From: Nocardioides marinus
GTDB lineage: Bacteria > Pseudomonadota > Alphaproteobacteria > Rhodobacterales > Rhodobacteraceae
NCBI GenBank assembly: GCA_019801415.1
Contig: JAHVJD010000001.1
Coordinates: 372,001 to 436,000 of the forward strand
Length of the DNA: 64,000 nucleotides
Reading direction: 5' to 3'
Below the pieces are notes generated by a model. It had not been told where the DNA came from and made no database searches. It worked only from the letters and a program-made list of their open reading frames with translations. Positions 1 through 64,000 of the stretch are shown here, piece after piece. The stretch's first letter is position 1; every line of letters starts with the position of its first letter. The position numbers and the translations under genes are program-made.

Positions 1-1598
1 GCCAGCAGCAGCGCATCGTCATTGCGATGGCGCTCATGTCGAAGCCCTCGCTGCTGATCCTGGACGAGCCGACGACCGCGCTTGACGTGACGGTCGAGGC
101 CGCGGTGGTGGATCTGGTCAAGGATCTCGGCAAGAAATACGGCACCTCGATGCTGTTCATCTCGCACAACCTCGGCCTGGTTCTGGAAACCTGCGACCGC
201 CTTTGCGTGATGTACTCCGGCGAAGCGGTCGAGCGCGGCTCGATCCATGACGTCTTCGACGAGATGCAGCACCCCTATACCCAGGCACTGTTCCGCTCGA
301 TCCCGCTGCCCGGAGCCGACAAGAACGCCCGTCCCCTGGTGGCAATCCCCGGCAACTTCCCCTTGCCGCATGAACGCCCGCCGGGCTGCAACTTTGGGCC
401 GCGTTGCGACTACTTCGAGGCCGGGCGCTGCGACGTGGATCAGGTCATTCCGATGCGACCGGTGCCGGGGAACGACCGCCACGAGACCCGGTGTCTCCGG
501 TTCGAGGAGATCGACTGGAACGCCCCGCTGACCCTTGCCGAGCAGAAGGAGAAATCCGCCCCCGGCAAGGTCGTGCTGAAAATGGACAACCTCAAGAAAT
601 ACTACGAGGTTGCCGCCAACGCGCTGTTTGGCGGCGGCGAAAAGAAGGTCGTGAAGGCGAACGAAACGCTCAGCTTCGAGGCCCGCGAATCCGAAACCCT
701 TGCCATCGTCGGCGAATCCGGTTGTGGCAAATCCACCTTCGCCAAGGTGCTGATGGGGCTGGAAACCGCGACCGAGGGGGAAATTCTGCTGGATGGCCGC
801 AATATCGAGCAGACCCCGATCGAAGCCCGCGACACCCGCACCATTTCAGACGTGCAGATGGTGTTCCAGAATCCCTTCGACACGCTGAACCCCTCGATGA
901 CGGTGGGACGTCAGATCATGCGGGCTCTGGAAATCTTTCAGGTCGGCAATTCCGAGGCAGAGCGACGTCAGAAGATGCTGGAACTCCTCGACCTGGTGAA
1001 ACTGCCCCGCGCCTTCGCAAACCGCATGCCCCGGCAGTTGTCGGGCGGTCAGAAGCAGCGTGTCGGCATTGCCCGCGCCTTTGCGGGCGGCGCACGGATC
1101 GTGGTGGCGGATGAACCGGTCTCGGCGCTGGATGTGTCGGTGCAGGCCGCCGTGACCGATCTGTTGATGGAGATCCAGCGGAAGGAGAAGACCACGTTGC
1201 TGTTCATTTCGCATGACCTCAGCATCGTGCGCTATCTCAGCGATCGCGTCATGGTCATGTATCTCGGGCATGTGGTGGAACTGGGCGACACCGAACAGGT
1301 CTTCTCGCCGCCCTACCACCCCTACACCGAGGCGCTGCTGTCCGCCGTGCCGATCGCCGACACCTCGGTCGAGAAGGAGCACATCGTTCTGGAAGGCGAC
1401 ATTCCCTCGGCGATGGATCCGCCGCCGGGCTGCCCGTTCCAGACGCGCTGCCGCTGGAAGTCCGAAGTGCCCGGCAATCTGTGCGAGCGGGAGGTGCCAC
1501 CGCAACGCCAGCTGGGCAAAGGTCACCAGATCAAGTGCCATCTGGACGATGCAACGCTGGCACGGATGACACCAGTCATCAAAACCGCGGCCGAGTAA
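1..1598 (+). CDS. Peptide-type ABC transporter, fused double ATP-binding protein (5' partial)
   Basis: The protein powers uptake of dipeptides, oligopeptides or similar solutes at the inner face of the cytoplasmic membrane. The frame is open from base 3 and enters in the signature motif (QQQR), so the first Walker A lies outside the window. The first Walker B (LLILDEPTTALD) and H-loop (FISHN) follow. A second complete ATPase has Walker A GESGCGKS near base 708, signature LSGGQKQR, Walker B IVVADEPVSALD and H-loop ISHDLS. Each half ends in the Cys-containing oligopeptide/dipeptide C-terminal domain (PPGCNFGPRC and PPGCPFQTRC). This layout is a DppD-DppF fusion. The permease and binding-protein genes are probably upstream. 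Substrate cannot be read from an ATPase. Confidence 0.93.
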   Translation, partial: QQQRIVIAMALMSKPSLLILDEPTTALDVTVEAAVVDLVKDLGKKYGTSMLFISHNLGLVLETCDRLCVMYSGEAVERGSIHDVFDEMQHPYTQALFRSIPLPGADKNARPLVAIPGNFPLPHERPPGCNFGPRCDYFEAGRCDVDQVIPMRPVPGNDRHETRCLRFEEIDWNAPLTLAEQKEKSAPGKVVLKMDNLKKYYEVAANALFGGGEKKVVKANETLSFEARESETLAIVGESGCGKSTFAKVLMGLETATEGEILLDGRNIEQTPIEARDTRTISDVQMVFQNPFDTLNPSMTVGRQIMRALEIFQVGNSEAERRQKMLELLDLVKLPRAFANRMPRQLSGGQKQRVGIARAFAGGARIVVADEPVSALDVSVQAAVTDLLMEIQRKEKTTLLFISHDLSIVRYLSDRVMVMYLGHVVELGDTEQVFSPPYHPYTEALLSAVPIADTSVEKEHIVLEGDIPSAMDPPPGCPFQTRCRWKSEVPGNLCEREVPPQRQLGKGHQIKCHLDDATLARMTPVIKTAAE

Positions 1599-1618
1599 CC
1601 GAAACTCCGCCACGATCT

Positions 1619-1656
1619 GCCGGGCGCAGGTGACATGGATCGCACCCGCGCCCGGC
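1619..1656. terminator. GC-rich hairpin between convergent genes
   Basis: The nine-base arms GCCGGGCGC (1619-1627) and GCGCCCGGC (1648-1656) are perfect complements around a 20-base loop, in the gap between the ABC ATPase stop and the stop of the convergent membrane protein. There is no U tract on either strand, so it may slow or protect transcripts rather than terminate on its own. Confidence 0.3.
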
Positions 1657-1695
1657 GATAAGTGTTCGGCTGCAGCGAAAAGGCGGGCGGTCCGT

Positions 1696-2070
1696 TCAGC
1701 TCAGCAGCAGGACGACGATCATCAACAGGTTCATCGAGGCAAATTGCATCAACCGCGGCGTCTTCCTGCCCTGCCAGGCCGCCGCTATGGCCGCCGTCAC
1801 CGACAGTGCAAGCCCAGCCAGCGACAGGCCGCCGCCGATCATCCCGGCAAGCCCCGTTCCCGGCCCCCAAGGCGATCCCTCCAGCGTCATGCCTTTCAGC
1901 CCGACACCGATCAGCAGGCCGGTAATCGCCGCTGCGAGGCTCAACACGGCGCTGCGCGGCCGTCGTGGCAGGCGCGCGCCCAGCATGTTGTCGATCAGCG
2001 CACGGCTCGGCACTGCCGTGGGGCGCCACTCGATCCGATGAACCCGTTCCTCGAAGCTGTTGACATACAT
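1696..2070 (-). CDS. Small membrane protein of unknown function
   Basis: A 124-residue protein with a polar N-terminal third (about residues 1-40) and then three hydrophobic stretches: roughly 42-60, 72-95 and 108-124. The last runs to the C-terminus (LLMIVVLLLS). The start is supported by an AGGAG ribosome site eight bases upstream. It is convergent with the ABC ATPase. I do not recognise the family. Gly/Ala-rich packing in the membrane segments is the only visible feature. Confidence 0.65.
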   Translation of the reverse strand: MYVNSFEERVHRIEWRPTAVPSRALIDNMLGARLPRRPRSAVLSLAAAITGLLIGVGLKGMTLEGSPWGPGTGLAGMIGGGLSLAGLALSVTAAIAAAWQGRKTPRLMQFASMNLLMIVVLLLS

Positions 2071-2213
2071 GGGTTAAATCTCCTGGCAGCGTGTATTTTC
2101 AGCCGAGAGATTCATGAAAAATTTAGACAAATACGTGGCAAACCCACGGAGTTAACGGGGCATTAACGGATCTTACCCGAAGATTAATGCCCAACGTCAG
2201 CCGACAAGCGCGG

Positions 2214-2798
2214 TTAGCTGCCCCAGATCTTCTTGACGTAATTCTTCGTCTCTTTGTACGGCGGAATGCCGCCGTATTTGCGCACCGCCTCAGGCCCGGC
2301 GTTATAAGCGGCCAGGGCCAGCCGCCAATCCCCGAACTTGCGATACTGCTGCGCCAGGTAGCGCGCGCCCCCTTCCAGATTCTGTCGCGGCACCGCCGGG
2401 TCCACCCCCAGCGCCCGCGCCGTCGCGGGCATCAGCTGCGCAAGTCCCAGCGCGCCCTTGTGCGACTTGGCGGTCGGGTTCCAGTTGCTTTCCTGTTGCA
2501 CCAGCCGCAGGAACAACTCCTCGGGCACATTGTGCTTGCGCGCCGCGTCGCGCGCCATGGTCAGGAACTCGCCCCGGTACTTGCCATTGTAGCGCAAGGT
2601 CGCCGCCGCCGAGGGCACCTCGTAGGTTTTGGGCTGCAACCTGACCGAATTCCTGTACTGGCTGGCCGCGCGACCATCCAGCACCCGGGTATGGGCGGCA
2701 AACAAGGCCTTCCGATTCTTGCTGCTTAGTACATCGGCGATGGCAGGCTGCCCTACCCCGACAATTGCAATAACGAACCCAGCAACGGCTTTTCGCAT
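2214..2798 (-). CDS. Lytic transglycosylase, SLT domain
   Basis: Predicted periplasmic murein-cleaving enzyme of the soluble lytic transglycosylase (goose-type lysozyme) fold. I start it at the methionine at 2798, which gives a signal peptide ([14 protein letters not shown]...), rather than at the longer open frame reaching 2912. Diagnostic SLT motifs are present: the catalytic Glu in QQESNWNP, then [13 protein letters not shown], and AYNAGPEAV near the C-terminus. At 194 residues it is a minimal one-domain version without a peptidoglycan-binding module. It is divergent from ssb, with about 240 bases between the starts. Its cellular role (wall remodelling or opening for a secretion system) is not shown by the context. 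Confidence 0.88.
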
Positions 2799-3037
2799 GT
2801 CCGCTGTCCTGACACTGTCCCACTCGCGGGGACTATACCCGATGCGCCACAAATTTAAAGCAATCGCGTCGCAAATCCGCCATTCCCCGCCACCGCACGG
2901 GATTTCCTCCACAGAGACCGGGTTTCCTCACCCCGCATGGGCCTATACTGTGCATGCAACCGGCGCGGCGGGATTCGCCCCGCACCGCTGCCGAACCGGA
3001 ACACCAAAAGACTCATAAAGACAAAGGACCGAACCCT

Positions 3038-3556
3038 ATGGCCGGCTCACTGAACAAAGTCATGCTCATCGGCAACCTGGGCCGCGACCCCGAGGTGCGC
3101 ACCTTCCAGAACGGTGGCAAAGTGTGCAACCTGCGCATCGCCACCTCCGAGACCTGGAAGGACCGCAACACCGGCGAGCGCCGCGAGCGCACCGAATGGC
3201 ATTCCGTCGCGGTTTTCAGCGAAGGCCTGGTGCGGGTCTGCGAACAGTATCTTCGCAAGGGCTCCAAGGTATATGTCGAGGGCCAGCTGCAGACCCGCAA
3301 ATGGCAGGACCAGAGCGGCCAGGACCGTTACTCCACCGAGATCGTTCTGCAGGGCTTCGGCAGCACGCTGACCATGCTGGACGGCCGCGGTGAAGGCGGT
3401 GGCGGCGGCGGTCAGGGCGGCGGCTATGGCGGCGGCAGCCAGGGCAGTGGCGGTTACGGCGGCGGCTATGACAGCGGCCCGCAGGGCGGCGGTCAGGGCG
3501 GCGGCTTCGGCGGTGGCGCCTCGCACAACATCGACGACGACGAAATCCCGTTCTGA
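3038..3556 (+). CDS. ssb: Single-stranded DNA-binding protein
   Basis: Binds single-stranded DNA as a tetramer in replication, repair and recombination. The N-terminal OB fold is clear (residues 1-110, [34 protein letters not shown]). A glycine-rich linker follows (about residues 117-160), and the acidic tip DDDEIPF recruits partner proteins. The length of 172 residues is normal for the family. I chose ATG 3038, which gives the canonical MAGSLNKV start, over the longer frame from 2954. A TATACT hexamer at 2944-2949 could be the -10 element. A strong hairpin terminator follows the stop. Confidence 0.97.
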
Positions 3557-3576
3557 GAACAGGATCGCAGTTATCA

Positions 3577-3604
3577 AAAAGGGCAGCCCAGTGGCTGCCC
3601 TTTT
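3577..3604. terminator. Bidirectional terminator between ssb and aroB
   Basis: A perfect 12-base stem, AAAAGGGCAGCC with GGCTGCCCTTTT, encloses the four-base loop CAGT. It ends in four T residues on the plus strand and, by symmetry, on the minus strand. It can therefore serve both ssb and the convergent aroKB unit. Confidence 0.9.
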
Positions 3605-3626
3605 CAGTTTCAGGATGAAATTTCCC

Positions 3627-4742
3627 TCACGCGCCGGCGTCGCGCAGCACATCCAGCACGGCCTCAGGCGGCACATCGCCAGTGACAAGCGCCTCGCCGA
3701 TGCCACGTGCGAGGATAAAGCGCAGTTGGCCCTCGACCACCTTCTTGTCCTGCCCCATCAGCTCCAACAGAGCCTCGGCGTTCGGCAGCTCGCCGGGAAT
3801 GTCGGCCAGATCGGTCTTCATGCCCATCGCCTTCAGATGCGCGCGCACCCGGCTGGGATCCTCCTGCGAGCACAGGCCCAGCCGCGCCGACAGCTCAAAC
3901 GCCAGGGCGCAGCCGATTGCCACGCCTTCGCCGTGCAGCAGCCGGTCGGAATAGCCGGTAGCGGCCTCCAGCGCGTGACAGAAGGTATGGCCCAGGTTCA
4001 GCAGCGCGCGGTCGCCCTGCTCGGTCTCGTCGCGCACCACGATGGCGGCCTTCATCTGGACCGAGCGCGCAACTGCCTCAACCCGCGCGGCCATGTCGCC
4101 CGCCGCCAGCGCCGGGCCGTTGTCCTCCAGCCAGGCAAAGAACTCGGCATCACCCAGCAGCCCGTATTTCACCACCTCGCCGTAGCCCGACAGGAAATCG
4201 CGCGCCTCCAGCGTGCCCAGCACGGCGGTGTCGGCCAGCACCAGCGAGGGCTGGTGGAAAGCCCCGATCAGGTTCTTGCCCTGCGGTGCGTTGATACCGG
4301 TCTTGCCGCCGACCGAGCTGTCGACCTGCGCCAAAAGCGAGGTCGGGATCTGCACGAAACGCACGCCACGGCGCAGCACCGCAGCGGCAAATCCCGCCAG
4401 GTCCCCGATGACGCCGCCGCCGAAGGCCACCACTACATCGCCGCGCTCTACCTTCTGGTCCAGCAGCCATTCCACTGCGCGGCTGAACTGCGGCCAACCC
4501 TTGGTGGCCTCGCCCGGCGGCAGCGCCAGCGCGCTCATTTCGATGCCGTCCGAGGCCAGCCCGGCGCGCAGTGCATCCAGGTGGTGCGCCGCGACGGTCT
4601 CATCCGTCAGCACCGCCACGCGCGGCCGCTTCAATAGCGGCGCAATCCGCTTGCCCGCCTGCTCCAGCAGGCCGGGGCCGATCACAACATCATAGGCGCG
4701 GCTATCCAGCGGCACATGAACCTTGCGTTCCATCATTTCCAC
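3627..4742 (-). CDS. aroB: 3-dehydroquinate synthase
   Basis: Second step of the shikimate pathway: converts DAHP to 3-dehydroquinate with NAD and a divalent metal in the cytoplasm. Family hallmarks are FGGGVIGDLAGFAAAVLRRG (NAD site), PTSLLAQVDSSVGGKTGIN and the metal-site stretch LNLGHTFCHALE. About 370 residues is normal. Start codons GTG 4742, ATG 4736 and ATG 4733 are all possible. The upstream aroK stop (TGA 4735-4733) sits inside the ATGATG, so the two genes are translationally coupled. Confidence 0.96.
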   Translation of the reverse strand: MEMMERKVHVPLDSRAYDVVIGPGLLEQAGKRIAPLLKRPRVAVLTDETVAAHHLDALRAGLASDGIEMSALALPPGEATKGWPQFSRAVEWLLDQKVERGDVVVAFGGGVIGDLAGFAAAVLRRGVRFVQIPTSLLAQVDSSVGGKTGINAPQGKNLIGAFHQPSLVLADTAVLGTLEARDFLSGYGEVVKYGLLGDAEFFAWLEDNGPALAAGDMAARVEAVARSVQMKAAIVVRDETEQGDRALLNLGHTFCHALEAATGYSDRLLHGEGVAIGCALAFELSARLGLCSQEDPSRVRAHLKAMGMKTDLADIPGELPNAEALLELMGQDKKVVEGQLRFILARGIGEALVTGDVPPEAVLDVLRDAGA

Positions 4743-5323
4743 TCCAGCACATCGGGGCGCGACTGCAAGGCCACAAGCACCCGGTCAACCATGGTTTCAA
4801 TCGACGCCTGCCCATCCGAGACCACCGCCAGATCCGCCTTTTGGTAAAGCGGCACTCGGTCGCGGTACAGGGCGCTGAGGGTCGCATGCGGATCCGGGGT
4901 GCGCAGCAGGGGTCGCGTATCGCGATGGCGCACCCGATTCCACAGCACCTCAAGATCGGCGTTGAGCCAGACCGCAACCCCCTTGGCCGAGATCACCTCG
5001 CGGTTCTCCTCCGCCAAAAAGGCGCCGCCGCCGGTCGACAGCACGCCGCGCTCCTCCTCCAGCAGGCGCGCGATCACCTGCCGTTCTTTCTGGCGAAAGA
5101 ACGGCTCTCCGTCGCGCGCGAATATCTCTGGTATCGTCATGTTGGCAGCGGCCTCGATCTCGTGGTCGCTGTCCAGAAAGGGCACCCCGAGCCGCGCCGC
5201 GAGCGCGCGGCCCACGGCGGTCTTTCCTGCGCCCATCATCCCCACCATCACGATGGTCTTCTTCAAGGTTCCCGGCACCTGGCCTGCGGCCTTCTGGCCT
5301 CTGCTTTGCTCTTTTTCGCTCAT
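4733..5323 (-). CDS. aroK: Shikimate kinase
   Basis: Phosphorylates shikimate with ATP, fifth step of the shikimate pathway. The P-loop GMMGAGKT lies at residues 28-35. The DSD of LDSDHEIE binds Mg/shikimate, and GEPFFRQKE and STGGGAFL are the shikimate-binding motifs. The length is 196 residues, with a polar N-terminal extension of about 20 residues before the core. It overlaps aroB and is divergent from the micro-protein gene at 5405. Confidence 0.95.
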   Translation of the reverse strand: MSEKEQSRGQKAAGQVPGTLKKTIVMVGMMGAGKTAVGRALAARLGVPFLDSDHEIEAAANMTIPEIFARDGEPFFRQKERQVIARLLEEERGVLSTGGGAFLAEENREVISAKGVAVWLNADLEVLWNRVRHRDTRPLLRTPDPHATLSALYRDRVPLYQKADLAVVSDGQASIETMVDRVLVALQSRPDVLEWK

Positions 5324-5404
5324 TCTTCAGTGAATGACGTGATCTTGCGGAAAAGGGAATATATAACTTCCGCAAAAGAGCAGGAAACAGGCACTGGATG
5401 ACCC

Positions 5405-5554
5405 ATGGGGCGATTGTTCAAATATCTGATCTACTTGGTGGTTCTGGCGGCAGTAGGGCTCGTTGCCTATACCTATGTCGGGCCGTGGTTCGGCGCTGAT
5501 TTCAGCGCCCCGAGCACCGAGGTGCGCAAACCGGTGGTGCTGAATGCGGATTAA
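5405..5554 (+). CDS. 49-residue single-span membrane micro-protein
   Basis: A short frame reading MGRLFKYLIYLVVLAAVG and on to ...VLNAD. It has one hydrophobic segment (about residues 7-24) with basic residues at the N-terminus, then a short polar tail, as in a single-pass inner-membrane protein with its C-terminus outside. It is the first gene of a plus-strand unit and overlaps the next gene by 11 bases (next start at 5544), which argues that it is translated. Function is unknown. Confidence 0.6.
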   Translation: MGRLFKYLIYLVVLAAVGLVAYTYVGPWFGADFSAPSTEVRKPVVLNAD

Positions 5555-7064
5555 GTCGGCCGTCGCCGCGGTCCTGCTGGCCGGGCCTGCGCTCGCCACG
5601 GAACCGCTGACGGCCATCGACTGGCTGAACAAGCCGCAGCCACGCAGCGAACTGCCCGGAACCGTGCTTCTGGAACCACCTGTGACCGGCACCGCCGCGC
5701 TGCCGCAGGTTTCGGTCACGCCGCTGGAGGCCTTGCGGCCTCCGGCCGGGCTGGTGCCAGCCTCGGCGACCGGCCTCCCAACGGACTTGTGGCGGGGCAG
5801 TGATGCCGGTGACATCAGCCAGTTGATCCGCACCGTTCCGGTGCGCCGCAGCCCGGCGATGCAGGCGCTGCTGTTTACCCTCTTGTTGTCGGAGACCCGC
5901 GCACCGGAGGACGGTGGCGACCAGATCCTGCTGGCCCGGCTTGACCGCCTGCTCGCACTTGGGGCGACGGACGCGGCGCAGGCGCTGGCCGAACAGGCGG
6001 GCCCAACCGCCACACCGGCGCGGTTTTCCCGCTGGTTCGATGCCACCCTGCTGACCGGCGGCGAAGATGCCTCCTGCATGGCGCTGGCTGCGGATCCGCA
6101 TCTGTCCGACAACTACGCAGCGCGGATCTTCTGCGCGGCGCGGCGCAGCGACTGGTCCACGGCGGCGCTGATGCTGGAGACCGCCATTGCGCTGGAGCTG
6201 CTGCCCCAGGCCCAGATCGATCTGCTGGACCGGTTTCTAAATCCCGATCTCTATGAGCAGGCGCCCCCTCTGTCGCGCCCTTCGCAACCTGATCCGCTGA
6301 CCTTCCGCCTGTTTGAAACCATTGGCGAGGCAATGCCGACCGCACCTTTGCAGACCGCCTTTGCCGCTGCGGATTTGCGGGACATCGCCGGCTGGAAAGC
6401 CCAGCTGGAGGCTGCCGAACGGCTGGCGCGCGGCGGCGCATTGAACCCGAACCAATTCCTGGGGCTGTTCAGCGCCCGCAAACCCGCCGCTTCGGGCGGT
6501 ATCTGGGATCGGGTTGCCGCTGTTCAACGGCTCGAATCGGCGCTGAACGGCACCGACCCCGAAAAGATCACGGAGACCCTGGCCGAGGCTTGGAGCGCCA
6601 TGCAGGCGGCCGGCACCGAAACGGTGTTTGCCGACCTCTTTGCCGACCATCTTGCCCGCGCCCCGATCAGCGAGCCGAGAACCGCGGCGCTGGCCTGGCG
6701 CATCAGGCTGCTGTCGCCGCAATACGAACTGGCCGCGCTGGATGCCCCGGCAGAAGATGACAAAAGCCGCTTCCTGGCCGCGCTTGCGCAAGGTCGCCCC
6801 GACGCCGACATCGCTCCTGACGCCACCGCCCGCGCCATCGCGCTGGGGTTCACCTCTCCCGGCCCGGTACCCGCCCGCATCCGGCAGCTGCTGGACGATG
6901 GCCAGCTGGGCGAGGCCATTCTGCGCGCGATGGTGCTGTATGGGCGCGGCGCCAACGGCAATCTCGGCGATCTCAGCGCGGCCCTGGCCGCCTTCCGCGC
7001 GGTCGGACTGGAGGATACGGCCCGACGCGCCGCCCTGCAGCTGCTGCTACTGGAGCCGCAGTGA
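5544..7064 (+). CDS. Exported protein of unknown function upstream of xerD
   Basis: A 506-residue protein with a signal peptide at residues 1-18 (MRIKSAVAAVLLAGPALA) and a predicted periplasmic body that looks almost entirely helical (many Ala/Leu/Glu-rich helices, no Cys-rich or catalytic motif that I recognise). This could be a helical-repeat scaffold. It starts inside the end of the preceding micro-protein gene, and xerD begins two bases after its stop, so the three genes form one tight unit. Confidence 0.75.
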   Translation: MRIKSAVAAVLLAGPALATEPLTAIDWLNKPQPRSELPGTVLLEPPVTGTAALPQVSVTPLEALRPPAGLVPASATGLPTDLWRGSDAGDISQLIRTVPVRRSPAMQALLFTLLLSETRAPEDGGDQILLARLDRLLALGATDAAQALAEQAGPTATPARFSRWFDATLLTGGEDASCMALAADPHLSDNYAARIFCAARRSDWSTAALMLETAIALELLPQAQIDLLDRFLNPDLYEQAPPLSRPSQPDPLTFRLFETIGEAMPTAPLQTAFAAADLRDIAGWKAQLEAAERLARGGALNPNQFLGLFSARKPAASGGIWDRVAAVQRLESALNGTDPEKITETLAEAWSAMQAAGTETVFADLFADHLARAPISEPRTAALAWRIRLLSPQYELAALDAPAEDDKSRFLAALAQGRPDADIAPDATARAIALGFTSPGPVPARIRQLLDDGQLGEAILRAMVLYGRGANGNLGDLSAALAAFRAVGLEDTARRAALQLLLLEPQ

Positions 7065-7065
7065 G

Positions 7066-8007
7066 ATGACGGCACCGCGCGACAACTTCCAATGGATTTC
7101 AACCTTTCTCGACGCCCAGGCCGCCGAGACTGGCGCCTCTCAGAATACCTTGCTGGCCTATGGACGTGACCTCAAGGACCTGAGCGGCTGGCTGGAACAC
7201 CGCAACCTCGACTTTCTCAGCGCCAGCCAGGACGATCTCGAGGCGTATCTGATCAGCTGCGACGCCCAGGGGCTGGCGCGCGCCACCCGCGCGCGCAGGC
7301 TTTCGGCGACCAAGCAGATCTACCGCTTCGCCTTTGAGGAAGGATGGCGCGCGGACAATCCGGCCATCCAGATCCGCGGTCCCGGACGGGACAAACGCCT
7401 GCCCAAGACACTGGACGTCAGCGAGGTCGACCGCCTGCTCGACGCGGCCCGGCAAACCGGCCGCAGTGTTGCGGACCGGCTGCGCAACACCTGCCTGATG
7501 GAACTGCTTTATGCCACCGGCATGCGGGTGACCGAGCTGGTGTCCCTGCCGGTCTCTGCCGCACGTGGCGATCCGCGTATGCTCCTGGTGCTGGGCAAGG
7601 GCGGCAAGGAGCGCATGGTGCCGCTGTCGCCGCCCGCCCGCGAGGCGCTGGCGGTCTGGCTGCAGGAACGCGATGCCGCGGAGGAACTGCGCGAAGCGAA
7701 GGGCCAGCCGCCCTCTCGCTTCCTGTTCCCCTCGCGCGGCAAGTCCGGCCACCTGACCCGTCACCGCTTCTACCTGCTGATCAAGGAGTTGGCGGTCACC
7801 GGCGGTGTCTCGCCGGACAAGGTGACCCCGCACACGCTGCGCCACGCCTTTGCAACGCATCTTTTGGCCAATGGGGCCGACCTGCGCGCCATCCAGGCAC
7901 TGCTGGGACACGCCGACATCGCCACCACCGAAATCTACACCCACGTGCTGGACGCGCGGCTGCAGGAACTGGTGCTTGAGCACCACCCGCTGGCCAAGGG
8001 CAACTGA
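7066..8007 (+). CDS. xerD: Site-specific tyrosine recombinase XerD
   Basis: Resolves chromosome dimers at dif with XerC and FtsK. The 313-residue protein has the N-terminal SAM-like core-binding domain (residues 1-100) and the catalytic domain. It carries the R-H-R-H-Y set: the Arg of TGMRVTEL, HTLRHAFATHLL, GHADIATT and the nucleophile Tyr in EIYTHV. The ATG at 7066 follows the previous stop at once. The C-terminus ends shortly after the Tyr, as in XerD. XerC cannot be fully excluded from motifs alone, but the overall sequence fits XerD better. Confidence 0.93.
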   Translation: MTAPRDNFQWISTFLDAQAAETGASQNTLLAYGRDLKDLSGWLEHRNLDFLSASQDDLEAYLISCDAQGLARATRARRLSATKQIYRFAFEEGWRADNPAIQIRGPGRDKRLPKTLDVSEVDRLLDAARQTGRSVADRLRNTCLMELLYATGMRVTELVSLPVSAARGDPRMLLVLGKGGKERMVPLSPPAREALAVWLQERDAAEELREAKGQPPSRFLFPSRGKSGHLTRHRFYLLIKELAVTGGVSPDKVTPHTLRHAFATHLLANGADLRAIQALLGHADIATTEIYTHVLDARLQELVLEHHPLAKGN

Positions 8008-8091
8008 TCCTCCTCCAGCGCTTGAAGCGCGCGCTCCAAGCCCCCATAACTGCGGTAAACCTTCCACAACCGACCGGATTTCAGACCCACC

Positions 8092-9402
8092 ATGGACACA
8101 GCCTCCACCGTATTTGACAGCGCCTTCTGGATCACTGCCGGGGCGATCGTTCTGCTGCTGGTGCTTTCGGGGTTTTTCTCCGGCTCTGAAACCGCGCTGA
8201 CAGCCGCGTCTCGCGGCAAGCTGCGCAGCCAGGCCGACAAGGGCTCGCGCGGGGCGCAGACCGCGCTTACCGTTACCGAGGACAACGAGCGACTGATCGG
8301 TTCCGTTCTGTTGGGCAACAACCTCGTCAACATCCTCGGCACCTCGCTGGCCACCGCCCTGTTCACCCGCGCCTTTGGCGAAAGCGGCGTTGCCCTGGCG
8401 ACCTTGGTCATGACCCTCCTGGTGCTGATCTTTGCCGAGGTTTTGCCCAAGACCTATGCCATCTCCAACGCCGAAAAGGCCGCCGCGGCGGTGGCGCCGG
8501 TGATCTCGGTCCTGGTGACCGTTCTGGCCCCGGTGGTTGGCCTGGTGCGGCTTCTGGTGCGCGGTGTGTTGCGGATCTTCGGCGTACAGATCGACCCCGA
8601 CAGCCACATCATGGCGGTGCGCGAGGAGATCGCCGGCGCCCTGCACCTCGGCCACTCCGAGGGCGTTGTGGAAAAGGAGGACCGGGATCGGATCCTTGGG
8701 GCGCTCGACCTTTCCGAGCGTTTCGTCGAGGAGATCATGCTGCACCGTTCGCACATTCAGATGATCGATGCCGATGCCGATCCCGAGGCAATCCTGGAAC
8801 AATGCCTGCAAAGCCCCCACACCCGCCTGCCCGTGTTCCGCGGCGAGCAGGAAAACATCATCGGCGTTGTCCATGCCAAGGATCTGTCCCGCGCCATGTA
8901 CGAGCAGCTCGGCGGTGCCGGCGGCGATGCGGACCGGCTGAAATCCTTTGACATCACCCAGGTCGCCAACGCGCCCTACTTCGTGCCCGAAACCACCACG
9001 CTGGATGAACAGATGCGCCAGTTCCTGCGCATGCGCTCGCATTTCGCGCTGGTGGTGGATGAATATGGTGCCTTGCAGGGGCTCATCACGCTGGAGGACA
9101 TTCTCGAAGAGATCGTTGGCGAGATCACAGACGAATTCGACCCGGCCGAGGGCAACATCGCCAAGAAGACCGCCGATGGATCATACCTGGTGGAAGGCGC
9201 GACGACGATCCGCGATCTCAACCGGGCAACAGACTGGAACCTGCCGGACGAAGAGGCCAACACCATCGCCGGTCTGGTCATCCACGAGGCCCAGACCATC
9301 CCGACAAAAGGGCAGGTCTTCTCCTTCCATGGCTTCAGGTTCGAGGTGACCGAACGGGAAGGCAACCGCGTCACCGCCCTGAAGATCCGACCGCTTTACT
9401 GA
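8092..9402 (+). CDS. CorC/HlyC-family membrane protein with CNNM and CBS domains
   Basis: A 436-residue inner-membrane protein. The N-terminal CNNM/DUF21 domain (residues 1-180) holds about four membrane segments and the motif SGFFSGSETAL. A CBS pair follows (about 200-330, with DEYGALQGLITLEDILEEIVGEI), and then the CorC_HlyC domain (about 345-430). The family is linked to Mg2+/Co2+ efflux and resistance; the older hemolysin label is not supported by biochemistry. It is a single gene with its own short upstream gap. Confidence 0.92.
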   Translation: MDTASTVFDSAFWITAGAIVLLLVLSGFFSGSETALTAASRGKLRSQADKGSRGAQTALTVTEDNERLIGSVLLGNNLVNILGTSLATALFTRAFGESGVALATLVMTLLVLIFAEVLPKTYAISNAEKAAAAVAPVISVLVTVLAPVVGLVRLLVRGVLRIFGVQIDPDSHIMAVREEIAGALHLGHSEGVVEKEDRDRILGALDLSERFVEEIMLHRSHIQMIDADADPEAILEQCLQSPHTRLPVFRGEQENIIGVVHAKDLSRAMYEQLGGAGGDADRLKSFDITQVANAPYFVPETTTLDEQMRQFLRMRSHFALVVDEYGALQGLITLEDILEEIVGEITDEFDPAEGNIAKKTADGSYLVEGATTIRDLNRATDWNLPDEEANTIAGLVIHEAQTIPTKGQVFSFHGFRFEVTEREGNRVTALKIRPLY

Positions 9403-9496
9403 CCCCTTCGGGTTCACCCCAACCTCAGCCCCCCTGTCATGCCGTGGATCGCCGGTACAAATTCGGCGGTCCGCGGCATGCTGTGTCGTTTTCTGA

Positions 9497-9522
9497 CTGG
9501 ACTACTGTTCACATATGTCCAG
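9497..9522. promoter_or_regulatory. Inverted repeat upstream of the flavoprotein gene
   Basis: The arms CTGGAC (9497-9502) and GTCCAG (9517-9522) are separated by 14 bases and lie 33-58 bases before ATG 9555. The spacing puts the two half sites about two helical turns apart, which suits a dimeric regulator. No regulator gene is adjacent, so the binding protein is unknown. Confidence 0.3.
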
Positions 9523-9554
9523 AATGAAGGCGACGGTTCAAGAGGGAGGCCAAG

Positions 9555-11972
9555 ATGAAAACCACCACCCGCGTGGCAGTGATCGGCGGCGGCGTTGTCG
9601 GCTGCTCCGTTCTTTACCACCTGACCAAGCTCGGCTGGTCCGATGTCATGCTGATCGAACGCTCGGAGCTCACCTCCGGCTCCACCTGGCACGCGGCGGG
9701 CGGCTTTCACACGCTGAACGGCGACACCAACATGGCGGCGCTGCAGGGCTACACCATCAAGCTCTACCGCGAGCTGGAGGCGCTCACCGGCATGTCCTGC
9801 GGGCTGCACCACGTCGGCGGCATCACCCTCGCCGACAACCAGGAACGGTTCGACATGCTGATGGCGGAGCGCGCCAAGCACCGCTTCATGGGGTTGGAGA
9901 CCGAAATCATCGGTCCCGAAGAGGTGAAGAAGCTCTCCCCGATCACCAATACCGACGGCATCCTCGGTGCGCTCTACGATCCGCTCGACGGCCACCTCGA
10001 CCCCTCCGGCACCACCCACGCCTACGCCAAGGCCGCGCGCATGGGCGGCGCCACGATCGAGACCCACTGCAAGGTGATGGAGACCAACCAGCGCCCCGAC
10101 GGCACCTGGGACGTGGTGACCGAAAAGGGCACCATCCACGCCGAACATGTGGTGAACGCCGGCGGCCTCTGGGCGCGCGAGGTCGGCGCCATGGCCGACA
10201 TCTACTTCCCGCTGCACCCGATGGAGCACCAGTATATCGTCACCGACGAGGTGCCCGAGATCGCCGCCATCATCGACGCGGGCGGCGAACACCCGCACGT
10301 GATGGACCCGGCCGGCGAAAGCTACCTGAGGCAGGAGGGCCGCGGCCTCTGCATCGGCTTCTACGAGCAGCCCTGCAAGCCCTGGGCGGTGGACGGCACG
10401 CCCTGGGACTTCGGCCACGAGCTGCTGCCCGACAATTTCGACAAGATCGAGGACTCCATCGCCTTCGCCTACCGCCGCTTCCCGGCGCTGGAGCGCGCGG
10501 GCGTCAAATCGGTGATCCACGGCCCCTTCACCTTCGCGCCCGACGGCAACCCGCTGGTCGGCCCGGTGCCGGGGATGCGGAACTACTGGTCCGCCTGCGC
10601 GGTGATGGCGGGCTTCAGCCAGGGCGGCGGCGTCGGCCTGATGCTCGCGCAATGGATGGTCGAGGGCGAATGCGAGCGCGACACCTTCGCGATGGACTGC
10701 GCCCGCTTCGGCAGCTGGATCACCCCGGGCTACACCCGCCCCAAGGTGATCGAGAACTACCAGAAACGCTTCTCCGTCGCCTACCCGAACGAGGAGCTGC
10801 CCGCCGCCCGCCCGTTCCGCACCACACCGATGTACGACATCTTCGATCGCATGGGCGCGGTCTGGGGCGCGCAATACGGGCTGGAAGTGCCGAACTACTT
10901 CGCCGCAGACGGCGAACCCCGGTACGAGACCCCCTCCTTCCGCCGCTCCAACGCCTTTGACGCCACCGCGCGCGAGGTGAAGGCCGTGCGCGAAGCCGTT
11001 GGAATCAATGAGGTTCACAACTTCGGCAAGTACCGCATCACCGGCCGCGACGCCCGCGCCTGGCTCGACCGCATCATGGCGGGCCGCGTGCCGCAGCCGG
11101 GCCGCCTGTCGCTCACCCCGATGCTCTCCCCCCGCGGTCGGCTGATCGGCGACTTCACCATCTCCTGCCTCGCCGAAGACGAGTTCCAGCTCACCGCCTC
11201 CTACGGCAGCCAGGCCTATCACATGCGCTGGTTCCAGCAGCACGCGCAGGACGGCGTCCGCGTCGAAAACATCTCCGACAGCCGCACCGGCTTCCAGATC
11301 GCAGGCCCCCGCGCCCGCGACGTTCTGCAAGCCTGCACACGGCAAGACATTTCGGACATGCGTTTCATGGAGGTGCGCCGTCTCACCGTGGGTATGGCCG
11401 ACTGCATCGTGCAGCGGGTCAGCTACACCGGCGGGCTCGGGTATGAAATCTTCTGCGACCTGCCCAGCCAGCGCGCGCTCTGGACCGCGCTGTGGGAGGC
11501 AGGCCAGCCGCACGGCATGAAACCCTTCGGCATGCGCGCGATGATGTCGCTCCGGCTCGACAAGTTCTTCGGCTCGTGGCTTCGGGAATTCTCCCCCGAC
11601 TACACCGCCGCGGAAACCGGGCTCGACCGCTTCATCTCCTTCAAGAAGCCCGTGGATTTCATCGGCCGCGCCGCCGCCGAGGCCGAGCGGGACGCCGGAC
11701 CTGCCCGACGGCTCTGCGCCTTCGAGGTGGAAACGGACGACGCCGATGTGGTCGCCTATGAGCCGATCTGGCTTGAGGACGCCGTGGTCGGCTTCTGCAC
11801 GTCGGGTGGCTACTCTCATCACGCGCAGAAATCCGTTGCCCTGGGCTTCGTGCCGACGGACCGCATCGAGGACGGTCTGCAGGTCGAAATTGAAATCCTG
11901 GGAAAGCGGTACAAGGCGCGCCTGATAACCGAGCCGCTGTTTGACGCCGACGGCGCCCAAATGCGTGGATGA
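9555..11972 (+). CDS. FAD-dependent dehydrogenase fused to GcvT (dimethylglycine/sarcosine dehydrogenase-like)
   Basis: An 805-residue cytoplasmic flavoprotein. The N-terminal DAO domain carries the FAD motif VIGGGVVGCSVLYHL (residues 8-22) and the STWHAAGG segment where family members bind flavin covalently. A middle FAO_M-type region leads to the C-terminal GcvT folate domain (from about residue 430, ...FGKYRITGRDARAWLDRIMAG). Such enzymes oxidise N-methyl groups and pass the one-carbon unit to tetrahydrofolate, as in glycine betaine breakdown. The substrate (dimethylglycine, sarcosine or a related methylamine) cannot be told from sequence alone. Codons through about 11650 are extremely rich in third-position G or C. 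Confidence 0.88.
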   Translation: MKTTTRVAVIGGGVVGCSVLYHLTKLGWSDVMLIERSELTSGSTWHAAGGFHTLNGDTNMAALQGYTIKLYRELEALTGMSCGLHHVGGITLADNQERFDMLMAERAKHRFMGLETEIIGPEEVKKLSPITNTDGILGALYDPLDGHLDPSGTTHAYAKAARMGGATIETHCKVMETNQRPDGTWDVVTEKGTIHAEHVVNAGGLWAREVGAMADIYFPLHPMEHQYIVTDEVPEIAAIIDAGGEHPHVMDPAGESYLRQEGRGLCIGFYEQPCKPWAVDGTPWDFGHELLPDNFDKIEDSIAFAYRRFPALERAGVKSVIHGPFTFAPDGNPLVGPVPGMRNYWSACAVMAGFSQGGGVGLMLAQWMVEGECERDTFAMDCARFGSWITPGYTRPKVIENYQKRFSVAYPNEELPAARPFRTTPMYDIFDRMGAVWGAQYGLEVPNYFAADGEPRYETPSFRRSNAFDATAREVKAVREAVGINEVHNFGKYRITGRDARAWLDRIMAGRVPQPGRLSLTPMLSPRGRLIGDFTISCLAEDEFQLTASYGSQAYHMRWFQQHAQDGVRVENISDSRTGFQIAGPRARDVLQACTRQDISDMRFMEVRRLTVGMADCIVQRVSYTGGLGYEIFCDLPSQRALWTALWEAGQPHGMKPFGMRAMMSLRLDKFFGSWLREFSPDYTAAETGLDRFISFKKPVDFIGRAAAEAERDAGPARRLCAFEVETDDADVVAYEPIWLEDAVVGFCTSGGYSHHAQKSVALGFVPTDRIEDGLQVEIEILGKRYKARLITEPLFDADGAQMRG

Positions 11973-11982
11973 AACCGCCCCG

Positions 11983-12007
11983 GGCAGGTCAACAATGCTG
12001 ACCTGCC
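11983..12007 (+). terminator. Hairpin after the flavoprotein gene
   Basis: GGCAGGTCA and TGACCTGCC form a perfect nine-base stem around the loop ACAATGC, beginning 11 bases after the stop codon. There is no U tract, so termination may be weak or need Rho. Confidence 0.45.
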
Positions 12008-12081
12008 TGCGCGCCGTTGCCTCAGCGGCGCGCGCTCCCCGCTGAGTTGGCCGCAACGGATACGTCAGGGCCGCTACCCGA

Positions 12082-12101
12082 ATGTTTCGCGCGCGAAACA
12101 T
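12082..12101. promoter_or_regulatory. Perfect 20-base palindrome, parS-like
   Basis: ATGTTTCGCG followed by its exact reverse complement. The outer TGTTTC...GAAACA arms match the ParB site consensus, but the core is GCGCGC instead of the usual ACGT, which makes it two bases longer. It lies in the gap between the flavoprotein and nucleotidyltransferase genes. It could be a diverged partition-type site or an operator. Confidence 0.35.
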
Positions 12102-12237
12102 CTGGTCATCGGTGCTGACCTATCCACGGCTACCGCCTCTCGGCTTGCACCTATCCGCTATCGCTGATTTCCTCGGTGCCGATTACGCCTGCCGCGAGCG
12201 CAGGGCCGTGCCACCGGTTGCCAAGGACCCGATACAG

Positions 12238-12825
12238 ATGACCACGATTTCCATCCTCCTGCTCGCCGCCGGTGCCTCCTCTCGCATGAAAGGACGTGAC
12301 AAGCTGCTGGAGGTGGTTGACGGGCAGCCCCTGTTGTCGGTGATGTGTCGCCGGGCCACACTGACGGGACTGGTCACCTACGTCACGCTGCCTGGCCTCG
12401 ACCATCCGCGTGCTGACCACATCGGCGCGGCGCGGCCCGTCGAAGTCCCCGACGCCTCAGACGGCATGGCAGCCTCCATCCGCCGCGGTGTGGCGGCGCT
12501 ACCAGTGGCGACCGATGCAGTGATGATCCTGCCTGCCGATATGCCGGAGATCACCACTGATGACCTGCTGTCCATCGCCGCGAAAGCGCAGGAGCATGAC
12601 GGACAAATCCTGCGCGCCTGCACGGCAGAGGGAAAACCGGGGCACCCCGTCCTGTTTCCCCGCCGCTGCTTTGCCGCGCTGCAAGGCTTGCAGGGCGACC
12701 AGGGCGCCCGCCCGCTACTGGTTCATGAGACGGTTCATCTCGTGCCCCTGCCCGGCAACCGGGCGCTGACGGATCTGGACACGCCCGAAGACTGGGCCGG
12801 ATGGCGCGGTACTGAACAGCGCTGA
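12238..12825 (+). CDS. MobA-like nucleotidyltransferase
   Basis: A 195-residue NTP-transferase-fold protein (GT-A/MobA-like). The nucleotide-binding signature LLLAAGASSRMKGRDKLL opens the protein, and the metal-site Asp lies in MILPADMPEI. This group includes MocA, which makes molybdopterin cytosine dinucleotide, and related proteins linked to molybdenum hydroxylases and CO dehydrogenase-type enzymes. No molybdoenzyme gene is next to it here, so the exact substrate is open. ATG 12238 is chosen because it opens directly into the fold. Confidence 0.82.
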   Translation: MTTISILLLAAGASSRMKGRDKLLEVVDGQPLLSVMCRRATLTGLVTYVTLPGLDHPRADHIGAARPVEVPDASDGMAASIRRGVAALPVATDAVMILPADMPEITTDDLLSIAAKAQEHDGQILRACTAEGKPGHPVLFPRRCFAALQGLQGDQGARPLLVHETVHLVPLPGNRALTDLDTPEDWAGWRGTEQR

Positions 12826-12877
12826 CCCGAGCCCCCCCCGACACACGCGCGGATCACCCAAGACGACAATACGGAAA

Positions 12878-12900
12878 GGGCGGGACCTAAGGCCCCGCCC
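12878..12900 (-). terminator. Hairpin between convergent genes
   Basis: GGGCGGGACC pairs with GGCCCCGCCC with one mismatch and a three-base loop. On the minus strand the stem is followed by TTTCCG, a weak U stretch. It sits between the nucleotidyltransferase and RTX protein stops. Confidence 0.4.
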
Positions 12901-12952
12901 CGCCACATCTTGCCAGCTGCCGCAACCTCCCCCAAGGCTGCGACTGCACCTT

Positions 12953-15259
12953 TCAGTGCACCAGAAGATGTGCCTCATGCTTGCGCAGCGCGCGGCGTGC
13001 GGCGGCGTAGCTTATCCGGCCCTGTTCAGACTGCAGTTCCGGGAACAGTGCCAACAATTCGTTGCGCTGCGCATTGTCCAGTCCACGCAGGGAATGGTCG
13101 CCCGGCTGGAAGCTTTCGGTCCAGGCCCCGTCAGACAACACCACTTCGTGCTGGTCGAACATGAAGTGGATATAGGTCACTTGCGAGGTCGCCACCTGGT
13201 CCACACCATCCAACCCGGTGAGATGCTTGGCCGCCACCAGAACCTCGCGATCTTCGAAATACAGCGCGGTCTTGTCGTTCGCGATCAGCACGCGGTGGTT
13301 GGGGCTGACCATCATGTCACGTTCCGGCAACCCGTTGCCCAGAGCGCCCTGACGGATCAGGACCGGTTGCAAATGCTCCGCGTCCGCCAGGTCGGCGGCT
13401 GCCAGGGCGCGGGTTCCGATCCAGCGGATCTCCTGGATGCCGTTGTCACGGGTGATGACCCGGTCACCGACCTTCAGCTCTTCGACACGGCGTTCACCAT
13501 CGGGGGTCGCGATCAGAGTCCCGGGCGTAAAGCAGGGCACCACCACGCGTTCGATCTCGTAGAACTCCGCGCTGCCGGTGGCGTGGCCCTCGGCGTCGAA
13601 AAAGGTCACCGTCCCATTTTCCGGGTTGCTGGCATCATAGGTCACGCTGAGGCTGCCACCGGGGTTCTGCGCCTCGGCGGCACCGGTCAGATCCAGGACG
13701 TCGTTGTCGGACCCATCCGGGTCCTCCCCGCCATAAACGACGTCACCGGCACTGATCCCGGTAAAGCTGTCCGACCCGACGCCGCCGTAGGCGCGGTCTT
13801 CGCCGTCCCCCGCGCCGAGGTCGATAGCGTCATTGCCGCGCCCACCGCGCAGCAGATCGTCGCCCTGCCCGCCGCGGATGACGTCATCGCCGCTGCCACC
13901 AAAAACGGTGTCATCGTCGATGCCCGCGTCGATGGTGTCATTGCCGCTGCCGCCCCGGATCAGGTCGTCATCGTCCTGACCATAGATCACGTCGTCCCCG
14001 GCACCGCCGTGGATGATGTCCCGGCCATTGGTCGGGTCCGGATCCGCAGGGCGTCCGTCGCTGCCATCATCGGTGATGTTCAGCCGATCCGAAACTGACG
14101 GATCCAGGCCACCGTAAATGGTGTCGTTGCCGCTGCCGCCAACAAGCGTGTCAGAGCCTTCGCCGCCGATCAGCACATCGTCGTCTGCGCCGCCGTCGAT
14201 ACTGTCGTCGTCGATGCCGCCATCAAGCACATCCATGCCGCTGCCGCCATCGATCACATCGGCGTCATCGCCCGTGGTGACGGTGTCATTGCCGGCACCG
14301 GCAATGACCGTATCGCGATCATCGTAGGGGTCACCATCAGCAGGCACATAGGGGATGTTCGGATTGGTCCCGCTGTAGCCCGGAAAACCACGATCGGGCA
14401 GCGCGTCGCCGCCGGACGTGTCGATGACATCATCCCCGGCCCCGCCTTCAACCGAATCGGAGCCGTCGCCGCCCTCGACGGTATCATCCCCCGCGCCCGC
14501 GATGATGGTGTCGTCACCCTCGCCGCCGACAAGGCTGTCGTCGCCGCCATAGACCGCGCCTTCGGGATCGGAGGCATAGTCATAATGCGCGTTGTCGAAC
14601 CGCGTCCCCGAGGTTCCGAGGTCGACGGTCAGCAAGACGTCGTCGTAATCCTGGTCGCCCAGATTGGCCATGTCCTCGAAACCGATCGAGACCGAACCGT
14701 CCGGGTTCTGGCCGAAGCCACCGGTGTGCGGCAGCCCATCCGAGTTCAGAGATGCATTCGCACCATAGCCGGAGGAATAGAAGGTGCCACCCGGCCCGGA
14801 AATGCCGATCCCGACCAATGCACCTTCCGGGGCGTGATAAGTGAAGACCTGACCGACATTGTCCTTTGCACTGGCGGTCAGCTCGACGATATCGCCGATT
14901 TCGCCGGTCGCAGGATCGATCGTATAGGCAAAGACACTGTTCACGTACCCGCCGTTGTTGGCGTCTATGCGAACGCTGATCGCGCTGGAGCCGCCGGAGT
15001 GTCCATCGCCGTGGATCACGTCATCACCACTGCCGCCGTACACGGTATCCTGCCCGGAACCGGCATAAACGGTGTCATCACCGCTACCGGCCTCGATCAC
15101 GTCATCGTCGGGGCCTGCCGCAGGGTCGATGGCATCGCCATTATCGACCATGTCGCCTTCAGGGTCGCCGGTATAATCCCCATCAATCAGGTCATTGCCG
15201 CCGGTCCCCTCGACGATTCCGTCGCGACCGTTCTCAGGCTCGTCAACAATCGTGGTCAT
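12953..15259 (-). CDS. Secreted RTX calcium-binding repeat protein with Hint domain
   Basis: A 768-residue acidic protein, predicted to leave the cell by a type I system. It has many RTX nonapeptides of the GGxGxDxI/L kind (about residues 55-90 and 220-540: GGSGNDTIYGG, GGAGDDVIYGQ, GGQGDDLLRGG) that bind Ca2+. An insert at about 90-220 has a beta-sandwich look (GPGGTFYSSGYGANA). From about residue 577 a Hint domain begins at CFTPGTLIATPDGERRVEELKVGD and runs to the C-terminus. Hint domains can self-cleave, and this RTX-Hint layout is common in Rhodobacteraceae. ATG 15259 has AAGGAG nine bases upstream. No type I exporter genes are in the window. Confidence 0.92.
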   Translation of the reverse strand: MTTIVDEPENGRDGIVEGTGGNDLIDGDYTGDPEGDMVDNGDAIDPAAGPDDDVIEAGSGDDTVYAGSGQDTVYGGSGDDVIHGDGHSGGSSAISVRIDANNGGYVNSVFAYTIDPATGEIGDIVELTASAKDNVGQVFTYHAPEGALVGIGISGPGGTFYSSGYGANASLNSDGLPHTGGFGQNPDGSVSIGFEDMANLGDQDYDDVLLTVDLGTSGTRFDNAHYDYASDPEGAVYGGDDSLVGGEGDDTIIAGAGDDTVEGGDGSDSVEGGAGDDVIDTSGGDALPDRGFPGYSGTNPNIPYVPADGDPYDDRDTVIAGAGNDTVTTGDDADVIDGGSGMDVLDGGIDDDSIDGGADDDVLIGGEGSDTLVGGSGNDTIYGGLDPSVSDRLNITDDGSDGRPADPDPTNGRDIIHGGAGDDVIYGQDDDDLIRGGSGNDTIDAGIDDDTVFGGSGDDVIRGGQGDDLLRGGRGNDAIDLGAGDGEDRAYGGVGSDSFTGISAGDVVYGGEDPDGSDNDVLDLTGAAEAQNPGGSLSVTYDASNPENGTVTFFDAEGHATGSAEFYEIERVVVPCFTPGTLIATPDGERRVEELKVGDRVITRDNGIQEIRWIGTRALAAADLADAEHLQPVLIRQGALGNGLPERDMMVSPNHRVLIANDKTALYFEDREVLVAAKHLTGLDGVDQVATSQVTYIHFMFDQHEVVLSDGAWTESFQPGDHSLRGLDNAQRNELLALFPELQSEQGRISYAAARRALRKHEAHLLVH

Positions 15260-16107
15260 CAAACACTCTCCTTACCGATCTGGCCCCAAGCCCCTTCCCG
15301 GGACCAGCCGAACAGCCGCACGCTTATGCGGAACCCTGAATAAAATCCGCTCATCCAAACCGGCGTTCTGCACGAAGCCACCGCGCCGCGCATCAAAACC
15401 GGCGCGCGGTGGCGATACCTTAACCTGCCGTTCCTTGACCGCGAAAATTCAACCAGACGAGCGTCCGGGCGTCTTTGCGGGCCGACAATCCAGCAGCGTA
15501 CAGCGCTTGCCCCCCAGATGGGCTGAAACATGCTTACTTGAGCCTCGCGGCTCCACAAAGAATAAAAATTTCCTTAAACCTGCATTAACTGGGGCCGCAG
15601 CCAATCCCTTTCGCGTTGCGTCCGTCCTGGCGGTCGCCATTGTTTCCATATTGGAACCAACGACGGGGAAATTCCAAAAGCAATCGACGCTTATCGACTG
15701 AAATCCGGGAAATCCGGACCCTGAGGGCGCTCAATTGGCCAAAAATTGGAAACAGACCTCAAAGCCTGACCAGGCGGAACGCAGATCAGTCAATGGTTAA
15801 CAGCACTTTCCGTAAAGTCACTCATCTCCGCCCAATTGGGAAAAATAGCATGCTTTGTTTCCAGAAACGGAAACGCTGCGGGCTGGGCTCACGAATCAGT
15901 CACAAGCGAAAACGGTCAAGCGCAAAGAAAAAAAGTTGAATACTTTAACAATTGCCGCGCGGGAAAACTCAAAGTCGAGTTGGGCGCACCATCCCATAAT
16001 CGGCATCTTGCGTATCCCTGACAGAAGGTCGCCAAGCCCCCAAAGCAGCCGGTCAGCACTGCATGACCAGCGGTGGCGCTGAAATCGGATCGCGATGATT
16101 GGGGTTA
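15260..16107. promoter_or_regulatory. AT-richer gap with repeated TTCCA/TGGAA-type palindromes
   Basis: About 850 bases without a convincing gene, clearly richer in A+T than its surroundings, between the RTX gene start and tRNA-Ser. It holds several related dyads: TTCCA-TAT-TGGAA at 15644-15656, CCAA-AAA-TTGG at 15739-15749, CCCAATTGGG at 15831-15840, and GTTTCC-N6-GGAAAC at 15857-15874. These look like binding sites for one regulator that controls the RTX gene, about 380-620 bases from its start. Open frames here are short and lack coding character. Confidence 0.45.
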
Positions 16108-16197
16108 TGGCGGAGAGACAGGGATTCGAACCCTGGAGACGGTTTCCCGCCTACACACTTTCCAGGCGTGCGCCTTCGACCACTCGGCCACCTCTCC
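16108..16197 (-). tRNA. tRNA-Ser (GGA anticodon)
   Basis: Read on the minus strand it starts GGAGAGGTGGCCGAGTGG, has the long variable arm typical of serine tRNA, a T arm with GGTTCGAATCC, and an encoded CCA end. The anticodon loop CTGGAAA gives GGA, which reads UCC and UCU. The acceptor stem pairs over seven bases with one G-U. The length is 90 bases. Confidence 0.97.
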
Positions 16198-16278
16198 GTT
16201 GAGGGGGCTTTTGAAGGATTGCGGGGAGAAATGCAAGAGCTGAATCAGCAAAAAATTCACTTATCCCCGAAAACCGTC

Positions 16279-17016
16279 TCAGCCCTCCAGATGCAGGTAT
16301 ATCCTTCGGTTCTGCTTGCCTTTTTTCTCGATCTTCCCGATCCGGATCCGACCAATTTCTGCAGTACGTCCGACATGGGTGCCACCGCAGGGCTGCAGGT
16401 CCACCTGTTCATCCTCGGTACCGATACGCACCAGGCGCACCCGGCCCGCTCCGCGGGGAGGTGCGACGGACATGGTTTTGACAAGCTGTGGATTTGCATC
16501 GAGCTCGGCGTCGGTGATCCAGTCATCGCCGACATCCAGATCGCGGTCGATCAGCGCCTGCAGTTGCTCTTGCACCGCCTGTTTGTCGGCCGGGGCTTCG
16601 GGCATGTTGAAGTCGAGCCGCCCCTTCTCGGCGGTGATTGCCCCGCCCGATACCGGGAAGGGTATCACGACCGAGAGGAGGTGCAGGGCCGTGTGCACGC
16701 GCATGTGGCCATAGCGCCGCTGCCAATCCAGCGTCTGGGTGACGGTCGCGCCGACCTCGGGCGGTACGTCGCCGTCTGCCAGCACCAGCACAATACCGCC
16801 CGCCTCGCCCTTCTGGGTGGTCGAGACATGGCATTGCCCGCCCGCCCAGCTGAGCTGCCCGGTGTCGCCGGGCTGACCGCCGCCGGTGGGATAGAACAGG
16901 CTGCGGTCCAGCACGACTCCGATCTGCCCGTCTCCCAGATCTACGTGGGCCTGCACCCGCCCCTCTGCGGTTCGGGCATAGGCGTCGCTGTCAAACAGCC
17001 TTTCACTTGTCGACAT
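16279..17016 (-). CDS. Alanyl-tRNA editing protein (AlaX-like)
   Basis: A 245-residue stand-alone homologue of the AlaRS editing domain that hydrolyses mischarged Ser-tRNA(Ala) or Gly-tRNA(Ala). The N-terminal part has FYPTGGGQPGDTG. The Zn ligands are in HMRVHTALHLL (HxxxH) and in CGGTHVGRTAEIG near the C-terminus. It starts 14 bases inside the end of the MscS-type gene, so the two are translationally coupled. It is the last gene of the minus-strand run and lies next to tRNA-Ser. Confidence 0.9.
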   Translation of the reverse strand: MSTSERLFDSDAYARTAEGRVQAHVDLGDGQIGVVLDRSLFYPTGGGQPGDTGQLSWAGGQCHVSTTQKGEAGGIVLVLADGDVPPEVGATVTQTLDWQRRYGHMRVHTALHLLSVVIPFPVSGGAITAEKGRLDFNMPEAPADKQAVQEQLQALIDRDLDVGDDWITDAELDANPQLVKTMSVAPPRGAGRVRLVRIGTEDEQVDLQPCGGTHVGRTAEIGRIRIGKIEKKGKQNRRIYLHLEG

Positions 17017-19453
17017 CCGAATCCCCTTCGTCAGCGTCGTCCGTCAGGTTCAAATCCTCCGCATCCGGTTTCAGAGGCGCCGAGGATGGGGGCATCGCGC
17101 GCCCGCCTGCCCCAGCCACGCCCGAAGCGGCCAGCGCCTCGGGGTTGCGAATCCAGATGTCGCGTTGTGCGTAGGGAATTTCGATCCCTTCTTCCTGGAA
17201 CCGTTTGGCGATCTCGTAGTTCATGTCGGATTTCACGGACAGAACCCAATTCACATCGCGCAGGATCGCACGGATCTCAAAGTTGAGACTGTCGGCACCA
17301 AACCCTTGGAACACCACCGAGGGAGCAGGGTTCAGCAGCACCATCGGGTGCGCACGCGCGATCTCGCTCAGGATGGCCTCGACCTTGCGGGGATCAGTGT
17401 CATAGGCCACGCCGACCGGAACGATGACCCGCCCGACGGTGTTGCCGCGGGTGAAGTTGGTGACGGTGCCGGAAATCAGGTCTGAGTTGGGCACGATCAC
17501 ATCCGAGCGATCGAAGGTCTCGATCCGGGTTGAGCGGACCGAGATATCCCGCACGTAGCCCATCAGGCCACCGACCTCGATCCAGTCGCCCTTGGAGATC
17601 GGCCGCTCGATCAGCAGGATGATGCCCGACACGAAGTTCGAGACAATGTTCTGCAGGCCGAAACCGATACCGACCGACAGGGCACCCGCGACATAGCCAA
17701 GCGCCGTGAGATCAATGCCCGCGCTGGTTATCGCGGCCAGAGCGGCGAGAAAGATACCGACGTAGCCCAGCCCGGCGGTGATCGCATTCTGCCCGCCGGC
17801 ATCGATTCGGGTTTTGGGCAGCAACGAGTTGCGAAGCGACCCCTGCACCAGCCGGGTAACCGTATAGCCCGCCCCAAAGACGATGGCGAAGGTCAGAAAG
17901 GCCGTCGGCGAGATCTGCACATCGCCGACACTGAAACCGGCCAGGAACTTCGACCAAAGCTCTGTCAGGTCCGCCACCCGGGCGCCCCAGATGAGCGCGA
18001 GCAGCGGCAACGATACCGCCGCCAGCGCAAAGCCGAGCATGACCGAAACCAGCGATTCGCGGGCGTCCTGCCCCTGCCCCGACAACCAGCCATAGAGGTC
18101 ATCGAGGAACCGGTGCACCACCAGAAGGGCCGCGAGCAGCGCCAGGGTGGACACCGCCGGGAAGATCAGCGCCTCGGCAGCGTTGACATAGCCAAAGGCT
18201 GCCAGAACGGGCGCGATGAACCCCAGAAGATAGCTGCCGCGGCGCACGATCGAAATGACGCGGTTCGCGCCCGCCGTGAGGGCGCCATCTTCCTCGGTAT
18301 CGGTTTCGGCCTGTTTCTGGCGCTGCTTGACGCCGATGCGGTGCAGGCGCAGCAGAACCAGGGCCGCCGCCAGGATGAGCGGGAAGCTGAGCGCCGAATG
18401 CGCCTCCGGCGGCAGGTTGTCGATGACCTCCAGCTGTCTGAGCACATCCTGCGCCACAAGGATCAGCGCCAGGATGTCCACCATCAGTCGGGTTTCATTC
18501 AGCCGACCTTCCTGTACCGGCACCAGTTCGTTTTCGATGCGGCTGGAAAACAGCTGATTGCCGAGCCAATGGAACGACAGGATCAGCAACGCCCAGCCCG
18601 GGACGTAATCCAGCAGGATCGAGCCGCGGATCCCCAGAACACCCGACAGGTTGACAGCCGCCACAAGGCAGATGATTCCGACGAACGGCAGAATGACCTC
18701 CAGCAGCGATACCACGAAGGTCCACACGCCGCGGCCACTGCTGCCGAAGCTGCGCAGGTATTCGCCCGCCCGATGCGCCCAAGGGCGCCCGCGCAGCAAC
18801 AACAGAAGCGAGATCGTCAGCAGGAAAAGCAATGCCGGCAGGCTGTTCTGAATGCGTTCCCGCGTGGTGGCGCTGCCGATCTTGTAGGCGGTTTCGTTCC
18901 AGAGCGCGGTGCCCGAGCGCGCAAGCGCCCGCCAGGCCTCCCCCCAATGTTCAGGGTTGAGCGGCGACGGGCCGCGCTCCAGCAAGGTTCGGGTGCGGCG
19001 CTCGCGGATGATCTTGTCGATTTCCGCGATCAACCCGTTGGCCCGGTTATAGGCCTCTTCGGAGACGATGCGCGGTACTTTCAGCTCGTTCAGCTGGCTT
19101 TGCAGCGATGCCCGCAGCTGGGCGATGTCCTCGGGTTCGGTTTCCCCCTCCCCGGGGGCCGGTCCGAGGGCCTCGAGCTGACTTTCCAGGGTGCGGATCC
19201 GGTCACCGTTGTCGGTCCGGGCCTCAAGAAACTCCTGGCGGTAACTGGTCAGCTCCAGCCGCAGGGCTTCCATTGCGGCGCTGGAGGCGCGGTTGGCATC
19301 AATGACCTCTTCGGCGCGTTCCGCGGTCTTGAGCCATTTCTGATAGGCGGCCCGCGACTCGTCGCTCAGCTGGGCCATGGCAGGCATGACAAGGCTGGCC
19401 ATCAAGGCCAGCCCCAGCAGCAATGCCCGCAAAGCGGTTATGATAGGTGTCAT
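17003..19453 (-). CDS. Large MscS-family mechanosensitive channel with DUF3772 domain
   Basis: An 816-residue membrane protein: a signal peptide (residues 1-28), a periplasmic coiled-coil/DUF3772 region (about 30-180), around ten membrane segments, then the MscS core. The pore helix and beta domain are visible at YVAGALSVGIGFGLQNIVSNFVSGIILLIERPISKGDWIEVG. The C-terminal tail is acidic (DDADEGDSDVDK). The family opens under membrane tension and protects against osmotic downshock. The ATG overlaps the cysK stop (ATGA), so it is translated together with cysK. Confidence 0.92.
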   Translation of the reverse strand: MTPIITALRALLLGLALMASLVMPAMAQLSDESRAAYQKWLKTAERAEEVIDANRASSAAMEALRLELTSYRQEFLEARTDNGDRIRTLESQLEALGPAPGEGETEPEDIAQLRASLQSQLNELKVPRIVSEEAYNRANGLIAEIDKIIRERRTRTLLERGPSPLNPEHWGEAWRALARSGTALWNETAYKIGSATTRERIQNSLPALLFLLTISLLLLLRGRPWAHRAGEYLRSFGSSGRGVWTFVVSLLEVILPFVGIICLVAAVNLSGVLGIRGSILLDYVPGWALLILSFHWLGNQLFSSRIENELVPVQEGRLNETRLMVDILALILVAQDVLRQLEVIDNLPPEAHSALSFPLILAAALVLLRLHRIGVKQRQKQAETDTEEDGALTAGANRVISIVRRGSYLLGFIAPVLAAFGYVNAAEALIFPAVSTLALLAALLVVHRFLDDLYGWLSGQGQDARESLVSVMLGFALAAVSLPLLALIWGARVADLTELWSKFLAGFSVGDVQISPTAFLTFAIVFGAGYTVTRLVQGSLRNSLLPKTRIDAGGQNAITAGLGYVGIFLAALAAITSAGIDLTALGYVAGALSVGIGFGLQNIVSNFVSGIILLIERPISKGDWIEVGGLMGYVRDISVRSTRIETFDRSDVIVPNSDLISGTVTNFTRGNTVGRVIVPVGVAYDTDPRKVEAILSEIARAHPMVLLNPAPSVVFQGFGADSLNFEIRAILRDVNWVLSVKSDMNYEIAKRFQEEGIEIPYAQRDIWIRNPEALAASGVAGAGGRAMPPSSAPLKPDAEDLNLTDDADEGDSDVDK

Positions 19454-20484
19454 ACGTCCTCAAAAACGCCGGGAATCGAGGCGGGTGCATGGGTCATCCA
19501 CTCCGGCACCGGCAAATCCTTTTCCCGCAGGAAGTCCGGGTTGAACAGTTTCGACTGGTAACGGGTGCCGTAATCACACAGCACCGTGACAATGGTCTTG
19601 CCCTTCCCCATGTCCTTGGCCATGCGCACGGCACCGGCGATGTTGATCGCGGACGAGCCGCCAAGCACCAGGCCTTCTTCGTGCAGCAGGTCAAAGACAT
19701 AAGGCAGCGCTTCAGCGTCAGGCACCTGATAGCTGAAATCGGGCGTAAAGCCTTCGAGGTTCTTGGTGATGCGGCCCTGGCCGATGCCCTCGGTGATCGA
19801 GCTGCCCTCGGACTTCAATTCGCCCTCGGTGTAATAGGAGTAGAGCGCCGCGCCCAGCGGATCGGCGAGACCGATCTTGACGCCCTTGGGCTGCAATGCC
19901 TCGGCAACGCCTGCCAGCGTGCCGCCGGACCCAACGGCGCAGACAAAGCCGTCAACCTTGCCCCCGGTCTGCTCCCAGATCTCCGGGCCGGTGGTTTCCA
20001 CATGGGCCTGGCGGTTGGCGACGTTGTCGAACTGGTTGGCCCAAATCGCGCCGTTCGGCTCGGTCTTGGCCAGTTCCTCGGCCAGCCGCTGGGAATAGCG
20101 CACGTAGTTGTTGGGGTTCTTGTAGGGGGCCGCAGGCACCTGAACCAGCTGCGCGCCAGCGAGGCGCAGCATGTCCTTTTTCTCTTCCGACTGGGTTTCC
20201 GGTATCACGATAACCGTCTTGAACCCCATCGAGGCCCCAACCAGGGCCAGGCCGATGCCGGTGTTGCCGGCGGTGCCTTCGACAATGGTGCCGCCCGGCT
20301 TCAGCTCACCACGGGCGATCGCATCCTTGATGATGTAGAGCGCGGCGCGGTCCTTGACGGACTGGCCGGGATTCATGAATTCCGCCTTGCCCAGGATCTC
20401 GCAGCCGGTCTCTTCGCTGACGCGGTTCAGGCGGATAAGAGGTGTGTGGCCGATGGCATCAGCCAGATCGCGTGCAATGCGCAT
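19450..20484 (-). CDS. cysK: Cysteine synthase A
   Basis: PLP enzyme that makes cysteine from O-acetylserine and sulfide. The Schiff-base Lys is in NPGQSVKDRAALYI, and GTAGNTGIGLALVG (phosphate loop) and FVCAVGSGGTLAGVAEAL are family motifs. At 344 residues it is slightly longer than usual. I start at ATG 20484, with AAAGGG upstream, and drop the longer frame. It lies downstream of trgB. In Rhodobacter sphaeroides, trgAB and cysK were found together as a tellurite resistance locus. Confidence 0.94.
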   Translation of the reverse strand: MRIARDLADAIGHTPLIRLNRVSEETGCEILGKAEFMNPGQSVKDRAALYIIKDAIARGELKPGGTIVEGTAGNTGIGLALVGASMGFKTVIVIPETQSEEKKDMLRLAGAQLVQVPAAPYKNPNNYVRYSQRLAEELAKTEPNGAIWANQFDNVANRQAHVETTGPEIWEQTGGKVDGFVCAVGSGGTLAGVAEALQPKGVKIGLADPLGAALYSYYTEGELKSEGSSITEGIGQGRITKNLEGFTPDFSYQVPDAEALPYVFDLLHEEGLVLGGSSAINIAGAVRMAKDMGKGKTIVTVLCDYGTRYQSKLFNPDFLREKDLPVPEWMTHAPASIPGVFEDV

Positions 20485-20551
20485 GGTATCCCTTTCAATC
20501 GTTCCCCTCAGGTGTAGCCAAGCCATCAGGCGACCACAAGCAGCGAAGCGG

Positions 20552-21676
20552 TCACAGATGCATGGCGCGCAGACGTTCCCGGTGGCGTGACAGCCACAAT
20601 GCGCAGATCATCAGCGGCAAATCCTTGTAGGCCTGCTCGTCGACCCTCTGCATCAGCGTGTCGTAGCTGATGATCTCGCTGCGGATGTCTTCTCCCTCCC
20701 CCGCCATGCCGCCACCTCCGTTGAGGTCGGACAGATCACACAGGCCGACAAACACATGGATGAATTCGGCCAGCGCGCCGCTGGAAGGATAGGCCCGCGT
20801 CACCACTTCGAGCTGCCGGATGGCAACGCCTGCCTCCTCCTGCGCTTCGCGAATGGCCGCCTGCTCTGCAGTTTCGCCCGGATCGATGACCCCGGCCACC
20901 GGCTCCCACATCCACGGGGAGGTGTCGCCCATGATGAAGGGCGGTGCCCGGAACTGTTCGACCAGCAGCACCTGGTCCCGCTGGGGGTCGTAGGGCAGAA
21001 CCACCGAGGCATGGCCGACCATTGCGGCGCCGCGATTGATGACCGGGCTGAGGCTGCCGTCATAGCGACGGAACTGCAGGTCCATTTCCTCCATCGCAAA
21101 GAAGTTCATGTAGGCGCGTTTGTGATCATGCACCACGACGTCGCGCGCCGGATCATGCGCCGGATCGGCCGGGCGGGCCTGTCCCGCCAACCAGGCCGCC
21201 GCGCGACGGCGGATCGAGGGAAAGACGCGGGCCACTTCCTGCGCGGTCATCCGTCCCTGATAGGCCATGACTTCCTCGGCCGCGCGCAGGGAAAGCGCCC
21301 CCCATTGCCGCACCCATTCCTCCAGGTCCCAGGGATCGCCGGTCTGCCACAACCCCGGCTCGGGGAAATAGACCTGCGCGACAGCCTCGCTGCCATCGGC
21401 AAGCTGCACGGTGACACGCTCCAGCGCATAGTCGAACCCGCCTTCATAGAAGTTCAACGCGGCCAGGTCCGCATCAGACAGCCCCCGCGCAAGCAGGCCA
21501 TCCGCGCTGCATCCGGCCCGCGCCTCGATCGCGGGGAAAGGTTGATCCTTGACCCAGAAAACGCCGTAGCCGGGCAGCTGCGCGGGCACGGCATCCAAAT
21601 CTTCGCCTTTGCGCCCCAGCACCAGTTCGAGCAGCGGGAGATGGCGCAGCGTGCCATAGAAAAACAGATCAGCCAC
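20552..21676 (-). CDS. trgB: TrgB-like fusion of AIG2/gamma-glutamylcyclotransferase-like and Nudix domains
   Basis: A 374-residue protein with two domains. Residues 1 to about 140 look like an AIG2/GGACT fold (FFYGTLRHLPLLELVLG, NFYEGGFDYALERV). Residues about 190-370 are a Nudix hydrolase of the ADP-ribose pyrophosphatase type, with the Nudix box GVIDPGETAEQAAIREAQEE near residues 262-284. It starts with GTG, 30 bases after trgA. TrgB was named for tellurite resistance in Rhodobacter sphaeroides. The enzymatic link to tellurite is unknown. Confidence 0.88.
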   Translation of the reverse strand: MADLFFYGTLRHLPLLELVLGRKGEDLDAVPAQLPGYGVFWVKDQPFPAIEARAGCSADGLLARGLSDADLAALNFYEGGFDYALERVTVQLADGSEAVAQVYFPEPGLWQTGDPWDLEEWVRQWGALSLRAAEEVMAYQGRMTAQEVARVFPSIRRRAAAWLAGQARPADPAHDPARDVVVHDHKRAYMNFFAMEEMDLQFRRYDGSLSPVINRGAAMVGHASVVLPYDPQRDQVLLVEQFRAPPFIMGDTSPWMWEPVAGVIDPGETAEQAAIREAQEEAGVAIRQLEVVTRAYPSSGALAEFIHVFVGLCDLSDLNGGGGMAGEGEDIRSEIISYDTLMQRVDEQAYKDLPLMICALWLSRHRERLRAMHL

Positions 21677-21706
21677 GTGTCAGAACCTATTGATAAGTTG
21701 TTAAAA

Positions 21707-22147
21707 TCAGCGCCAGCGTCGAAAGGCGTTTTCAGTCACCAGGCCCGCCAGGATGCCGCCCGTGATCAAGGTCAGCATGACGCTGGGCACAGCGATAACA
21801 AAGAAGTACTCCAGCGCAATAACAAAAATTGCCGAAAGCGCTTCGAACGGGCCATCGTAGCGATGGCGCATAGCCAGGCGAAACATCTCCCATGTGCCCT
21901 GCGCGAACAGCGCCCAAAGCACCATCACCGACATGCCGGTGAGACCGTTGTTGATGGCAGGCACCACCCCGCGTCCGGCGCGCCGCCCCATGAAGATCCA
22001 GCCAGACAGCAGCCCCAGGGCGACATTCACATGTACGAAATAGCCAAAATCCGTGCCCTCCGGCAGCAGCGGCATCACCAGGTAGGACACCACGAAAGCC
22101 ACCGCGCCCAAGGATATGGCGGCGATCAGGCGGGCGGCTGTAGGCAT
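21707..22147 (-). CDS. trgA: TrgA family membrane protein
   Basis: A 146-residue integral membrane protein with four hydrophobic segments (about residues 5-25, 38-55, 70-90, 108-138). It is assigned to TrgA from its size, its hydrophobic pattern and its position directly before a TrgB-like gene and cysK, which is the arrangement described for tellurite resistance in Rhodobacter sphaeroides. The biochemical role is unknown. It lies 31 bases after the cfa stop. Confidence 0.83.
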   Translation of the reverse strand: MPTAARLIAAISLGAVAFVVSYLVMPLLPEGTDFGYFVHVNVALGLLSGWIFMGRRAGRGVVPAINNGLTGMSVMVLWALFAQGTWEMFRLAMRHRYDGPFEALSAIFVIALEYFFVIAVPSVMLTLITGGILAGLVTENAFRRWR

Positions 22148-22178
22148 GGGCGCGGTTCCGTTGTCAGGCCTGCCCGGT

Positions 22179-23384
22179 TCAGCGATGGGCCAGGGTAATC
22201 TGCGTTACGTCGCAATTTCCCGTTTTAAAGGCTGCCGCGCAAGAGGTCAGGTAAAAGTTCCACATTTTGTGGAACCGCTCGTCAAACCCCAGGGCCGCAA
22301 TCTGGTCCCAGCGTGCATTGAAGGTCTCATGCCAGCGCCGCAATGTCTGGTCGTAGCTGTCGCCAAACTCGATCGTGCGCACCACCCCCAACCCGGCCTG
22401 TTCCACCTGCTCGCGCAGCGCTGAAGGCGAAGGCAACATGCCACCGGGAAAGATGTATTTCTGGATGAAGTCCACGCCGCGGCGGTAGACCTCCCATCGG
22501 CGGTCGGCAACGGTAATGATCTGCAAGGTGGCCCGTCCGCCCGGTTTCAGCCGGTCACGCACCGCGGCAAAATAGGTCGGCCAGTATTTCTGCCCAACGG
22601 CCTCGAACATCTCGATCGAGGCGACGCCGTCAAACTGGCCCCGGCAGTCGCGGTAATCCTGCATCCGCAGTTCGACCTGATCAGAAAGCCCGGCATCATC
22701 AATGCGTTGACGTGCAAAGCTCAGCTGTTCCTTGCTGATTGTCAGGCCGGTTACCCGCAGGCCGCGTGCGCGGGCCGCATATTCCGCGAACCCACCCCAG
22801 CCGCAGCCGATTTCAAGCACGTGATCGCCGGGCTTTACGCCCATCTGATCGACGAGGGAGGCGTATTTGGCGATCTGCGCCGCTTCCAGACTTTGCTGGC
22901 CGCTGGTGAACAGAGCGCTGGAATAGGTCATCGTGTCATCCAGCCACAGGCGGTAGAAGTCATTCCCGAGGTCGTAGTGATGCGAGATGTTCTTGCGCGC
23001 TTGGCGACGGTGATTGCGGTGCAGCCAGAAACGCAGCCGTTCATAGGCACGCAACAGGGCGCGGCCCTGGAACCCGTCATAAACCGTGTCGGCGCCCATA
23101 TGCACCAGATCCATGAACGCCTGCAGGTCCGACGTGCTCCACCATCCGTCGAGGTAGGCATCCGAGAATCCCAGATCACCTTCGCGGATCAGCCGGGTGA
23201 AGCAATCCGGGTTGTGAATGCGAAGATCCGCGGCCGGGCCGGGGTTCGCCCCCACGGTCCGAAAGATGCGACCATCGGGCAAGTGGATGTCCAGCTGTCC
23301 GACCTCCATCCGCTGCACCTGCGCAAAGACCGGTGCAAAGTAGCGCGGCAGATCGCTGTGGCCTTCGGTCTGTGTGAAGATCAT
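22179..23384 (-). CDS. cfa: Cyclopropane-fatty-acyl-phospholipid synthase
   Basis: SAM-dependent methyltransferase that turns unsaturated acyl chains of membrane phospholipids into cyclopropane rings. The motif I loop VLEIGCGWGGFAEYAA binds SAM. SISHHYDLGNDFYRLWLDDTMTYSSA and SIEMFEAVGQKYWPTYF are strongly conserved in the family. The start at 23384 has a perfect GAGGAGG site six bases upstream. It sits between the photolyase and trgA. In Rhodobacter sphaeroides the corresponding phrA and cfaA genes belong to the sigma-E singlet-oxygen response. Confidence 0.94.
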   Translation of the reverse strand: MIFTQTEGHSDLPRYFAPVFAQVQRMEVGQLDIHLPDGRIFRTVGANPGPAADLRIHNPDCFTRLIREGDLGFSDAYLDGWWSTSDLQAFMDLVHMGADTVYDGFQGRALLRAYERLRFWLHRNHRRQARKNISHHYDLGNDFYRLWLDDTMTYSSALFTSGQQSLEAAQIAKYASLVDQMGVKPGDHVLEIGCGWGGFAEYAARARGLRVTGLTISKEQLSFARQRIDDAGLSDQVELRMQDYRDCRGQFDGVASIEMFEAVGQKYWPTYFAAVRDRLKPGGRATLQIITVADRRWEVYRRGVDFIQKYIFPGGMLPSPSALREQVEQAGLGVVRTIEFGDSYDQTLRRWHETFNARWDQIAALGFDERFHKMWNFYLTSCAAAFKTGNCDVTQITLAHR

Positions 23385-23452
23385 TCCGCACCTCCTCGGC
23401 ATCCTTACAAAATGCTAGGGCGCGGAACGCTTTGTGGCAAGAAAACTGTGCG

Positions 23453-24877
23453 TTAGCCCGCGTTGCGCATGTTCTGATAGGCTGCCAGCGCGCGTTCACG
23501 TCCGTGCTGCAGGCTGATGACGGGGGTCGCGCGCGCCATGTCGGGCGTCAGGTTCCAGCTGCGCGGCACGGCGTCGAAAAAGGCAAGAGCCTCCTCGGGC
23601 GGCGCGCTCTGTCCTTCGGCGATCCAGCGGCTGGTATAAACGCCCTTCGCGTCGAATTTTTGCAGCTGGCCATCGGGGTTGAAGATGCGGAAGAACGGCG
23701 AAGCATCGGGGCCGCACCCCGCCACCCATTGCCAGCCCATCGCATTGCTGGCCGGATCCCAGTCCACCAGTGTTTGCGCGAACCAATCCATTCCACATTT
23801 CCAGTGGATCATCAGGTGTTTGGTCAGAAAGCTGGCAACGATCATCCGCGCACGATTGTGCATCCTGCCGGTCACGTAGAGTTCGCGCATGGCGGCATCC
23901 ACGAAATCATAGCCGGTCTGGCCGCGTTGCCATGCGGCCAAATTGTCCCTGTCCTCCTTGCGCCAGGGGAATTGGCCCCATTCGTCGCGCCAGCTACGGG
24001 TCAGGATATGTGGTGAATGATAGAGCAGATGGTAGGCGAACTCGCGCCAGACCAGTTCCTTGAGGAAGGTCTCGGCGCCCTGCCCGCCGCGCTGCATGGC
24101 CGCGCGCGCCTGATGCCACATGCGATGCGGGCTGATCTCGCCCCAGGCCAGGTTCTCGGACAGGCCAGAGGTGGCGTCCTCCGCCGGAAAGTCGCGGCGC
24201 TCCTTGTAGGCATCCACCCGCTGCTCGAGGAAGTCCGATAGCCGGTTCAGCGCGGCCGTCTCACCCACGTGACAGAAACGGGCGACTACGTCGCCCCCGC
24301 GCGACATGCCCGCATCGAGCGCCCAATCCGCCAGCGCCTCGCTCCTGGGCCACGCCTTTGGCGCGGGCAGACTGTTCGGGGCGGGCAAAAGATCCGCAAC
24401 GTCGCGGCTGCGTACCGATTTCCAGAACGGCGTATAGACCTTGAACATGCCGCCGGCCTTGGTCTCGACCGTCCATGGTTCAAACAGTATTCGACCGCCA
24501 AAGGATTTTGCGTCGATCCCCTGCGCCTTCAGCAGCTGTTTCGCCTCGCTGTCGCGCGCGATGGCCTCTGGATCATAAAGACGCGACCAGACGACCATCT
24601 TCGCGCCAGTCTCGGCGCACAGTTTCTCCAGCACCGCGGCGGCGGCCCCACGCCGCAGGATGAGACGCGAGCCGAGCGCTTCCAGAACCTGCTGGAAATG
24701 CTCCAGCCCCCGCCCCAGACGGAACTTGGGCGCAGCGCCCAGCGCCTCTTCCTGCGGATCCAGGATATAGACGGGCAGCACCGGCCCGCCGTGCTCGAGC
24801 GCCGCCTTCAACGCCGGGTTGTCATGCAGGCGAAGGTCGCGCCTGATCCACCAGATCACGGGAGGGCAGCTGCTCAT
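23453..24877 (-). CDS. phrB: Deoxyribodipyrimidine photolyase
   Basis: Light-driven repair of cyclobutane pyrimidine dimers with FAD and an antenna cofactor. The 474-residue protein has the N-terminal antenna domain (VIWWIRRDLRLHDNPAL) and the C-terminal FAD domain (FLKELVWREFAYHLLYH, GQTGYDFVDAAMRELYVTGRMHNRARM, WQWVAGCGPDASPFFRIFNP), all typical of class I CPD photolyases. The gap to the upstream aminotransferase is 24 bases and to the downstream cfa 68 bases, in one direction. Confidence 0.95.
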   Translation of the reverse strand: MSSCPPVIWWIRRDLRLHDNPALKAALEHGGPVLPVYILDPQEEALGAAPKFRLGRGLEHFQQVLEALGSRLILRRGAAAAVLEKLCAETGAKMVVWSRLYDPEAIARDSEAKQLLKAQGIDAKSFGGRILFEPWTVETKAGGMFKVYTPFWKSVRSRDVADLLPAPNSLPAPKAWPRSEALADWALDAGMSRGGDVVARFCHVGETAALNRLSDFLEQRVDAYKERRDFPAEDATSGLSENLAWGEISPHRMWHQARAAMQRGGQGAETFLKELVWREFAYHLLYHSPHILTRSWRDEWGQFPWRKEDRDNLAAWQRGQTGYDFVDAAMRELYVTGRMHNRARMIVASFLTKHLMIHWKCGMDWFAQTLVDWDPASNAMGWQWVAGCGPDASPFFRIFNPDGQLQKFDAKGVYTSRWIAEGQSAPPEEALAFFDAVPRSWNLTPDMARATPVISLQHGRERALAAYQNMRNAG

Positions 24878-24901
24878 GTTCTATCCTTTGGTCTTGGTGC
24901 G

Positions 24902-26125
24902 TTAGAGCACGCGGTCCAGCGCCTCGGTCAGCGTCTCGACCTCGGCGCTTGAGGTGTAATGGGTGAAACTGATACGCAGCACGCCCTGCGCCGGATCAAC
25001 CCCCATAGCCTCCAGTGGCCGTTGGGCGTAAAAATCACCGCCGCCCGCCATGATGCCGAATTCCGCAAGATGCGCCGCCACCGGTTCAGCCGGGCGGCCC
25101 AGCGCCAGCGCCACAGTGGGCGCGCGCCGGGTGGCGTCCGAAGGCCCCAGAAGCCGCAGATCATTCCGCGCCACCAGCCTGTCCAGCAAGGGCTGCAGCA
25201 AATCCACCTCGTGAGCGCGCATCAGGTCGTGAACAAAAGCCCCGGTTTCGGCGGCATCGCCCTGATGGCCGTGATGGGCCGCCAGCGCCTCGAAATAATC
25301 CGCGATCCCTGCACAGGCTGCGACCTGGGCGTGGTCCGGGCCCGCGGGCGTGAAGCGTTTGTACAGCGTGTCGCCATTGAAGTGATGCGCCTGGTTCGGC
25401 AGCAGCTCCCCCAGCGCCCGGCGGATCACCATCACCCCCTGGTGCGGCCCATAGGTCTTGTAGGCGGAGAACAGGTAAACATCGGCCCCCAGGTCGTCCA
25501 CGTTCGGCAGACCATGCGGCGCATATGACACCCCGTCGACACAGACAAAGGCACCGGCGGCATGGGCGATGGCGGTGATTTCGGCAACCGGGTTGATCTC
25601 TCCCACGACGTTGGAGCAGTGCGGAAAACAGACCAGACGCACCTTGTCATCCAGCAGGTTTTCAAGCTGGGCCGGGTCCAGGCTCCCGGTCTGCGGATCG
25701 ATCTGCCATTCGCGGACCTCGATGCCTGCGTCCGCCAGCCGCCGCCAGGGGCCGCTGTTCGCCTCGTGGTCCTGGTTGGTGACGACAATCGCCTCGCTCG
25801 GCTTCAGGAACTGGCGGAACGCCTGCGCCAGCACATAGGTATTCTGCGTGGTCGAAGGACCAAAGCTCAACTCCTCGGTCGCAACGCCCATCAATGCGGC
25901 CAACCGGCTGCGGGCCTCGTCCATCTCGGCCCCTGCCAGACGCGAGGCTTCGTAGGGGGCATAGGGCTGCACCTTGCGCTGGGTGTAAAAGCGGGTCAGC
26001 CGGTCGATTACCTGTCGACAAGTGTAGGAGCCGCCCGCGTTTTCAAAGAACGCCTGCCCCTGAAGGGGTGGCTCGGAAAAAGCGGGGAACTGTGCCCGTA
26101 CGAAATCAATATCCAAAACGCTCAT
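24902..26125 (-). CDS. Class V aminotransferase, cysteine desulfurase-like
   Basis: A 407-residue PLP enzyme of the SufS/CsdA-like aminotransferase V group. The PLP Lys is in LFSAYKTYGPHQG (about residue 222), and the pyrophosphate region in FGPSTTQNTYVLAQAF. The conserved substrate loop is CVDGVSYAPHG. ATG 26125 has GAGGAG seven bases upstream. It heads the eight-gene minus-strand run. The exact activity (desulfurase, or lyase of another amino acid) is not determined. No Fe-S scaffold gene is adjacent, and sufE lies 31 kb away. Confidence 0.87.
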   Translation of the reverse strand: MSVLDIDFVRAQFPAFSEPPLQGQAFFENAGGSYTCRQVIDRLTRFYTQRKVQPYAPYEASRLAGAEMDEARSRLAALMGVATEELSFGPSTTQNTYVLAQAFRQFLKPSEAIVVTNQDHEANSGPWRRLADAGIEVREWQIDPQTGSLDPAQLENLLDDKVRLVCFPHCSNVVGEINPVAEITAIAHAAGAFVCVDGVSYAPHGLPNVDDLGADVYLFSAYKTYGPHQGVMVIRRALGELLPNQAHHFNGDTLYKRFTPAGPDHAQVAACAGIADYFEALAAHHGHQGDAAETGAFVHDLMRAHEVDLLQPLLDRLVARNDLRLLGPSDATRRAPTVALALGRPAEPVAAHLAEFGIMAGGGDFYAQRPLEAMGVDPAQGVLRISFTHYTSSAEVETLTEALDRVL

Positions 26126-26365
26126 CGCATGTCTCCTCAATCGCTGCGGGTCGGGGGCCGACTGCACATGTCAGGGGCACCCCGGGCATGGCAGGTCTTC
26201 CAGCCGAGCCGCGCTCCCGCATCAGGATTGAGGGACCGTCGGCAGTCCTGCAAGTCAGAAACGCCAGACCAGGACACAACCTGCGTAGCGGACTCGCCGC
26301 CCGGCGGTCAACCGGGATTGCGCGGCATGCGTCGCCGCGCCCGGGCACCGGGAGCAGCCGACACG

Positions 26366-26392
26366 AAAAAGACCCCGACGAACGCCGGGGCC
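26366..26392 (-). terminator. Terminator of the BCCT gene
   Basis: On the minus strand GGCCCCGG, the loop CGTTCG, TCGGGGTC and then five T residues: a classic intrinsic terminator 27 bases after the transporter stop. Confidence 0.88.
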
Positions 26393-26418
26393 TTTCTGGT
26401 TACGCGCGATGGGCCTGC

Positions 26419-28014
26419 TTACTTGAGGCGTCGCTCACGGGCCAGGCCAATGAAGACCGACACGCACATCAGCACCAGCACGATTGCGAAGGGGAAACCG
26501 GTCGCAATGGCGGCGGCCTGAAGCGCGCCGAGGCCGCCCCCCAGCAAAAGCACAACGGCGATGGCCCCTTCCAGAATGCACCAGAACACACGCTGGGCGG
26601 TCGGCGCATCGGTCTTGCCGCCGGCGGTGATGGTATCGATCACCAGCGACCCGGAGTCGGAGGAGGTCACGAAGAACACAACCACCAGGATGACACCGAC
26701 GAAAGACAGAATGCCGGTCAGCGGGAAGGTCTCGAACAGTTTGAACATCTTCAGCTCGAGTGCCGCATCCTGCAAGGCCTGGCCGGTTTCGCCCATGACC
26801 AGATCCAGTGCCGCACCGCCAAAGACGCTCATCCACAGGGCGCCGACAACTGTCGGGATCAGCAGAACGCAGGTGACGAACTCCCGCACCGTACGCCCGC
26901 GCGAGATACGCGCGATGAACATGCCAACGAAGGGCGACCAGGAGATCCACCATGCCCAGTAGAAGGTGGTCCAGCCCTGCATGAAGTTGGTGTCATCCCG
27001 GCCAACCCAGTTCGACAGTTCCGGCAGGTAGACCACGTAATCCACCAGATTGGTAAAGAAGCCGGAGAGGATCGCCACAGTCGGGCCAACGAGGAGAACC
27101 AGCACCAGCAGAACGGCTGCGAGAATCATGTTGGCTTCGGACAGACGCTTGACGCCCTTTTCCAGGCCGGCCACCACGGAGACCAAGGCAAACAGCGTGA
27201 TTGCCACGATCAGCGCCACCTTCATACCGTCGGTCAGCGGCACGCCGAACAGGTAGTTCAGACCGGCCAGCGCCTGCGACGCCCCCAATCCGAGCGAGGT
27301 TGCGAGGCCGAAAATGGTGGCGAACACCGCCAGCACATCGACGATGTGCCCCATCACGCCCCAGGTCGCCTCGCCGAACAGCGGGTAGAACACCGAACGC
27401 ATGGTCAGCGGCAGGCCACGGTTGAAGGAAAAGAAGGCAAGCGCCAGGGCAACGATCGCATAGACCGCCCAGGGGTGCAGGCCCCAGTGGAAAATAGTCG
27501 ATGCCATCGCCAGAGAGCGCGCCTGTTCCGGGTTCTCTGCGGCGGCGCCGAGCGGCGCCCAGTCGGTGCGCAGCCCATCCTCGCCAACGGCGGTGCCGCC
27601 GACGGAGGCGCCGAAATGCGAGATCGGCTCTGCGACGCCCCAAAACACCAGACCGATGCCCATGCCCGCAGCAAACAGCATCGCGAACCACCCGGCATAG
27701 GAGTAGTCCGGCCGTGCGTCATCGCCGCCGAGGCGAATCTTGCCGTAGGGGGACACCACCAGGAACAGCGAAAACAGCACAAAGATGTTCGTCGAGATCA
27801 TGAAGACCCAGTCGAACTTGCTGGTCAACGTCGGGCGCAGCCAGCCAAAGAATTCGGAGGCCTGCTCCTTGAACACCAGCGAAAAGAAGACGAATGCGAC
27901 GATGGTCACAGCCGAAATGGCAAACACCGGGTTATGTACATCCAGTCCCAGTACCTGGATATTGTCCTGCCCGACCTCATAGTCGGCATCGGACTCAGTA
28001 GATTCTGTCGTCAT
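26419..28014 (-). CDS. BCCT family transporter (betaine/choline/carnitine type)
   Basis: A 531-residue secondary transporter with about twelve membrane segments, taking up glycine betaine, choline or a related quaternary or sulfonium compound such as DMSP. The BCCT signature region with many Trp residues is present in the middle (TTFYWAWWISWSPFVGMFIARISRGRTVREF), and GMGIGLVFWGVAEP marks the substrate helix region. It sits alone between the stress cluster and the dmdA-acuI operon. DMSP uptake is a reasonable inference from that neighbour, but the sequence does not fix the substrate. Confidence 0.93.
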   Translation of the reverse strand: MTTESTESDADYEVGQDNIQVLGLDVHNPVFAISAVTIVAFVFFSLVFKEQASEFFGWLRPTLTSKFDWVFMISTNIFVLFSLFLVVSPYGKIRLGGDDARPDYSYAGWFAMLFAAGMGIGLVFWGVAEPISHFGASVGGTAVGEDGLRTDWAPLGAAAENPEQARSLAMASTIFHWGLHPWAVYAIVALALAFFSFNRGLPLTMRSVFYPLFGEATWGVMGHIVDVLAVFATIFGLATSLGLGASQALAGLNYLFGVPLTDGMKVALIVAITLFALVSVVAGLEKGVKRLSEANMILAAVLLVLVLLVGPTVAILSGFFTNLVDYVVYLPELSNWVGRDDTNFMQGWTTFYWAWWISWSPFVGMFIARISRGRTVREFVTCVLLIPTVVGALWMSVFGGAALDLVMGETGQALQDAALELKMFKLFETFPLTGILSFVGVILVVVFFVTSSDSGSLVIDTITAGGKTDAPTAQRVFWCILEGAIAVVLLLGGGLGALQAAAIATGFPFAIVLVLMCVSVFIGLARERRLK

Positions 28015-28400
28015 GACTTGTCTCCCCGTTTAGTCAGTCCTTCTGTCATCCGCAGGATCCGCCGCCGACGGAGCCGAAATTGAGACTCCAATCCGCGAAA
28101 AAGCGACATTGCCACAGATTTGTGACAGACCAGCCCCGTGGCGTGTGCGCAAACCTGCGCATCCATGCCGCAATCCTATGGCCATCACGCCCGTCCACCG
28201 CCGACAAAATACAATCAAAGCGCGATCTCCACGCCGCACGTCGGCTAGGACAGGACGGCAAAAGCCTCCTGCGAGCGGGCTACCTAACAGCAATGATCAG
28301 GATCGTAAAACAGACAGCCCGGGATCGGGCTGAACCGGCTTCTGCCTGCGGCGCAACGGCGTCAGGACGCTGTGTCGAAGCGCGCCGTGGAAGCAGCGAC
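28015..28400. other. Non-coding gap between BCCT transporter and acuI
   Basis: About 390 bases hold the transporter promoter region. A small dyad, CACA-GATT-TGTG, lies about 100 bases before the transporter start and could be a regulator site. I see no gene with coding character here. Confidence 0.4.
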
Positions 28401-28433
28401 GAAAAGAGCCGGGGGCGGCCCAAAAGACCGCCC
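28401..28433 (-). terminator. Terminator of the dmdA-acuI operon
   Basis: A perfect stem GGGGGCGG with CCGCCCCC and a nine-base loop. On the minus strand it is followed by GGCTCTTTTCG, so the U stretch is short and slightly displaced. It lies 36 bases after the acuI stop. Confidence 0.75.
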
Positions 28434-28468
28434 CCTGTCAGATTTATGCAAATGCGGTGCGTGTCGCG

Positions 28469-29458
28469 TCAGGCGTTCACGTCGACCACGACGCGGCCCT
28501 TGACCTGCCCCTTGAGAATGCCCTTGCCGAGTTCCGGCAGGTCCGCGAGCGTCGCGGGCTGCACCATCGCCTCGAGCTTGTCCATCGGCAGGTCGCTGGC
28601 GATGCGTTGCCAGGCGCGCTGGCGGTTGGCGAAGGGCTGCATCACCGAGTCGATGCCCAAGAGGTTCACGCCGCGCAGGATGAAAGGCGTGACCAGCGCG
28701 CCGTCGATGGCGGCACCGCCTGCAAGGCCGATGGCTGCAACCGAGGTGCCGTATTTCATCTGCTTCAGCACCCGGCCCAGCATCGCGCCGCCCACGGCGT
28801 CGACACAGCCCGCCCAGCGCTCGCTTTCGAGCGGCTTGCGGGTCACCTCGGTCAGCTCGTCGCGGGCGACGATTTCCGATGCGCCGAGCGATTTCAGGTA
28901 GTCGGCCTGATCCGGGCGGCCGGTGACGGCGGCGACCTCGTAGCCGAGGTTGGCGAGGATCGCGGTGGCAACCGAGCCGACACCGCCGGCAGCGCCGGTG
29001 ACCAGTACCGGACCGTGGTCCTTTTCCATGCCCTGATCTTCCAGCGCCATCACGGCCAGCATCGCGGTCAGGCCCGCGGTGCCCACGGCCATCGCCTGGC
29101 GGGTATCCAGCCCCTCGGGCAGCGGCACCAGCCAGTCGGCCTTCACCCGCGCCTTCTGGGCGTAGCCGCCCCAATGCGCCTCGCCAACGCGCCAGCCGGT
29201 GAGGACCACCTTGTCGCCGGGCTTGTAGCGGTCATCCGAGGAGGCCTCCACGGTGCCGGCAAAGTCGATGCCCGGCACATGCGGGTACTTGCGCACCAGA
29301 CCGCCGCCCGGCCCGATGCAGAGCCCGTCCTTGTAGTTCACGGTGGAATAGTCCACCGCCACGGTGACGTCAGCCTCAGGCAGCATGTCCTCGGTGATGT
29401 CCTCGACCGCGGCAACGGGCTTTTCGTCGCCTTCCTTGCGTACGACCAGAGCTTTCAT
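28469..29458 (-). CDS. acuI: Acryloyl-CoA reductase
   Basis: Zinc-independent medium-chain dehydrogenase/reductase of the AcuI/YhdH family (329 residues) that reduces acryloyl-CoA to propionyl-CoA with NADPH. This detoxifies the acrylate formed during DMSP breakdown. The N-terminal GroES-like domain has YSTVNYKDGLCIGPGGGLVR and PHVPGIDFAGTV, and the Rossmann loop is VTGAAGGVGSVA. It follows dmdA by 57 bases with its own AAAGGAG site. The dmdA-acuI pairing is known from Ruegeria pomeroyi and other Roseobacters. Confidence 0.93.
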   Translation of the reverse strand: MKALVVRKEGDEKPVAAVEDITEDMLPEADVTVAVDYSTVNYKDGLCIGPGGGLVRKYPHVPGIDFAGTVEASSDDRYKPGDKVVLTGWRVGEAHWGGYAQKARVKADWLVPLPEGLDTRQAMAVGTAGLTAMLAVMALEDQGMEKDHGPVLVTGAAGGVGSVATAILANLGYEVAAVTGRPDQADYLKSLGASEIVARDELTEVTRKPLESERWAGCVDAVGGAMLGRVLKQMKYGTSVAAIGLAGGAAIDGALVTPFILRGVNLLGIDSVMQPFANRQRAWQRIASDLPMDKLEAMVQPATLADLPELGKGILKGQVKGRVVVDVNA

Positions 29459-29515
29459 CCTGTCTCCTTTCCGCGGGGCTTTCCCGCTGTTTCCGATTGG
29501 CGCCTGCGGGCGCCG

Positions 29516-30604
29516 TCAAATCCAGAAGCCGGGCTTCACCTCGGCCCGGCGCATGCCCAGAGGCGTCTCCACCTCCAGTACGGTGCCCGCATCCCAGTGC
29601 GAGCGTTCGACCATGGCGATCGACACGTTGGTGGCAAAGTCCGGCGACCAAGTGGCGGTGGTGACCTGGCCGACCTGCTTGCCATCCGCCATCAGCGGCC
29701 AGGGCGCGGTGATCGGCGGGATCTCCCCGCTGATCTCCACCGGGCGGATCTGCTGCTTCGGCTCGGACCGGGCCATCAGGCCCGCTTTGCCGATATAGTC
29801 GCGCGGCGAGTTCACGAATTTGCCCAGCCCGCATTCGAAGGGCGTGTTCTCGCGCGTCATGTCATTGCCGTAGCTGAGCAAGCCGCCCTCGACCCGCTCC
29901 ATGGTGGAGGGGCATCCTGCGCGCACCTCGAGGTCCGCGCCCGCCGCAAACAGCGCGTCCCACAGCGGCATGCCGTAGTGGCTGCCTTCGACATAAATCT
30001 CGAAGCCGCCCTGCCTGGAGTAGCCCGAGCGCGCCACCACGAAGCTGGTGTCCTGGAACCCCAGACGCTTGTAGCGGAAGAAGCGGATGCTCCGCGCCTC
30101 TTCGCCGAAGACGCGGGCCATTAGCTCATCGGCCTTCGGCCCTTGGACGGCCAGCGGGCTCACGTCCGGCTCCCACACCCGCACATCCAGCGCCAGCGCA
30201 TCGGCGATGCCAAGCACGTAATGCAGGTAGTCGCTGTCGGCGACCGAGATCCAGTAGTGGTCCTCGGCCAGCTTCACCAGCACGGGATCGTTGAGCATGC
30301 CGCCGTCGCGGTCGATGGCGGGCATGTAGTAGCACTGGTCCGCCGCCATGCCGTCGAGGTCGCGCGGGCTGATCAGGTCGAGCAGCTTGCGCGCGTCCCG
30401 CCCCTGCACCGCGACCTGGCGCTCGCAGGCGACGTCCCAGACCTGCACATGGGTCTTCAGGTGGCGGTAGTCCTCCTCCTGGCTGGCAAAGACCGACGGC
30501 AGGATCATCCGGTTGTAGACGGTGCAGACTTTCATGCCCGCCGCCTCGACGCCGGGGGAGAAGGGCGTGCGCCGGACGCGGCGCGAGGGGAAGATGCTGG
30601 CCAT
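29516..30604 (-). CDS. dmdA: DMSP demethylase
   Basis: Transfers one S-methyl of dimethylsulfoniopropionate to tetrahydrofolate, giving methylmercaptopropionate and 5-methyl-THF. The 362-residue GcvT-fold protein matches DmdA in length and sequence (SRRVRRTPFSPGVEAAGMKVCTVYN, QVWDVACERQVAVQGRDA, FRYKRLGFQDTSFVVARSGYSRQGGFEIY). General GcvT proteins lack this RTPFSPGVEAAG opening. It is followed by acuI and preceded by the DUF1326 gene with a 14-base gap. Codons are strongly biased to third-position G/C. Confidence 0.95.
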   Translation of the reverse strand: MASIFPSRRVRRTPFSPGVEAAGMKVCTVYNRMILPSVFASQEEDYRHLKTHVQVWDVACERQVAVQGRDARKLLDLISPRDLDGMAADQCYYMPAIDRDGGMLNDPVLVKLAEDHYWISVADSDYLHYVLGIADALALDVRVWEPDVSPLAVQGPKADELMARVFGEEARSIRFFRYKRLGFQDTSFVVARSGYSRQGGFEIYVEGSHYGMPLWDALFAAGADLEVRAGCPSTMERVEGGLLSYGNDMTRENTPFECGLGKFVNSPRDYIGKAGLMARSEPKQQIRPVEISGEIPPITAPWPLMADGKQVGQVTTATWSPDFATNVSIAMVERSHWDAGTVLEVETPLGMRRAEVKPGFWI

Positions 30605-30618
30605 GCCCTGCCCTCCGC

Positions 30619-31251
30619 CTACTTGGGCCCGTGCCAGTCGATCTGGCAGATCTCGGCCGAGCGGCCGTCGAAATCCCAGACCCGGCCAAAGGCGCGCACG
30701 CGGCCCTTGGTGGCCTTGGCCACGGTGATGTCGGGGCCCATCCAGTATTCGGTGTTGGTGACGACGATGTCCTTGCCGTCCTTGCCCTCAACCGGCACCA
30801 CCGATCCCTGAATCTTCTTGCCCACCATCAGGCGGCGCTCCTTGCCTTCGGTCTCAAAAACCACCGGGGCGCGTTCGGCGCCAAGGAACTCGCTCACCAG
30901 CATGGAGAACAGCCCGGTGGTGCCGCGGGCAGCCCCCGAGAAGATATTGACCAGCCCGTTATAGGCAGCTTCCGAGGCGCGCTCGTCGATGAAGGCGGCG
31001 GCCTTCCAGTTGCCGCGGCCCATGTTGCCCGGGATCTCGAGAAACAGGCCGACGTTCAGGCCCGAGAGGTCCTCTTCGCCGTAGCTGCCTTCGTCGATGC
31101 GCACGCCCGCCCAGGCCTGGCAGTGGCCTTCGGTCGGCGGGTGCTGGCCCAGCGATACCACGCAGGGGCAGAAGACGGTGCAGTTGCAGTTGAGGATCAG
31201 CTCCCCCTTGATGGTCCAGGGCACGGTGCCCACTGCTGCGTCGAGTGCCAT
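30619..31251 (-). CDS. DUF1326 protein with Cys-rich metal-binding-like motif
   Basis: A 210-residue soluble protein of the DUF1326 family. A dense Cys/His cluster lies near the N-terminus: C22, C24, C28 and C30 in NCNCTVFCPC, then H37, H43 and C44. This looks like a metal or redox site, which I infer from the residues and not from experiment. It lies 18 bases after the DUF2182 gene and 14 bases before dmdA, with a GGAGGAAA ribosome site. It is therefore predicted to be co-transcribed with DMSP demethylation. Function is unknown. Confidence 0.85.
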   Translation of the reverse strand: MALDAAVGTVPWTIKGELILNCNCTVFCPCVVSLGQHPPTEGHCQAWAGVRIDEGSYGEEDLSGLNVGLFLEIPGNMGRGNWKAAAFIDERASEAAYNGLVNIFSGAARGTTGLFSMLVSEFLGAERAPVVFETEGKERRLMVGKKIQGSVVPVEGKDGKDIVVTNTEYWMGPDITVAKATKGRVRAFGRVWDFDGRSAEICQIDWHGPK

Positions 31252-31269
31252 TTCTTTCCTCCCTAATGT

Positions 31270-32040
31270 TCAGACAATTCCTGCGGCCAGCGCCAACGCC
31301 ATTACCACCAGACCCGCACCCAGCGGTTTGGTGACGTAGCGGCCCAGCTCCGGCAGCTTTTCCAAAATCATGATCACCGTCGCGAGCCCCATGAAGGCAA
31401 GGTTCATGGTCCCGCCGACAAAAGCCAGCAGCATCAGCGCCCAGCAGCAGCCCAGGCACACCAGCCCCAGTCGCACCCCGTTGCGCAACGGGCCTTCTGC
31501 CCAGTGCTGCATGAAAAACACCAGCGGACGACGGCACTTGCTGAGACAGGCTTCCTTCATCGGCGAGAACTGGTAGCCCCCCGCGATCAACAGCAGCGCT
31601 GCTGACAAGTAACGGGAATTGCTGTCGCCGAAGGCGGTAATCAACTCCGCCCGGAACAGCAGCAGCTGCAACAGCCCCGCCAGAGCGGAAAAGCCGCCCC
31701 ACACCGCCAGATAGCCGCCGACCAACCGGGTGAAGTCGGTATCGGGCGCCGTGTGGGACAAATCTTCGTAGGTGGCAAAGGCCGGCAAGGCCGTCGGTGC
31801 CATCATCGCGGCCGACATCAGCGCCCACATCATCGCCATCTTCGCGAAACCCGCCGCATCCGGAGTCAGGGTGCAGAAATCGCGCCAGAAATCCGGCCCG
31901 TAAGCCGCACTCGCCTGCCGCAGCTCAGCCGGAACCGACATCGCGTAGAGAACGACCCAAGCCCCCAAGATCAGCCCGAAGAGGGCCAGCCAATGCCAGC
32001 CTGCCATGGTCCTGATGCGTTGTGCCAGAATGGCTTTCAT
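31270..32040 (-). CDS. DUF2182 predicted metal-binding integral membrane protein
   Basis: A 256-residue membrane protein with about six to seven hydrophobic helices. Conserved features of DUF2182 are the MMWALMSAAMMAPTALP helix and two Cys groups: CLSKC (C165, C169) and CLGCC (C195, C198, C199). DUF2182 and DUF1326 commonly occur side by side and are thought to handle a metal. I chose ATG 32040 (GGAG five bases upstream) over GTG 32073. It is the first gene of the operon, with the tandem operator 42-71 bases before the start. Confidence 0.85.
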   Translation of the reverse strand: MKAILAQRIRTMAGWHWLALFGLILGAWVVLYAMSVPAELRQASAAYGPDFWRDFCTLTPDAAGFAKMAMMWALMSAAMMAPTALPAFATYEDLSHTAPDTDFTRLVGGYLAVWGGFSALAGLLQLLLFRAELITAFGDSNSRYLSAALLLIAGGYQFSPMKEACLSKCRRPLVFFMQHWAEGPLRNGVRLGLVCLGCCWALMLLAFVGGTMNLAFMGLATVIMILEKLPELGRYVTKPLGAGLVVMALALAAGIV

Positions 32041-32081
32041 GGCGCGCTCCGGGTAAGAGGGTCTGCGACTCACGTCTTGAG

Positions 32082-32111
32082 TTTTAAATGTCAGACTTTT
32101 AAATGTCAGAC
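32082..32111. promoter_or_regulatory. Tandem 15-base operator between the DMSP operon and its GntR regulator
   Basis: The 15-mer TTTTAAATGTCAGAC occurs twice in a row with no mismatch (32082-32096 and 32097-32111). Each copy contains the palindrome GTCAGAC. The second is flanked as TGTCAGACA, which fits the GTnnnAC operators of FadR-type GntR proteins. The spacing of 15 bases puts both copies on nearly the same helix face. It lies between divergent starts at 32040 and 32165. Confidence 0.7.
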
Positions 32112-32164
32112 AAATGATTTCTGGCCGGGCCTCTCCCGGCGTAACGCAGCGTCAGGGCAGTCAC

Positions 32165-32899
32165 ATGCGGATCGACCCAAACAGTTCCGCCGATCTATCG
32201 GTACAGATCGCTCAGGCGATCAAGGATGCCATCATATCGGGCGACTTGAACGTGGATGAGCGCCTGCCTTCCGAGGCAGAGCTGTCCGAGCATTTCCAAG
32301 TCTCGCGGCCAACCGTGCGCGAGGCCCTGAAACGCCTCGCGGCGCAGTCACTGATCCGCACCCAGCGGGGTGCCACGGGCGGCGCTTTTGTAAAGCGACT
32401 GAGCTTTGAAGACGCCTATGCCCAGCAGATCACCACCTCGACCCTGCTGCTGAGCATGAACGCGGTGAGCTTTGACACAGCCTGCGAGGCGCGCTACGCG
32501 CTCGAACGCGCTTGCGCGCCACTGTCGGCCGCTCGCTGCAGTGCCGATCAACTGGCGACGATGCGGGCGGAGATCTTTCGCCAGCAGCAGCCGGGTTTGA
32601 CCGATGAGGCGTTCTGCGCGTCCGACGTTGCGTTTCACCGCGCGCTTGTGGATGGCGCCGGCAACCCGGTGCTCTCCTACCAGCTGGCCGGTGCGGTGGA
32701 AGCCATGCAACCGCTCATGAACATGATCACCTTTAGCGCCCGCGACCGCGCCACGATCACCGCCCTACATGGGCGTATCGCCGATGCGATCGAGGCGGGA
32801 GATGGCGCGGCCGCGGTGGCGGGGCTTGAGGATCTTGAGGGCGAAACCCGCAAGCTCGCCGCGGATGTCTTTGCCGCACGTGCCGCCCGCAGCGCTTGA
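32165..32899 (+). CDS. GntR-family (FadR subfamily) transcriptional regulator
   Basis: A 244-residue regulator. The winged-helix domain (residues 10-78) contains LPSEAELSEHFQVSRPTVREALKRLAAQ and the wing RTQRGATGGAF. The C-terminal helical FCD ligand domain carries conserved His and Asp positions (SDVAFHRALVDGAGNPVL). It is divergent from DUF2182-DUF1326-dmdA-acuI, and the tandem operator lies between them, so it probably controls this operon and itself. The likely effector is DMSP or a breakdown product such as acrylate, by inference. ATG 32165 is chosen. Confidence 0.9.
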   Translation: MRIDPNSSADLSVQIAQAIKDAIISGDLNVDERLPSEAELSEHFQVSRPTVREALKRLAAQSLIRTQRGATGGAFVKRLSFEDAYAQQITTSTLLLSMNAVSFDTACEARYALERACAPLSAARCSADQLATMRAEIFRQQQPGLTDEAFCASDVAFHRALVDGAGNPVLSYQLAGAVEAMQPLMNMITFSARDRATITALHGRIADAIEAGDGAAAVAGLEDLEGETRKLAADVFAARAARSA

Positions 32900-33078
32900 A
32901 GCGAACACCCGGCCCGCATTCAGCCGCCCCCCGGGTAGCGGCCGGATCATGAATTGTTCTGCAAGCAAGTAGAGCTGGATGAATAAAGGCCACCGGAGCT
33001 TTGAATAGCCTTTCGCGCTTGGCCACGGCCACTGACAATTCCCGTCTAAAAATGCGGATCGAAATCCGCACGCCCCCT
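32900..33078. other. Gap before ssrA
   Basis: About 180 bases without a gene. A hairpin TGCGGAT-CGAA-ATCCGCA near 33053-33070 may end the regulator transcript, although only a short T stretch follows. The next element downstream is the ssrA promoter. Confidence 0.35.
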
Positions 33079-33106
33079 TTGCAACCCGTAAAAAGCGCAC
33101 TATATA
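33079..33106 (+). promoter_or_regulatory. Probable sigma-70 promoter of ssrA
   Basis: TTGCAA (33079-33084) and TATATA (33101-33106) are separated by 16 bases and sit just before the acceptor piece of tmRNA. The predicted transcription start is about 33113. Confidence 0.6.
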
Positions 33107-33112
33107 GCCCGT

Positions 33113-33430
33113 GTTCCCTCGTGGAACTATGGACATAAACGCGCTCGTAATAAGCGGATCGGACCCGGGGGCGGTACCCGGCGGCTCCACCAATATCCTT
33201 CGTTTGGGGATCATGGGGCCGAAATAGGATCGACGGACGTCTAAAGGGGTTAGCTTTGTCTCGGCTGTCTGCCACCGTTACCGGCGAAAACAGTACAATT
33301 GCAAACGACAATCGTGCTCCGGTTGCTCTGGCTGCGTAAGCAGTTCGAGTAATCGAAATCTAAGCCCTTGCGCCTAGCCGCGTAAGGCGGGGTTCGCAGG
33401 TACCTGGCAACAGAAACCTGCACTTTCCCC
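33113..33430 (+). ncRNA. ssrA: Two-piece (circularly permuted) tmRNA
   Basis: Rescues stalled ribosomes by trans-translation. The acceptor half comes first and ends CGGCTCCACCA at 33192. A 22-base spacer (33193-33214) follows, and then the coding half begins GGGGCCGAAATAGGATCGAC at 33215. GGGGCCG pairs with CGGCTCC over all seven acceptor-stem positions (one G-U), which proves the permutation. The tag frame starts at GCA 33301 and reads ANDNRAPVALAA with TAA at 33337-33339. The outer ends of the precursor (33113 and 33430) are estimates. Confidence 0.95.
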
Positions 33431-33568
33431 GAACGCGCCAATTATTCTGTTCGAGGTATGCCGGACTGCCTCGTCGCGTAATCGTAATTCAGATGTTTTC
33501 AATCCGGCCTCGGCACTGTATGGCGACCGCCAAACTGGCAGAAAGCTGTTTGAACTGTGACCTCGCCC

Positions 33569-34000
33569 ATGACCAAGACCGAAATCCTGCAAGCCTGGTA
33601 CGATCAGGCCTGGAGCCGTGGCGACCTGAGCGATCTGGAGCGTTTTTACACGGCTGACGTCACCGCCACCGGTGTGGTCCCCTCCCTGCCCCTCAATCGC
33701 AACGACTTTCAGGATTTTGTGGCGGCGCTGCGCCATCAGGTTAAGCAGATTGCAATCTCGATCACCCAAGCTGTGGAACAGGGCGAGTGGCTGGCCGCAC
33801 GCATTGAATTCAACGGCTGCTGCGCTGCGACGGACGCTCCCATTCAGACAACGGGACAGGTGATGATCCGGTTCAAGGACGGAAAGATGGCGCAATCCTA
33901 CGGCCAATTCGACTACATCACCCTGTTCGAGCAGTTGGGACAATTGCCACAGGACACCATTGCCGCCTGTCTGGCGGGTCAGGGGCTGACATGGCGGTAA
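33569..34000 (+). CDS. SnoaL/NTF2-like protein, first of a tandem pair
   Basis: A 143-residue protein with the size and pattern of a SnoaL-like (NTF2-fold) domain: AWYDQAWSRGDLSDLERFYTADV at the start and GQVMIRFKDGKMAQSYGQFDYITLFEQLGQLP at the end. The fold serves as a small binding or catalytic cone in many pathways, so no reaction is assigned. ATG 33569 lines up with the domain start of the paralogue that follows. GTG 33557 is an alternative. Its last 10 bases overlap the next gene. Confidence 0.72.
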   Translation: MTKTEILQAWYDQAWSRGDLSDLERFYTADVTATGVVPSLPLNRNDFQDFVAALRHQVKQIAISITQAVEQGEWLAARIEFNGCCAATDAPIQTTGQVMIRFKDGKMAQSYGQFDYITLFEQLGQLPQDTIAACLAGQGLTWR

Positions 34001-34518
34001 GAAAATCGACGGATCACGCGCAAGACGAACCCCCGGCGACGCAACGCGCCTTGTTGCTCGCGGCCTCGTTCGACCCTGAGCAGACCGCGGACATGCCGCT
34101 CACCGCGGTGATACAGCGTTGGTTCGACGAGGTGTGGTGCAAGGGCAACCTGAAGGCCGTCTCGCAATTCCTGACGCCGGAAACTGAAATCTCCGGCGCC
34201 GTGTCCGCGCTTGCAGAACCAGAAACGGAATATGCCGAAGTGGTTGCAGCGGTGCGCAATCTGCTGGGGCCGATCAGGGTCACGATTACCCATGCGATGG
34301 AGACAGAGGATTGGGTGTCCGCACGCCTGATCGCCTTCACCAGCAACCCCGAAGACGGCACGCCCTTTGAAATTTCCGGCCAGGTCATGGCGCGGATCGA
34401 AAACGGCAAGATCGTCGAAATGCATTCCAACATGGATTACTTCCACATGTTTGAAATGCTGGGGCAATTGCCGCCGGACGCGATGGCGATCTGCATGACG
34501 GGCGAGCGTCTCAAGTAA
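33991..34518 (+). CDS. SnoaL/NTF2-like protein, second of a tandem pair
   Basis: A 175-residue protein with a 32-residue N-terminal extension and then a SnoaL-like domain related to the preceding gene product (VIQRWFDEVWCKGNLKAVSQFLTPETEI; GQVMARIENGKIVEMHSNMDYFHMFEMLGQLP). The shared C-terminal pattern FEMLGQLPPDA.A.C shows that the pair arose by duplication. The overlap with the first gene suggests co-translation and perhaps a heterodimer. Function is unknown. Confidence 0.75.
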   Translation: MAVRKSTDHAQDEPPATQRALLLAASFDPEQTADMPLTAVIQRWFDEVWCKGNLKAVSQFLTPETEISGAVSALAEPETEYAEVVAAVRNLLGPIRVTITHAMETEDWVSARLIAFTSNPEDGTPFEISGQVMARIENGKIVEMHSNMDYFHMFEMLGQLPPDAMAICMTGERLK

Positions 34519-34626
34519 CCGGTACCGCCCGCCCGCTGCACCTCTCTTGACAGCCCCCTGCCCGCGTGGGACGCACGACAGCAGATTCCGGTGACGGTGC
34601 CGGACATCCAGCGAGGCAGGCGCATC

Positions 34627-35952
34627 ATGGTGGCACGGAACCAGGCGGAATTCCCCGGCTCCCCTTCCGAGAGGGCTTTCACCAATCCCGGCTGGGGCGA
34701 AATGCTGCGGGTCTTCGGCCGCATCGGCCTCCTCAGCTTCGGCGGACCAGCCGCGCAAATCGCGCTTATGCACAAGGAACTGGTCGAAGACCGCCCCTGG
34801 CTGAGCGAAGACAGCTTCCTGCGCGGCCTGTCCTTTTGCATGCTGCTGCCGGGACCCGAGGCGATGCAACTGGCCACCTACACCGGCTGGCGTATGCGCG
34901 GCACGCTCGGCGGACTGTTTGCTGGGCTTTTGTTCGTGATGCCGGGGGCCGTGGTGATCGGCCTGCTGGTCTGGCTTTACGCGCAGTTTGGCACAATGCC
35001 CGCGGTTCAGGCCGCGTTCCTGGGCATCAAGGCGGCGGTGGTGATCATCATCCTGCAGGCACTGCGACGCCTGTCGGCAAAGGCGCTGCACAATTCTCTC
35101 GACTGGCTGCTGGCTGGCGGCGGATTTGCGGCGCTGTTCTTTCTGAACGTACCGTTCCCCCTTGTGGTTCTCGCGGCCGCTGTCATCGGCCTCTTGCGCC
35201 GCCCTGCCACCGACGCCGCCCCCGCCGCCACCCCGGCCCCGTTTCGCGCCGCCGCCACGCTGTCCACCGTTGCCCTGTGGGGGGCCTTGTGGCTGCTGCC
35301 GCTGTTGGCGCTGGAACTGACAGGCGCGGATTTCCTGAGCGATCTGGGCTGGTTCTTTGCCAAACTGGCGGTGGTCACCTTTGGCGGTGCCTATGCGGTG
35401 CTGGCCTATATCAGCCAGACCGTGGTCAGCCAGTTCGGCTGGATTACCGCCGGACAAATGATCGACGCGCTTGGCCTGGCCGAAACGACTCCCGGCCCGC
35501 TGATCCTCGTGACCCAATTCGTGGCAATGCTGTCCGGCCTCACGCAACAGGGCACCGCCCTTTTCCTCGCAGCCGGTGCCGTCGCGCTCTGGGCGACATT
35601 TGTTCCATGCTTCCTGTGGATCTTCGCCGCCGCCCCCTACGTCGAGCGTATCGCCACGCATCCGCGGCTGGGACAGGCGCTGAAGGCCGTCACCGCCACT
35701 GTCGCCGGTGTCGTCCTGAACCTGTCGCTGTGGTTTCTGATCCACGTGGTCTTTGAACAGACGCGGACATTGGAGCATGGGCTGCTGCATCTTCCTGTCC
35801 CGGTCTGGAGCAGCGTGGACCCCGTTGCAGCCGCCCTTGTGCTGTTGGCGCCCGCGGCCGGATGGATCTGTCGTGGCAACCTGCCGGCGCTTCTGCTGGC
35901 GATGGCGGTCGCGGGTCTTGCCCTGGCGCAATTCCCGTTTACAATCAGCTGA
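34627..35952 (+). CDS. chrA: Chromate transporter, two-domain ChrA type
   Basis: A 441-residue CHR-superfamily membrane protein with two homologous halves and about ten to twelve membrane helices. Each half has the family motif: FGRIGLLSFGGPAAQIALMH with LLPGPEAMQLATYTGW in the first, and FAKLAVVTFGGAYAVLAYI with GLAETTPGPLILVTQFV in the second. It is thought to export chromate, but environmental homologues may move other oxyanions. ATG 34627 follows AGGCAGG at good spacing; GTG 34591 is an alternative. No chrB regulator is adjacent. Confidence 0.88.
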   Translation: MVARNQAEFPGSPSERAFTNPGWGEMLRVFGRIGLLSFGGPAAQIALMHKELVEDRPWLSEDSFLRGLSFCMLLPGPEAMQLATYTGWRMRGTLGGLFAGLLFVMPGAVVIGLLVWLYAQFGTMPAVQAAFLGIKAAVVIIILQALRRLSAKALHNSLDWLLAGGGFAALFFLNVPFPLVVLAAAVIGLLRRPATDAAPAATPAPFRAAATLSTVALWGALWLLPLLALELTGADFLSDLGWFFAKLAVVTFGGAYAVLAYISQTVVSQFGWITAGQMIDALGLAETTPGPLILVTQFVAMLSGLTQQGTALFLAAGAVALWATFVPCFLWIFAAAPYVERIATHPRLGQALKAVTATVAGVVLNLSLWFLIHVVFEQTRTLEHGLLHLPVPVWSSVDPVAAALVLLAPAAGWICRGNLPALLLAMAVAGLALAQFPFTIS

Positions 35953-36073
35953 CTGCACGGGATTAGCAAGCAATAGTACCGGGGCAAAAAAATCTCCGTC
36001 AGCGTCGCAGGCTGCCCTTTTGTTTCCGCCAAAATCTCTTATGCTTAACGCAAAATGAACAAAGGGTGACTGC

Positions 36074-36550
36074 ATGTCCCGTGAAATTGACTATGGCAAC
36101 CTGATGCATTCTGCGATGCGCGGCCTGATCCGGACCGTGCTGCAGGACGTTTCCGAGAACGGCCTGCCTGGCAACCACCATTTCTTCATCACCTTCGACA
36201 CCGATCACCCGGACGTGGAACTGGCAGACTGGCTGTCGGACCGTTATCCGGGCGAAATGACGGTCGTCATGCAGCATTGGTTCAACAATCTTGTCGTCGA
36301 TGAGGATGGCTTCGCGGTCACGCTGAATTTTGGCGACTCTCCCGAGCCGCTCTACATCCCCTATGACGCAATCCGCACCTTCGTGGATCCGTCCGTGGAA
36401 TTCGGCCTGCGGTTCGAAAGCGCCGAAGACGAGGGCGAGACCCCGACCACACTCCCGGACTCCGAAGCGCCCTTCGAAAGCGAGCCTCCGGCCCCGGCGA
36501 GCGAAAAGAAAGACGCCGACGTGGTTTCGCTGGACAGCTTCCGCAAGTAA
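36074..36550 (+). CDS. sspB: ClpXP adaptor SspB, alpha type
   Basis: Binds the ssrA tag and delivers tagged proteins to ClpXP. The 158-residue protein has the folded substrate domain at residues 1-115 (FFITFDTDHPDVELADWLSDRYPGEMTVVMQHWFNNL, FDSPEPLYIPYDAIRTFVDP). An acidic/Pro-rich linker follows, and the C-terminal tail DADVVSLDSFRK resembles the ClpX-binding tail of the family. The ribosome site AAAGGG precedes ATG 36074. Its substrate RNA gene ssrA lies 2.6 kb upstream. Confidence 0.93.
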   Translation: MSREIDYGNLMHSAMRGLIRTVLQDVSENGLPGNHHFFITFDTDHPDVELADWLSDRYPGEMTVVMQHWFNNLVVDEDGFAVTLNFGDSPEPLYIPYDAIRTFVDPSVEFGLRFESAEDEGETPTTLPDSEAPFESEPPAPASEKKDADVVSLDSFRK

Positions 36551-36701
36551 ATCGACCTGCCGCACTTGCTGGGCGATCCGTTGGCGGTGGGCGCCGATGG
36601 CCTTGGTCAGACCGGGTCACAGGCAAGTGTGCGCACGGTACCCGGGCACCCACTGCCGCGCCAATGGCGGGCATCGGAACTCGACAGCCGCCACCGGCTG
36701 G

Positions 36702-37244
36702 TTACAGGCGGGTCAGAAATGCCTCTATTTTGCGCCGGATCTCGCCGTTCAGCCGGGAGACGTAGACTAGATCCAGTCCGCCTTCGGCCAAGGTCCTGTC
36801 ATATTGCTGGATCTCGTAGTCGCCGTTGGGGTGGATGAACATCGAAAACACGGTCAGCGTGTCGCCGTCGATCCGTCCCCAGACAAAGGGCTCCCCTTCC
36901 ATCGGGTCCAGCGGCACCGCGTGGCCAAAGACGTTGCGCCGCATCGCCGCCGAGAACACCCCTGATCGGTTGCTGGGCTGAAACTCGATCTCGTAGCTTT
37001 TGGTCTTTCTGCGGCCATCGCCTTTTTCCGTGGTCGCAACCCATTTCAGCACGAACCCCTTGGAGGTCTCACGGATCGTGACGCTGATGTCCCGCGGCAC
37101 TTGCTGTCCGTCAGCGGCCTCGATCTCGACTGATCCCGAATATTCCCCCGCGAACTGACCAATCTCGGCTGCGCAGACAGAAATCGGCGCCCAGACCACC
37201 GCCAGCGCCATCACATGTGCCACGATGCGCAGGCGAACGGCCAT
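36702..37244 (-). CDS. Exported protein of unknown function
   Basis: About 180 residues from ATG 37244, with a signal peptide (MAVRLRIVAHVMALAVVWAPISVCA) and a mature part of mostly beta character (GQFAGEYSGSVEIEA, FVLKWVATTEKG, FVWGRIDGDTLTVFSMFIHPNGDYEIQQYDRTL). It could be a small lipocalin-like or beta-barrel ligand binder, but I do not recognise the family. The longer frame to 37346 is less likely because the signal peptide would become internal. Confidence 0.65.
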   Translation of the reverse strand: MAVRLRIVAHVMALAVVWAPISVCAAEIGQFAGEYSGSVEIEAADGQQVPRDISVTIRETSKGFVLKWVATTEKGDGRRKTKSYEIEFQPSNRSGVFSAAMRRNVFGHAVPLDPMEGEPFVWGRIDGDTLTVFSMFIHPNGDYEIQQYDRTLAEGGLDLVYVSRLNGEIRRKIEAFLTRL

Positions 37245-37622
37245 GCCACGAGCCTTCAGCCACGAGCGCATGTTCCGCAGGCTCGCGCACATCTGGGGGG
37301 ACCCTGTCAAAGAACGTGGCACGTCAACTCCTTCCTCACCTTCCAAAAGATACCCGCCGTCACATACTGCGCCGTGACAGGCATCAAGAACAGGGCTCTG
37401 ACCCCGCAGGCCCGATGATTATGCGAGATTTCTGAACACTTCGCAAAATGCGCGCCGCAAGGATCATAGCAGATATTCCCTGACTTGCAGGGGGTGCGAT
37501 TGCGACAATTGCACTCTATACCTCGCGGGGCAAAACACTATGCTGCGCGCGACTGGCCAATTGCGCCTGTGCAGCGCGCAGGCTAAACGGCATACAGACG
37601 CATACAACGAGAGAGGCGACGG
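37245..37622. other. Gap upstream of fumC
   Basis: About 380 bases between divergent genes, holding the fumC promoter. A dyad CCCTG-ACTTG-CAGGG lies at 37478-37492 and TATGCT at about 37539-37544 could be a -10 element. I see no gene. Confidence 0.35.
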
Positions 37623-39017
37623 ATGACCGGCACCCGTACCGAAACCGACAGCTTTGGCCCGCTTGAGGTCCCCGCAGACAAATACTGGGGCGCGCAGACG
37701 CAGCGCTCGATCATGAACTTCCCGATCGGCTGGGAAAAACAGCCCGTGGCCATCGTGCGCGCGCTTGGCGTGATCAAGCAGGCCTGCGCCATGGCCAACA
37801 AGGCGTCCGGCAAGCTGGACGCGAAGATCGCCGATGCCATCATTCAAGCCGCCAGCGAAGTTGTCGCAGGCAAGTTCGACGACAACTTCCCGCTGGTCGT
37901 CTGGCAGACCGGTTCGGGCACCCAGTCCAACATGAACTCGAACGAGGTGATTGCCAACCGCGCGATCGAGATCCTCGGCGGCGAGATTGGCTCCAAAGAT
38001 CCGGTACACCCGAACGATCACTGCAACATGGGCCAGTCCTCGAACGACACCTTCCCGACCGCGATGCATATCGCCACCGCGATGATGGTGCGCGACGTGC
38101 TGGTGCCGGGGCTGACCAAGCTGGCGGAAGGGCTGGAGCGGAAGTCCGAAGAGTTCAAGGACATCATCAAGATCGGCCGCACCCACACCCAGGACGCGAC
38201 CCCGCTGACGCTGGGCCAGGAGTTCGGCGGCTACGCGCATCAGATCCGCCAGGGGCTGGCACGGGTCGAGGCCGCGATGCCCGGCATCTACGAGCTGGCA
38301 CAGGGCGGCACCGCGGTGGGCACCGGCCTGAACACCCAGAAGGGCTGGGCCGAAGAAGTGGCCGCCAACATGGCCGAAATCACCGGCCTGCCCTTCGTGA
38401 CTGCTCCGAACAAGTTCGAAGCGCTGGCAGCGCATGATGCGATGGTGTTCCTGTCGGGCGCGCTCGCGACCATCGCGGGCAGCTGCTACAAGATCGCCAA
38501 CGACATCCGCTTCCTCGGCTCCGGTCCCCGCTCGGGCCTGGGCGAGCTGATCCTGCCGGAGAACGAGCCGGGCTCCTCAATCATGCCGGGCAAGGTCAAC
38601 CCGACCCAGGCCGAGGCCCTGACCCAGGTTGCCGCGCATGTCATGGGCAACGACGCGGCCATCAAGTTCGCAGGCTCCCAGGGCCACTTCGAGCTGAACG
38701 TCTACAACCCGATGATGGCGTACAACCTCTTGCAGTCGATCCAGCTGCTGGGTGATGCGGCCGACAGCTTTACCGAACGCATGCTGAATGGCATCCAGGC
38801 CAACGAGCCGCGCATCGAGAAACTGATGAAGGAAAGCCTGATGCTGGTGACAGCACTGGCACCGACCATCGGCTACGACAACGCGACCACCGTTGCCAAG
38901 ACCGCGCACAAGAACGGCACGACGCTGAAAGAAGAAGCGATCAAGCTGGGCTTCGTAGATGAGGCCACCTTTGACGCGGTGGTCCGCCCCGAACAGATGA
39001 TCGGTCCCAAGGACTGA
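37623..39017 (+). CDS. fumC: Fumarate hydratase, class II
   Basis: TCA cycle enzyme, oxygen-stable and iron-free, interconverting fumarate and malate as a tetramer. The fumarase/aspartase signature [16 protein letters not shown] is present, along with [11 protein letters not shown] and [17 protein letters not shown]. The length of 464 residues is normal. The stop codon overlaps the start of the next gene (TGATG). Confidence 0.97.
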
Positions 39018-39193
39018 TGGGCAAGCCGGTCAATCTGAACCGGTACAGAAAGACAAAGGCGCGGGCCGAGAAAAAGGCCCGCGCCGACCAGAATGCCGTG
39101 GAATTCGGGCGCTCCAAGGCGGAAAAGGATCTGGCCAAGGCGCGCAAGGCGCAGGACGTCCGCCGGCTCGATGGCCACAAGCGTGACGAATGA
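39017..39193 (+). CDS. DUF4169-like small basic protein
   Basis: 58 residues, very rich in Lys and Arg ([25 protein letters not shown] opening region), helical and probably nucleic-acid binding. The ATG overlaps the fumC stop and its own stop overlaps the next start (ATGA), so translation of three genes is linked. The opening resembles DUF4169 proteins of Alphaproteobacteria. Role unknown. Confidence 0.72.
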   Translation: MGKPVNLNRYRKTKARAEKKARADQNAVEFGRSKAEKDLAKARKAQDVRRLDGHKRDE

Positions 39194-39408
39194 CCGGGCG
39201 GCCCAAGAAACACTCGCTCACCCTGCGCGGCCACCGCACCTCCGTGTCCTTGGAAGACGAGTTCTGGGACGCTTTCCGAGAAATCGCCGCGCAAGATGAC
39301 CGTGCGATCAACGACCTGGCGGCTGAAATCGACGAAAGCCGTGGGGACGACTGTGGTCTGGCATCGGCCATCCGGCTTTTCGTGCTGCGTCGACTGAGAA
39401 GCGGTTGA
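39190..39408 (+). CDS. Ribbon-helix-helix domain protein
   Basis: 72 residues of the RHH_4 type: KKHSLTLRGHRTSVSLEDEFWDAFREIAAQ gives the beta strand and first helix, and the rest the second helix with FVLRRL at the end. Such proteins bind DNA as dimers. It starts in the ATGA overlap with the DUF4169-like gene. The target is unknown, though autoregulation of the fumC unit is possible. Confidence 0.78.
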   Translation: MTGRPKKHSLTLRGHRTSVSLEDEFWDAFREIAAQDDRAINDLAAEIDESRGDDCGLASAIRLFVLRRLRSG

Positions 39409-39492
39409 GACTGCCGGGCGTCTGATCGTCGCCCGCCTTTCCCCGGCACCACCCCTCGCCTGAATCCACCAGTTTCTCCGGCTTCTCCCGGC

Positions 39493-40848
39493 TCAGCGTT
39501 TTACAATCTCCAGCCATATGCCGTTCTTGGACCGGACCGTCAGGTGGGCGGCGGGGATCGGTTCCCGCCCCGCCACGGTGCGAACGCGGAAATGGCGCAG
39601 GATCATCGACAGGATCAGCACGCCCTCCACCATCGCGAACCCCGCCCCCGGGCAGACCCGCGGGCCGGCCGAAAACGGAATATACGCGTCGCGTTGGCAC
39701 TGCTTGCCGTTCGGAGTCTCCCACCGGGACGGATCGAAACCATCCGGGTTGTCCCACAGCCGCTCATGCCGGTGCAGGTGCCAGGGACTGAGCACCATCT
39801 GCGATCCCGTCGGGACGTCCCGGTTGCGAAAGCGCGCGGGACAGGCCGCCTCGCGCACCATCATCGGCACCGGCGGATAGAGCCGCAGCGCCTCACGAAA
39901 GACATCGCGGCTGCGTCGCAACTTCGACACGGCCGCAAAACTGTCGTCCTCGAGCGCTTTGGCCTCCTCCGACAAGACCTCCTGCCATTCGGGATACAGC
40001 GCCACGAGGTAGAGCGCCCAGGCCAAGGCGGAGGCGCTGGTCTCATGCCCTGCCAGAAAGAAGATCGCCACCTGATCGACCATTTCCGCTGCATCAAACG
40101 CCCCCCCGGTCTCGGGATCCCGGGTTGTCATGATCTTGGTTGCAAGATCATCCGGCGCTTGTCCCGCGTGGATCGCACGCATCCGCTCGTCGGTGAGCTG
40201 CGCGATCAGCCCCCGAATGACCGCGGCGTTGCGCCGGGTGCCGCGACGAAAGAAGCGCGGCATCCAGCCTGGCAGGCGCACAAAGGCTGCAAGATTCAGG
40301 ATCGGCTGGCTGCGCTGGTAGTCGCGAAACCGGTAAAAGACCTCTGCAGCGACCTCGTGTTCGATGGGGATCGAAAAGAGCGTGCGAAAAATCACATCGG
40401 CCGCGACATGCGAAGCCTCGGCCTCGATCTCGACCTGCCCCTGCCGATTGCGCAGCCGTGCCACCATGGCCTCTGCAGCCGCGCGCATCGCCGGATAGGT
40501 ATCCTTCAGCCGGCCGCCCTCGAAAGCTGGATCGATGATGCGGCGCTGACGTTTCCATTCGGACCCGTTGGTCAGAAACACGGATTGGCCCAACAGCGGC
40601 TTCAGTCCTTCCGCAATACGGTCCGATTTCGGAAAGTCCTCAGGGCTGTCCTTCAGCAGCCGTTTCACCAGATCGGGCTCATTGACCAAAAAGCTGCGAA
40701 AGAAAGGCGTGCGAAACTCCGCCATCCACGCGCGATACAGGCGGGCCGGCTGCGCCGAAAGGATGTCCTGGCGGAACAGGCGCGCGTAGCGCCAGAGCGA
40801 CACGCGGTCCGCCCGGGCGGCGGGTTTGGGTGGCTGGGGTGCGCTCAT
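39493..40848 (-). CDS. Cytochrome P450
   Basis: A 451-residue soluble bacterial P450. The heme-binding loop FSAGPRVCPGAGFAM carries the thiolate Cys. The ExxR motif is in FREALRLYPP, and the I-helix oxygen-activation motif AGHETSASAL is complete. The substrate is unknown. ATG 40848 overlaps the stop of the upstream hydrolase (ATGA), so the two are translated together. No dedicated ferredoxin or reductase is adjacent. Confidence 0.93.
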   Translation of the reverse strand: MSAPQPPKPAARADRVSLWRYARLFRQDILSAQPARLYRAWMAEFRTPFFRSFLVNEPDLVKRLLKDSPEDFPKSDRIAEGLKPLLGQSVFLTNGSEWKRQRRIIDPAFEGGRLKDTYPAMRAAAEAMVARLRNRQGQVEIEAEASHVAADVIFRTLFSIPIEHEVAAEVFYRFRDYQRSQPILNLAAFVRLPGWMPRFFRRGTRRNAAVIRGLIAQLTDERMRAIHAGQAPDDLATKIMTTRDPETGGAFDAAEMVDQVAIFFLAGHETSASALAWALYLVALYPEWQEVLSEEAKALEDDSFAAVSKLRRSRDVFREALRLYPPVPMMVREAACPARFRNRDVPTGSQMVLSPWHLHRHERLWDNPDGFDPSRWETPNGKQCQRDAYIPFSAGPRVCPGAGFAMVEGVLILSMILRHFRVRTVAGREPIPAAHLTVRSKNGIWLEIVKR

Positions 40849-42095
40849 TTGGCGGCCACAGAGGTGAATTTCGACACCGGCACCTCGATGCGCGAGCGAG
40901 AAGGTTTGCGGCCCTCGAAGCGCTCGGCCAGCGTCAGCGGCCCTGCCGTGATGCGGAAATAGTCGTAGTCGCCGGGCTGGTCGAAAGCACACAGGTACTG
41001 AAAATGCAGCCGAAAGAAACGCCAGCGCAGTTGTTTCCAACGCGCCGGGCTGAGCGTCTGGGTGAAGGCGGCAGAAATCACCAGTGGCCAGCGTTTCGCC
41101 TCGGGCGCGACGCCGCTTACCGCGACCGGATCACAGAGCGCAAAGGCACAGCCATCGCCGGGCGCTGTGACATCGACCCACGTCAGCTCAGCTCGCTGCG
41201 ACAGGTATTGCAGGTCGGCACGCAGGCGCTGCGCGCGTGGCAGGAACGAGACCATCGGCACGACCTGCCCGAGGCTCAGGAACCCCAGGGCCGGGCCATC
41301 CTGCGGCCTCCCTGCCCGGAGCACGTCCGCCAGCACGGAGACCCCCACATGCGCGCCGGAGGAATGGCCGACCACCAGCACCTCATCCAGATCGGGGTCC
41401 TGCAGTGCGGCGGCGATCCGATCGCCGAACGCAGCCATTCTTTCTTCCATCTGCGGTGCAATCGCGCCCTTGTCGGCGGCAGCATGTGCATAGTCATGCA
41501 TCAGGTAGTAGGCAAAGAACCTGCCGTCCTGCTTCTTGAACCAGCGTAGCAACACGTACCCTGCCGACAGTCCAAGGCACCATCCCAACACCGCACTGGC
41601 GGTCCCATGCACCCCTACCGCCCCCGCCAGCAGCCCGATCATTTGGGCCACACCCCAGGCCAACAACAGCGCAAGCAGTGCCTGCAGCAACAGCATTCCA
41701 ACAGGATAAAGCGCGGCGATCACCGGCCCCTTGCGCAGCCGCATCAGCCGCCGCAAGGCGCCTGTTGAGATATAGATCCAGGCCGTCTGCAAAAGTTGCC
41801 AGTACGTCCCGGGGATTGTCGCGGTCATGCTGTGGCGGACGATGTCCGACCAGACCAGAACCTCGACCTCGGCCGCGGTGACACGGCCATCGATCTCCGC
41901 CTGAACGTCCCAGCCGAAACCGCCGGGGCCGCTTTTCCCTTGCACCGCAAGACGGTAGCCCGAGATCTTCGCCTGAGCGGCACCTTCCTTGCGGTAAAGC
42001 TCCCGGTAGCGACGCGGGTGAATAGGGTCATAGCCGGGAATGTAGAACACCCGCCGCCTGCGCACATGTTGCTGAAGGGAGCTGCCTTGATCCAC
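40845..42095 (-). CDS. Membrane-anchored alpha/beta-hydrolase-like protein
   Basis: 416 residues, starting with GTG. Residues 1-100 are soluble (FYIPGYDPIHPRRYRELY). Two to three membrane segments lie at about 115-195 (YPVGMLLLQALLALLLAWG, VLGWCLGLSAGYVLL). The C-terminal part has a nucleophile elbow VVGHSSGAHVG with Ser, which suggests a serine esterase or lipase fold interrupted by a membrane insert. It is translationally coupled to the P450, so both may act on one lipid-like substrate. This is inference. Confidence 0.75.
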   Translation of the reverse strand: MDQGSSLQQHVRRRRVFYIPGYDPIHPRRYRELYRKEGAAQAKISGYRLAVQGKSGPGGFGWDVQAEIDGRVTAAEVEVLVWSDIVRHSMTATIPGTYWQLLQTAWIYISTGALRRLMRLRKGPVIAALYPVGMLLLQALLALLLAWGVAQMIGLLAGAVGVHGTASAVLGWCLGLSAGYVLLRWFKKQDGRFFAYYLMHDYAHAAADKGAIAPQMEERMAAFGDRIAAALQDPDLDEVLVVGHSSGAHVGVSVLADVLRAGRPQDGPALGFLSLGQVVPMVSFLPRAQRLRADLQYLSQRAELTWVDVTAPGDGCAFALCDPVAVSGVAPEAKRWPLVISAAFTQTLSPARWKQLRWRFFRLHFQYLCAFDQPGDYDYFRITAGPLTLAERFEGRKPSRSRIEVPVSKFTSVAAK

Positions 42096-42197
42096 GCCCT
42101 GCCCTGAACTCTTTTCGTTGCCCTAACTGCCTGCGCACCAGCCTAGCAGCGGTTTTCGGCAAGAGTAAGGCCCACAGTGACCCGCGAGCGCGCAGCG

Positions 42198-42950
42198 TCA
42201 GCCCAGAACCGCAAGTGCCGGGAACGTCTCCAGCAACCACCATGAAAAGGTGGTGAACAGGCCGGTGACCAGCATCACCCCGACAAACAGCAGCAGCCCG
42301 CCCATTGCCTTCTCAATCACCCCCATGTGGCGCTTCATCCGGTTCATCAAAACCATCGAGCGGTTGAGGAATATCGCCGCCAGCAAGAACGGCACGCCAA
42401 GACCTGCGGCATAGACGCCCAGCAAAATCGTGCCCCGACTTACCGAAGCCTCGGAGGCGGCCAGCGACAGGATCGCCCCCAACTGCGGGCCAATGCAGGG
42501 GGTCCAGCCAAAGGCAAAGGCGAGCCCCAGGACGTAGGCCCCCAGTGCCGAACCGCCGGATTCGCCCGCCTCCATCCGCGCTTCGCGGTCCAGCAATGGA
42601 ATGCGGAAGACAGACAGGAAATGCAGGCCGAAGATGATCACGACAACACCGGAGACTTGGGCAAACAACTCTTGGTTCTGCAGCACAAAGGCGCCGAAGG
42701 CCGAGGCCGTGAAGCCAAGCAGCAAGAATACCGTCGACAGGCCGAGGACAAAGAACAGCGCCGCAATGATCGCCTTGCGTCGGGCGGCCACGGTGCCCTG
42801 CATCTCGCCGATGGTCACGCCGCTCATGTAGGCCAGATAGGGCGGCACGATCGGCAGCACGCAGGGCGACAGGAAACTGATCACGCCGCCCAGCAGCGCC
42901 ACCAGCATGGCAGGGAGCAGCCCTGCGTCGATGATCTCGATTCCAAACAT
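42198..42950 (-). CDS. ccdA: Cytochrome c biogenesis protein CcdA
   Basis: A 250-residue inner-membrane protein with six helices that carries electrons from cytoplasmic thioredoxin to the periplasm for cytochrome c maturation. The two redox Cys are in FLSPCVLPIVPPYL and GWTPCIGPQLGAIL. I use ATG 42950 (MFGIEIID...), which gives the standard length, and drop the long upstream frame. It is divergent from the TusA-like gene. Confidence 0.93.
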   Translation of the reverse strand: MFGIEIIDAGLLPAMLVALLGGVISFLSPCVLPIVPPYLAYMSGVTIGEMQGTVAARRKAIIAALFFVLGLSTVFLLLGFTASAFGAFVLQNQELFAQVSGVVVIIFGLHFLSVFRIPLLDREARMEAGESGGSALGAYVLGLAFAFGWTPCIGPQLGAILSLAASEASVSRGTILLGVYAAGLGVPFLLAAIFLNRSMVLMNRMKRHMGVIEKAMGGLLLFVGVMLVTGLFTTFSWWLLETFPALAVLG

Positions 42951-43043
42951 GCCCCGACTCTTATTCGAGCAATCGGCCAAGGTCACGCGACCGGTGGTCA
43001 CATCCTTGTGGACAGCTTGAAACTTCCCGCTTATCTGGACCGC

Positions 43044-43277
43044 ATGAGCGAGATCGAAGAAACCCTGGATGCCATCGGGCTGCTGTGCCCCCTGCCCGTG
43101 TTGAAAGCGCGTAAGCGGTTGAAATCCCTGCAGCCAGGTGCGGTTCTGCAAGTTCTGGCGGATGACCCGGCGGCGGTGGTCGACATGCCGCATTTCTGCC
43201 ACGAGGCGGGGCATGAGTATCTTGGGCAAAAGGACGGCGGGACCCATCAGGTCTACCTGATCCGCAAAGGCGGCTAA
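43044..43277 (+). CDS. TusA-family sulfur carrier protein
   Basis: A 77-residue two-layer sandwich protein. The sulfur-carrying Cys is C15 in LLCPLPVLKARK, the CPxP motif of the family. It moves sulfane sulfur for tRNA thiolation, molybdenum cofactor or sulfur oxidation pathways; the exact partner is unknown. It is divergent from ccdA across a 93-base gap. Confidence 0.88.
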   Translation: MSEIEETLDAIGLLCPLPVLKARKRLKSLQPGAVLQVLADDPAAVVDMPHFCHEAGHEYLGQKDGGTHQVYLIRKGG

Positions 43278-43409
43278 AACCACCGCAAAGTCACAAAGTA
43301 TGATTGGCGAACCGAGGCTCGAAGGCTTGTCGGACCAAACGGCTGTGCGTCGACCAGAGGCGTCGCATCCGACGTCTGCGCCAAACCAATAGACCTCAAC
43401 TATCGGCAC

Positions 43410-43436
43410 AAAAAAGGCAGGCCCGCAGGCCTGCCT
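43410..43436 (-). terminator. Terminator of rne
   Basis: On the minus strand AGGCAGGCC, a four-base loop, GGCCTGCCT and then a run of T residues: a perfect nine-base stem 36 bases after the rne stop. Confidence 0.9.
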
Positions 43437-43472
43437 CTTGAAATCGACGTGGATCCTTCGACGGTCTAGCGA

Positions 43473-46400
43473 TTAGCTTCCCATCGACCACCAGCCGCGG
43501 CGCTTGGGCTTTGGCGGGGTTGCCGGTTCGGCTTCCGCCCCCGCGCCTGCCAGTGCCGGTTCCGGCGCTTTTTCTTCCGCCTCAGGCTTGGCTTCAGGCT
43601 CGACGCTCTCAGCCTCAGTCGGAACACTGACGTCTTCTGCAGACGGCTGGGGCTCTTCTTCTGCCGCGGTCACCTCAACGGTTTCTTCTTCAGACGCAGC
43701 GGCCTCTGCCTGCTCGGTCGCCTCGGGATCAGCTGCCGTTTCGGCCTGCTCCGCCTCCGCGTCACCCGGCTCATCGTCGCCCTGCGCGTCTGCACTGGCC
43801 TCTGCGGTTGGCGATGCCGTCGTCAGATCAGCGTCCTCGGCAGTTGCGACCTCACCTTCCGAAGCCTCTGCAACTTCAGTCACCTGTGCCTCTTGCGCGA
43901 CTTCCGCCTGCGAAGACGCATCGGCCTCTTCAGCCTGCTCGGACGGTGCGTCCATGCCCGCCGTTTCGGCCTCAGCCTCGGTCGGTTTCGGCTTGGACCT
44001 GCGCGACCGGGTCCGGGTGCGTGTCGGCTTTTTCTTTTCCTTCACCTCGTCGGCAGTCTCGCCTTCCGGGGCGGAGGTGTCTTCAGCCGCCTGCGTCTCA
44101 TCTGCAGCTTCCTCAGCGGAGCCCTCGGCCGTGTCGCCAGATTGATCCTGGCTTCCAGCGGCCTGATCGCCATTGCTCGCCTCACCGTTGCCGGACTTGC
44201 GGCGACGACGGCGACGACGCTTGCGCTTGGGCTTGTCTTCCTGCGCAGCCTCTTCCGGCACCTCGGCAGCGGCTTCAACCACGTCTGCCGGTGCCTCCTC
44301 TTCCGCGCTGGAAGCCCCTTCGGCGTCGACCTGATCCATGATCGAGGTGTCCACCGACACCACGGGTGCCGTGGCCGCCGGGACGGTGCGCGACGCGGTC
44401 TTGAACTTTTCAAGAACGAAGTCAGGGCTGACCAGATGCGGATCGCCTTCAATGCGCACGGACAGGCCGTAACGCGCCTCGATCTGGGCGATATGCTCGC
44501 GCTTCTGGTTCATCAGGAAGTTGGCGATGGAGACCGGGCAGCGCACCAGCACCTCGCGGGAGCGGCGGCGGGTGCCCTCTTCCTCGATCTGGCGCAGGAT
44601 CGACAGCGCCATGGAGTCGTCGGAGCGGATCAGGCCGGTGCCGTGGCAGTGCGGGCACGGCGCGGTGGTCGCCTCGATCATGCCGGGGCGCAGGCGCTGG
44701 CGCGACATTTCCATCAGACCAAAGCCCGAAATCCTGCCCACCTGGATGCGGGCGCGGTCGGTCTTCAGCTTGTCCTTCATGCGCTTTTCGACGGCAGCGT
44801 TGTTCTTGCGCTCGTCCATGTCGATGAAGTCGATGACGATCAGACCGGCCAGGTCGCGCAGACGCAGCTGACGCGCCACTTCTTCGGCAGCCTCCAGGTT
44901 GGTCTTGAGCGCTGTCTCCTCGATCGAGCCTTCCTTGGTGGCGCGACCGGAGTTCACGTCGATCGCCACCAGCGCCTCTGTCACGCCGATCACGATGTAG
45001 CCGCCGGACTTCAGCTGAACGGTCGGGTTGAACATGCCAGCCAAATAGCTCTCGACCTGGTAGCGCGCGAACAGCGGCAGCGCTTCCTGGTAGTGCTTCA
45101 CGTTCTTCGCGTGGGACGGCATGATCATCTTCATGAAGTCCTTGGCGATGCGGTAGCCGCGTTCGCCCTCGACCAGGACCTCATCGATCTCGCGATTGTA
45201 GAGGTCGCGGATCGAGCGTTTGATCAGATCACCCTCTTCATAGATCTTGGCGGGCGCGATGGACTTCAGGGTCAGCTCGCGGATCTGTTCCCAGAGCCGC
45301 TGCAGGTATTCATAGTCGCGCTTGATCTCGGCCTTGGTGCGTTTCGCCCCGGCCGTGCGAACGATCAGCCCCGCGCCGGTCGGCACGTCGAGTTCCGTCG
45401 CAATATCCTTGAGCTTCTTGCGGTCGGCCGCGTTGGTGATCTTGCGGGAAATGCCACCGCCGCGCGCGGTGTTGGGCATCAGCACGCAATACCGGCCTGC
45501 CAATGACAGATAGGTGGTCAGCGCCGCGCCCTTGTTGCCGCGCTCTTCCTTCACGACCTGCACCAGCAGAACCTGGCGGACCTTGATCACTTCCTGAATC
45601 TTGTAGCGACGCGGACGCGGTTTGCGCGGCGGACGGATGTCTTCGCTGTCATCCTCGTCGGCAACAGATTCGATGCTGTCATCCTTGGTGGCGGCATCGG
45701 CGCGCTGCCCTTCGGCGTCGTCTCCGACTTCCTCCGGGTCGACTACGTCGCCGATGACGTCATCAGCGGCAGGCGCAGCCTTGCCGCGCGACCGCGAGCG
45801 GCTACGCGACCGCCCCTTGGGCTTGGCAGCGACGGCCTCTTCGGCCTGTGCGTCTTCAACCGGTGTGTCTTCAGCCTGAGCTTCTTCGCCCTCGGCCTCA
45901 TCGACCTGGGGCTCTTCGGCATCCGATGCCGGGGCACTGTCAGACGCCCCCTGATCCTCGGCTTCGGCGATACTGGCATCGCCAGCCTCTTCGCCCGCCG
46001 GGGCGGATGCGTCGGAAGCCGCCTCGGCTTCGCCCGCGTCGGCGGTCTCCACAGCGGGTGCGCTGTCTTCGACAGGCGCGTCAACGCCGGCGTCCTCAGG
46101 CACCTCCGCCAGCTCCGCGGTCGACTCGTCCGCGGCTTCGGTGCTCTCGGTCAGGTCAATGGTTTCCATCCCGGCGATTTCAGCGCTGTCGCTGTCCGGG
46201 GTTTCCACGTCCTTCGTTTCCACCGCGTCGTCAGACGACGCATTGGCTGCCTTGGAGGCCGGTTTCGAGCGGCGGCTCCGCTTGGGCTTGGCGGGTTTGG
46301 TCTCATCTTCCTCGTCGCGTGCGCGCATCGCCTCGGCGTAAGCGCGCTCCTCTTCCATCAGCGCCTCGCGGTCGGCGACGGGGATCTGGTAGTAATCCGG

Positions 46401-46625
46401 GTGAATTTCGGAAAACGCCAGGAAACCGTGGCGATTGCCGCCATAGTCCACAAACGCCGCCTGCAGCGACGGTTCGACGCGCGTTACCTTGGCGAGGTAG
46501 ATATTGCCAGCAAGCTGGCGCTTGTTCTCAGACTCAAAGTCGAATTCCTCAACCTTGTTTCCATCCACCACCACAACGCGGGTTTCTTCCGCGTGGGTGG
46601 CGTCGATCAGCATTTTCTTGGCCAT
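43473..46625 (-). CDS. rne: Ribonuclease E
   Basis: Endoribonuclease of about 1050 residues at the heart of RNA decay and rRNA processing. The S1 domain opens the protein (LAGNIYLAKVTRVEPSLQAAFVDYGGNRHGFLAF). As in other Alphaproteobacteria it is split by a long acidic Ala/Glu insert (about residues 90-350). The catalytic DNase I-like domain has VAIDVNSGRATKEGSIEETALKTNLEAAEEVARQ, and the Zn-link is CPHCHGTG. The C-terminal half is acidic with Arg-rich RNA-binding blocks (KRKRRRRRRRKSG) and ends RRGWWSMGS. ATG 46625 has AAGGA upstream; 46640 is less likely. Confidence 0.95.
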   Translation of the reverse strand: MAKKMLIDATHAEETRVVVVDGNKVEEFDFESENKRQLAGNIYLAKVTRVEPSLQAAFVDYGGNRHGFLAFSEIHPDYYQIPVADREALMEEERAYAEAMRARDEEDETKPAKPKRSRRSKPASKAANASSDDAVETKDVETPDSDSAEIAGMETIDLTESTEAADESTAELAEVPEDAGVDAPVEDSAPAVETADAGEAEAASDASAPAGEEAGDASIAEAEDQGASDSAPASDAEEPQVDEAEGEEAQAEDTPVEDAQAEEAVAAKPKGRSRSRSRSRGKAAPAADDVIGDVVDPEEVGDDAEGQRADAATKDDSIESVADEDDSEDIRPPRKPRPRRYKIQEVIKVRQVLLVQVVKEERGNKGAALTTYLSLAGRYCVLMPNTARGGGISRKITNAADRKKLKDIATELDVPTGAGLIVRTAGAKRTKAEIKRDYEYLQRLWEQIRELTLKSIAPAKIYEEGDLIKRSIRDLYNREIDEVLVEGERGYRIAKDFMKMIMPSHAKNVKHYQEALPLFARYQVESYLAGMFNPTVQLKSGGYIVIGVTEALVAIDVNSGRATKEGSIEETALKTNLEAAEEVARQLRLRDLAGLIVIDFIDMDERKNNAAVEKRMKDKLKTDRARIQVGRISGFGLMEMSRQRLRPGMIEATTAPCPHCHGTGLIRSDDSMALSILRQIEEEGTRRRSREVLVRCPVSIANFLMNQKREHIAQIEARYGLSVRIEGDPHLVSPDFVLEKFKTASRTVPAATAPVVSVDTSIMDQVDAEGASSAEEEAPADVVEAAAEVPEEAAQEDKPKRKRRRRRRRKSGNGEASNGDQAAGSQDQSGDTAEGSAEEAADETQAAEDTSAPEGETADEVKEKKKPTRTRTRSRRSKPKPTEAEAETAGMDAPSEQAEEADASSQAEVAQEAQVTEVAEASEGEVATAEDADLTTASPTAEASADAQGDDEPGDAEAEQAETAADPEATEQAEAAASEEETVEVTAAEEEPQPSAEDVSVPTEAESVEPEAKPEAEEKAPEPALAGAGAEAEPATPPKPKRRGWWSMGS

Positions 46626-47006
46626 TGGTCCTTGGTGCATCTACCCTGCGCGCCCGCAGGCCCCTGCTACCAGGTGGCCGCGCGCGTTTTGGGTGATGTC
46701 TTGTCAGGGCGATCTCGGACGGCGCGGTGCAGCAGGTGGTCCCGGAAACAATGCCCGGCCTTCCTGCCTCAGTGCTTTTCGCTCTCGCGCGCGTCATCGC
46801 GGTTCTTCTCCGGCAGGTGGGTCATGCCCGGCCCTGCCACATTGTCCCTTTGCCGGTTTTCCCGGCTTGGGCGTGAAACTGCCCTCTGCGTCAGAGGGCC
46901 AATCGGTCTGACAGTGGTGATCGCGGATTATGCCGGAGGACTACCAAAGTCAGCGAAACTCATCAGAACGGGGCGAACCTCGATGCGGTTCGCAGCCCGT
47001 TGGATC
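46626..47006 (-). promoter_or_regulatory. Long structured leader of rne
   Basis: About 375 bases between the predicted promoter and the rne start hold no gene. Two perfect hairpins are visible: GCGAACC-TCGATGC-GGTTCGC at 46973-46993 and GCCCTCTG-CGT-CAGAGGGC at 46881-46899. RNase E commonly cleaves its own leader to limit its synthesis in enterics, so these may be autoregulatory. That role is inferred here. Confidence 0.5.
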
Positions 47007-47036
47007 AGCATAAGGCCTGTGGATAGGTAATGACAA
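47007..47036 (-). promoter_or_regulatory. Probable sigma-70 promoter of rne
   Basis: On the minus strand TTGTCA (47036-47031), an 18-base spacer and TATGCT (47012-47007). It lies between the dctD terminator and the rne leader hairpins. The predicted transcript starts near 47000. Confidence 0.5.
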
Positions 47037-47066
47037 TGGGCATTCGTCACCGGCAGTACTTAAAAT

Positions 47067-47098
47067 GAAAACAGCCCATCCTTACCGGACAGGCTGTT
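47067..47098 (-). terminator. Terminator of the dctBD unit
   Basis: On the minus strand AACAGCC, a 15-base loop, GGCTGTT and then TTCATTTTA. It separates dctD from rne. Confidence 0.65.
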
Positions 47099-47205
47099 AA
47101 AGTTTGCTCAATTTTCAGACCACTCGCCCCGCTACCCCTTCCGATTTGCGAGGCGAAGCAGCCGTGGTGCGATCCGGGCGGCAGGCCGCGCTGCCTCCGC
47201 GACGC

Positions 47206-48543
47206 CTAGCCCAGGTAGTCCGACCGCTGCAGGCCGTATTTCGCCATCTTCTCGTTGAGCGTGCGCCGCGGCAGACACAATTCCTCCATCACGCTGGCGA
47301 TGGAGCCCTTGTGACGGCGCATGGTGTTGTCGATCAACATGCGCTCGAACGCCTCGACATACTCCTTCAGAGGCTTGCCCTCGGTGGTCATCACCGGCTG
47401 CATCTCCTCGTGATCCGACATCAGAAGCGACGCGATGGTGCCCGAGCCCCGGCGCGATTGCAGAACCGCACGTTCGGCAATGTTGATAAGCTGCCGGACA
47501 TTGCCCGGCCACGGGGCCTGCAACAGCTGTGCCGCCTCCTGGGCGCTGACCTGCGGCGCATCGCAGCCATATTCATCTGCAAACTGCTCGGACAAGCGGG
47601 TAAACAAGGTGAGGATATCCTCGCCCCGCTGCCGCAGCGGCGGCACGGTGATGCGCAGCGCTGCGAGGCGGTAGAACAGATCCGGGCGCAGGGCATCCTC
47701 GCAGGTCTTGCCAGCCTCCTGCAGGTTCGAGATCGCGATGATCCGGGTTTCTGCAGGCGTGCCCTGTTCGTTGATGACGCTCAGCAGGCGCGCCTGAAGG
47801 GTTTCCGACAGCGCTTCGATATCCTCCAGCACCAGGGTGCCCCCGCGGGCTTCTTCAATCGCGGGCAACATGCTGTCTTCCGGCTGCATGGGGCCAAACA
47901 GGCGTTTGGCCAAAGCATCTTCCTCCAGCGCAGCGCAGGAAATCAGCACGAATTTCTTGCCCGCGCGGCTGCCCACAGCGTGCAGGGCATGGGCCACCAG
48001 CGTCTTGCCGGTGCCGGTCTCGCCGTCGATCAGCACGTGGCCGTCGGCCTGGCCCAGATCCAGGATATCCTCGCGCAGCCGTTCCATCACCGGGCTCTGG
48101 CCGATCAGTTTCTTCATGATCTGCCCGCCATCCGACAGCTCGCGGCGCAGGGCGCGGTTGTCCATGGTCAGCCGCCGCGCGCTGGTCGCACGTTTGGCCA
48201 GCTCCGACATGCGGTCGGGGTTAAAGGGCTTCTCGAGGAAATCGAACGCCCCGACCCGCATTGCTTCGACCGCCATCGGCACATCGCCGTGACCGGTGAT
48301 CATGATCACCGGCAGCGCCGAGTCGCTGCCCATCAGCTTCTTCAGGAACTGCATGCCATCCATGCCGGGCATCTTGATATCCGAGATCACGATACCGGGG
48401 TAATCGGGCCCCAGCACCTTCAGCGCCTCTTCGGCGCTGGAGAAGGTCTCGGTATCGTATCCGGACAGCGCCAACCATTGGCTGATCGACTGCCGCATAT
48501 CCTGTTCATCATCGACGATCGCGATTTTCATAGCCTGTGCCAT
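47206..48543 (-). CDS. dctD: DctD-like response regulator lacking the sigma-54 contact loop
   Basis: 445 residues: a receiver domain (phospho-Asp D55 in SDIKMPG), AAA+ domain and C-terminal Fis-type helix-turn-helix (ending RRTLNEKMAKYGL). Walker A GETGTGKT lies at 174-181. After LFG (215-217) the usual GAFTGA loop is missing: the sequence goes straight to PMQPEDSMLPAIEEARGGTL. The Walker B acidic pair is reversed, VLED (238-241) in place of LDE. It therefore probably cannot open sigma-54 complexes, and may act at sigma-70 promoters as described for Rhodobacter NtrC. Its partner is the DctB-like kinase just upstream; C4-dicarboxylate control is inferred from similarity. Confidence 0.88.
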   Translation of the reverse strand: MAQAMKIAIVDDEQDMRQSISQWLALSGYDTETFSSAEEALKVLGPDYPGIVISDIKMPGMDGMQFLKKLMGSDSALPVIMITGHGDVPMAVEAMRVGAFDFLEKPFNPDRMSELAKRATSARRLTMDNRALRRELSDGGQIMKKLIGQSPVMERLREDILDLGQADGHVLIDGETGTGKTLVAHALHAVGSRAGKKFVLISCAALEEDALAKRLFGPMQPEDSMLPAIEEARGGTLVLEDIEALSETLQARLLSVINEQGTPAETRIIAISNLQEAGKTCEDALRPDLFYRLAALRITVPPLRQRGEDILTLFTRLSEQFADEYGCDAPQVSAQEAAQLLQAPWPGNVRQLINIAERAVLQSRRGSGTIASLLMSDHEEMQPVMTTEGKPLKEYVEAFERMLIDNTMRRHKGSIASVMEELCLPRRTLNEKMAKYGLQRSDYLG

Positions 48544-48574
48544 GCGCGTCCTCTCTCCATCTTTCTAGGCGCGG

Positions 48575-50347
48575 TCATTCCGCCGCCTCGATGCCGTCCA
48601 CCAGGATCGGCAATTGCATCTCAAAAACCGCGCCGCCGTTCTGGCCGTTGCGGGCGGTCAGCCGCCCCCCGAGGTCGTTGACGATCCCCGAAGAGATGGC
48701 AAGTCCCAAACCAACCCCATCGCCGGGCTGCTTGGTGGTGTAAAAAGGCTCAAACAGGTTGTCGAAGTCCTTGATCCCCATCCCGTTGTCACGCACCGAC
48801 AAGGTCGCGGTCTCGCCCGCGGCCAACAGGATCTCCACCTCCGGGTCGTCCACAGACTTGGTGGCGTCCAGGGCGTTTCGCAAGAGGTTGACCATCACCT
48901 GCTCCAGCCGCATCCGGTCCCCCATCACCATAACAGGTTCTTCCGGAAGAATGCGGGTGATCTTGACATGGCGCTGACGCAGCTGCGGCTCCATCATCGA
49001 CAGGCTGGACGCCAGCGCATCCCCAAGATTTACAGGGCTGAACGTGTCTCCGCCCTTGCGCGCATAAGACTTCAGCTGACGGGTGATCGCGCCCATACGC
49101 TCAATCAAATCATCAATGCGCCCGAAGGAGGCCAGCGCTTCGTCGGGGCGGTTGCGGCTCAACAGCAAACGGGCGCCGGCCAGATAGGTTTTCATCGCGG
49201 CAAGTGGCTGATTCAACTCGTGACTGACGGCGGCCGACATCTCGCCCAGGGCGGCCAATTTCGAGCTCTGAGCAAGGCTCTGTTCGGCCACCGCAAGGGT
49301 CTTTTGCATGCGTTCACGCTCGGCGATTTCCCGCTGCAGGCGGGTGTTCAATACGCGAAGCTCTGCCGACTCGCGCTGGAACAGGGCCATCCGCAGCGCC
49401 GTCTTGCGGCTCAGGGCATAGAACGCCAGGGCCAGCAGAATGGCGAATCCCATGATTTCCAGCGCCAGCACCGCGTTCACCCGCTCCCGCACTGAAGAGT
49501 ATGTGGTGAAGGACGCCATCCGCCATCCCTGGAACGGCACGCGCGTCTCCAGGCGCATCACCGCTTCGCCCTGCAGATAGGCGTCGGGCGGCAGCGCGGT
49601 CCAATCGGTGGTTGCCCGGATCGCCCTCTGGATCGCGCCTTCCGGGGTTTGCAGCGTCAGCGCCTCCGCCTCCTTGAGCCCGCGCCAGCGCGCTTCGGTG
49701 GCAAGAATGATCGAGCCGGTGCTGTCGCTGACCAGAACCGCATCGGAGATACCTGCCCAAGCGCGCTCGAACTTTTGCAGATCGACCTCGACGACGATGG
49801 CCCCCAGCACCCCGGTGGCGTCGATCATGCGGCGCGAATAGGTAAAACGATAGCCGCCGACTTCTCGCGGAATAACGGAGAACACGGTCGATTTTGCCCG
49901 CACCGCATCGACGAAATAGGCAGCATTGCGGTGATTTTCGCCCAGCCGGTTGCGGTCGGTGGCTGCCACCGTGCGACCGTCACTGGCCAGCAACATGATC
50001 GAGGCTGCGCCGATTTCATCGACGAAGGAAATCAACCGCTGCGTCGACAGCGAAAAATCATTGGATTGCAATGCCGATATCAGCGTCTGATCCCGCGCCA
50101 ACAGCTGCGGCACGATGGCATGCTGGCGCAGCTCGCTCAGCAAGTTGCCGGAATAGAGCGCCAACCGCAGTTCGGCGCGGTTGCGGGTGCTTTCGGTAAA
50201 GCGGTGTGTCAGCGCGCGGTTGGTCGTCCAGACGGTAACCGCCGCCGCGGCCATGAACACCAGCAAAGCAAGCCGCGCGCGCCACGAAATCGTGCGCGAT
50301 CGGGCCTTGGACCTGGTCTGTTTCAAATCATTGCGCGGGGCGGACAT
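48575..50347 (-). CDS. dctB: DctB-like sensor histidine kinase
   Basis: A 590-residue inner-membrane sensor. Membrane helix 1 lies at about 24-42 and helix 2 at about 291-312. Between them is a large periplasmic double-PDC/Cache sensor of the DctB type (SLSTQRLISFVDEIGAASIMLLASDGRTVAATDRNRLGENHRN). The phospho-His is H376 in AVSHELNQPLAAMKTYLAGAR, and the HATPase boxes follow (N-box LLRNALDAT, G1 DNGMGI, G2 GVGLGLAIS). It is 31 bases upstream of dctD. No TRAP or DctA transporter gene is in the window. Confidence 0.92.
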   Translation of the reverse strand: MSAPRNDLKQTRSKARSRTISWRARLALLVFMAAAAVTVWTTNRALTHRFTESTRNRAELRLALYSGNLLSELRQHAIVPQLLARDQTLISALQSNDFSLSTQRLISFVDEIGAASIMLLASDGRTVAATDRNRLGENHRNAAYFVDAVRAKSTVFSVIPREVGGYRFTYSRRMIDATGVLGAIVVEVDLQKFERAWAGISDAVLVSDSTGSIILATEARWRGLKEAEALTLQTPEGAIQRAIRATTDWTALPPDAYLQGEAVMRLETRVPFQGWRMASFTTYSSVRERVNAVLALEIMGFAILLALAFYALSRKTALRMALFQRESAELRVLNTRLQREIAERERMQKTLAVAEQSLAQSSKLAALGEMSAAVSHELNQPLAAMKTYLAGARLLLSRNRPDEALASFGRIDDLIERMGAITRQLKSYARKGGDTFSPVNLGDALASSLSMMEPQLRQRHVKITRILPEEPVMVMGDRMRLEQVMVNLLRNALDATKSVDDPEVEILLAAGETATLSVRDNGMGIKDFDNLFEPFYTTKQPGDGVGLGLAISSGIVNDLGGRLTARNGQNGGAVFEMQLPILVDGIEAAE

Positions 50348-50383
50348 AATCCATACCTATTGCGGCCGCCCCGCCTTCTCAAG

Positions 50384-51052
50384 TCACGCAGCGGCGACCA
50401 TGCCCGCCAATGCGCGGAACATTGCTGCCCCGTCGGTGCCGCCATGGCCTTCGTCCGCGGCCCGCTCCGGGTGCGGCATCATGCCCAGAACCCGGCGGTT
50501 TTCCGACAGGATCCCCGCGATGTCCGCAACCGAACCGTTGGGATTGTCTTCATAGGTGAAGGCCACACGATCCTGGTCCTGCAAGGTCTTGATGGTCGCC
50601 TCGTCGGCAAAATAGTTGCCGTCGTGATGGGCGATCGGCACGCCAATCACGTCCCCGACGTTGTACCCTTCGGTAAAGACGCTGTCGGCGGTTGCGACCT
50701 TCAGATCCACGGTGCGGCAGATGTACTTCAGCCCGGCGTTGCGCAGCAGCGCGCCCGGCAGTACCCCGGTCTCGGTCAGGATCTGGAACCCGTTGCAGAT
50801 ACCGATGGCGTAACCGCCGCGCTCCGCGTGGTCGACCACGGCCTTGCAAATCGGCGATTGCGCGGCGATGGCGCCGCAGCGCAGGTAGTCCCCATAAGAG
50901 AACCCGCCCGGCACGCCGACGATATCGACGCCTGCGGGCAACGCGCTGTCCTTGTGCCAGACCATCGACACGTCGAAACCGGCCTGCTCGAACGCCACCG
51001 CCAGATCGCGGTCGCAGTTGGAGCCCGGAAAGACTACTACCGCCGCCTTCAT
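50384..51052 (-). CDS. purQ: Phosphoribosylformylglycinamidine synthase subunit PurQ
   Basis: Glutaminase subunit of FGAM synthase in purine synthesis, giving ammonia to PurL. The catalytic Cys is C86 in GICNGFQIL, and the His-Glu pair is in MMPHPERA near the C-terminus. The length is 222 residues. The start at 51052 overlaps the purS stop (ATGA). purL is not in the window. Confidence 0.97.
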   Translation of the reverse strand: MKAAVVVFPGSNCDRDLAVAFEQAGFDVSMVWHKDSALPAGVDIVGVPGGFSYGDYLRCGAIAAQSPICKAVVDHAERGGYAIGICNGFQILTETGVLPGALLRNAGLKYICRTVDLKVATADSVFTEGYNVGDVIGVPIAHHDGNYFADEATIKTLQDQDRVAFTYEDNPNGSVADIAGILSENRRVLGMMPHPERAADEGHGGTDGAAMFRALAGMVAAA

Positions 51053-51282
51053 CACTGCATCTCGATGCTGTAGGATTCGATCACGGTGTTGGCCAGCAGC
51101 TTTTCGCACATGGCGGTGACATCAGCCTCGGTGGCGCCCTCGGCCAGCTCCAGGTCGATCACCTTGCCTTGGCGCACGCCTTCAACCTTGTCAAAGCCCA
51201 AGGCTCCCAGCGCGTGGCGCACTGCCTCGCCCTGCGGATCCAGAACCCCGTTCTTCAGCATCACATGCACCCGTGCCTTCAT
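51052..51282 (-). CDS. purS: Phosphoribosylformylglycinamidine synthase subunit PurS
   Basis: A 76-residue subunit that bridges PurQ and PurL in FGAM synthase. The sequence KARVHVMLKNGVLDPQGEAVRHAL is typical. ATG 51282 is chosen over the longer frame. Its stop overlaps the purQ start, so the subunits are made together. Confidence 0.95.
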   Translation of the reverse strand: MKARVHVMLKNGVLDPQGEAVRHALGALGFDKVEGVRQGKVIDLELAEGATEADVTAMCEKLLANTVIESYSIEMQ

Positions 51283-51385
51283 CGCATCATCCCTCAGGTT
51301 TTCGATGGCGAAGCCCATGCGGACTTCATCTTTCCAGTAATAGTCAAAATCCCGCGGCGCGACCGGCGCAGCGGGATCTGTTTCG

Positions 51386-52147
51386 TCAGTTCACCAGCGT
51401 CGGCTTGCCAGGCGCCGGCGGGTTGTTGGGCATGACACCCAGGCGCCGCGCAACCTCCGAATAGGCATCGGTCAAGCTGCCGAGATCGCGCCGGAACACG
51501 TCCTTGTCCAGTTTCTGACCGGTCTTGATATCCCACAGGCGGCAGCTATCGGGGCTGATCTCGTCCGCGACCACCAAGCGCTGGAAGTCACCGTCGTAGA
51601 TACGGCCGATCTCGATCTTGAAGTCGACCAGCCGGATACCGACCGCCAGGAAAACACCGGACAGGAAGTCGTTGACGCGCAGCGCGAGGCTCAGGATGTC
51701 GTCCATGTCCTGCTGGCTGGCCCAGCCGAAGGCCGCGATATGCTCCTCGGTGACCAGCGGATCCCCCAAGGCGTCGTCCTTGTAGCAGTACTCCACGATC
51801 GGGCGCGGCAGCTGGGTGCCTTCGTCGATGCCCAGCCGCTTGGAGATGCTGCCCGCCGCGTAGTTGCGCACGATGACTTCCAGCGGCACGATCTCGCAGC
51901 TGCGCACCAGCTGCTCGCGCATGTTCAACCGTTTCAGGAAGTGGGTCGGCACGCCGATCTGGGCCAGGCCCAGCATGAAAAACTCGCTCAGGATGTTGTT
52001 GAGAACCCCCTTGCCTTCGATCACGTCGTGTTTCTCGGCGTTGAAGGCCGTGGCATCATCCTTGAAATACTGCACGATCGTGCCCGGCTCGGGACCTTCA
52101 TACAGTGTCTTGGCCTTGCCTTCGTAGATTTTCTTGCGACGCGCCAT
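51386..52147 (-). CDS. purC: SAICAR synthetase
   Basis: Phosphoribosylaminoimidazole-succinocarboxamide synthase, joining CAIR and aspartate with ATP. The 253-residue protein starts [22 protein letters not shown] and contains [17 protein letters not shown] and DFKIEIGR. It is the first gene of a purC-purS-purQ unit with a 103-base gap before purS. Confidence 0.97.
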
Positions 52148-52395
52148 TGCAAACCTTTCGGGGTCAATGCCGGGAATCCGGCCCTGATATGTGCCGCCCT
52201 CATAAGCCAAGGGGGCCTTGGCCGCAAGCGCGCTGCATCGTCCTGCCCGCCCACGGCTGCTGGAAACACGGGAGGACGGCGACGATGGTAGCCGCAACCG
52301 CGGCGCAACACGATATTCTTCTTGCCCTGCGCCCGTTTCAGGCTCCAATCTTATATATATGTATACTTGGGTGAACTGGTAAATGAGGAACGGCC

Positions 52396-52713
52396 ATGAC
52401 GCTATTCGACGAACGTGAACAGGCCTTCGAAGCCAAATTTGTGCATGATGCGGACATGCGGTTTCGGATACAGGCCCGGCGCGACAAGCTCCTCGGTCTC
52501 TGGGCGGCAGACCTGCTGGGAAAGACCGGGACGGAGGCGACCTCATATGCACAGTCCGTTGTATCCGCCGATCTGGAGGAAGCCGGCCACGAAGACGTGG
52601 TGCGCAAGCTGTCCGCAGATCTCGGCTCCCGCGTGAGCGAGGCGCAAATCCGCGCCAAGCTGCTGGAACTCCTGCCGCAAGCCCAGCTTGAGATCATGCA
52701 GGAAGCCGACTGA
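52396..52713 (+). CDS. DUF1476 protein, ATP synthase zeta-type inhibitor
   Basis: 105 residues, highly helical. It starts [24 protein letters not shown], which is the hallmark of the DUF1476 family. The Paracoccus denitrificans member is the zeta subunit that blocks the F1-ATPase from turning backwards. The inhibitory region is the N-terminal helix. It is divergent from purC, with a TATACT -10-like hexamer at 52362-52367. ATP synthase genes are not nearby. Confidence 0.9.
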
Positions 52714-52780
52714 CGGAGACCCCGCCCATTCCCATGCGCGCAAGCGGGCGCCCCCTCCCGTAGCAACAGGCACGAGCAAT

Positions 52781-52824
52781 ATCGAGGAGCGTCGCCTGCC
52801 AGGCCCGCGGGACGGACGGCGTTC
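52781..52824 (+). promoter_or_regulatory. Candidate S-adenosylhomocysteine riboswitch aptamer
   Basis: The leader of the homocysteine methyltransferase gene holds CGAGGAGCG (52783-52791), CCAGGC (52799-52804) and GGCGTTC (52818-52824) in the order and spacing of the SAH riboswitch. GAGCGT can pair with GCGTTC as the pseudoknot would require, using wobble pairs. Against it: the P1 helix has an A-C mismatch, P2 is reduced to GCCT-GCC-AGGC, and the gene starts 116 bases downstream. The known class sits before methionine-cycle genes, which matches this context. Confidence 0.4.
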
Positions 52825-52939
52825 ATAATGAAGATGAATAAAATGGAATTGCCCTTGCGGTCCCGTCGTGACACAGGGGCGGGATACCCTTTTTACCGCC
52901 CGGCCCGCCGGGCCGGTTAACTGATACGGGAAGAGGCCA

Positions 52940-53959
52940 ATGACCAATACTTTCACCAAGCTGCTGGAAACACACGACGTGCTGCTGGCGGATGGCGCGA
53001 CTGGCACCAATCTGTTTGCCATGGGCCTGCAGTCCGGCGATGCACCCGAGCTGTGGAACGTTAGCGAGCCCAAGAAGATCATGGCGCTCTACCAGGGATC
53101 TGTCGACGCAGGCAGCGACCTGTTCCTGACCAACAGCTTTGGCGGCACCGCCGCGCGCCTGAAGCTGCACGATGCGCAAAACCGCGTGCGCGAGTTGAAC
53201 CGTGCTGCCGCGGAGCTGGGGCGCGAAATCGCCGACAAGGCTGGTCGCCCGATTGCCGTAGTCGGCTCCGTCGGCCCCACCGGCGAAATCTTCGAACCCG
53301 TGGGTGACATGTCCCATGCCGTCGCGGTCGAGATGTTCCACGAACAGGCCGATGCGCTCAAGGAAGGCGGCGTCGACGTCCTGTGGCTGGAGACGATTTC
53401 CGCGCCCGAGGAATTCCGCGCCGCGGCCGAGGCTTTCAAGTTGGCCGACATGCCCTGGTGCGGCACCATGAGCTTTGACACCGCCGGGCGTACCATGATG
53501 GGCGTGACCTCTGCCGATCTGGCCAAGCTGGTCGAGGAATTCGACAATGCCCCGCTGGCCTTTGGCGCAAACTGCGGCACCGGCGCATCCGACATCCTGC
53601 GCACCGTGCTGGGCTTTGCCGCCCAAGGCACCGAGCGCGCCATTATTTCCAAGGGCAACGCCGGCATTCCCAAGTATGTCGATGGCCATATCCACTATGA
53701 CGGCACGCCGGAACTGATGGGGGAATACGCCGTGATGGCCCGGGATTCAGGTGCCAAGATCATTGGCGGCTGCTGCGGCACCATGCCGGATCACCTGCGC
53801 GCCATGCGCGAAGCACTCGACACCCGGCCGCGCGGCGACCGCCCCGCGCTGGAAAAGATCGTCGAAGTGCTGGGACCGTTCACCTCTGAAAGCGACGGCA
53901 CCGGAGACGACGACAACACCGGCGGCGAGCGCCGTTCCCGCCGCCGCCGTCGCGCCTGA
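52940..53959 (+). CDS. bmt: Homocysteine S-methyltransferase (betaine-homocysteine methyltransferase family)
   Basis: A 339-residue Zn enzyme that moves a methyl group to homocysteine to make methionine. The Zn Cys ligands are in FGANCGTGASD and IIGGCCGTMPDH, and the TIM-barrel opening is LLADGATGTNLF. It has no B12 or folate domain, so the methyl donor may be glycine betaine, or the separate corrinoid protein at 55759, as in the split methionine synthase described for Phaeobacter-type bacteria. The C-terminal tail is Arg-rich. A GC-rich hairpin (CGGCCC-GCC-GGGCCG) and GGGCGG/CCGCCC pairing lie in the leader just before the start. Confidence 0.88.
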   Translation: MTNTFTKLLETHDVLLADGATGTNLFAMGLQSGDAPELWNVSEPKKIMALYQGSVDAGSDLFLTNSFGGTAARLKLHDAQNRVRELNRAAAELGREIADKAGRPIAVVGSVGPTGEIFEPVGDMSHAVAVEMFHEQADALKEGGVDVLWLETISAPEEFRAAAEAFKLADMPWCGTMSFDTAGRTMMGVTSADLAKLVEEFDNAPLAFGANCGTGASDILRTVLGFAAQGTERAIISKGNAGIPKYVDGHIHYDGTPELMGEYAVMARDSGAKIIGGCCGTMPDHLRAMREALDTRPRGDRPALEKIVEVLGPFTSESDGTGDDDNTGGERRSRRRRRA

Positions 53960-53981
53960 GGCAACGCGGCCCACAGAACAA

Positions 53982-54015
53982 GCGGCACCGCAAACTGCCT
54001 ACGGTGCCGCGTTTC
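53982..54015 (+). terminator. Terminator of the homocysteine methyltransferase gene
   Basis: GCGGCACCG and CGGTGCCGC form a nine-base perfect stem around an 11-base loop, followed by GTTTCT, 22 bases after the stop. Confidence 0.7.
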
Positions 54016-54107
54016 TATCCCGCAGCCCCTCCCCGTCTGCACCTTGCCCCGCCTGCACCTTTCAATCCGGCTTGAGCGCGCTCAGCCGATCTTTCGTGGC
54101 GGGACGC

Positions 54108-54386
54108 CTAACGCAGGATCTGAAAGTCCTTCAGCTGCGGATCCGGCTCAACCTTTTCCGTTCGCACATCCGTGACCGAGGCCGCACCGGGGCCGCGCCC
54201 CATGCGTCTGACCATGTCCGCGACGCTGGCCGCTGGCCCGATCAGCAACGCCCGCACAGATCCATCCGGCTCATTTCGCACCCAACCCGTTAGCCCGTGG
54301 CGGAGCGCCTCCGCCTTGGCCCAGGCGCGGAAGGCCACGCCCTGCACGCGTCCGGTCACGCGCGCCTTTACTGCTACGGCAGACAT
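54108..54386 (-). CDS. acyP: Acylphosphatase
   Basis: A 92-residue enzyme that hydrolyses acyl phosphates. The catalytic Arg and phosphate loop are in RVTGRVQGVAFRAWAK, and the catalytic Asn is in GWVRNEPDGSV. It follows the radical SAM gene by about 70 bases on the same strand. The role in metabolism is not clear for the family. Confidence 0.93.
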   Translation of the reverse strand: MSAVAVKARVTGRVQGVAFRAWAKAEALRHGLTGWVRNEPDGSVRALLIGPAASVADMVRRMGRGPGAASVTDVRTEKVEPDPQLKDFQILR

Positions 54387-54457
54387 CGCCCACCTTCCTT
54401 TCCACTAGTGACGCTGCATCATACCACGATTGGCCCGATTTTTCTGTTCCCCCGGCG

Positions 54458-55537
54458 TCAAAACAGCGCCAGTTGATCACCGGGCTGCGGCGGTCGGGAA
54501 AACAGGTCGCAGCGCAGCGGCGGCGTGCGCTCCTGCAGGCCGAGCCGCTTGCAGGCCGCCTTGAACCGCTGCCCAATCATTTCGGCATACCGCCCCTCGC
54601 CGCGCATGCGGTGGCCCCAACGTGGATCGTAGTCGCGCCCGCCGTGCATTTCCCGCAACCGCGCCATGATCTTGGCCGCCCGACCGGGAACGTGTTCGGC
54701 CAGCCATTCCTGCCACAGCTCCGACACCTCGCGCGGCAGTCGCAGCATGATCCAGCTCGCCGCATCCGCGCCCGCCTCCGCACCGGCCGCCAGCAGCGCC
54801 TCCAGCTCATGGTCGGTCAGCCCCGGCACCACCGGCGAGGTCATGATCCGCACCGGCACGCCTGCCTCCGACAGACGCCGGATCGTTGCCAGCCGCCGGG
54901 CAGGCAGCGGCGCGCGCGGCTCCATCCGACGGGAGAGATCCGCATCCAGCGTCGTCACCGACACCCCCACCCGCACCAGCCCCAGGGCCGCCATGGGAGC
55001 AAGGATGTCGATGTCGCGTTCCACCAATGTGCCCTTGGTGACGATGGCCACGGGATGATTGAAATCGCGCAGCACCTCCAGGCAGGCGCGCATGATCCCC
55101 TGATCGCGTTCGCACGGCTGGTAGGGATCCGTGTTGGTACCGATGGCGAGCGTCGCGACCTTGTACTTCTGTGCCGACAATTCGCGCCGTAGCACCTCTG
55201 CCGCGTTGGGCCGCGCCACCAGGCGGGTTTCGAAATCCATTCCCGGCGACAACCCCAGGTAGGCATGGCTCGGGCGGGCAAAACAATAGATGCAGCCATG
55301 CTCGCAACCCCGATATGGGTTGATGGAGCGGTCAAACGGCAAATCGGGCGAACGGTTGTAGGAAATCAGACTGCGCGCGGTCTCAAGCCTCAACTCGGTG
55401 GGAATCACCTCAGGCGCGTCGTCCCGCGACCAGCCGTCATCCACGTCCGCGCGACCCATATCGAACCGGCCTGCCGCATTGCTGAGGCTGGCACGCGCTT
55501 TGCGGCGCATCGGAACGGTCACATCGATGTCTGTCAT
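54458..55537 (-). CDS. PA0069-family radical SAM protein
   Basis: A 359-residue radical SAM enzyme. The 4Fe-4S cluster Cys residues are C78, C82 and C85 in YRGCEHGCIYCFARP. The SAM/SPASM-free body resembles the spore photoproduct lyase-like group (TNTDPYQPCERDQGIMRACLEVL, VSVTTLDADLSRRMEPRAP). The PA0069/Rv2578c family has no proven function. The start at 55537 lies 26 bases after a GAAC-N7-GAAC LexA-type box, which suggests SOS control and a DNA-damage role. Confidence 0.88.
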   Translation of the reverse strand: MTDIDVTVPMRRKARASLSNAAGRFDMGRADVDDGWSRDDAPEVIPTELRLETARSLISYNRSPDLPFDRSINPYRGCEHGCIYCFARPSHAYLGLSPGMDFETRLVARPNAAEVLRRELSAQKYKVATLAIGTNTDPYQPCERDQGIMRACLEVLRDFNHPVAIVTKGTLVERDIDILAPMAALGLVRVGVSVTTLDADLSRRMEPRAPLPARRLATIRRLSEAGVPVRIMTSPVVPGLTDHELEALLAAGAEAGADAASWIMLRLPREVSELWQEWLAEHVPGRAAKIMARLREMHGGRDYDPRWGHRMRGEGRYAEMIGQRFKAACKRLGLQERTPPLRCDLFSRPPQPGDQLALF

Positions 55538-55563
55538 GGCCACAATATGCGCCACCAAAGAGA

Positions 55564-55578
55564 ACAAATAAAGAACAA
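55564..55578 (-). promoter_or_regulatory. LexA-type SOS box
   Basis: GAAC-AAATAAA-GAAC, which on the minus strand reads GTTC-N7-GTTC, the exact alphaproteobacterial LexA site known from Rhodobacter and Caulobacter. Its near edge is 26 bases before the start of the radical SAM gene. Confidence 0.75.
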
Positions 55579-55758
55579 ATGAATGGAAACGAAGATTTCC
55601 ATGCAAAATCCGAATTATCAAATCGTCATTTTTGCCTCTATACGTCGGTTCGGACTGTAGCAATGTCGCAAATAATGCAGTCGCATAGCGGCAATCTGTC
55701 ACAAAAGTTCCAAAACTAGGCCAACACGGGGCGCAGCCCGTCAGCAAGGAATAGGCGC

Positions 55759-56457
55759 ATGTCGGACGAAGAAGACATCATCCTCTCGGAACTCGATGAC
55801 GAGGAGCTCGTTCAACAGATGTTTGACGACCTCTATGATGGTCTCAAAGAGGAAATCGAAGAAGGTGTGAACATCCTTCTCGAGCGCGGTTGGGCGCCTT
55901 ACGACATCCTGACGAAGGCCCTGGTGGGTGGCATGACCATCGTCGGCGCCGACTTCCGCGACGGCATTCTGTTCGTCCCCGAGGTTCTGCTGGCGGCAAA
56001 CGCGATGAAGGGCGGCATGGCCATCCTGAAGCCGCTGCTGGCCGAAACCGGTGCACCGCGCGTCGGTTCCATGGTGATCGGCACCGTGAAGGGTGACATC
56101 CACGACATCGGCAAGAACCTGGTCTCCATGATGATGGAAGGTGCGGGTTTCGAAGTCGTCGATCTCGGCATCAACAACCCGGTCGAAAACTACCTGGAAG
56201 CCATTGCCGAACACAAACCCGACATTCTGGGGATGTCCGCTCTCCTGACCACCACCATGCCCTACATGAAGGTGGTGATCGACACGATGGTGGAGCAGGG
56301 TCTGCGCGACGATTACATCGTGCTGGTCGGCGGCGCCCCTCTGAACGAAGAGTTCGGCAAGGCCATCGGCGCAGACGGCTACTGCCGCGACGCCGCCGTT
56401 GCAGTGGAAATGGCCAAGGAACTGGTCGCCCGCAAGCACAACTCGATGAGCGCCTGA
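55759..56457 (+). CDS. Stand-alone corrinoid (B12-binding) protein
   Basis: A 232-residue protein with the four-helix cap domain (residues 1-95) and the Rossmann B12 domain with DxHxxG (D113, H115, G118 in VKGDIHDIGKNLV) plus the VVDLGINNPVEN and LVGGAPLN loops. It resembles MtbC/MtmC and the middle of MetH. It probably carries the methyl group for the homocysteine methyltransferase at 52940 as part of a split methionine synthase, or for a methylamine enzyme. A DUF1638 gene follows at once. Confidence 0.92.
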   Translation: MSDEEDIILSELDDEELVQQMFDDLYDGLKEEIEEGVNILLERGWAPYDILTKALVGGMTIVGADFRDGILFVPEVLLAANAMKGGMAILKPLLAETGAPRVGSMVIGTVKGDIHDIGKNLVSMMMEGAGFEVVDLGINNPVENYLEAIAEHKPDILGMSALLTTTMPYMKVVIDTMVEQGLRDDYIVLVGGAPLNEEFGKAIGADGYCRDAAVAVEMAKELVARKHNSMSA

Positions 56458-56458
56458 T

Positions 56459-57169
56459 TTGGCACGCAAAGGACGCGCAGCCCGCTTGACCGAGCGGGCT
56501 GCCTTCCGCCCGCCGACCGGGCGAACACTTGAGGAAAGCTCCCTCACCGAACAGGGTCTGGCTGCCCCTGAGAAAAAGACTGGCCGCATCCTGCTGATCG
56601 CCTGCGGCGCGCTTGCGCGTGAAATCCTTGATATCAAGGATAAAAACGGGCTCGATCACATCGATCTCACCTGCCTGCCTGCCAAGCTGCACCTCTACCC
56701 GGAGCAGATCACCGACGCCATCGATGGCGCAGTGGCCAAGCACTCAGCGGTCTATGACAAGATCTACGTGGTATACGCCGACTGCGGCACCGGCGGCGCG
56801 CTGGAGCGCAAATGCGCCGAGCTGGGCGTCGAAATGGTGGCGGGCCCGCACTGCTATTCCTTCTTCGAGGGCAATGACACCTTCGCCCGACACGCCGAAG
56901 AGGGCGAAATCACCGCCTTCTACCTGACCGACTTCCTGGTCAAGCAGTTCGACGCCTTCGTCTGGCGCCCGATGGGCCTCGACAGGAACCCGGAGCTGCG
57001 GGACATGGTGTTCGGCAACTACACCAAGCTGGTCTACCAGTCACAGACCCGCGATCCTGCGCTGGTGGAGAAAGCCCGTCACTGCGCCGAACGCATGGGG
57101 CTGGCATTCGAACACCGCCACACCGGCTACGGCGACCTGGAAACCGCCATCACCCGCTGGGCCGAATAG
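56459..57169 (+). CDS. DUF1638 protein
   Basis: 236 residues starting with TTG, two bases after the corrinoid protein stop. A polar N-terminal tail of about 40 residues leads to the DUF1638 domain (ILLIACGALAREILDI, VYADCGTGGALERKCAELGVEMVAGPHCYSFFEGN). DUF1638 often sits next to corrinoid methyltransferase genes. The conserved Cys (ACG, ADCGTGG, GPHCYSF) could bind a metal or cofactor. Function is unknown. Confidence 0.85.
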   Translation: MARKGRAARLTERAAFRPPTGRTLEESSLTEQGLAAPEKKTGRILLIACGALAREILDIKDKNGLDHIDLTCLPAKLHLYPEQITDAIDGAVAKHSAVYDKIYVVYADCGTGGALERKCAELGVEMVAGPHCYSFFEGNDTFARHAEEGEITAFYLTDFLVKQFDAFVWRPMGLDRNPELRDMVFGNYTKLVYQSQTRDPALVEKARHCAERMGLAFEHRHTGYGDLETAITRWAE

Positions 57170-57205
57170 CCGCCCGCATCTTTCCTGAAATTCGCCGCCA
57201 AGCAC

Positions 57206-57222
57206 GAGGGGGTATCCCCCTC
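57206..57222. terminator. Hairpin between convergent DUF1638 and sufE genes
   Basis: GAGGGGG-TAT-CCCCCTC is a perfect seven-base stem with a three-base loop, 37 bases after the DUF1638 stop. U tracts are weak on both strands. Confidence 0.5.
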
Positions 57223-57233
57223 ACCCGGTTTCC

Positions 57234-57644
57234 TCAGGCCTGCGCCATCGCGGTTTCCCGGATCCGCTCGATCATCGCGCGCAGTCCGTTGGAGCGCTGC
57301 GCGGACAGATGGTCGTTCAGCCCCAAGCGCCCCAGCTCGGCCTTCGCGTCCACCTGGGGAACCTCGGCAACGGGCAACCCATTGTAGAGACTGCGCAGCA
57401 CCGCGATCAGTCCCCGCACGATCATCGCGTCACTGTCGCCATCAAAGCGGAAGCGGCCACCCTCGACAACCGCATGCAACCAGACCTGGCTGGCGCAGCC
57501 ATCGACCTTGGTCGCCGGGACCTTCAGCGCATCCTCCAGCGGCTCCATCGCTTTTCCCAGATCGATCACATGGCGATAACGGTCCTCCCAGTCCTCCATG
57601 AACTCGAAGTCTTCCACGATCTCTTCAAAGGCGGCTGCGGCCAT
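57234..57644 (-). CDS. sufE: Cysteine desulfuration protein SufE
   Basis: A 136-residue sulfur acceptor that takes persulfide from a SufS-type desulfurase for Fe-S cluster building. The acceptor is C50 in KVDGCASQVW. Family motifs EDRYRHVIDLG and NDHLSAQRSNGLRAM are present. It stands alone here, away from other suf genes. Confidence 0.94.
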   Translation of the reverse strand: MAAAAFEEIVEDFEFMEDWEDRYRHVIDLGKAMEPLEDALKVPATKVDGCASQVWLHAVVEGGRFRFDGDSDAMIVRGLIAVLRSLYNGLPVAEVPQVDAKAELGRLGLNDHLSAQRSNGLRAMIERIRETAMAQA

Positions 57645-57781
57645 TGTCGGTCCATCCTCAGTTGCGGCATTTATCGGGACTGTTCAGCACCTAAGCCCCT
57701 GCCCCGCCCTTTTCAACCGCTTTTCAAGCTGCACCCAATCGGGTACTTCCTAACAAACACATTTTGAGTAGGGCGGGACAG

Positions 57782-58291
57782 ATGCAAAAACCCTTGGTTT
57801 TGACCTTGGCCGGTGCGCTGGTGCTGGCGGGGTGCGGCTGGAAGGAGTCGCGGATCAATCCGGTCAACTGGTTCGGCAGATCGGAACCGGTTGAAGTGGT
57901 TGCAGCCGAGGGGACCAACCCGCTGATCCCGGAAGAAAGCCGCAAACGCGGCGTGTTCTCCCGGCCCGAAGCGGTGGATCGCAGCGTGCTGGCAAATCAG
58001 ATCACCGACTTGCAGATCGAGCCCACCCCCACCGGCGCCATCATTCGCGCCACCGCGGTCACCAGTCGGCAGGGCGCCTATGACGTCGAGCTGGGCCGCG
58101 CAGGTGAAGCGACAGATGGTGTCCTCACTCTGGAATTTCGGGTGACATTCCCGCAGGAGCCGACCCCCGTCGGTCCAGCCGCCACCCGCACGGTTCATGC
58201 CGCCCGCAGCCTGTCTTCGCAGGAACTGGCAGCCATTCGCGTCGTCAGGGTGAATGGCGCGACAAACGCGCGCGAAAGCCGCCGCCGCTGA
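57782..58291 (+). CDS. Predicted outer-membrane or periplasmic lipoprotein
   Basis: 169 residues with a lipoprotein signal: a hydrophobic stretch and the lipobox LVLAGC, so the Cys at about residue 18 would be lipidated. The mature part (AIIRATAVTSRQGAYDVEL, LTLEFRVTFPQEPTPVGPAATRTVHAARSLS) looks beta-rich. ATG 57782 is chosen because it gives a proper signal peptide. I do not recognise the family. Confidence 0.78.
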   Translation: MQKPLVLTLAGALVLAGCGWKESRINPVNWFGRSEPVEVVAAEGTNPLIPEESRKRGVFSRPEAVDRSVLANQITDLQIEPTPTGAIIRATAVTSRQGAYDVELGRAGEATDGVLTLEFRVTFPQEPTPVGPAATRTVHAARSLSSQELAAIRVVRVNGATNARESRRR

Positions 58292-58295
58292 TGAA

Positions 58296-58327
58296 AAAAC
58301 GGCGCCCTGACAACAGGGCGCCGTTTT
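58296..58327. terminator. Strong bidirectional terminator
   Basis: A perfect 14-base stem, AAAACGGCGCCCTG with CAGGGCGCCGTTTT, around the loop ACAA. It serves both the lipoprotein gene and the convergent rnd. Confidence 0.92.
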
Positions 58328-58382
58328 CCTATTAAGTTTCAGGGTTTTGCCTCGACGTGCAGGTCTGCACGCCCGCAGGATA

Positions 58383-59540
58383 TTATAGCTCGACCACCTG
58401 CACGGCCTGCCCCTTTGCAGCCAGCGCAATTTGGCCCTCGCACAGCCGCAAGGCATCCTCTCCGAACACCTCACGGCGCCAGCCGCGAAGCGCCCGCACG
58501 TCCCGTTGACCGGCAGCGATCGCGTCCAGATCGGTGCTGGGGGCAATTAACTTGGCAGCGACGCCCTCCGCCTCGGTCTTGGCCTTCAGAAGAACCCGCA
58601 GAAGGTCGGCCAGCGCCGGGTTCACCTGCATCTTTTCCTTGCTGCGATCAGGCTTTGGATGGTCTTCCGGCGGGCAAGCGACGCCCTTGGCGACCGCCGC
58701 GAGGATGCCTTCGGCAATTGCGCCCTTGCGGGCTTCACGCAACAACAGACGAGAGCCGCCAAGCTCGGCCGGGGTGCGCGGCTTGGTCGAGGCCAGCTCC
58801 ACCAGCGCATCATCCTTGAAGACCCGGTTGCGCGGCACGTTGTTGCTCTGGGCGTATTCCTCGCGGAACGCTGCAAGTTCCCGCACGACCGCCAGGAACT
58901 TGCCCGATGTGGTTCTGGTCTTGACCCGCTTCCAGGCTTCCCTAGGCTGGATATCATAGGTCGCAGGGTCGGTCAGAACCTGCAATTCCTCGGCCACCCA
59001 ATGGGACCGGCCACTTTTTTCCAGCTCGGCTGCAAGGAATTCGTAAATCTTGCGCAGATGGGTCACATCCGCCAGCGCATAGGTCTTTTGCGCCTCACTC
59101 AGAGGGCGACGCGACCAGTCGGTGAAGCGCGAGGTCTTGTCCAACCCCTGCTTGACGATCTTGCGAACCAGGGTCTCGTAGCCCGCCTGCTCGCCAAAGC
59201 CGCAGACCATCGCGGCCACCTGGGTGTCGAACAAGGGCTTGGGAAAGACCCCCGCATCGACCCAGAAAATTTCCAGATCCTGCCGGGCCGCGTGAAACAC
59301 CTTGACCACATTTTCATCTCGGAAGAGATCGTACAGCGGCTCCAGCGAAATCCCCTCCGCCAGCGGGTCCACCAGCACGGCGTCGTTCTCGCCGTCGCCA
59401 GAATAGGCCAGCTGGATCAGACACAGCTTGGAGTAATAGGTGCGTTCACGTAGAAACTCAGTATCCACAGTGACATAGGGGTGCTGGGCGGCGTCTTTGC
59501 AGAACGCCTGCAATTCTTCGGTTGTGGTCAGAGTTTTCAT
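58383..59540 (-). CDS. rnd: Ribonuclease D
   Basis: A 3'-5' exoribonuclease that trims tRNA 3' ends. The 385-residue protein has the DEDD exonuclease motifs (VTVDTEFLRERTYYSKLCLIQ; KVFHAARQDLEIFW; YALADVTHL) and two HRDC domains (VVRELAAFREEYAQSNNVPRNRVFKDDAL). ATG 59540 is chosen over the longer frame. Confidence 0.95.
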   Translation of the reverse strand: MKTLTTTEELQAFCKDAAQHPYVTVDTEFLRERTYYSKLCLIQLAYSGDGENDAVLVDPLAEGISLEPLYDLFRDENVVKVFHAARQDLEIFWVDAGVFPKPLFDTQVAAMVCGFGEQAGYETLVRKIVKQGLDKTSRFTDWSRRPLSEAQKTYALADVTHLRKIYEFLAAELEKSGRSHWVAEELQVLTDPATYDIQPREAWKRVKTRTTSGKFLAVVRELAAFREEYAQSNNVPRNRVFKDDALVELASTKPRTPAELGGSRLLLREARKGAIAEGILAAVAKGVACPPEDHPKPDRSKEKMQVNPALADLLRVLLKAKTEAEGVAAKLIAPSTDLDAIAAGQRDVRALRGWRREVFGEDALRLCEGQIALAAKGQAVQVVEL

Positions 59541-59624
59541 CAATAACGGCTTTTCAATCTCATCTGGGTCGGCATGTGATACGCGCTTGGCCACGGCAAT
59601 GCAATCAACCCGGCCAATCGCCGC

Positions 59625-60221
59625 TCAGCCCAGCAGAACCGGCGTTCTGTCACCCGCCGCGTAACGCCGCAGCACCGCGGGATATAGAAGATGTTCCTGC
59701 ACCAATACACGCGCTGCGAGCGTGTCCGGGGTGTCATCCGATTGCACTGGCACCCTTGCCTGACCGAGGATCGGGCCGTCATCCAGACGCGGTGTGACCT
59801 CGTGGACAGTGCAGCCATGCTCGGCGTCACCCGCCTCCAGCGCCCGGGCGTGCGTGTGAAGTCCCTTGTACTTCGGCAGCAACGAGGGATGGATGTTCAG
59901 CATCCGCCCCTCGAACTGAGAAACGAAGCCAGCCGTCAAGACCCGCATGAAGCCGGCCAAGCAGACAATGTCGGCTTCCGCCGCCAGGATCGGCTTTACC
60001 AGCTCCGCCTCGAATGCCTCGCGATCGCCCTTGAACGGCCGGTGATCCACCACCGCCGTCTTGACCCCTGCGGCGGCGGCCTTGGCCAGCCCGCCCGCAT
60101 CGGCGTTGTTGGCCAACACCAGGCACGGGCGCGCGGCGTGGTCCCCGGTCATACTTTCCAGCAGCGACACCATGTTGGAGCCGCCGCCGGAAATCAGGAT
60201 GGCAACCCGCTTGTGGCTCAC
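59625..60221 (-). CDS. purN: Glycinamide ribonucleotide formyltransferase
   Basis: Third step of purine synthesis with 10-formyl-THF. The 198-residue protein starts with GTG ([17 protein letters not shown]). The catalytic residues are in [18 protein letters not shown] and [13 protein letters not shown]. The GTG overlaps the purM stop (GTGA), so the two are coupled. Confidence 0.96.
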
Positions 60222-61267
60222 AGCAGCTTGCCCGCGTAGCGCATGCCCGCGCCCTTGGTGACGGTGCCGAGGCGCACGACATTCTCGCCCTCGTCTTCCA
60301 GCACCTTGCCCAGCGCATCCGCACGGTCGGCAGAGACCGACAGGATCATGCCGATGCCGCAGTTGAAGGTTTTCAGCATCTCGGCTTCGGCAATACCGCC
60401 GGTTTCGGCCATCCATTTGAACACGGGCGGCAGTTCCCACGCGTTCAGATCGATATCGGCGCCCAGATCCTCGGGCAGCACACGCGGCAGGTTCTCGGTC
60501 AGACCGCCGCCCGTGATATGGGCCAGCGCATGCACGCCCCCTGCCCGCACCGCGGCCAGACACTGTTTGACGTACAGGCGCGTCGGCGTCAGCAGCGCCT
60601 CGCCCAGCGTACCCTCGCCAAACGGGCAGTCTGCGTCCCAGCCAAGCCCCGAAACCTCGACCAGCTTGCGCACCAGCGAATAGCCGTTGGAGTGCACACC
60701 GTCCGAGGCCAGCCCCAGAAGCACATCGCCCTCTGCCACGCCCTCGGGCAGAGCGGTGCCGCGCTCCATCGCGCCCACGGCAAAGCCCGCGAGGTCAAAA
60801 TCACCTTCCGGGTACATGCCGGGCATTTCAGCCGTCTCGCCGCCGATCAGCGCGCAGCCAGAGCGCACGCAGCCCTCGGCGATGCCTTCGATGATGCGGG
60901 CGGCAGTTTCCGTTTCCAGTTTGCCGGTGGCAAAATAGTCGAGGAAGAACAGCGGCTCGGCCCCCTGGCAGACCAGATCATTCACACACATGGCGACCAG
61001 GTCGATACCGACGCCATCAACGTGGCCGGTGTCGATGGCAATGCGCAGCTTGGTCCCGACGCCGTCGGTGGCGCCCACGAGAATCGGATCGCTGTAACCT
61101 GCGCCCTTCAGATCGAACAGCGCGCCGAACCCACCCAGCCCGCTGGCCACGCCCGGGCGGTTGGTGCGTTTGGCAGCCGGTTTGATCCGGTCGACCAAAG
61201 CGTTGCCTGCATCAATGTCCACACCTGCGTCCGCATAGGTCAGGCCGTTCTTGCCGCTGGTCATCAT
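60218..61267 (-). CDS. purM: Phosphoribosylformylglycinamidine cyclo-ligase (AIR synthetase)
   Basis: Fifth step of purine synthesis, making AIR from FGAM with ATP. The 349-residue protein has [43 protein letters not shown] and [24 protein letters not shown]. Two ATG codons (61267 and 61264) are possible, and AAGGAG fits the second better. It forms a unit with purN, separate from the purCSQ unit. Confidence 0.97.
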
Positions 61268-61581
61268 CTGGCTCCTTCAACTGGGTTGCGCAGCCTTTAA
61301 CGCAAGGCGCGACAGAAGGGAACAAGGGATTGCGCCACCCCCGCAAGGGTCGCATCAGTCCGGGGATGGCGCCCTCCCAAGTGACCTAAAAGCCAAAGCG
61401 AACCCATCGGTGGTTTACAGTCTTTCCCATGGCACTCCGCGCCTCACCCCCACAGCGCAAGTCACTTTGTTTCGGTGCCACACCATGGCGACAGTCAGGC
61501 CAGCGTCAGCCAGCGGCGGCCTGCCCGCGCTCAATCACCGCTTGACCTCCCGCGCGGCATTCCCTAACCAGCAAGCGTGGC
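61268..61581. other. Gap between purM and the CAU tRNA
   Basis: About 310 bases containing the purM promoter region and the tRNA promoter. I see no gene, riboswitch or clear repeat in it. Confidence 0.3.
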
Positions 61582-61657
61582 GGGCCTGTAGCTCAACGGT
61601 TAGAGCAGAGCGCTCATAACGCTTTGGTTGCAGGTTCGAATCCTGCCGGGCCTACCA
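61582..61657 (+). tRNA. tRNA with CAU anticodon, probably tRNA-Ile2
   Basis: 76 bases from GGGCCTGTAGCTC to an encoded CCA end. The D arm GCTC...GAGC and the T arm CAGGTTCGAATCCTG are complete. The anticodon loop CTCATAA gives CAU. It lacks the unpaired first base of initiator tRNA. The run TTAGAGCAG and TTGGTTGC resemble Escherichia coli ileX (anticodon made AUA-specific by TilS lysidine) more than elongator tRNA-Met. The isotype is therefore probable, not certain. Confidence 0.9.
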
Positions 61658-61706
61658 TTCTACCATTCCTTCTAAAGCAGATTCATCTGGCCGCCGTCTC
61701 CGAAGC

Positions 61707-61726
61707 CTCGGCCTACGAGGGCCGAG
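61707..61726. terminator. Hairpin between the tRNA and the convergent kinase gene
   Basis: CTCGGCC, loop TACGAG, GGCCGAG: a seven-base perfect stem without a U tract. Confidence 0.35.
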
Positions 61727-61736
61727 ACAGCCCGCG

Positions 61737-63056
61737 TCAGCGCGCGATCACGATATCCGCCTGCAGCCCACCAAGTTCGGCACTTTCGCCCAGTCGCAAG
61801 GTACCGCCATGCGCACGCGCCGTATCTGCGACGATGGCCAGTCCCAGGCCAACTCCGGACCCACGATCCTGATTGCGCGCCGGATCAAGACGCGTGAAAG
61901 GTCGCACCGCATCGCCTCGTTGCTCTGCCGGGATGCCGGGGCCGTCATCTTCAACCCTGATGCGCATCGAGCGCTCCGTCAGCGTCAGGGAGACCTTGGC
62001 CTGTGAGCCGTACCGCACGGCATTGGAGATCAGGTTTTCCACCGCCCGACGCATCGGCTGACGCCGGAGCGTGACTTCCCCACCGCCGGACACCTGCGCC
62101 AGCACCACCGGTTTCTCCTGCCGTTGCCAGCCAGCCACGATCTCGGCCACGAAGGCTTCGGGATCCAGCTTCTCCGGCTCGCTGACAGCCGCGCCCCGGG
62201 TGAAGTCCAGAAACGCATCCAGCAGCGCCTGCATTTCCTCGACGTCGCGCAGCATCGGTGCGGCGTCTTCCGGGTCCAGCAACGCCAATTCCAGCTTCAT
62301 CCGCGTCAGCGGCGTTCGCAGATCGTGGCTGACCCCAGACAGCATCAGCGTACGCTGTTCGATCTGGCGTTCGATGCGTGCCCGCATATCCAGGAACGCG
62401 CTGCCCGCCGCGCGGACTTCCAGTGCTCCGGCCGGTGAATACGGGACGACGCGCCCGCGGCCAAAAGCCTCTGCCGCGTTGGCCAGGCGTTTGATCGGGC
62501 GTAATTGATTCCGCATGTAAAGGAATGAAATCAACATCATGACCAGGCCGAACAGCAACATGGTGACAATCAGCTGATGCGGTGCTGCGGCTGTCAGGCG
62601 ACGCCGGTCAAGCACCAGCTCAGCCGGACCATGAACGGTGTCGAAATAGACCCGCACGCGGTGTTCGGGGAGGAACTGTATCGCCAGAAAGGCGGGGAAC
62701 GCCTTGCTCATTTCCTCTCGTACCACCCGGCCGGAAAACTCCGTCAGTCCGAAAACGTCCTCGGGCGGCGCCGCGCCGGGGGACAGAAACTGCAGCTGCA
62801 TGTTCAGGGGATGCAGAATGCCCGAGGCCTGCGCCAAAGCAGCCGGGCGATCCGGCGCGGTGTTGAGAACCTGCTGAACCAGCCGCATTTCGCGCAGGAT
62901 CGTGGCGGTCATCTGCACCGTGACATCTTCGAGATCGCGCTTGATGAACACGACCGATACCACGATTTGCAACGCGACCACCGGCACCACCAGAATCAGC
63001 GCGGCACGCGCATAGAGGCTGCGGGGCACGTATCGTTTGAGCCATTGGAAAATCAT
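61737..63056 (-). CDS. EnvZ-like sensor histidine kinase
   Basis: A 439-residue membrane kinase: helix 1 at about 17-37, a periplasmic domain of about 120 residues, helix 2 at about 160-180, HAMP, then the phospho-His in LSGVSHDLRTPLTRMKLELALL and the ATPase domain (NLISNAVRYG, VEDDGPGI, GSGVGLGLAI). The layout and sequence fit the osmosensor EnvZ group. The partner regulator is not adjacent on the right side, where an unrelated gene is divergent, so the pair may be split or lie elsewhere. Confidence 0.87.
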   Translation of the reverse strand: MIFQWLKRYVPRSLYARAALILVVPVVALQIVVSVVFIKRDLEDVTVQMTATILREMRLVQQVLNTAPDRPAALAQASGILHPLNMQLQFLSPGAAPPEDVFGLTEFSGRVVREEMSKAFPAFLAIQFLPEHRVRVYFDTVHGPAELVLDRRRLTAAAPHQLIVTMLLFGLVMMLISFLYMRNQLRPIKRLANAAEAFGRGRVVPYSPAGALEVRAAGSAFLDMRARIERQIEQRTLMLSGVSHDLRTPLTRMKLELALLDPEDAAPMLRDVEEMQALLDAFLDFTRGAAVSEPEKLDPEAFVAEIVAGWQRQEKPVVLAQVSGGGEVTLRRQPMRRAVENLISNAVRYGSQAKVSLTLTERSMRIRVEDDGPGIPAEQRGDAVRPFTRLDPARNQDRGSGVGLGLAIVADTARAHGGTLRLGESAELGGLQADIVIAR

Positions 63057-63140
63057 GGGCAGACCCTATAGGCTGGCAGGAAAATAGAAAAGACGAACCG
63101 GAGGAACGCCCTCCGGTATGCCAACAGCAGGATCAGGCCG

Positions 63141-64000
63141 ATGCAGGCAGACGACGAATTCAACCCAACCGTGGGCACCGCAGAGGTTCTGGAACCCGGC
63201 CTGCGCCGCATTCTGGCGCCAAATCCATCCCCGATGACGTACCGCGGGACCAACACCTATCTGCTCGGACACACTGATCTGGCGGTTATCGACCCGGGGC
63301 CGCTTTCGGAGAGCCACCTGCAGGCGATTCTCGAAGCGGTGCGACCGGAGCAGAGGATCAGCCATATCATCGTCACCCACAGCCATCTGGATCACTCCCC
63401 CCTCGCCGCGCCGCTGTCACGGGCATGCGGCGCGCCGGTGCTGGCCTTTGGCGGCCCGCTGGCCGGGCGCAGCGCCGCGATGACGCGCCTGGCCGAAAAT
63501 GGCCTGATGGGCGGCGGCGAGGGCATCGACGCCGACTTCTGCCCCGACATCACACTCAGGGATGGCGAGGTCATAAAAGGCTCCGATTGGGAGCTGGAAG
63601 TGATCCACACCCCCGGCCACCTCGGCAACCACATCGCCCTCGCATGGGGGGAAGCCTGCTTTACCGCTGACCATGTAATGGGCTGGGCAAGCTCTCTGGT
63701 GTCTCCGCCGGATGGCGATCTGACCGACTTCATGGCCTCTTGCCGCCGCCTGCGCGCCCGGGAGTGGCGTGTCTTCCACCCAGGCCATGGCCGACCGGTC
63801 CAAGACCCAGCCGCCCGACTTGACTGGTTGATCCAGCACCGCTTGAACCGCGAGGCCGCAATTCTCGGCGCGTTGAAACAGGGGCCAGCAACCGCCTCGG
63901 ATCTGGCGCGAATGGTCTATACGGACACCCCCGCCGCGCTCCTGAAAGCCGCTGAACGCAATGTTCTTGCCCATCTTGTCGACCTCACAGGACGCGCTCT
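63141..64000 (+). CDS. Metallo-beta-lactamase-fold hydrolase (3' partial)
   Basis: The open frame runs from ATG 63141 to the window end, about 286 residues. The metal motif THSHLDHS has H80, H82, D84 and H85. Further ligands are the His of HTPGHLGNH and the Asp in FTADHV. The FHPGHG motif follows, and the C-terminal part looks like the winged helix of the LACTB2-like group (LKQGPATASDLARMVY). The substrate (nuclease, thioesterase or other) is unknown. It is divergent from the EnvZ-like gene. Confidence 0.88.
   Translation, partial: MQADDEFNPTVGTAEVLEPGLRRILAPNPSPMTYRGTNTYLLGHTDLAVIDPGPLSESHLQAILEAVRPEQRISHIIVTHSHLDHSPLAAPLSRACGAPVLAFGGPLAGRSAAMTRLAENGLMGGGEGIDADFCPDITLRDGEVIKGSDWELEVIHTPGHLGNHIALAWGEACFTADHVMGWASSLVSPPDGDLTDFMASCRRLRAREWRVFHPGHGRPVQDPAARLDWLIQHRLNREAAILGALKQGPATASDLARMVYTDTPAALLKAAERNVLAHLVDLTGRA

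Follow-up and report, generated by a model that had tools for sequence, protein, structure and literature searches.

A putative copper-handling pair, PpoB2 and DUF1326, at the head of a likely DMSP-demethylation operon in Rhodobacteraceae

DMSP is a sulfur compound of algae, and its demethylation by the Rhodobacteraceae, a largely marine family, is a major marine sulfur route; much surface sea water is poor in copper. A locus in an assembly of Nocardioides marinus raises the question of whether the two are connected: within the window, the whole stretch of 64,000 nucleotides that was analysed, the minus strand carries genes for PpoB2 (formerly DUF2182), a DUF1326 protein, dmdA and acuI in that order, separated by gaps of 18, 14 and 57 bases. 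This order, strand and spacing had been described in a sequence-only reading, which further took the four genes to be probably co-transcribed and the cysteine motifs of the first two products to look like metal handling, perhaps tied to DMSP breakdown; on rechecking, the layout was in every respect as described. The features are the following.

31270..32040, minus strand: PpoB2-family (DUF2182, COG5486) membrane protein of 256 amino acids, first gene of the likely operon (PF09948, 200.9 bits)
30619..31251, minus strand: DUF1326 protein, type a, 210 amino acids (PF07040, 175.8 bits)
29516..30604, minus strand: dmdA, DMSP demethylase (NF009133, 572.3 bits; equivalog cut-off 410)
28469..29458, minus strand: acuI, acryloyl-CoA reductase (TIGR02823, 450.5 bits; cut-off 297)
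28411..28435, minus strand: predicted intrinsic terminator 3' of acuI, with an 11-pair stem and a T-rich tail
32089..32112, no strand assigned: predicted tandem operator, TGTCTGACA TTTAAA AGTCTGACA, within the 124 bp that separate the GntR and PpoB2 genes
32165..32899, plus strand: divergent GntR-family (FCD) regulator (PF00392 and PF07729)
26419..28014, minus strand: BCCT transporter that may take up DMSP or betaine (PF02028, 612.3 bits)

The PpoB2 gene is taken to start at the ATG at 32040, its frame being open up to a GTG at 32073, and the GntR gene at the conserved ATG at 32165 in a frame open from 32114. The acuI product scored 426.1 bits with the AcuI equivalog model NF051456, just below the cut-off of 440, but its position after dmdA fits AcuI. 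Co-transcription from PpoB2 through acuI is likely and well supported by the sequence, as had been proposed: the gaps are short, a terminator-like stem lies directly 3' of acuI (28435-28411), a search within the four genes found no other, and an operator-like site stands upstream of PpoB2. Terminator-like sites numbered 7 across the region and 2.6 in shuffles, and a simple scan found no sigma-70-type promoter. The BCCT gene lies past the predicted terminator and is probably transcribed separately; several relatives likewise have it after acuI.

The operator pattern, TGTCNGACAN{4,34}GTCNGACA, has a single match in the genome, but a control with the pattern reversed gave one match as well, so that this uniqueness alone means little. 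The site is kept in the equivalent gap between the GntR and PpoB2 genes of relatives. Its count in the named gaps (79 of 93) is circular in part, the motif having been derived from those same gaps; the 88 genus-survey loci form a separate sample, sharing ancestry and possibly species with the named set, and here exact sites upstream of PpoB2 were found in 42 of the 51 loci with both dmdA and the GntR gene, in 2 of 6 with the GntR gene only, in 1 of 17 with neither and in 0 of 14 with dmdA only. The divergent GntR gene is present at 61 of 76 dmdA-linked loci. Induction of the operon by DMSP is assumed by analogy with Ruegeria pomeroyi DSS-3, in which dmdA is likewise followed directly by acuI and the genes are induced by DMSP and acrylate (PMC3338564). 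A lower DMSP dose gave no induction in R. pomeroyi (PMC3338564), and another report found hardly any dmdA expression when DMSP was given in minimal medium (PMC9873259). The part of the DSS-3 paper used for this comparison mentions no PpoB2-DUF1326 pair (PMC3338564).

What the first two products might contribute is suggested by their families, for which both score far above the curated cut-offs (28.7 for PF09948 and 25 for PF07040). The Pfam name for DUF2182 is now 'PpoB2, copper chaperone', after the Marinomonas protein, which passes copper to its tyrosinase (PMC2855505), and the earlier guess of a metal function agrees with this published role. In Marinomonas mediterranea, PpoB2 is a membrane protein encoded in one operon with the enzyme that it serves (PpoB1-PpoB2), as may be the case here; the client there is a tyrosinase (PMC2855505), whereas here PpoB2 is paired with DUF1326 in an operon for DMSP. 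A tyrosinase (PF00264) was found in 5 of 238 genera, and this genome gave no match to the family, which rules the enzyme out as the copper client in this strain.

The cysteine motifs that had been pointed out are present in both proteins. In PpoB2 they comprise C56, C165, C169, C195, C198 and C199, accompanied by many conserved Met, with invariant Cys and Met in an alignment of 72 rows; the structure alignments, of 70 and 72 rows, were drawn from the window and 80 named loci, with the PpoB2 rows of L208 (in-frame stop) and L255 (none on its contig) left out. A crude script gave PpoB2 several hydrophobic segments, and its AlphaFold2 model is helical (pLDDT 89.2). DUF1326 carries C22, C24, C28, C30, C44 and C202, of which the first five form, with P29, a CxCxxxCPC...C cluster that does not vary across 28 sequences chosen from three types; inspection by eye showed no signal peptide, and the crude script no hydrophobic span. 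The CxC and CPC clusters, together with the conserved Met of the partner, would fit Cu(I).

The cluster could instead be a thiol or sulfane-sulfur site, serving redox chemistry or sulfur transfer rather than a metal, with PpoB2 transferring sulfur or electrons at the membrane. The family's oxidases make sulfane sulfur from methanethiol (PMC10936201), and a DinB-family gene, found between DUF1326 and dmdA in 39 of the 76 linked loci, matches a mycothiol-S-transferase model weakly, below its cut-off. Such a site is nevertheless improbable given the published copper role of PpoB2 (PMC2855505), the residues that would fit Cu(I) and a Pfam search in which the two proteins matched no families besides DUF1326 and PpoB2.

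The reading preferred here, held tentatively at a little under an even chance, is that the four genes form a single operon for DMSP demethylation under GntR control, and that its first two members encode a copper-handling module, which suggests that copper handling is tied to the production of toxic methanethiol. Cytosolic DUF1326 would hold Cu(I) in its cysteine cluster, and PpoB2, as the membrane partner, would take up or pass on copper via Cys and Met. The module would be made together with dmdA, as demethylation yields methanethiol, a strong Cu(I) ligand; copper enzymes might then need re-supply or protection, and the module would keep them supplied. A copper chaperone is likewise set by methanethiol metabolism in the mtoX-SCO1-mauG operon, though there the chaperone is of the SCO1 family and the oxidase is predicted to be periplasmic (PMC5739008), whereas here PpoB2 and DUF1326 stand with demethylation genes, mostly with no oxidase adjoining.

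The survey of dmdA neighbourhoods that the sequence-only reading had called for found the association to be widespread rather than the quirk of one strain. Among 238 Rhodobacteraceae genera searched, 101 bear dmdA, and in 76 of these DUF1326 lies upstream on the same strand (at most 1.71 kb from a dmdA scoring over the cut-off), a linkage that shared ancestry explains in part; in 74 of the 76, PpoB2 immediately precedes DUF1326. Outside the family, DUF1326 is absent from 19 of 22 dmdA genomes and directly upstream of dmdA in 1, which adjoins a divergent DmdA. A Fisher test of co-occurrence gave 5e-18, a value that ignores shared ancestry and is no evidence of function. The proposed tie to DMSP breakdown is supported in part by this linkage, but 18 of the 101 dmdA-bearing genera have no DUF1326, and in many genomes without dmdA the pair remains beside acuI. 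The presence of dmdA beside the pair changed at least 21 times on the DUF1326 tree, a quick one with 47 of 104 inner branches below 80 (105 of 106 rows kept, one truncated type-a sequence dropped, 2 added).

Much of this distribution could also be expected if the pair were a general housekeeping module for copper or another metal in an old, conserved chromosome stretch, with dmdA and its regulator inserted or lost alongside and no tie to DMSP. At least one of SspB, FumC, ChrA, AT5 and phr (photolyase) is near 56 of the 76 dmdA-linked loci, and the many dmdA-less loci that keep the pair by acuI do so in the same block. Ten of the 116 DUF1326-matching plasmid records were viewed, and in 6 of the 8 regions from other contexts DUF1326 and DUF2182 were both annotated with no DMSP gene, the 8 regions showing no recurring partner of the cassette. 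Housekeeping is nonetheless unlikely, while deserving serious weight, since the operator-like site stands upstream of the pair and occurs within just 3 of 74 DUF1326-to-dmdA spans, the gene gaps are small or overlapping, and the pair accompanies dmdA in settings other than the block. These include the 20 of 76 dmdA-linked loci with none of the five genes nearby, showing that the pair-dmdA unit also persists elsewhere, as well as some loci where the pair stands with dmdB-dmdA and acuI is missing, and two plasmids.

If the copper-handling reading is followed, the methanethiol oxidase SBP56 may be one client where it is present. The genome under study has no SBP56 (PF05694) match at E 0.001, nor a tyrosinase; absence here and from 31 of the 76 linked genera rules SBP56 out as an obligatory client. 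SBP56 is not distributed in step with the pair, being present in 45 of the 76 linked dmdA genera and in 15 of the remaining 25, and it falls inside the pair-dmdA locus (about 6 kb either side) in just 1 of the 76. The suggestion that the pair supplies a metal to a methanethiol enzyme is not supported in this genome, but certain loci agree with it: 6 of the 80 named loci have SBP56 within the cluster or adjoining it, as does plasmid pMaD9, from the same species as one of those 6. On pMaD9 and in Marinovum L277 the pair is followed by dmdB, dmdA, acuI and SBP56, all in the same orientation; Pacificoceanicola onchidii L250 has such a run without dmdB, and in three Ruegeria and in genus-survey G043 a divergent SBP56 gene adjoins the GntR gene.

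The cluster-associated SBP56 of Ruegeria lacuscaerulensis has cysteines matching a published active oxidase, and enzymes of its motif class degrade methanethiol (PMC10936201). The Hyphomicrobium MTO requires copper (PMC5739008). In its strong form, the idea of metal supply makes the pair a dedicated metallochaperone for SBP56. SCO1, present in 60 of 63 genomes searched, was rejected as a linked rival chaperone, no SCO1 gene lying within 10 kb of 73 SBP56 places; these were near-full-length and high-scoring, with partial places and four low-scoring ones (G023, G031, G075, G219) left out and those of G033, G168, G172 and G223, which had no SCO1 match or lay beyond the SCO1 search, outside the count. 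Against a dedicated role stand the missing oxidases, their rarity within the locus and the activity of the R. lacuscaerulensis enzyme when made in E. coli (PMC10936201), which means that the enzyme can do without a chaperone of its own. The TCQSPYM type of R. pomeroyi, similar to the copper-tested Hyphomicrobium enzyme (PMC10936201), moreover has SCO1 and mauG beside it in that species (PMC5739008), and elsewhere sits in other loci with a two-CxxCH gene downstream (the four genera viewed being G023, G031, G075 and G219). We regard the dedicated role as quite improbable.

The copper-handling reading can be extended to a speculative and, as a whole, rather unlikely proposal in which DUF1326 and PpoB2, as a cytosolic Cu(I) module co-produced with DmdA, guard or supply copper enzymes specifically against the methanethiol of demethylation and serve cytosolic SBP56 where present, and in which the demethylation branch of marine DMSP turnover is limited by the copper available. 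If two copper-type proteins are indeed made whenever dmdA is expressed, the copper status of the cell or its surroundings could sway whether DMSP sulfur ends in biomass or in volatile gas; DUF1326, a family without known role, would gain a concrete setting for testing.

The sequence-only reading knew of no description of the link. In the open literature searched, no paper mentions DUF1326 or DUF2182, the terms COG5486, COG5588, PF09948, PF07040 and 'metal-binding integral membrane protein' led to the Marinomonas review alone, and among the papers listed by searches on dmdA neighbourhoods none was on the pair. The depositors of pMaD9, however, had annotated the pair as 'involved in DMSP breakdown'. 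On this plasmid of Marinovum algicola DG 898 (CP010864.1) the pair heads dmdA-acuI as it does here, but the same gene run also includes dmdB, ahead of dmdA, and SBP56. Plasmids of Marinovum and Antarctobacter both carry the pair with dmdA, and a plasmid of Phaeobacter inhibens DSM 17395 has dmdA, dmdD and a dmdB-like gene, with no pair in the 13 kb viewed. At E 1e-60, 14 plasmid records matched DmdA, of which 5 (Marinovum, Antarctobacter and three P. inhibens) are 59.9-62.5% identical; the remaining 9 are 36-39% identical and annotated otherwise than as DmdA.

In the window, dmdA (DMSP demethylase) and acuI (acryloyl-CoA reductase) are headed by a pair of genes encoding PpoB2 (formerly DUF2182) and DUF1326:

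28411-32899, whole locus: divergent GntR-FCD regulator and four minus-strand genes
32165 (conserved start), plus strand: GntR-FCD regulator, divergent from PpoB2
32089-32112: tandem operator-like site TGTCTGACATTTAAAAGTCTGACA, in the 124-bp gap ahead of PpoB2
31270-32040, minus strand: PpoB2
30619-31251, minus strand: DUF1326
29516-30604, minus strand: dmdA
28469-29458, minus strand: acuI
28435-28411: predicted terminator-like stem, 3' of acuI

The four minus-strand genes are spaced by 18, 14 and 57 bases, and no terminator-like stem was found within them. Given these gaps, the stem and the place of the operator-like site, the co-transcribed DMSP operon led by the pair, as proposed in the sequence-only reading, has held up: its head is real and conserved, and the genes are probably co-transcribed. 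The survey of dmdA neighbourhoods suggested there extends the pair beyond one strain. Among 238 Rhodobacteraceae genomes, one per genus, matches are found to dmdA over the cut-off (NF009133, 410 bits) in 101 genera, to DUF1326 in 119, to PpoB2 in 124 and to the methanethiol-oxidase (MTO) family SBP56 in 80. Of the 101 dmdA genera, 83 also have DUF1326, and in 76 of them it lies on the dmdA strand, at most 1.71 kb upstream of dmdA. PpoB2 is directly 5' of DUF1326 in 74 of these 76 linked loci; 67 have acuI close to dmdA, 61 a divergent GntR gene, 8 dmdB and 1 SBP56, and in 20 the surroundings lack SspB, FumC, ChrA, AT5 and photolyase altogether. The named loci from the best 80 of 566 relatives, which include some short contigs, carry PpoB2 (79), acuI (68), GntR (65), dmdA (56), DinB (33), dmdB (9) and SBP56 (6). 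Many DUF1326-dmdA gaps of 545-570 bases are explained by a DinB-family gene (PF05163; for example 5432-5947, minus strand, in locus L185), which lies between or near the two genes in 39 of the 76 linked loci and often shares a 4-base overlap with DUF1326; the window operon has no space for it there.

A class-level sample of 289 genomes contains 26 with dmdA over the cut-off, 22 of them outside Rhodobacteraceae; DUF1326 occurs in 3 of these 22, and PpoB2, DUF1326 and dmdA are consecutive in a single one, the 64% complete G428. Four other small dmdA genomes of this sample (1.2-1.6 Mb) are without DUF1326, and the pair is therefore accessory and no part of the demethylation chemistry. The G428 locus (L325) comes from a different family and a 1.3 Mb genome, and its gene row adjoins a divergent DmdA. 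Where dmdA is missing, many genomes still have the pair upstream of acuI, and the block that follows is often the same too. On a DUF1326 tree of 107 rows, a quick build with many weak branches, the state of having dmdA beside the pair changes 21 times or more, and the starred branches require at least 8 changes for the dmdA label. A second DUF1326 type has the two-gene order reversed and is sited in unrelated places. Both DUF1326 and DUF2182 are annotated in 6 of 8 plasmid records from other contexts, selected from 116 with a DUF1326 match, and no partner gene recurs among the eight. The plasmid dmdA of P. inhibens DSM 17395 adjoins dmdD and a dmdB-like gene, with no pair in the 13 kb viewed.

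The tandem site TGTCTGACATTTAAAAGTCTGACA is the sole match to its pattern in the 3.9-Mb genome; because a control pattern, the tandem read backwards, likewise matches once, the weight of the site lies in its place and conservation. The single TGTCNGACA occurs twice within the window, at 6103 and 32104. Across the named loci (best 80 of 566 relatives), 65 of the 80 having a measurable GntR-PpoB2 gap, at least one exact TGTCNGACA is found in 61 of 65 gaps, two or more in 17, and one with at most one mismatch in all 65; 79 of the 93 exact sites fall in gaps making up 6,017 of 802,972 bases, an enrichment that is partly circular since the motif was derived from those same gaps. In the genus survey (88 loci, gene labels from ORF clustering), an exact site stands 5' of PpoB2 in 42 of 51 loci with dmdA and GntR, 0 of 14 with dmdA but without GntR, 2 of 6 that have GntR alone and 1 of 17 lacking both. 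Of the DUF1326-to-dmdA spans, 3 of 74 hold a site. This placement, upstream of PpoB2 and seldom between DUF1326 and dmdA, predicts that, within the dmdA operon, the pair stands nearest the promoter.

According to PMC2855505, PpoB2 of Marinomonas mediterranea, the first COG5486 member given a role, passes copper to its tyrosinase. Together with the Pfam family name, 'PpoB2, copper chaperone', and the invariant Cys and Met retained by PpoB2 of these loci, this makes the earlier guess of metal handling by the pair a sensible one that points to copper. In DUF1326, C22, C24, C28, P29, C30 and C44 are invariant across 28 chosen sequences, and we infer that the protein binds copper. It shows no signal peptide by eye, and a crude script detected no hydrophobic span; no PDB relative was found by sequence, and a medium-confidence model tentatively resembles acetoacetate decarboxylase. 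Tyrosinase, the known PpoB2 client, is absent from the window's genome and occurs in 5 of the 238 genera.

The Hyphomicrobium MTO requires copper (PMC5739008). Rhodobacteraceae SBP56 proteins with GGDC[ST], including RlMTO of Ruegeria lacuscaerulensis, in which Cys 76, 140 and 456 have been mutated, break methanethiol down to sulfane sulfur and are active when produced in E. coli (PMC10936201); the motif occurs in 47 of 48 SBP56 genes examined. SBP56 is present in 45 of 76 linked genera versus 15 of 25 other dmdA genera, a similar share with and without linkage, and therefore does not track the pair. This, the absence of any SBP56 gene from the window's genome and the activity of the E. coli-made oxidases speak against a tight tie between the pair and SBP56. 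A strict tie to methanethiol oxidation is without support in this strain. The sequence-only reading knew of no description of the pair-DMSP association; no paper on the pair and dmdA was found in the open literature searched, but the depositors of pMaD9, a plasmid of Marinovum algicola DG 898 with the order pair, dmdB, dmdA, acuI, SBP56, had already labelled it.

In R. lacuscaerulensis ITI-1157 (locus L207), an SBP56 gene (3379-4776, minus strand) adjoins a GntR-pair-DinB-dmdA-acuI cluster; its 466-aa product has seven Cys, including 76, 140 and 456, a numbering that agrees with that of RlMTO. The species is said to be without mtoX, yet has two genes of that family (PMC7157515, 2020). A membrane-like protein that matches no Pfam family and is about 218 aa long (for example 14973-15629, plus strand, in L202) regularly lies 3' of one GGDC-type SBP56 group, in 36 of 48 clustered SBP56 loci. 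In L299, a 92-bit PpoB2-family match (G136:C5:47682-48209, minus strand) closely follows an SBP56 gene (48877-50220). In L293, dmdA and SBP56 matches share one strand with 72 bases between (G066:C1:189548-192088); nothing in that genome matches DUF1326. Sub-cut-off DmdA-like proteins lie a few kilobases from SBP56 genes on G036:C40, G032:C71, G123:C1 and G208:C2, and ferredoxin and CoA-binding genes come after some SBP56 genes of this group.
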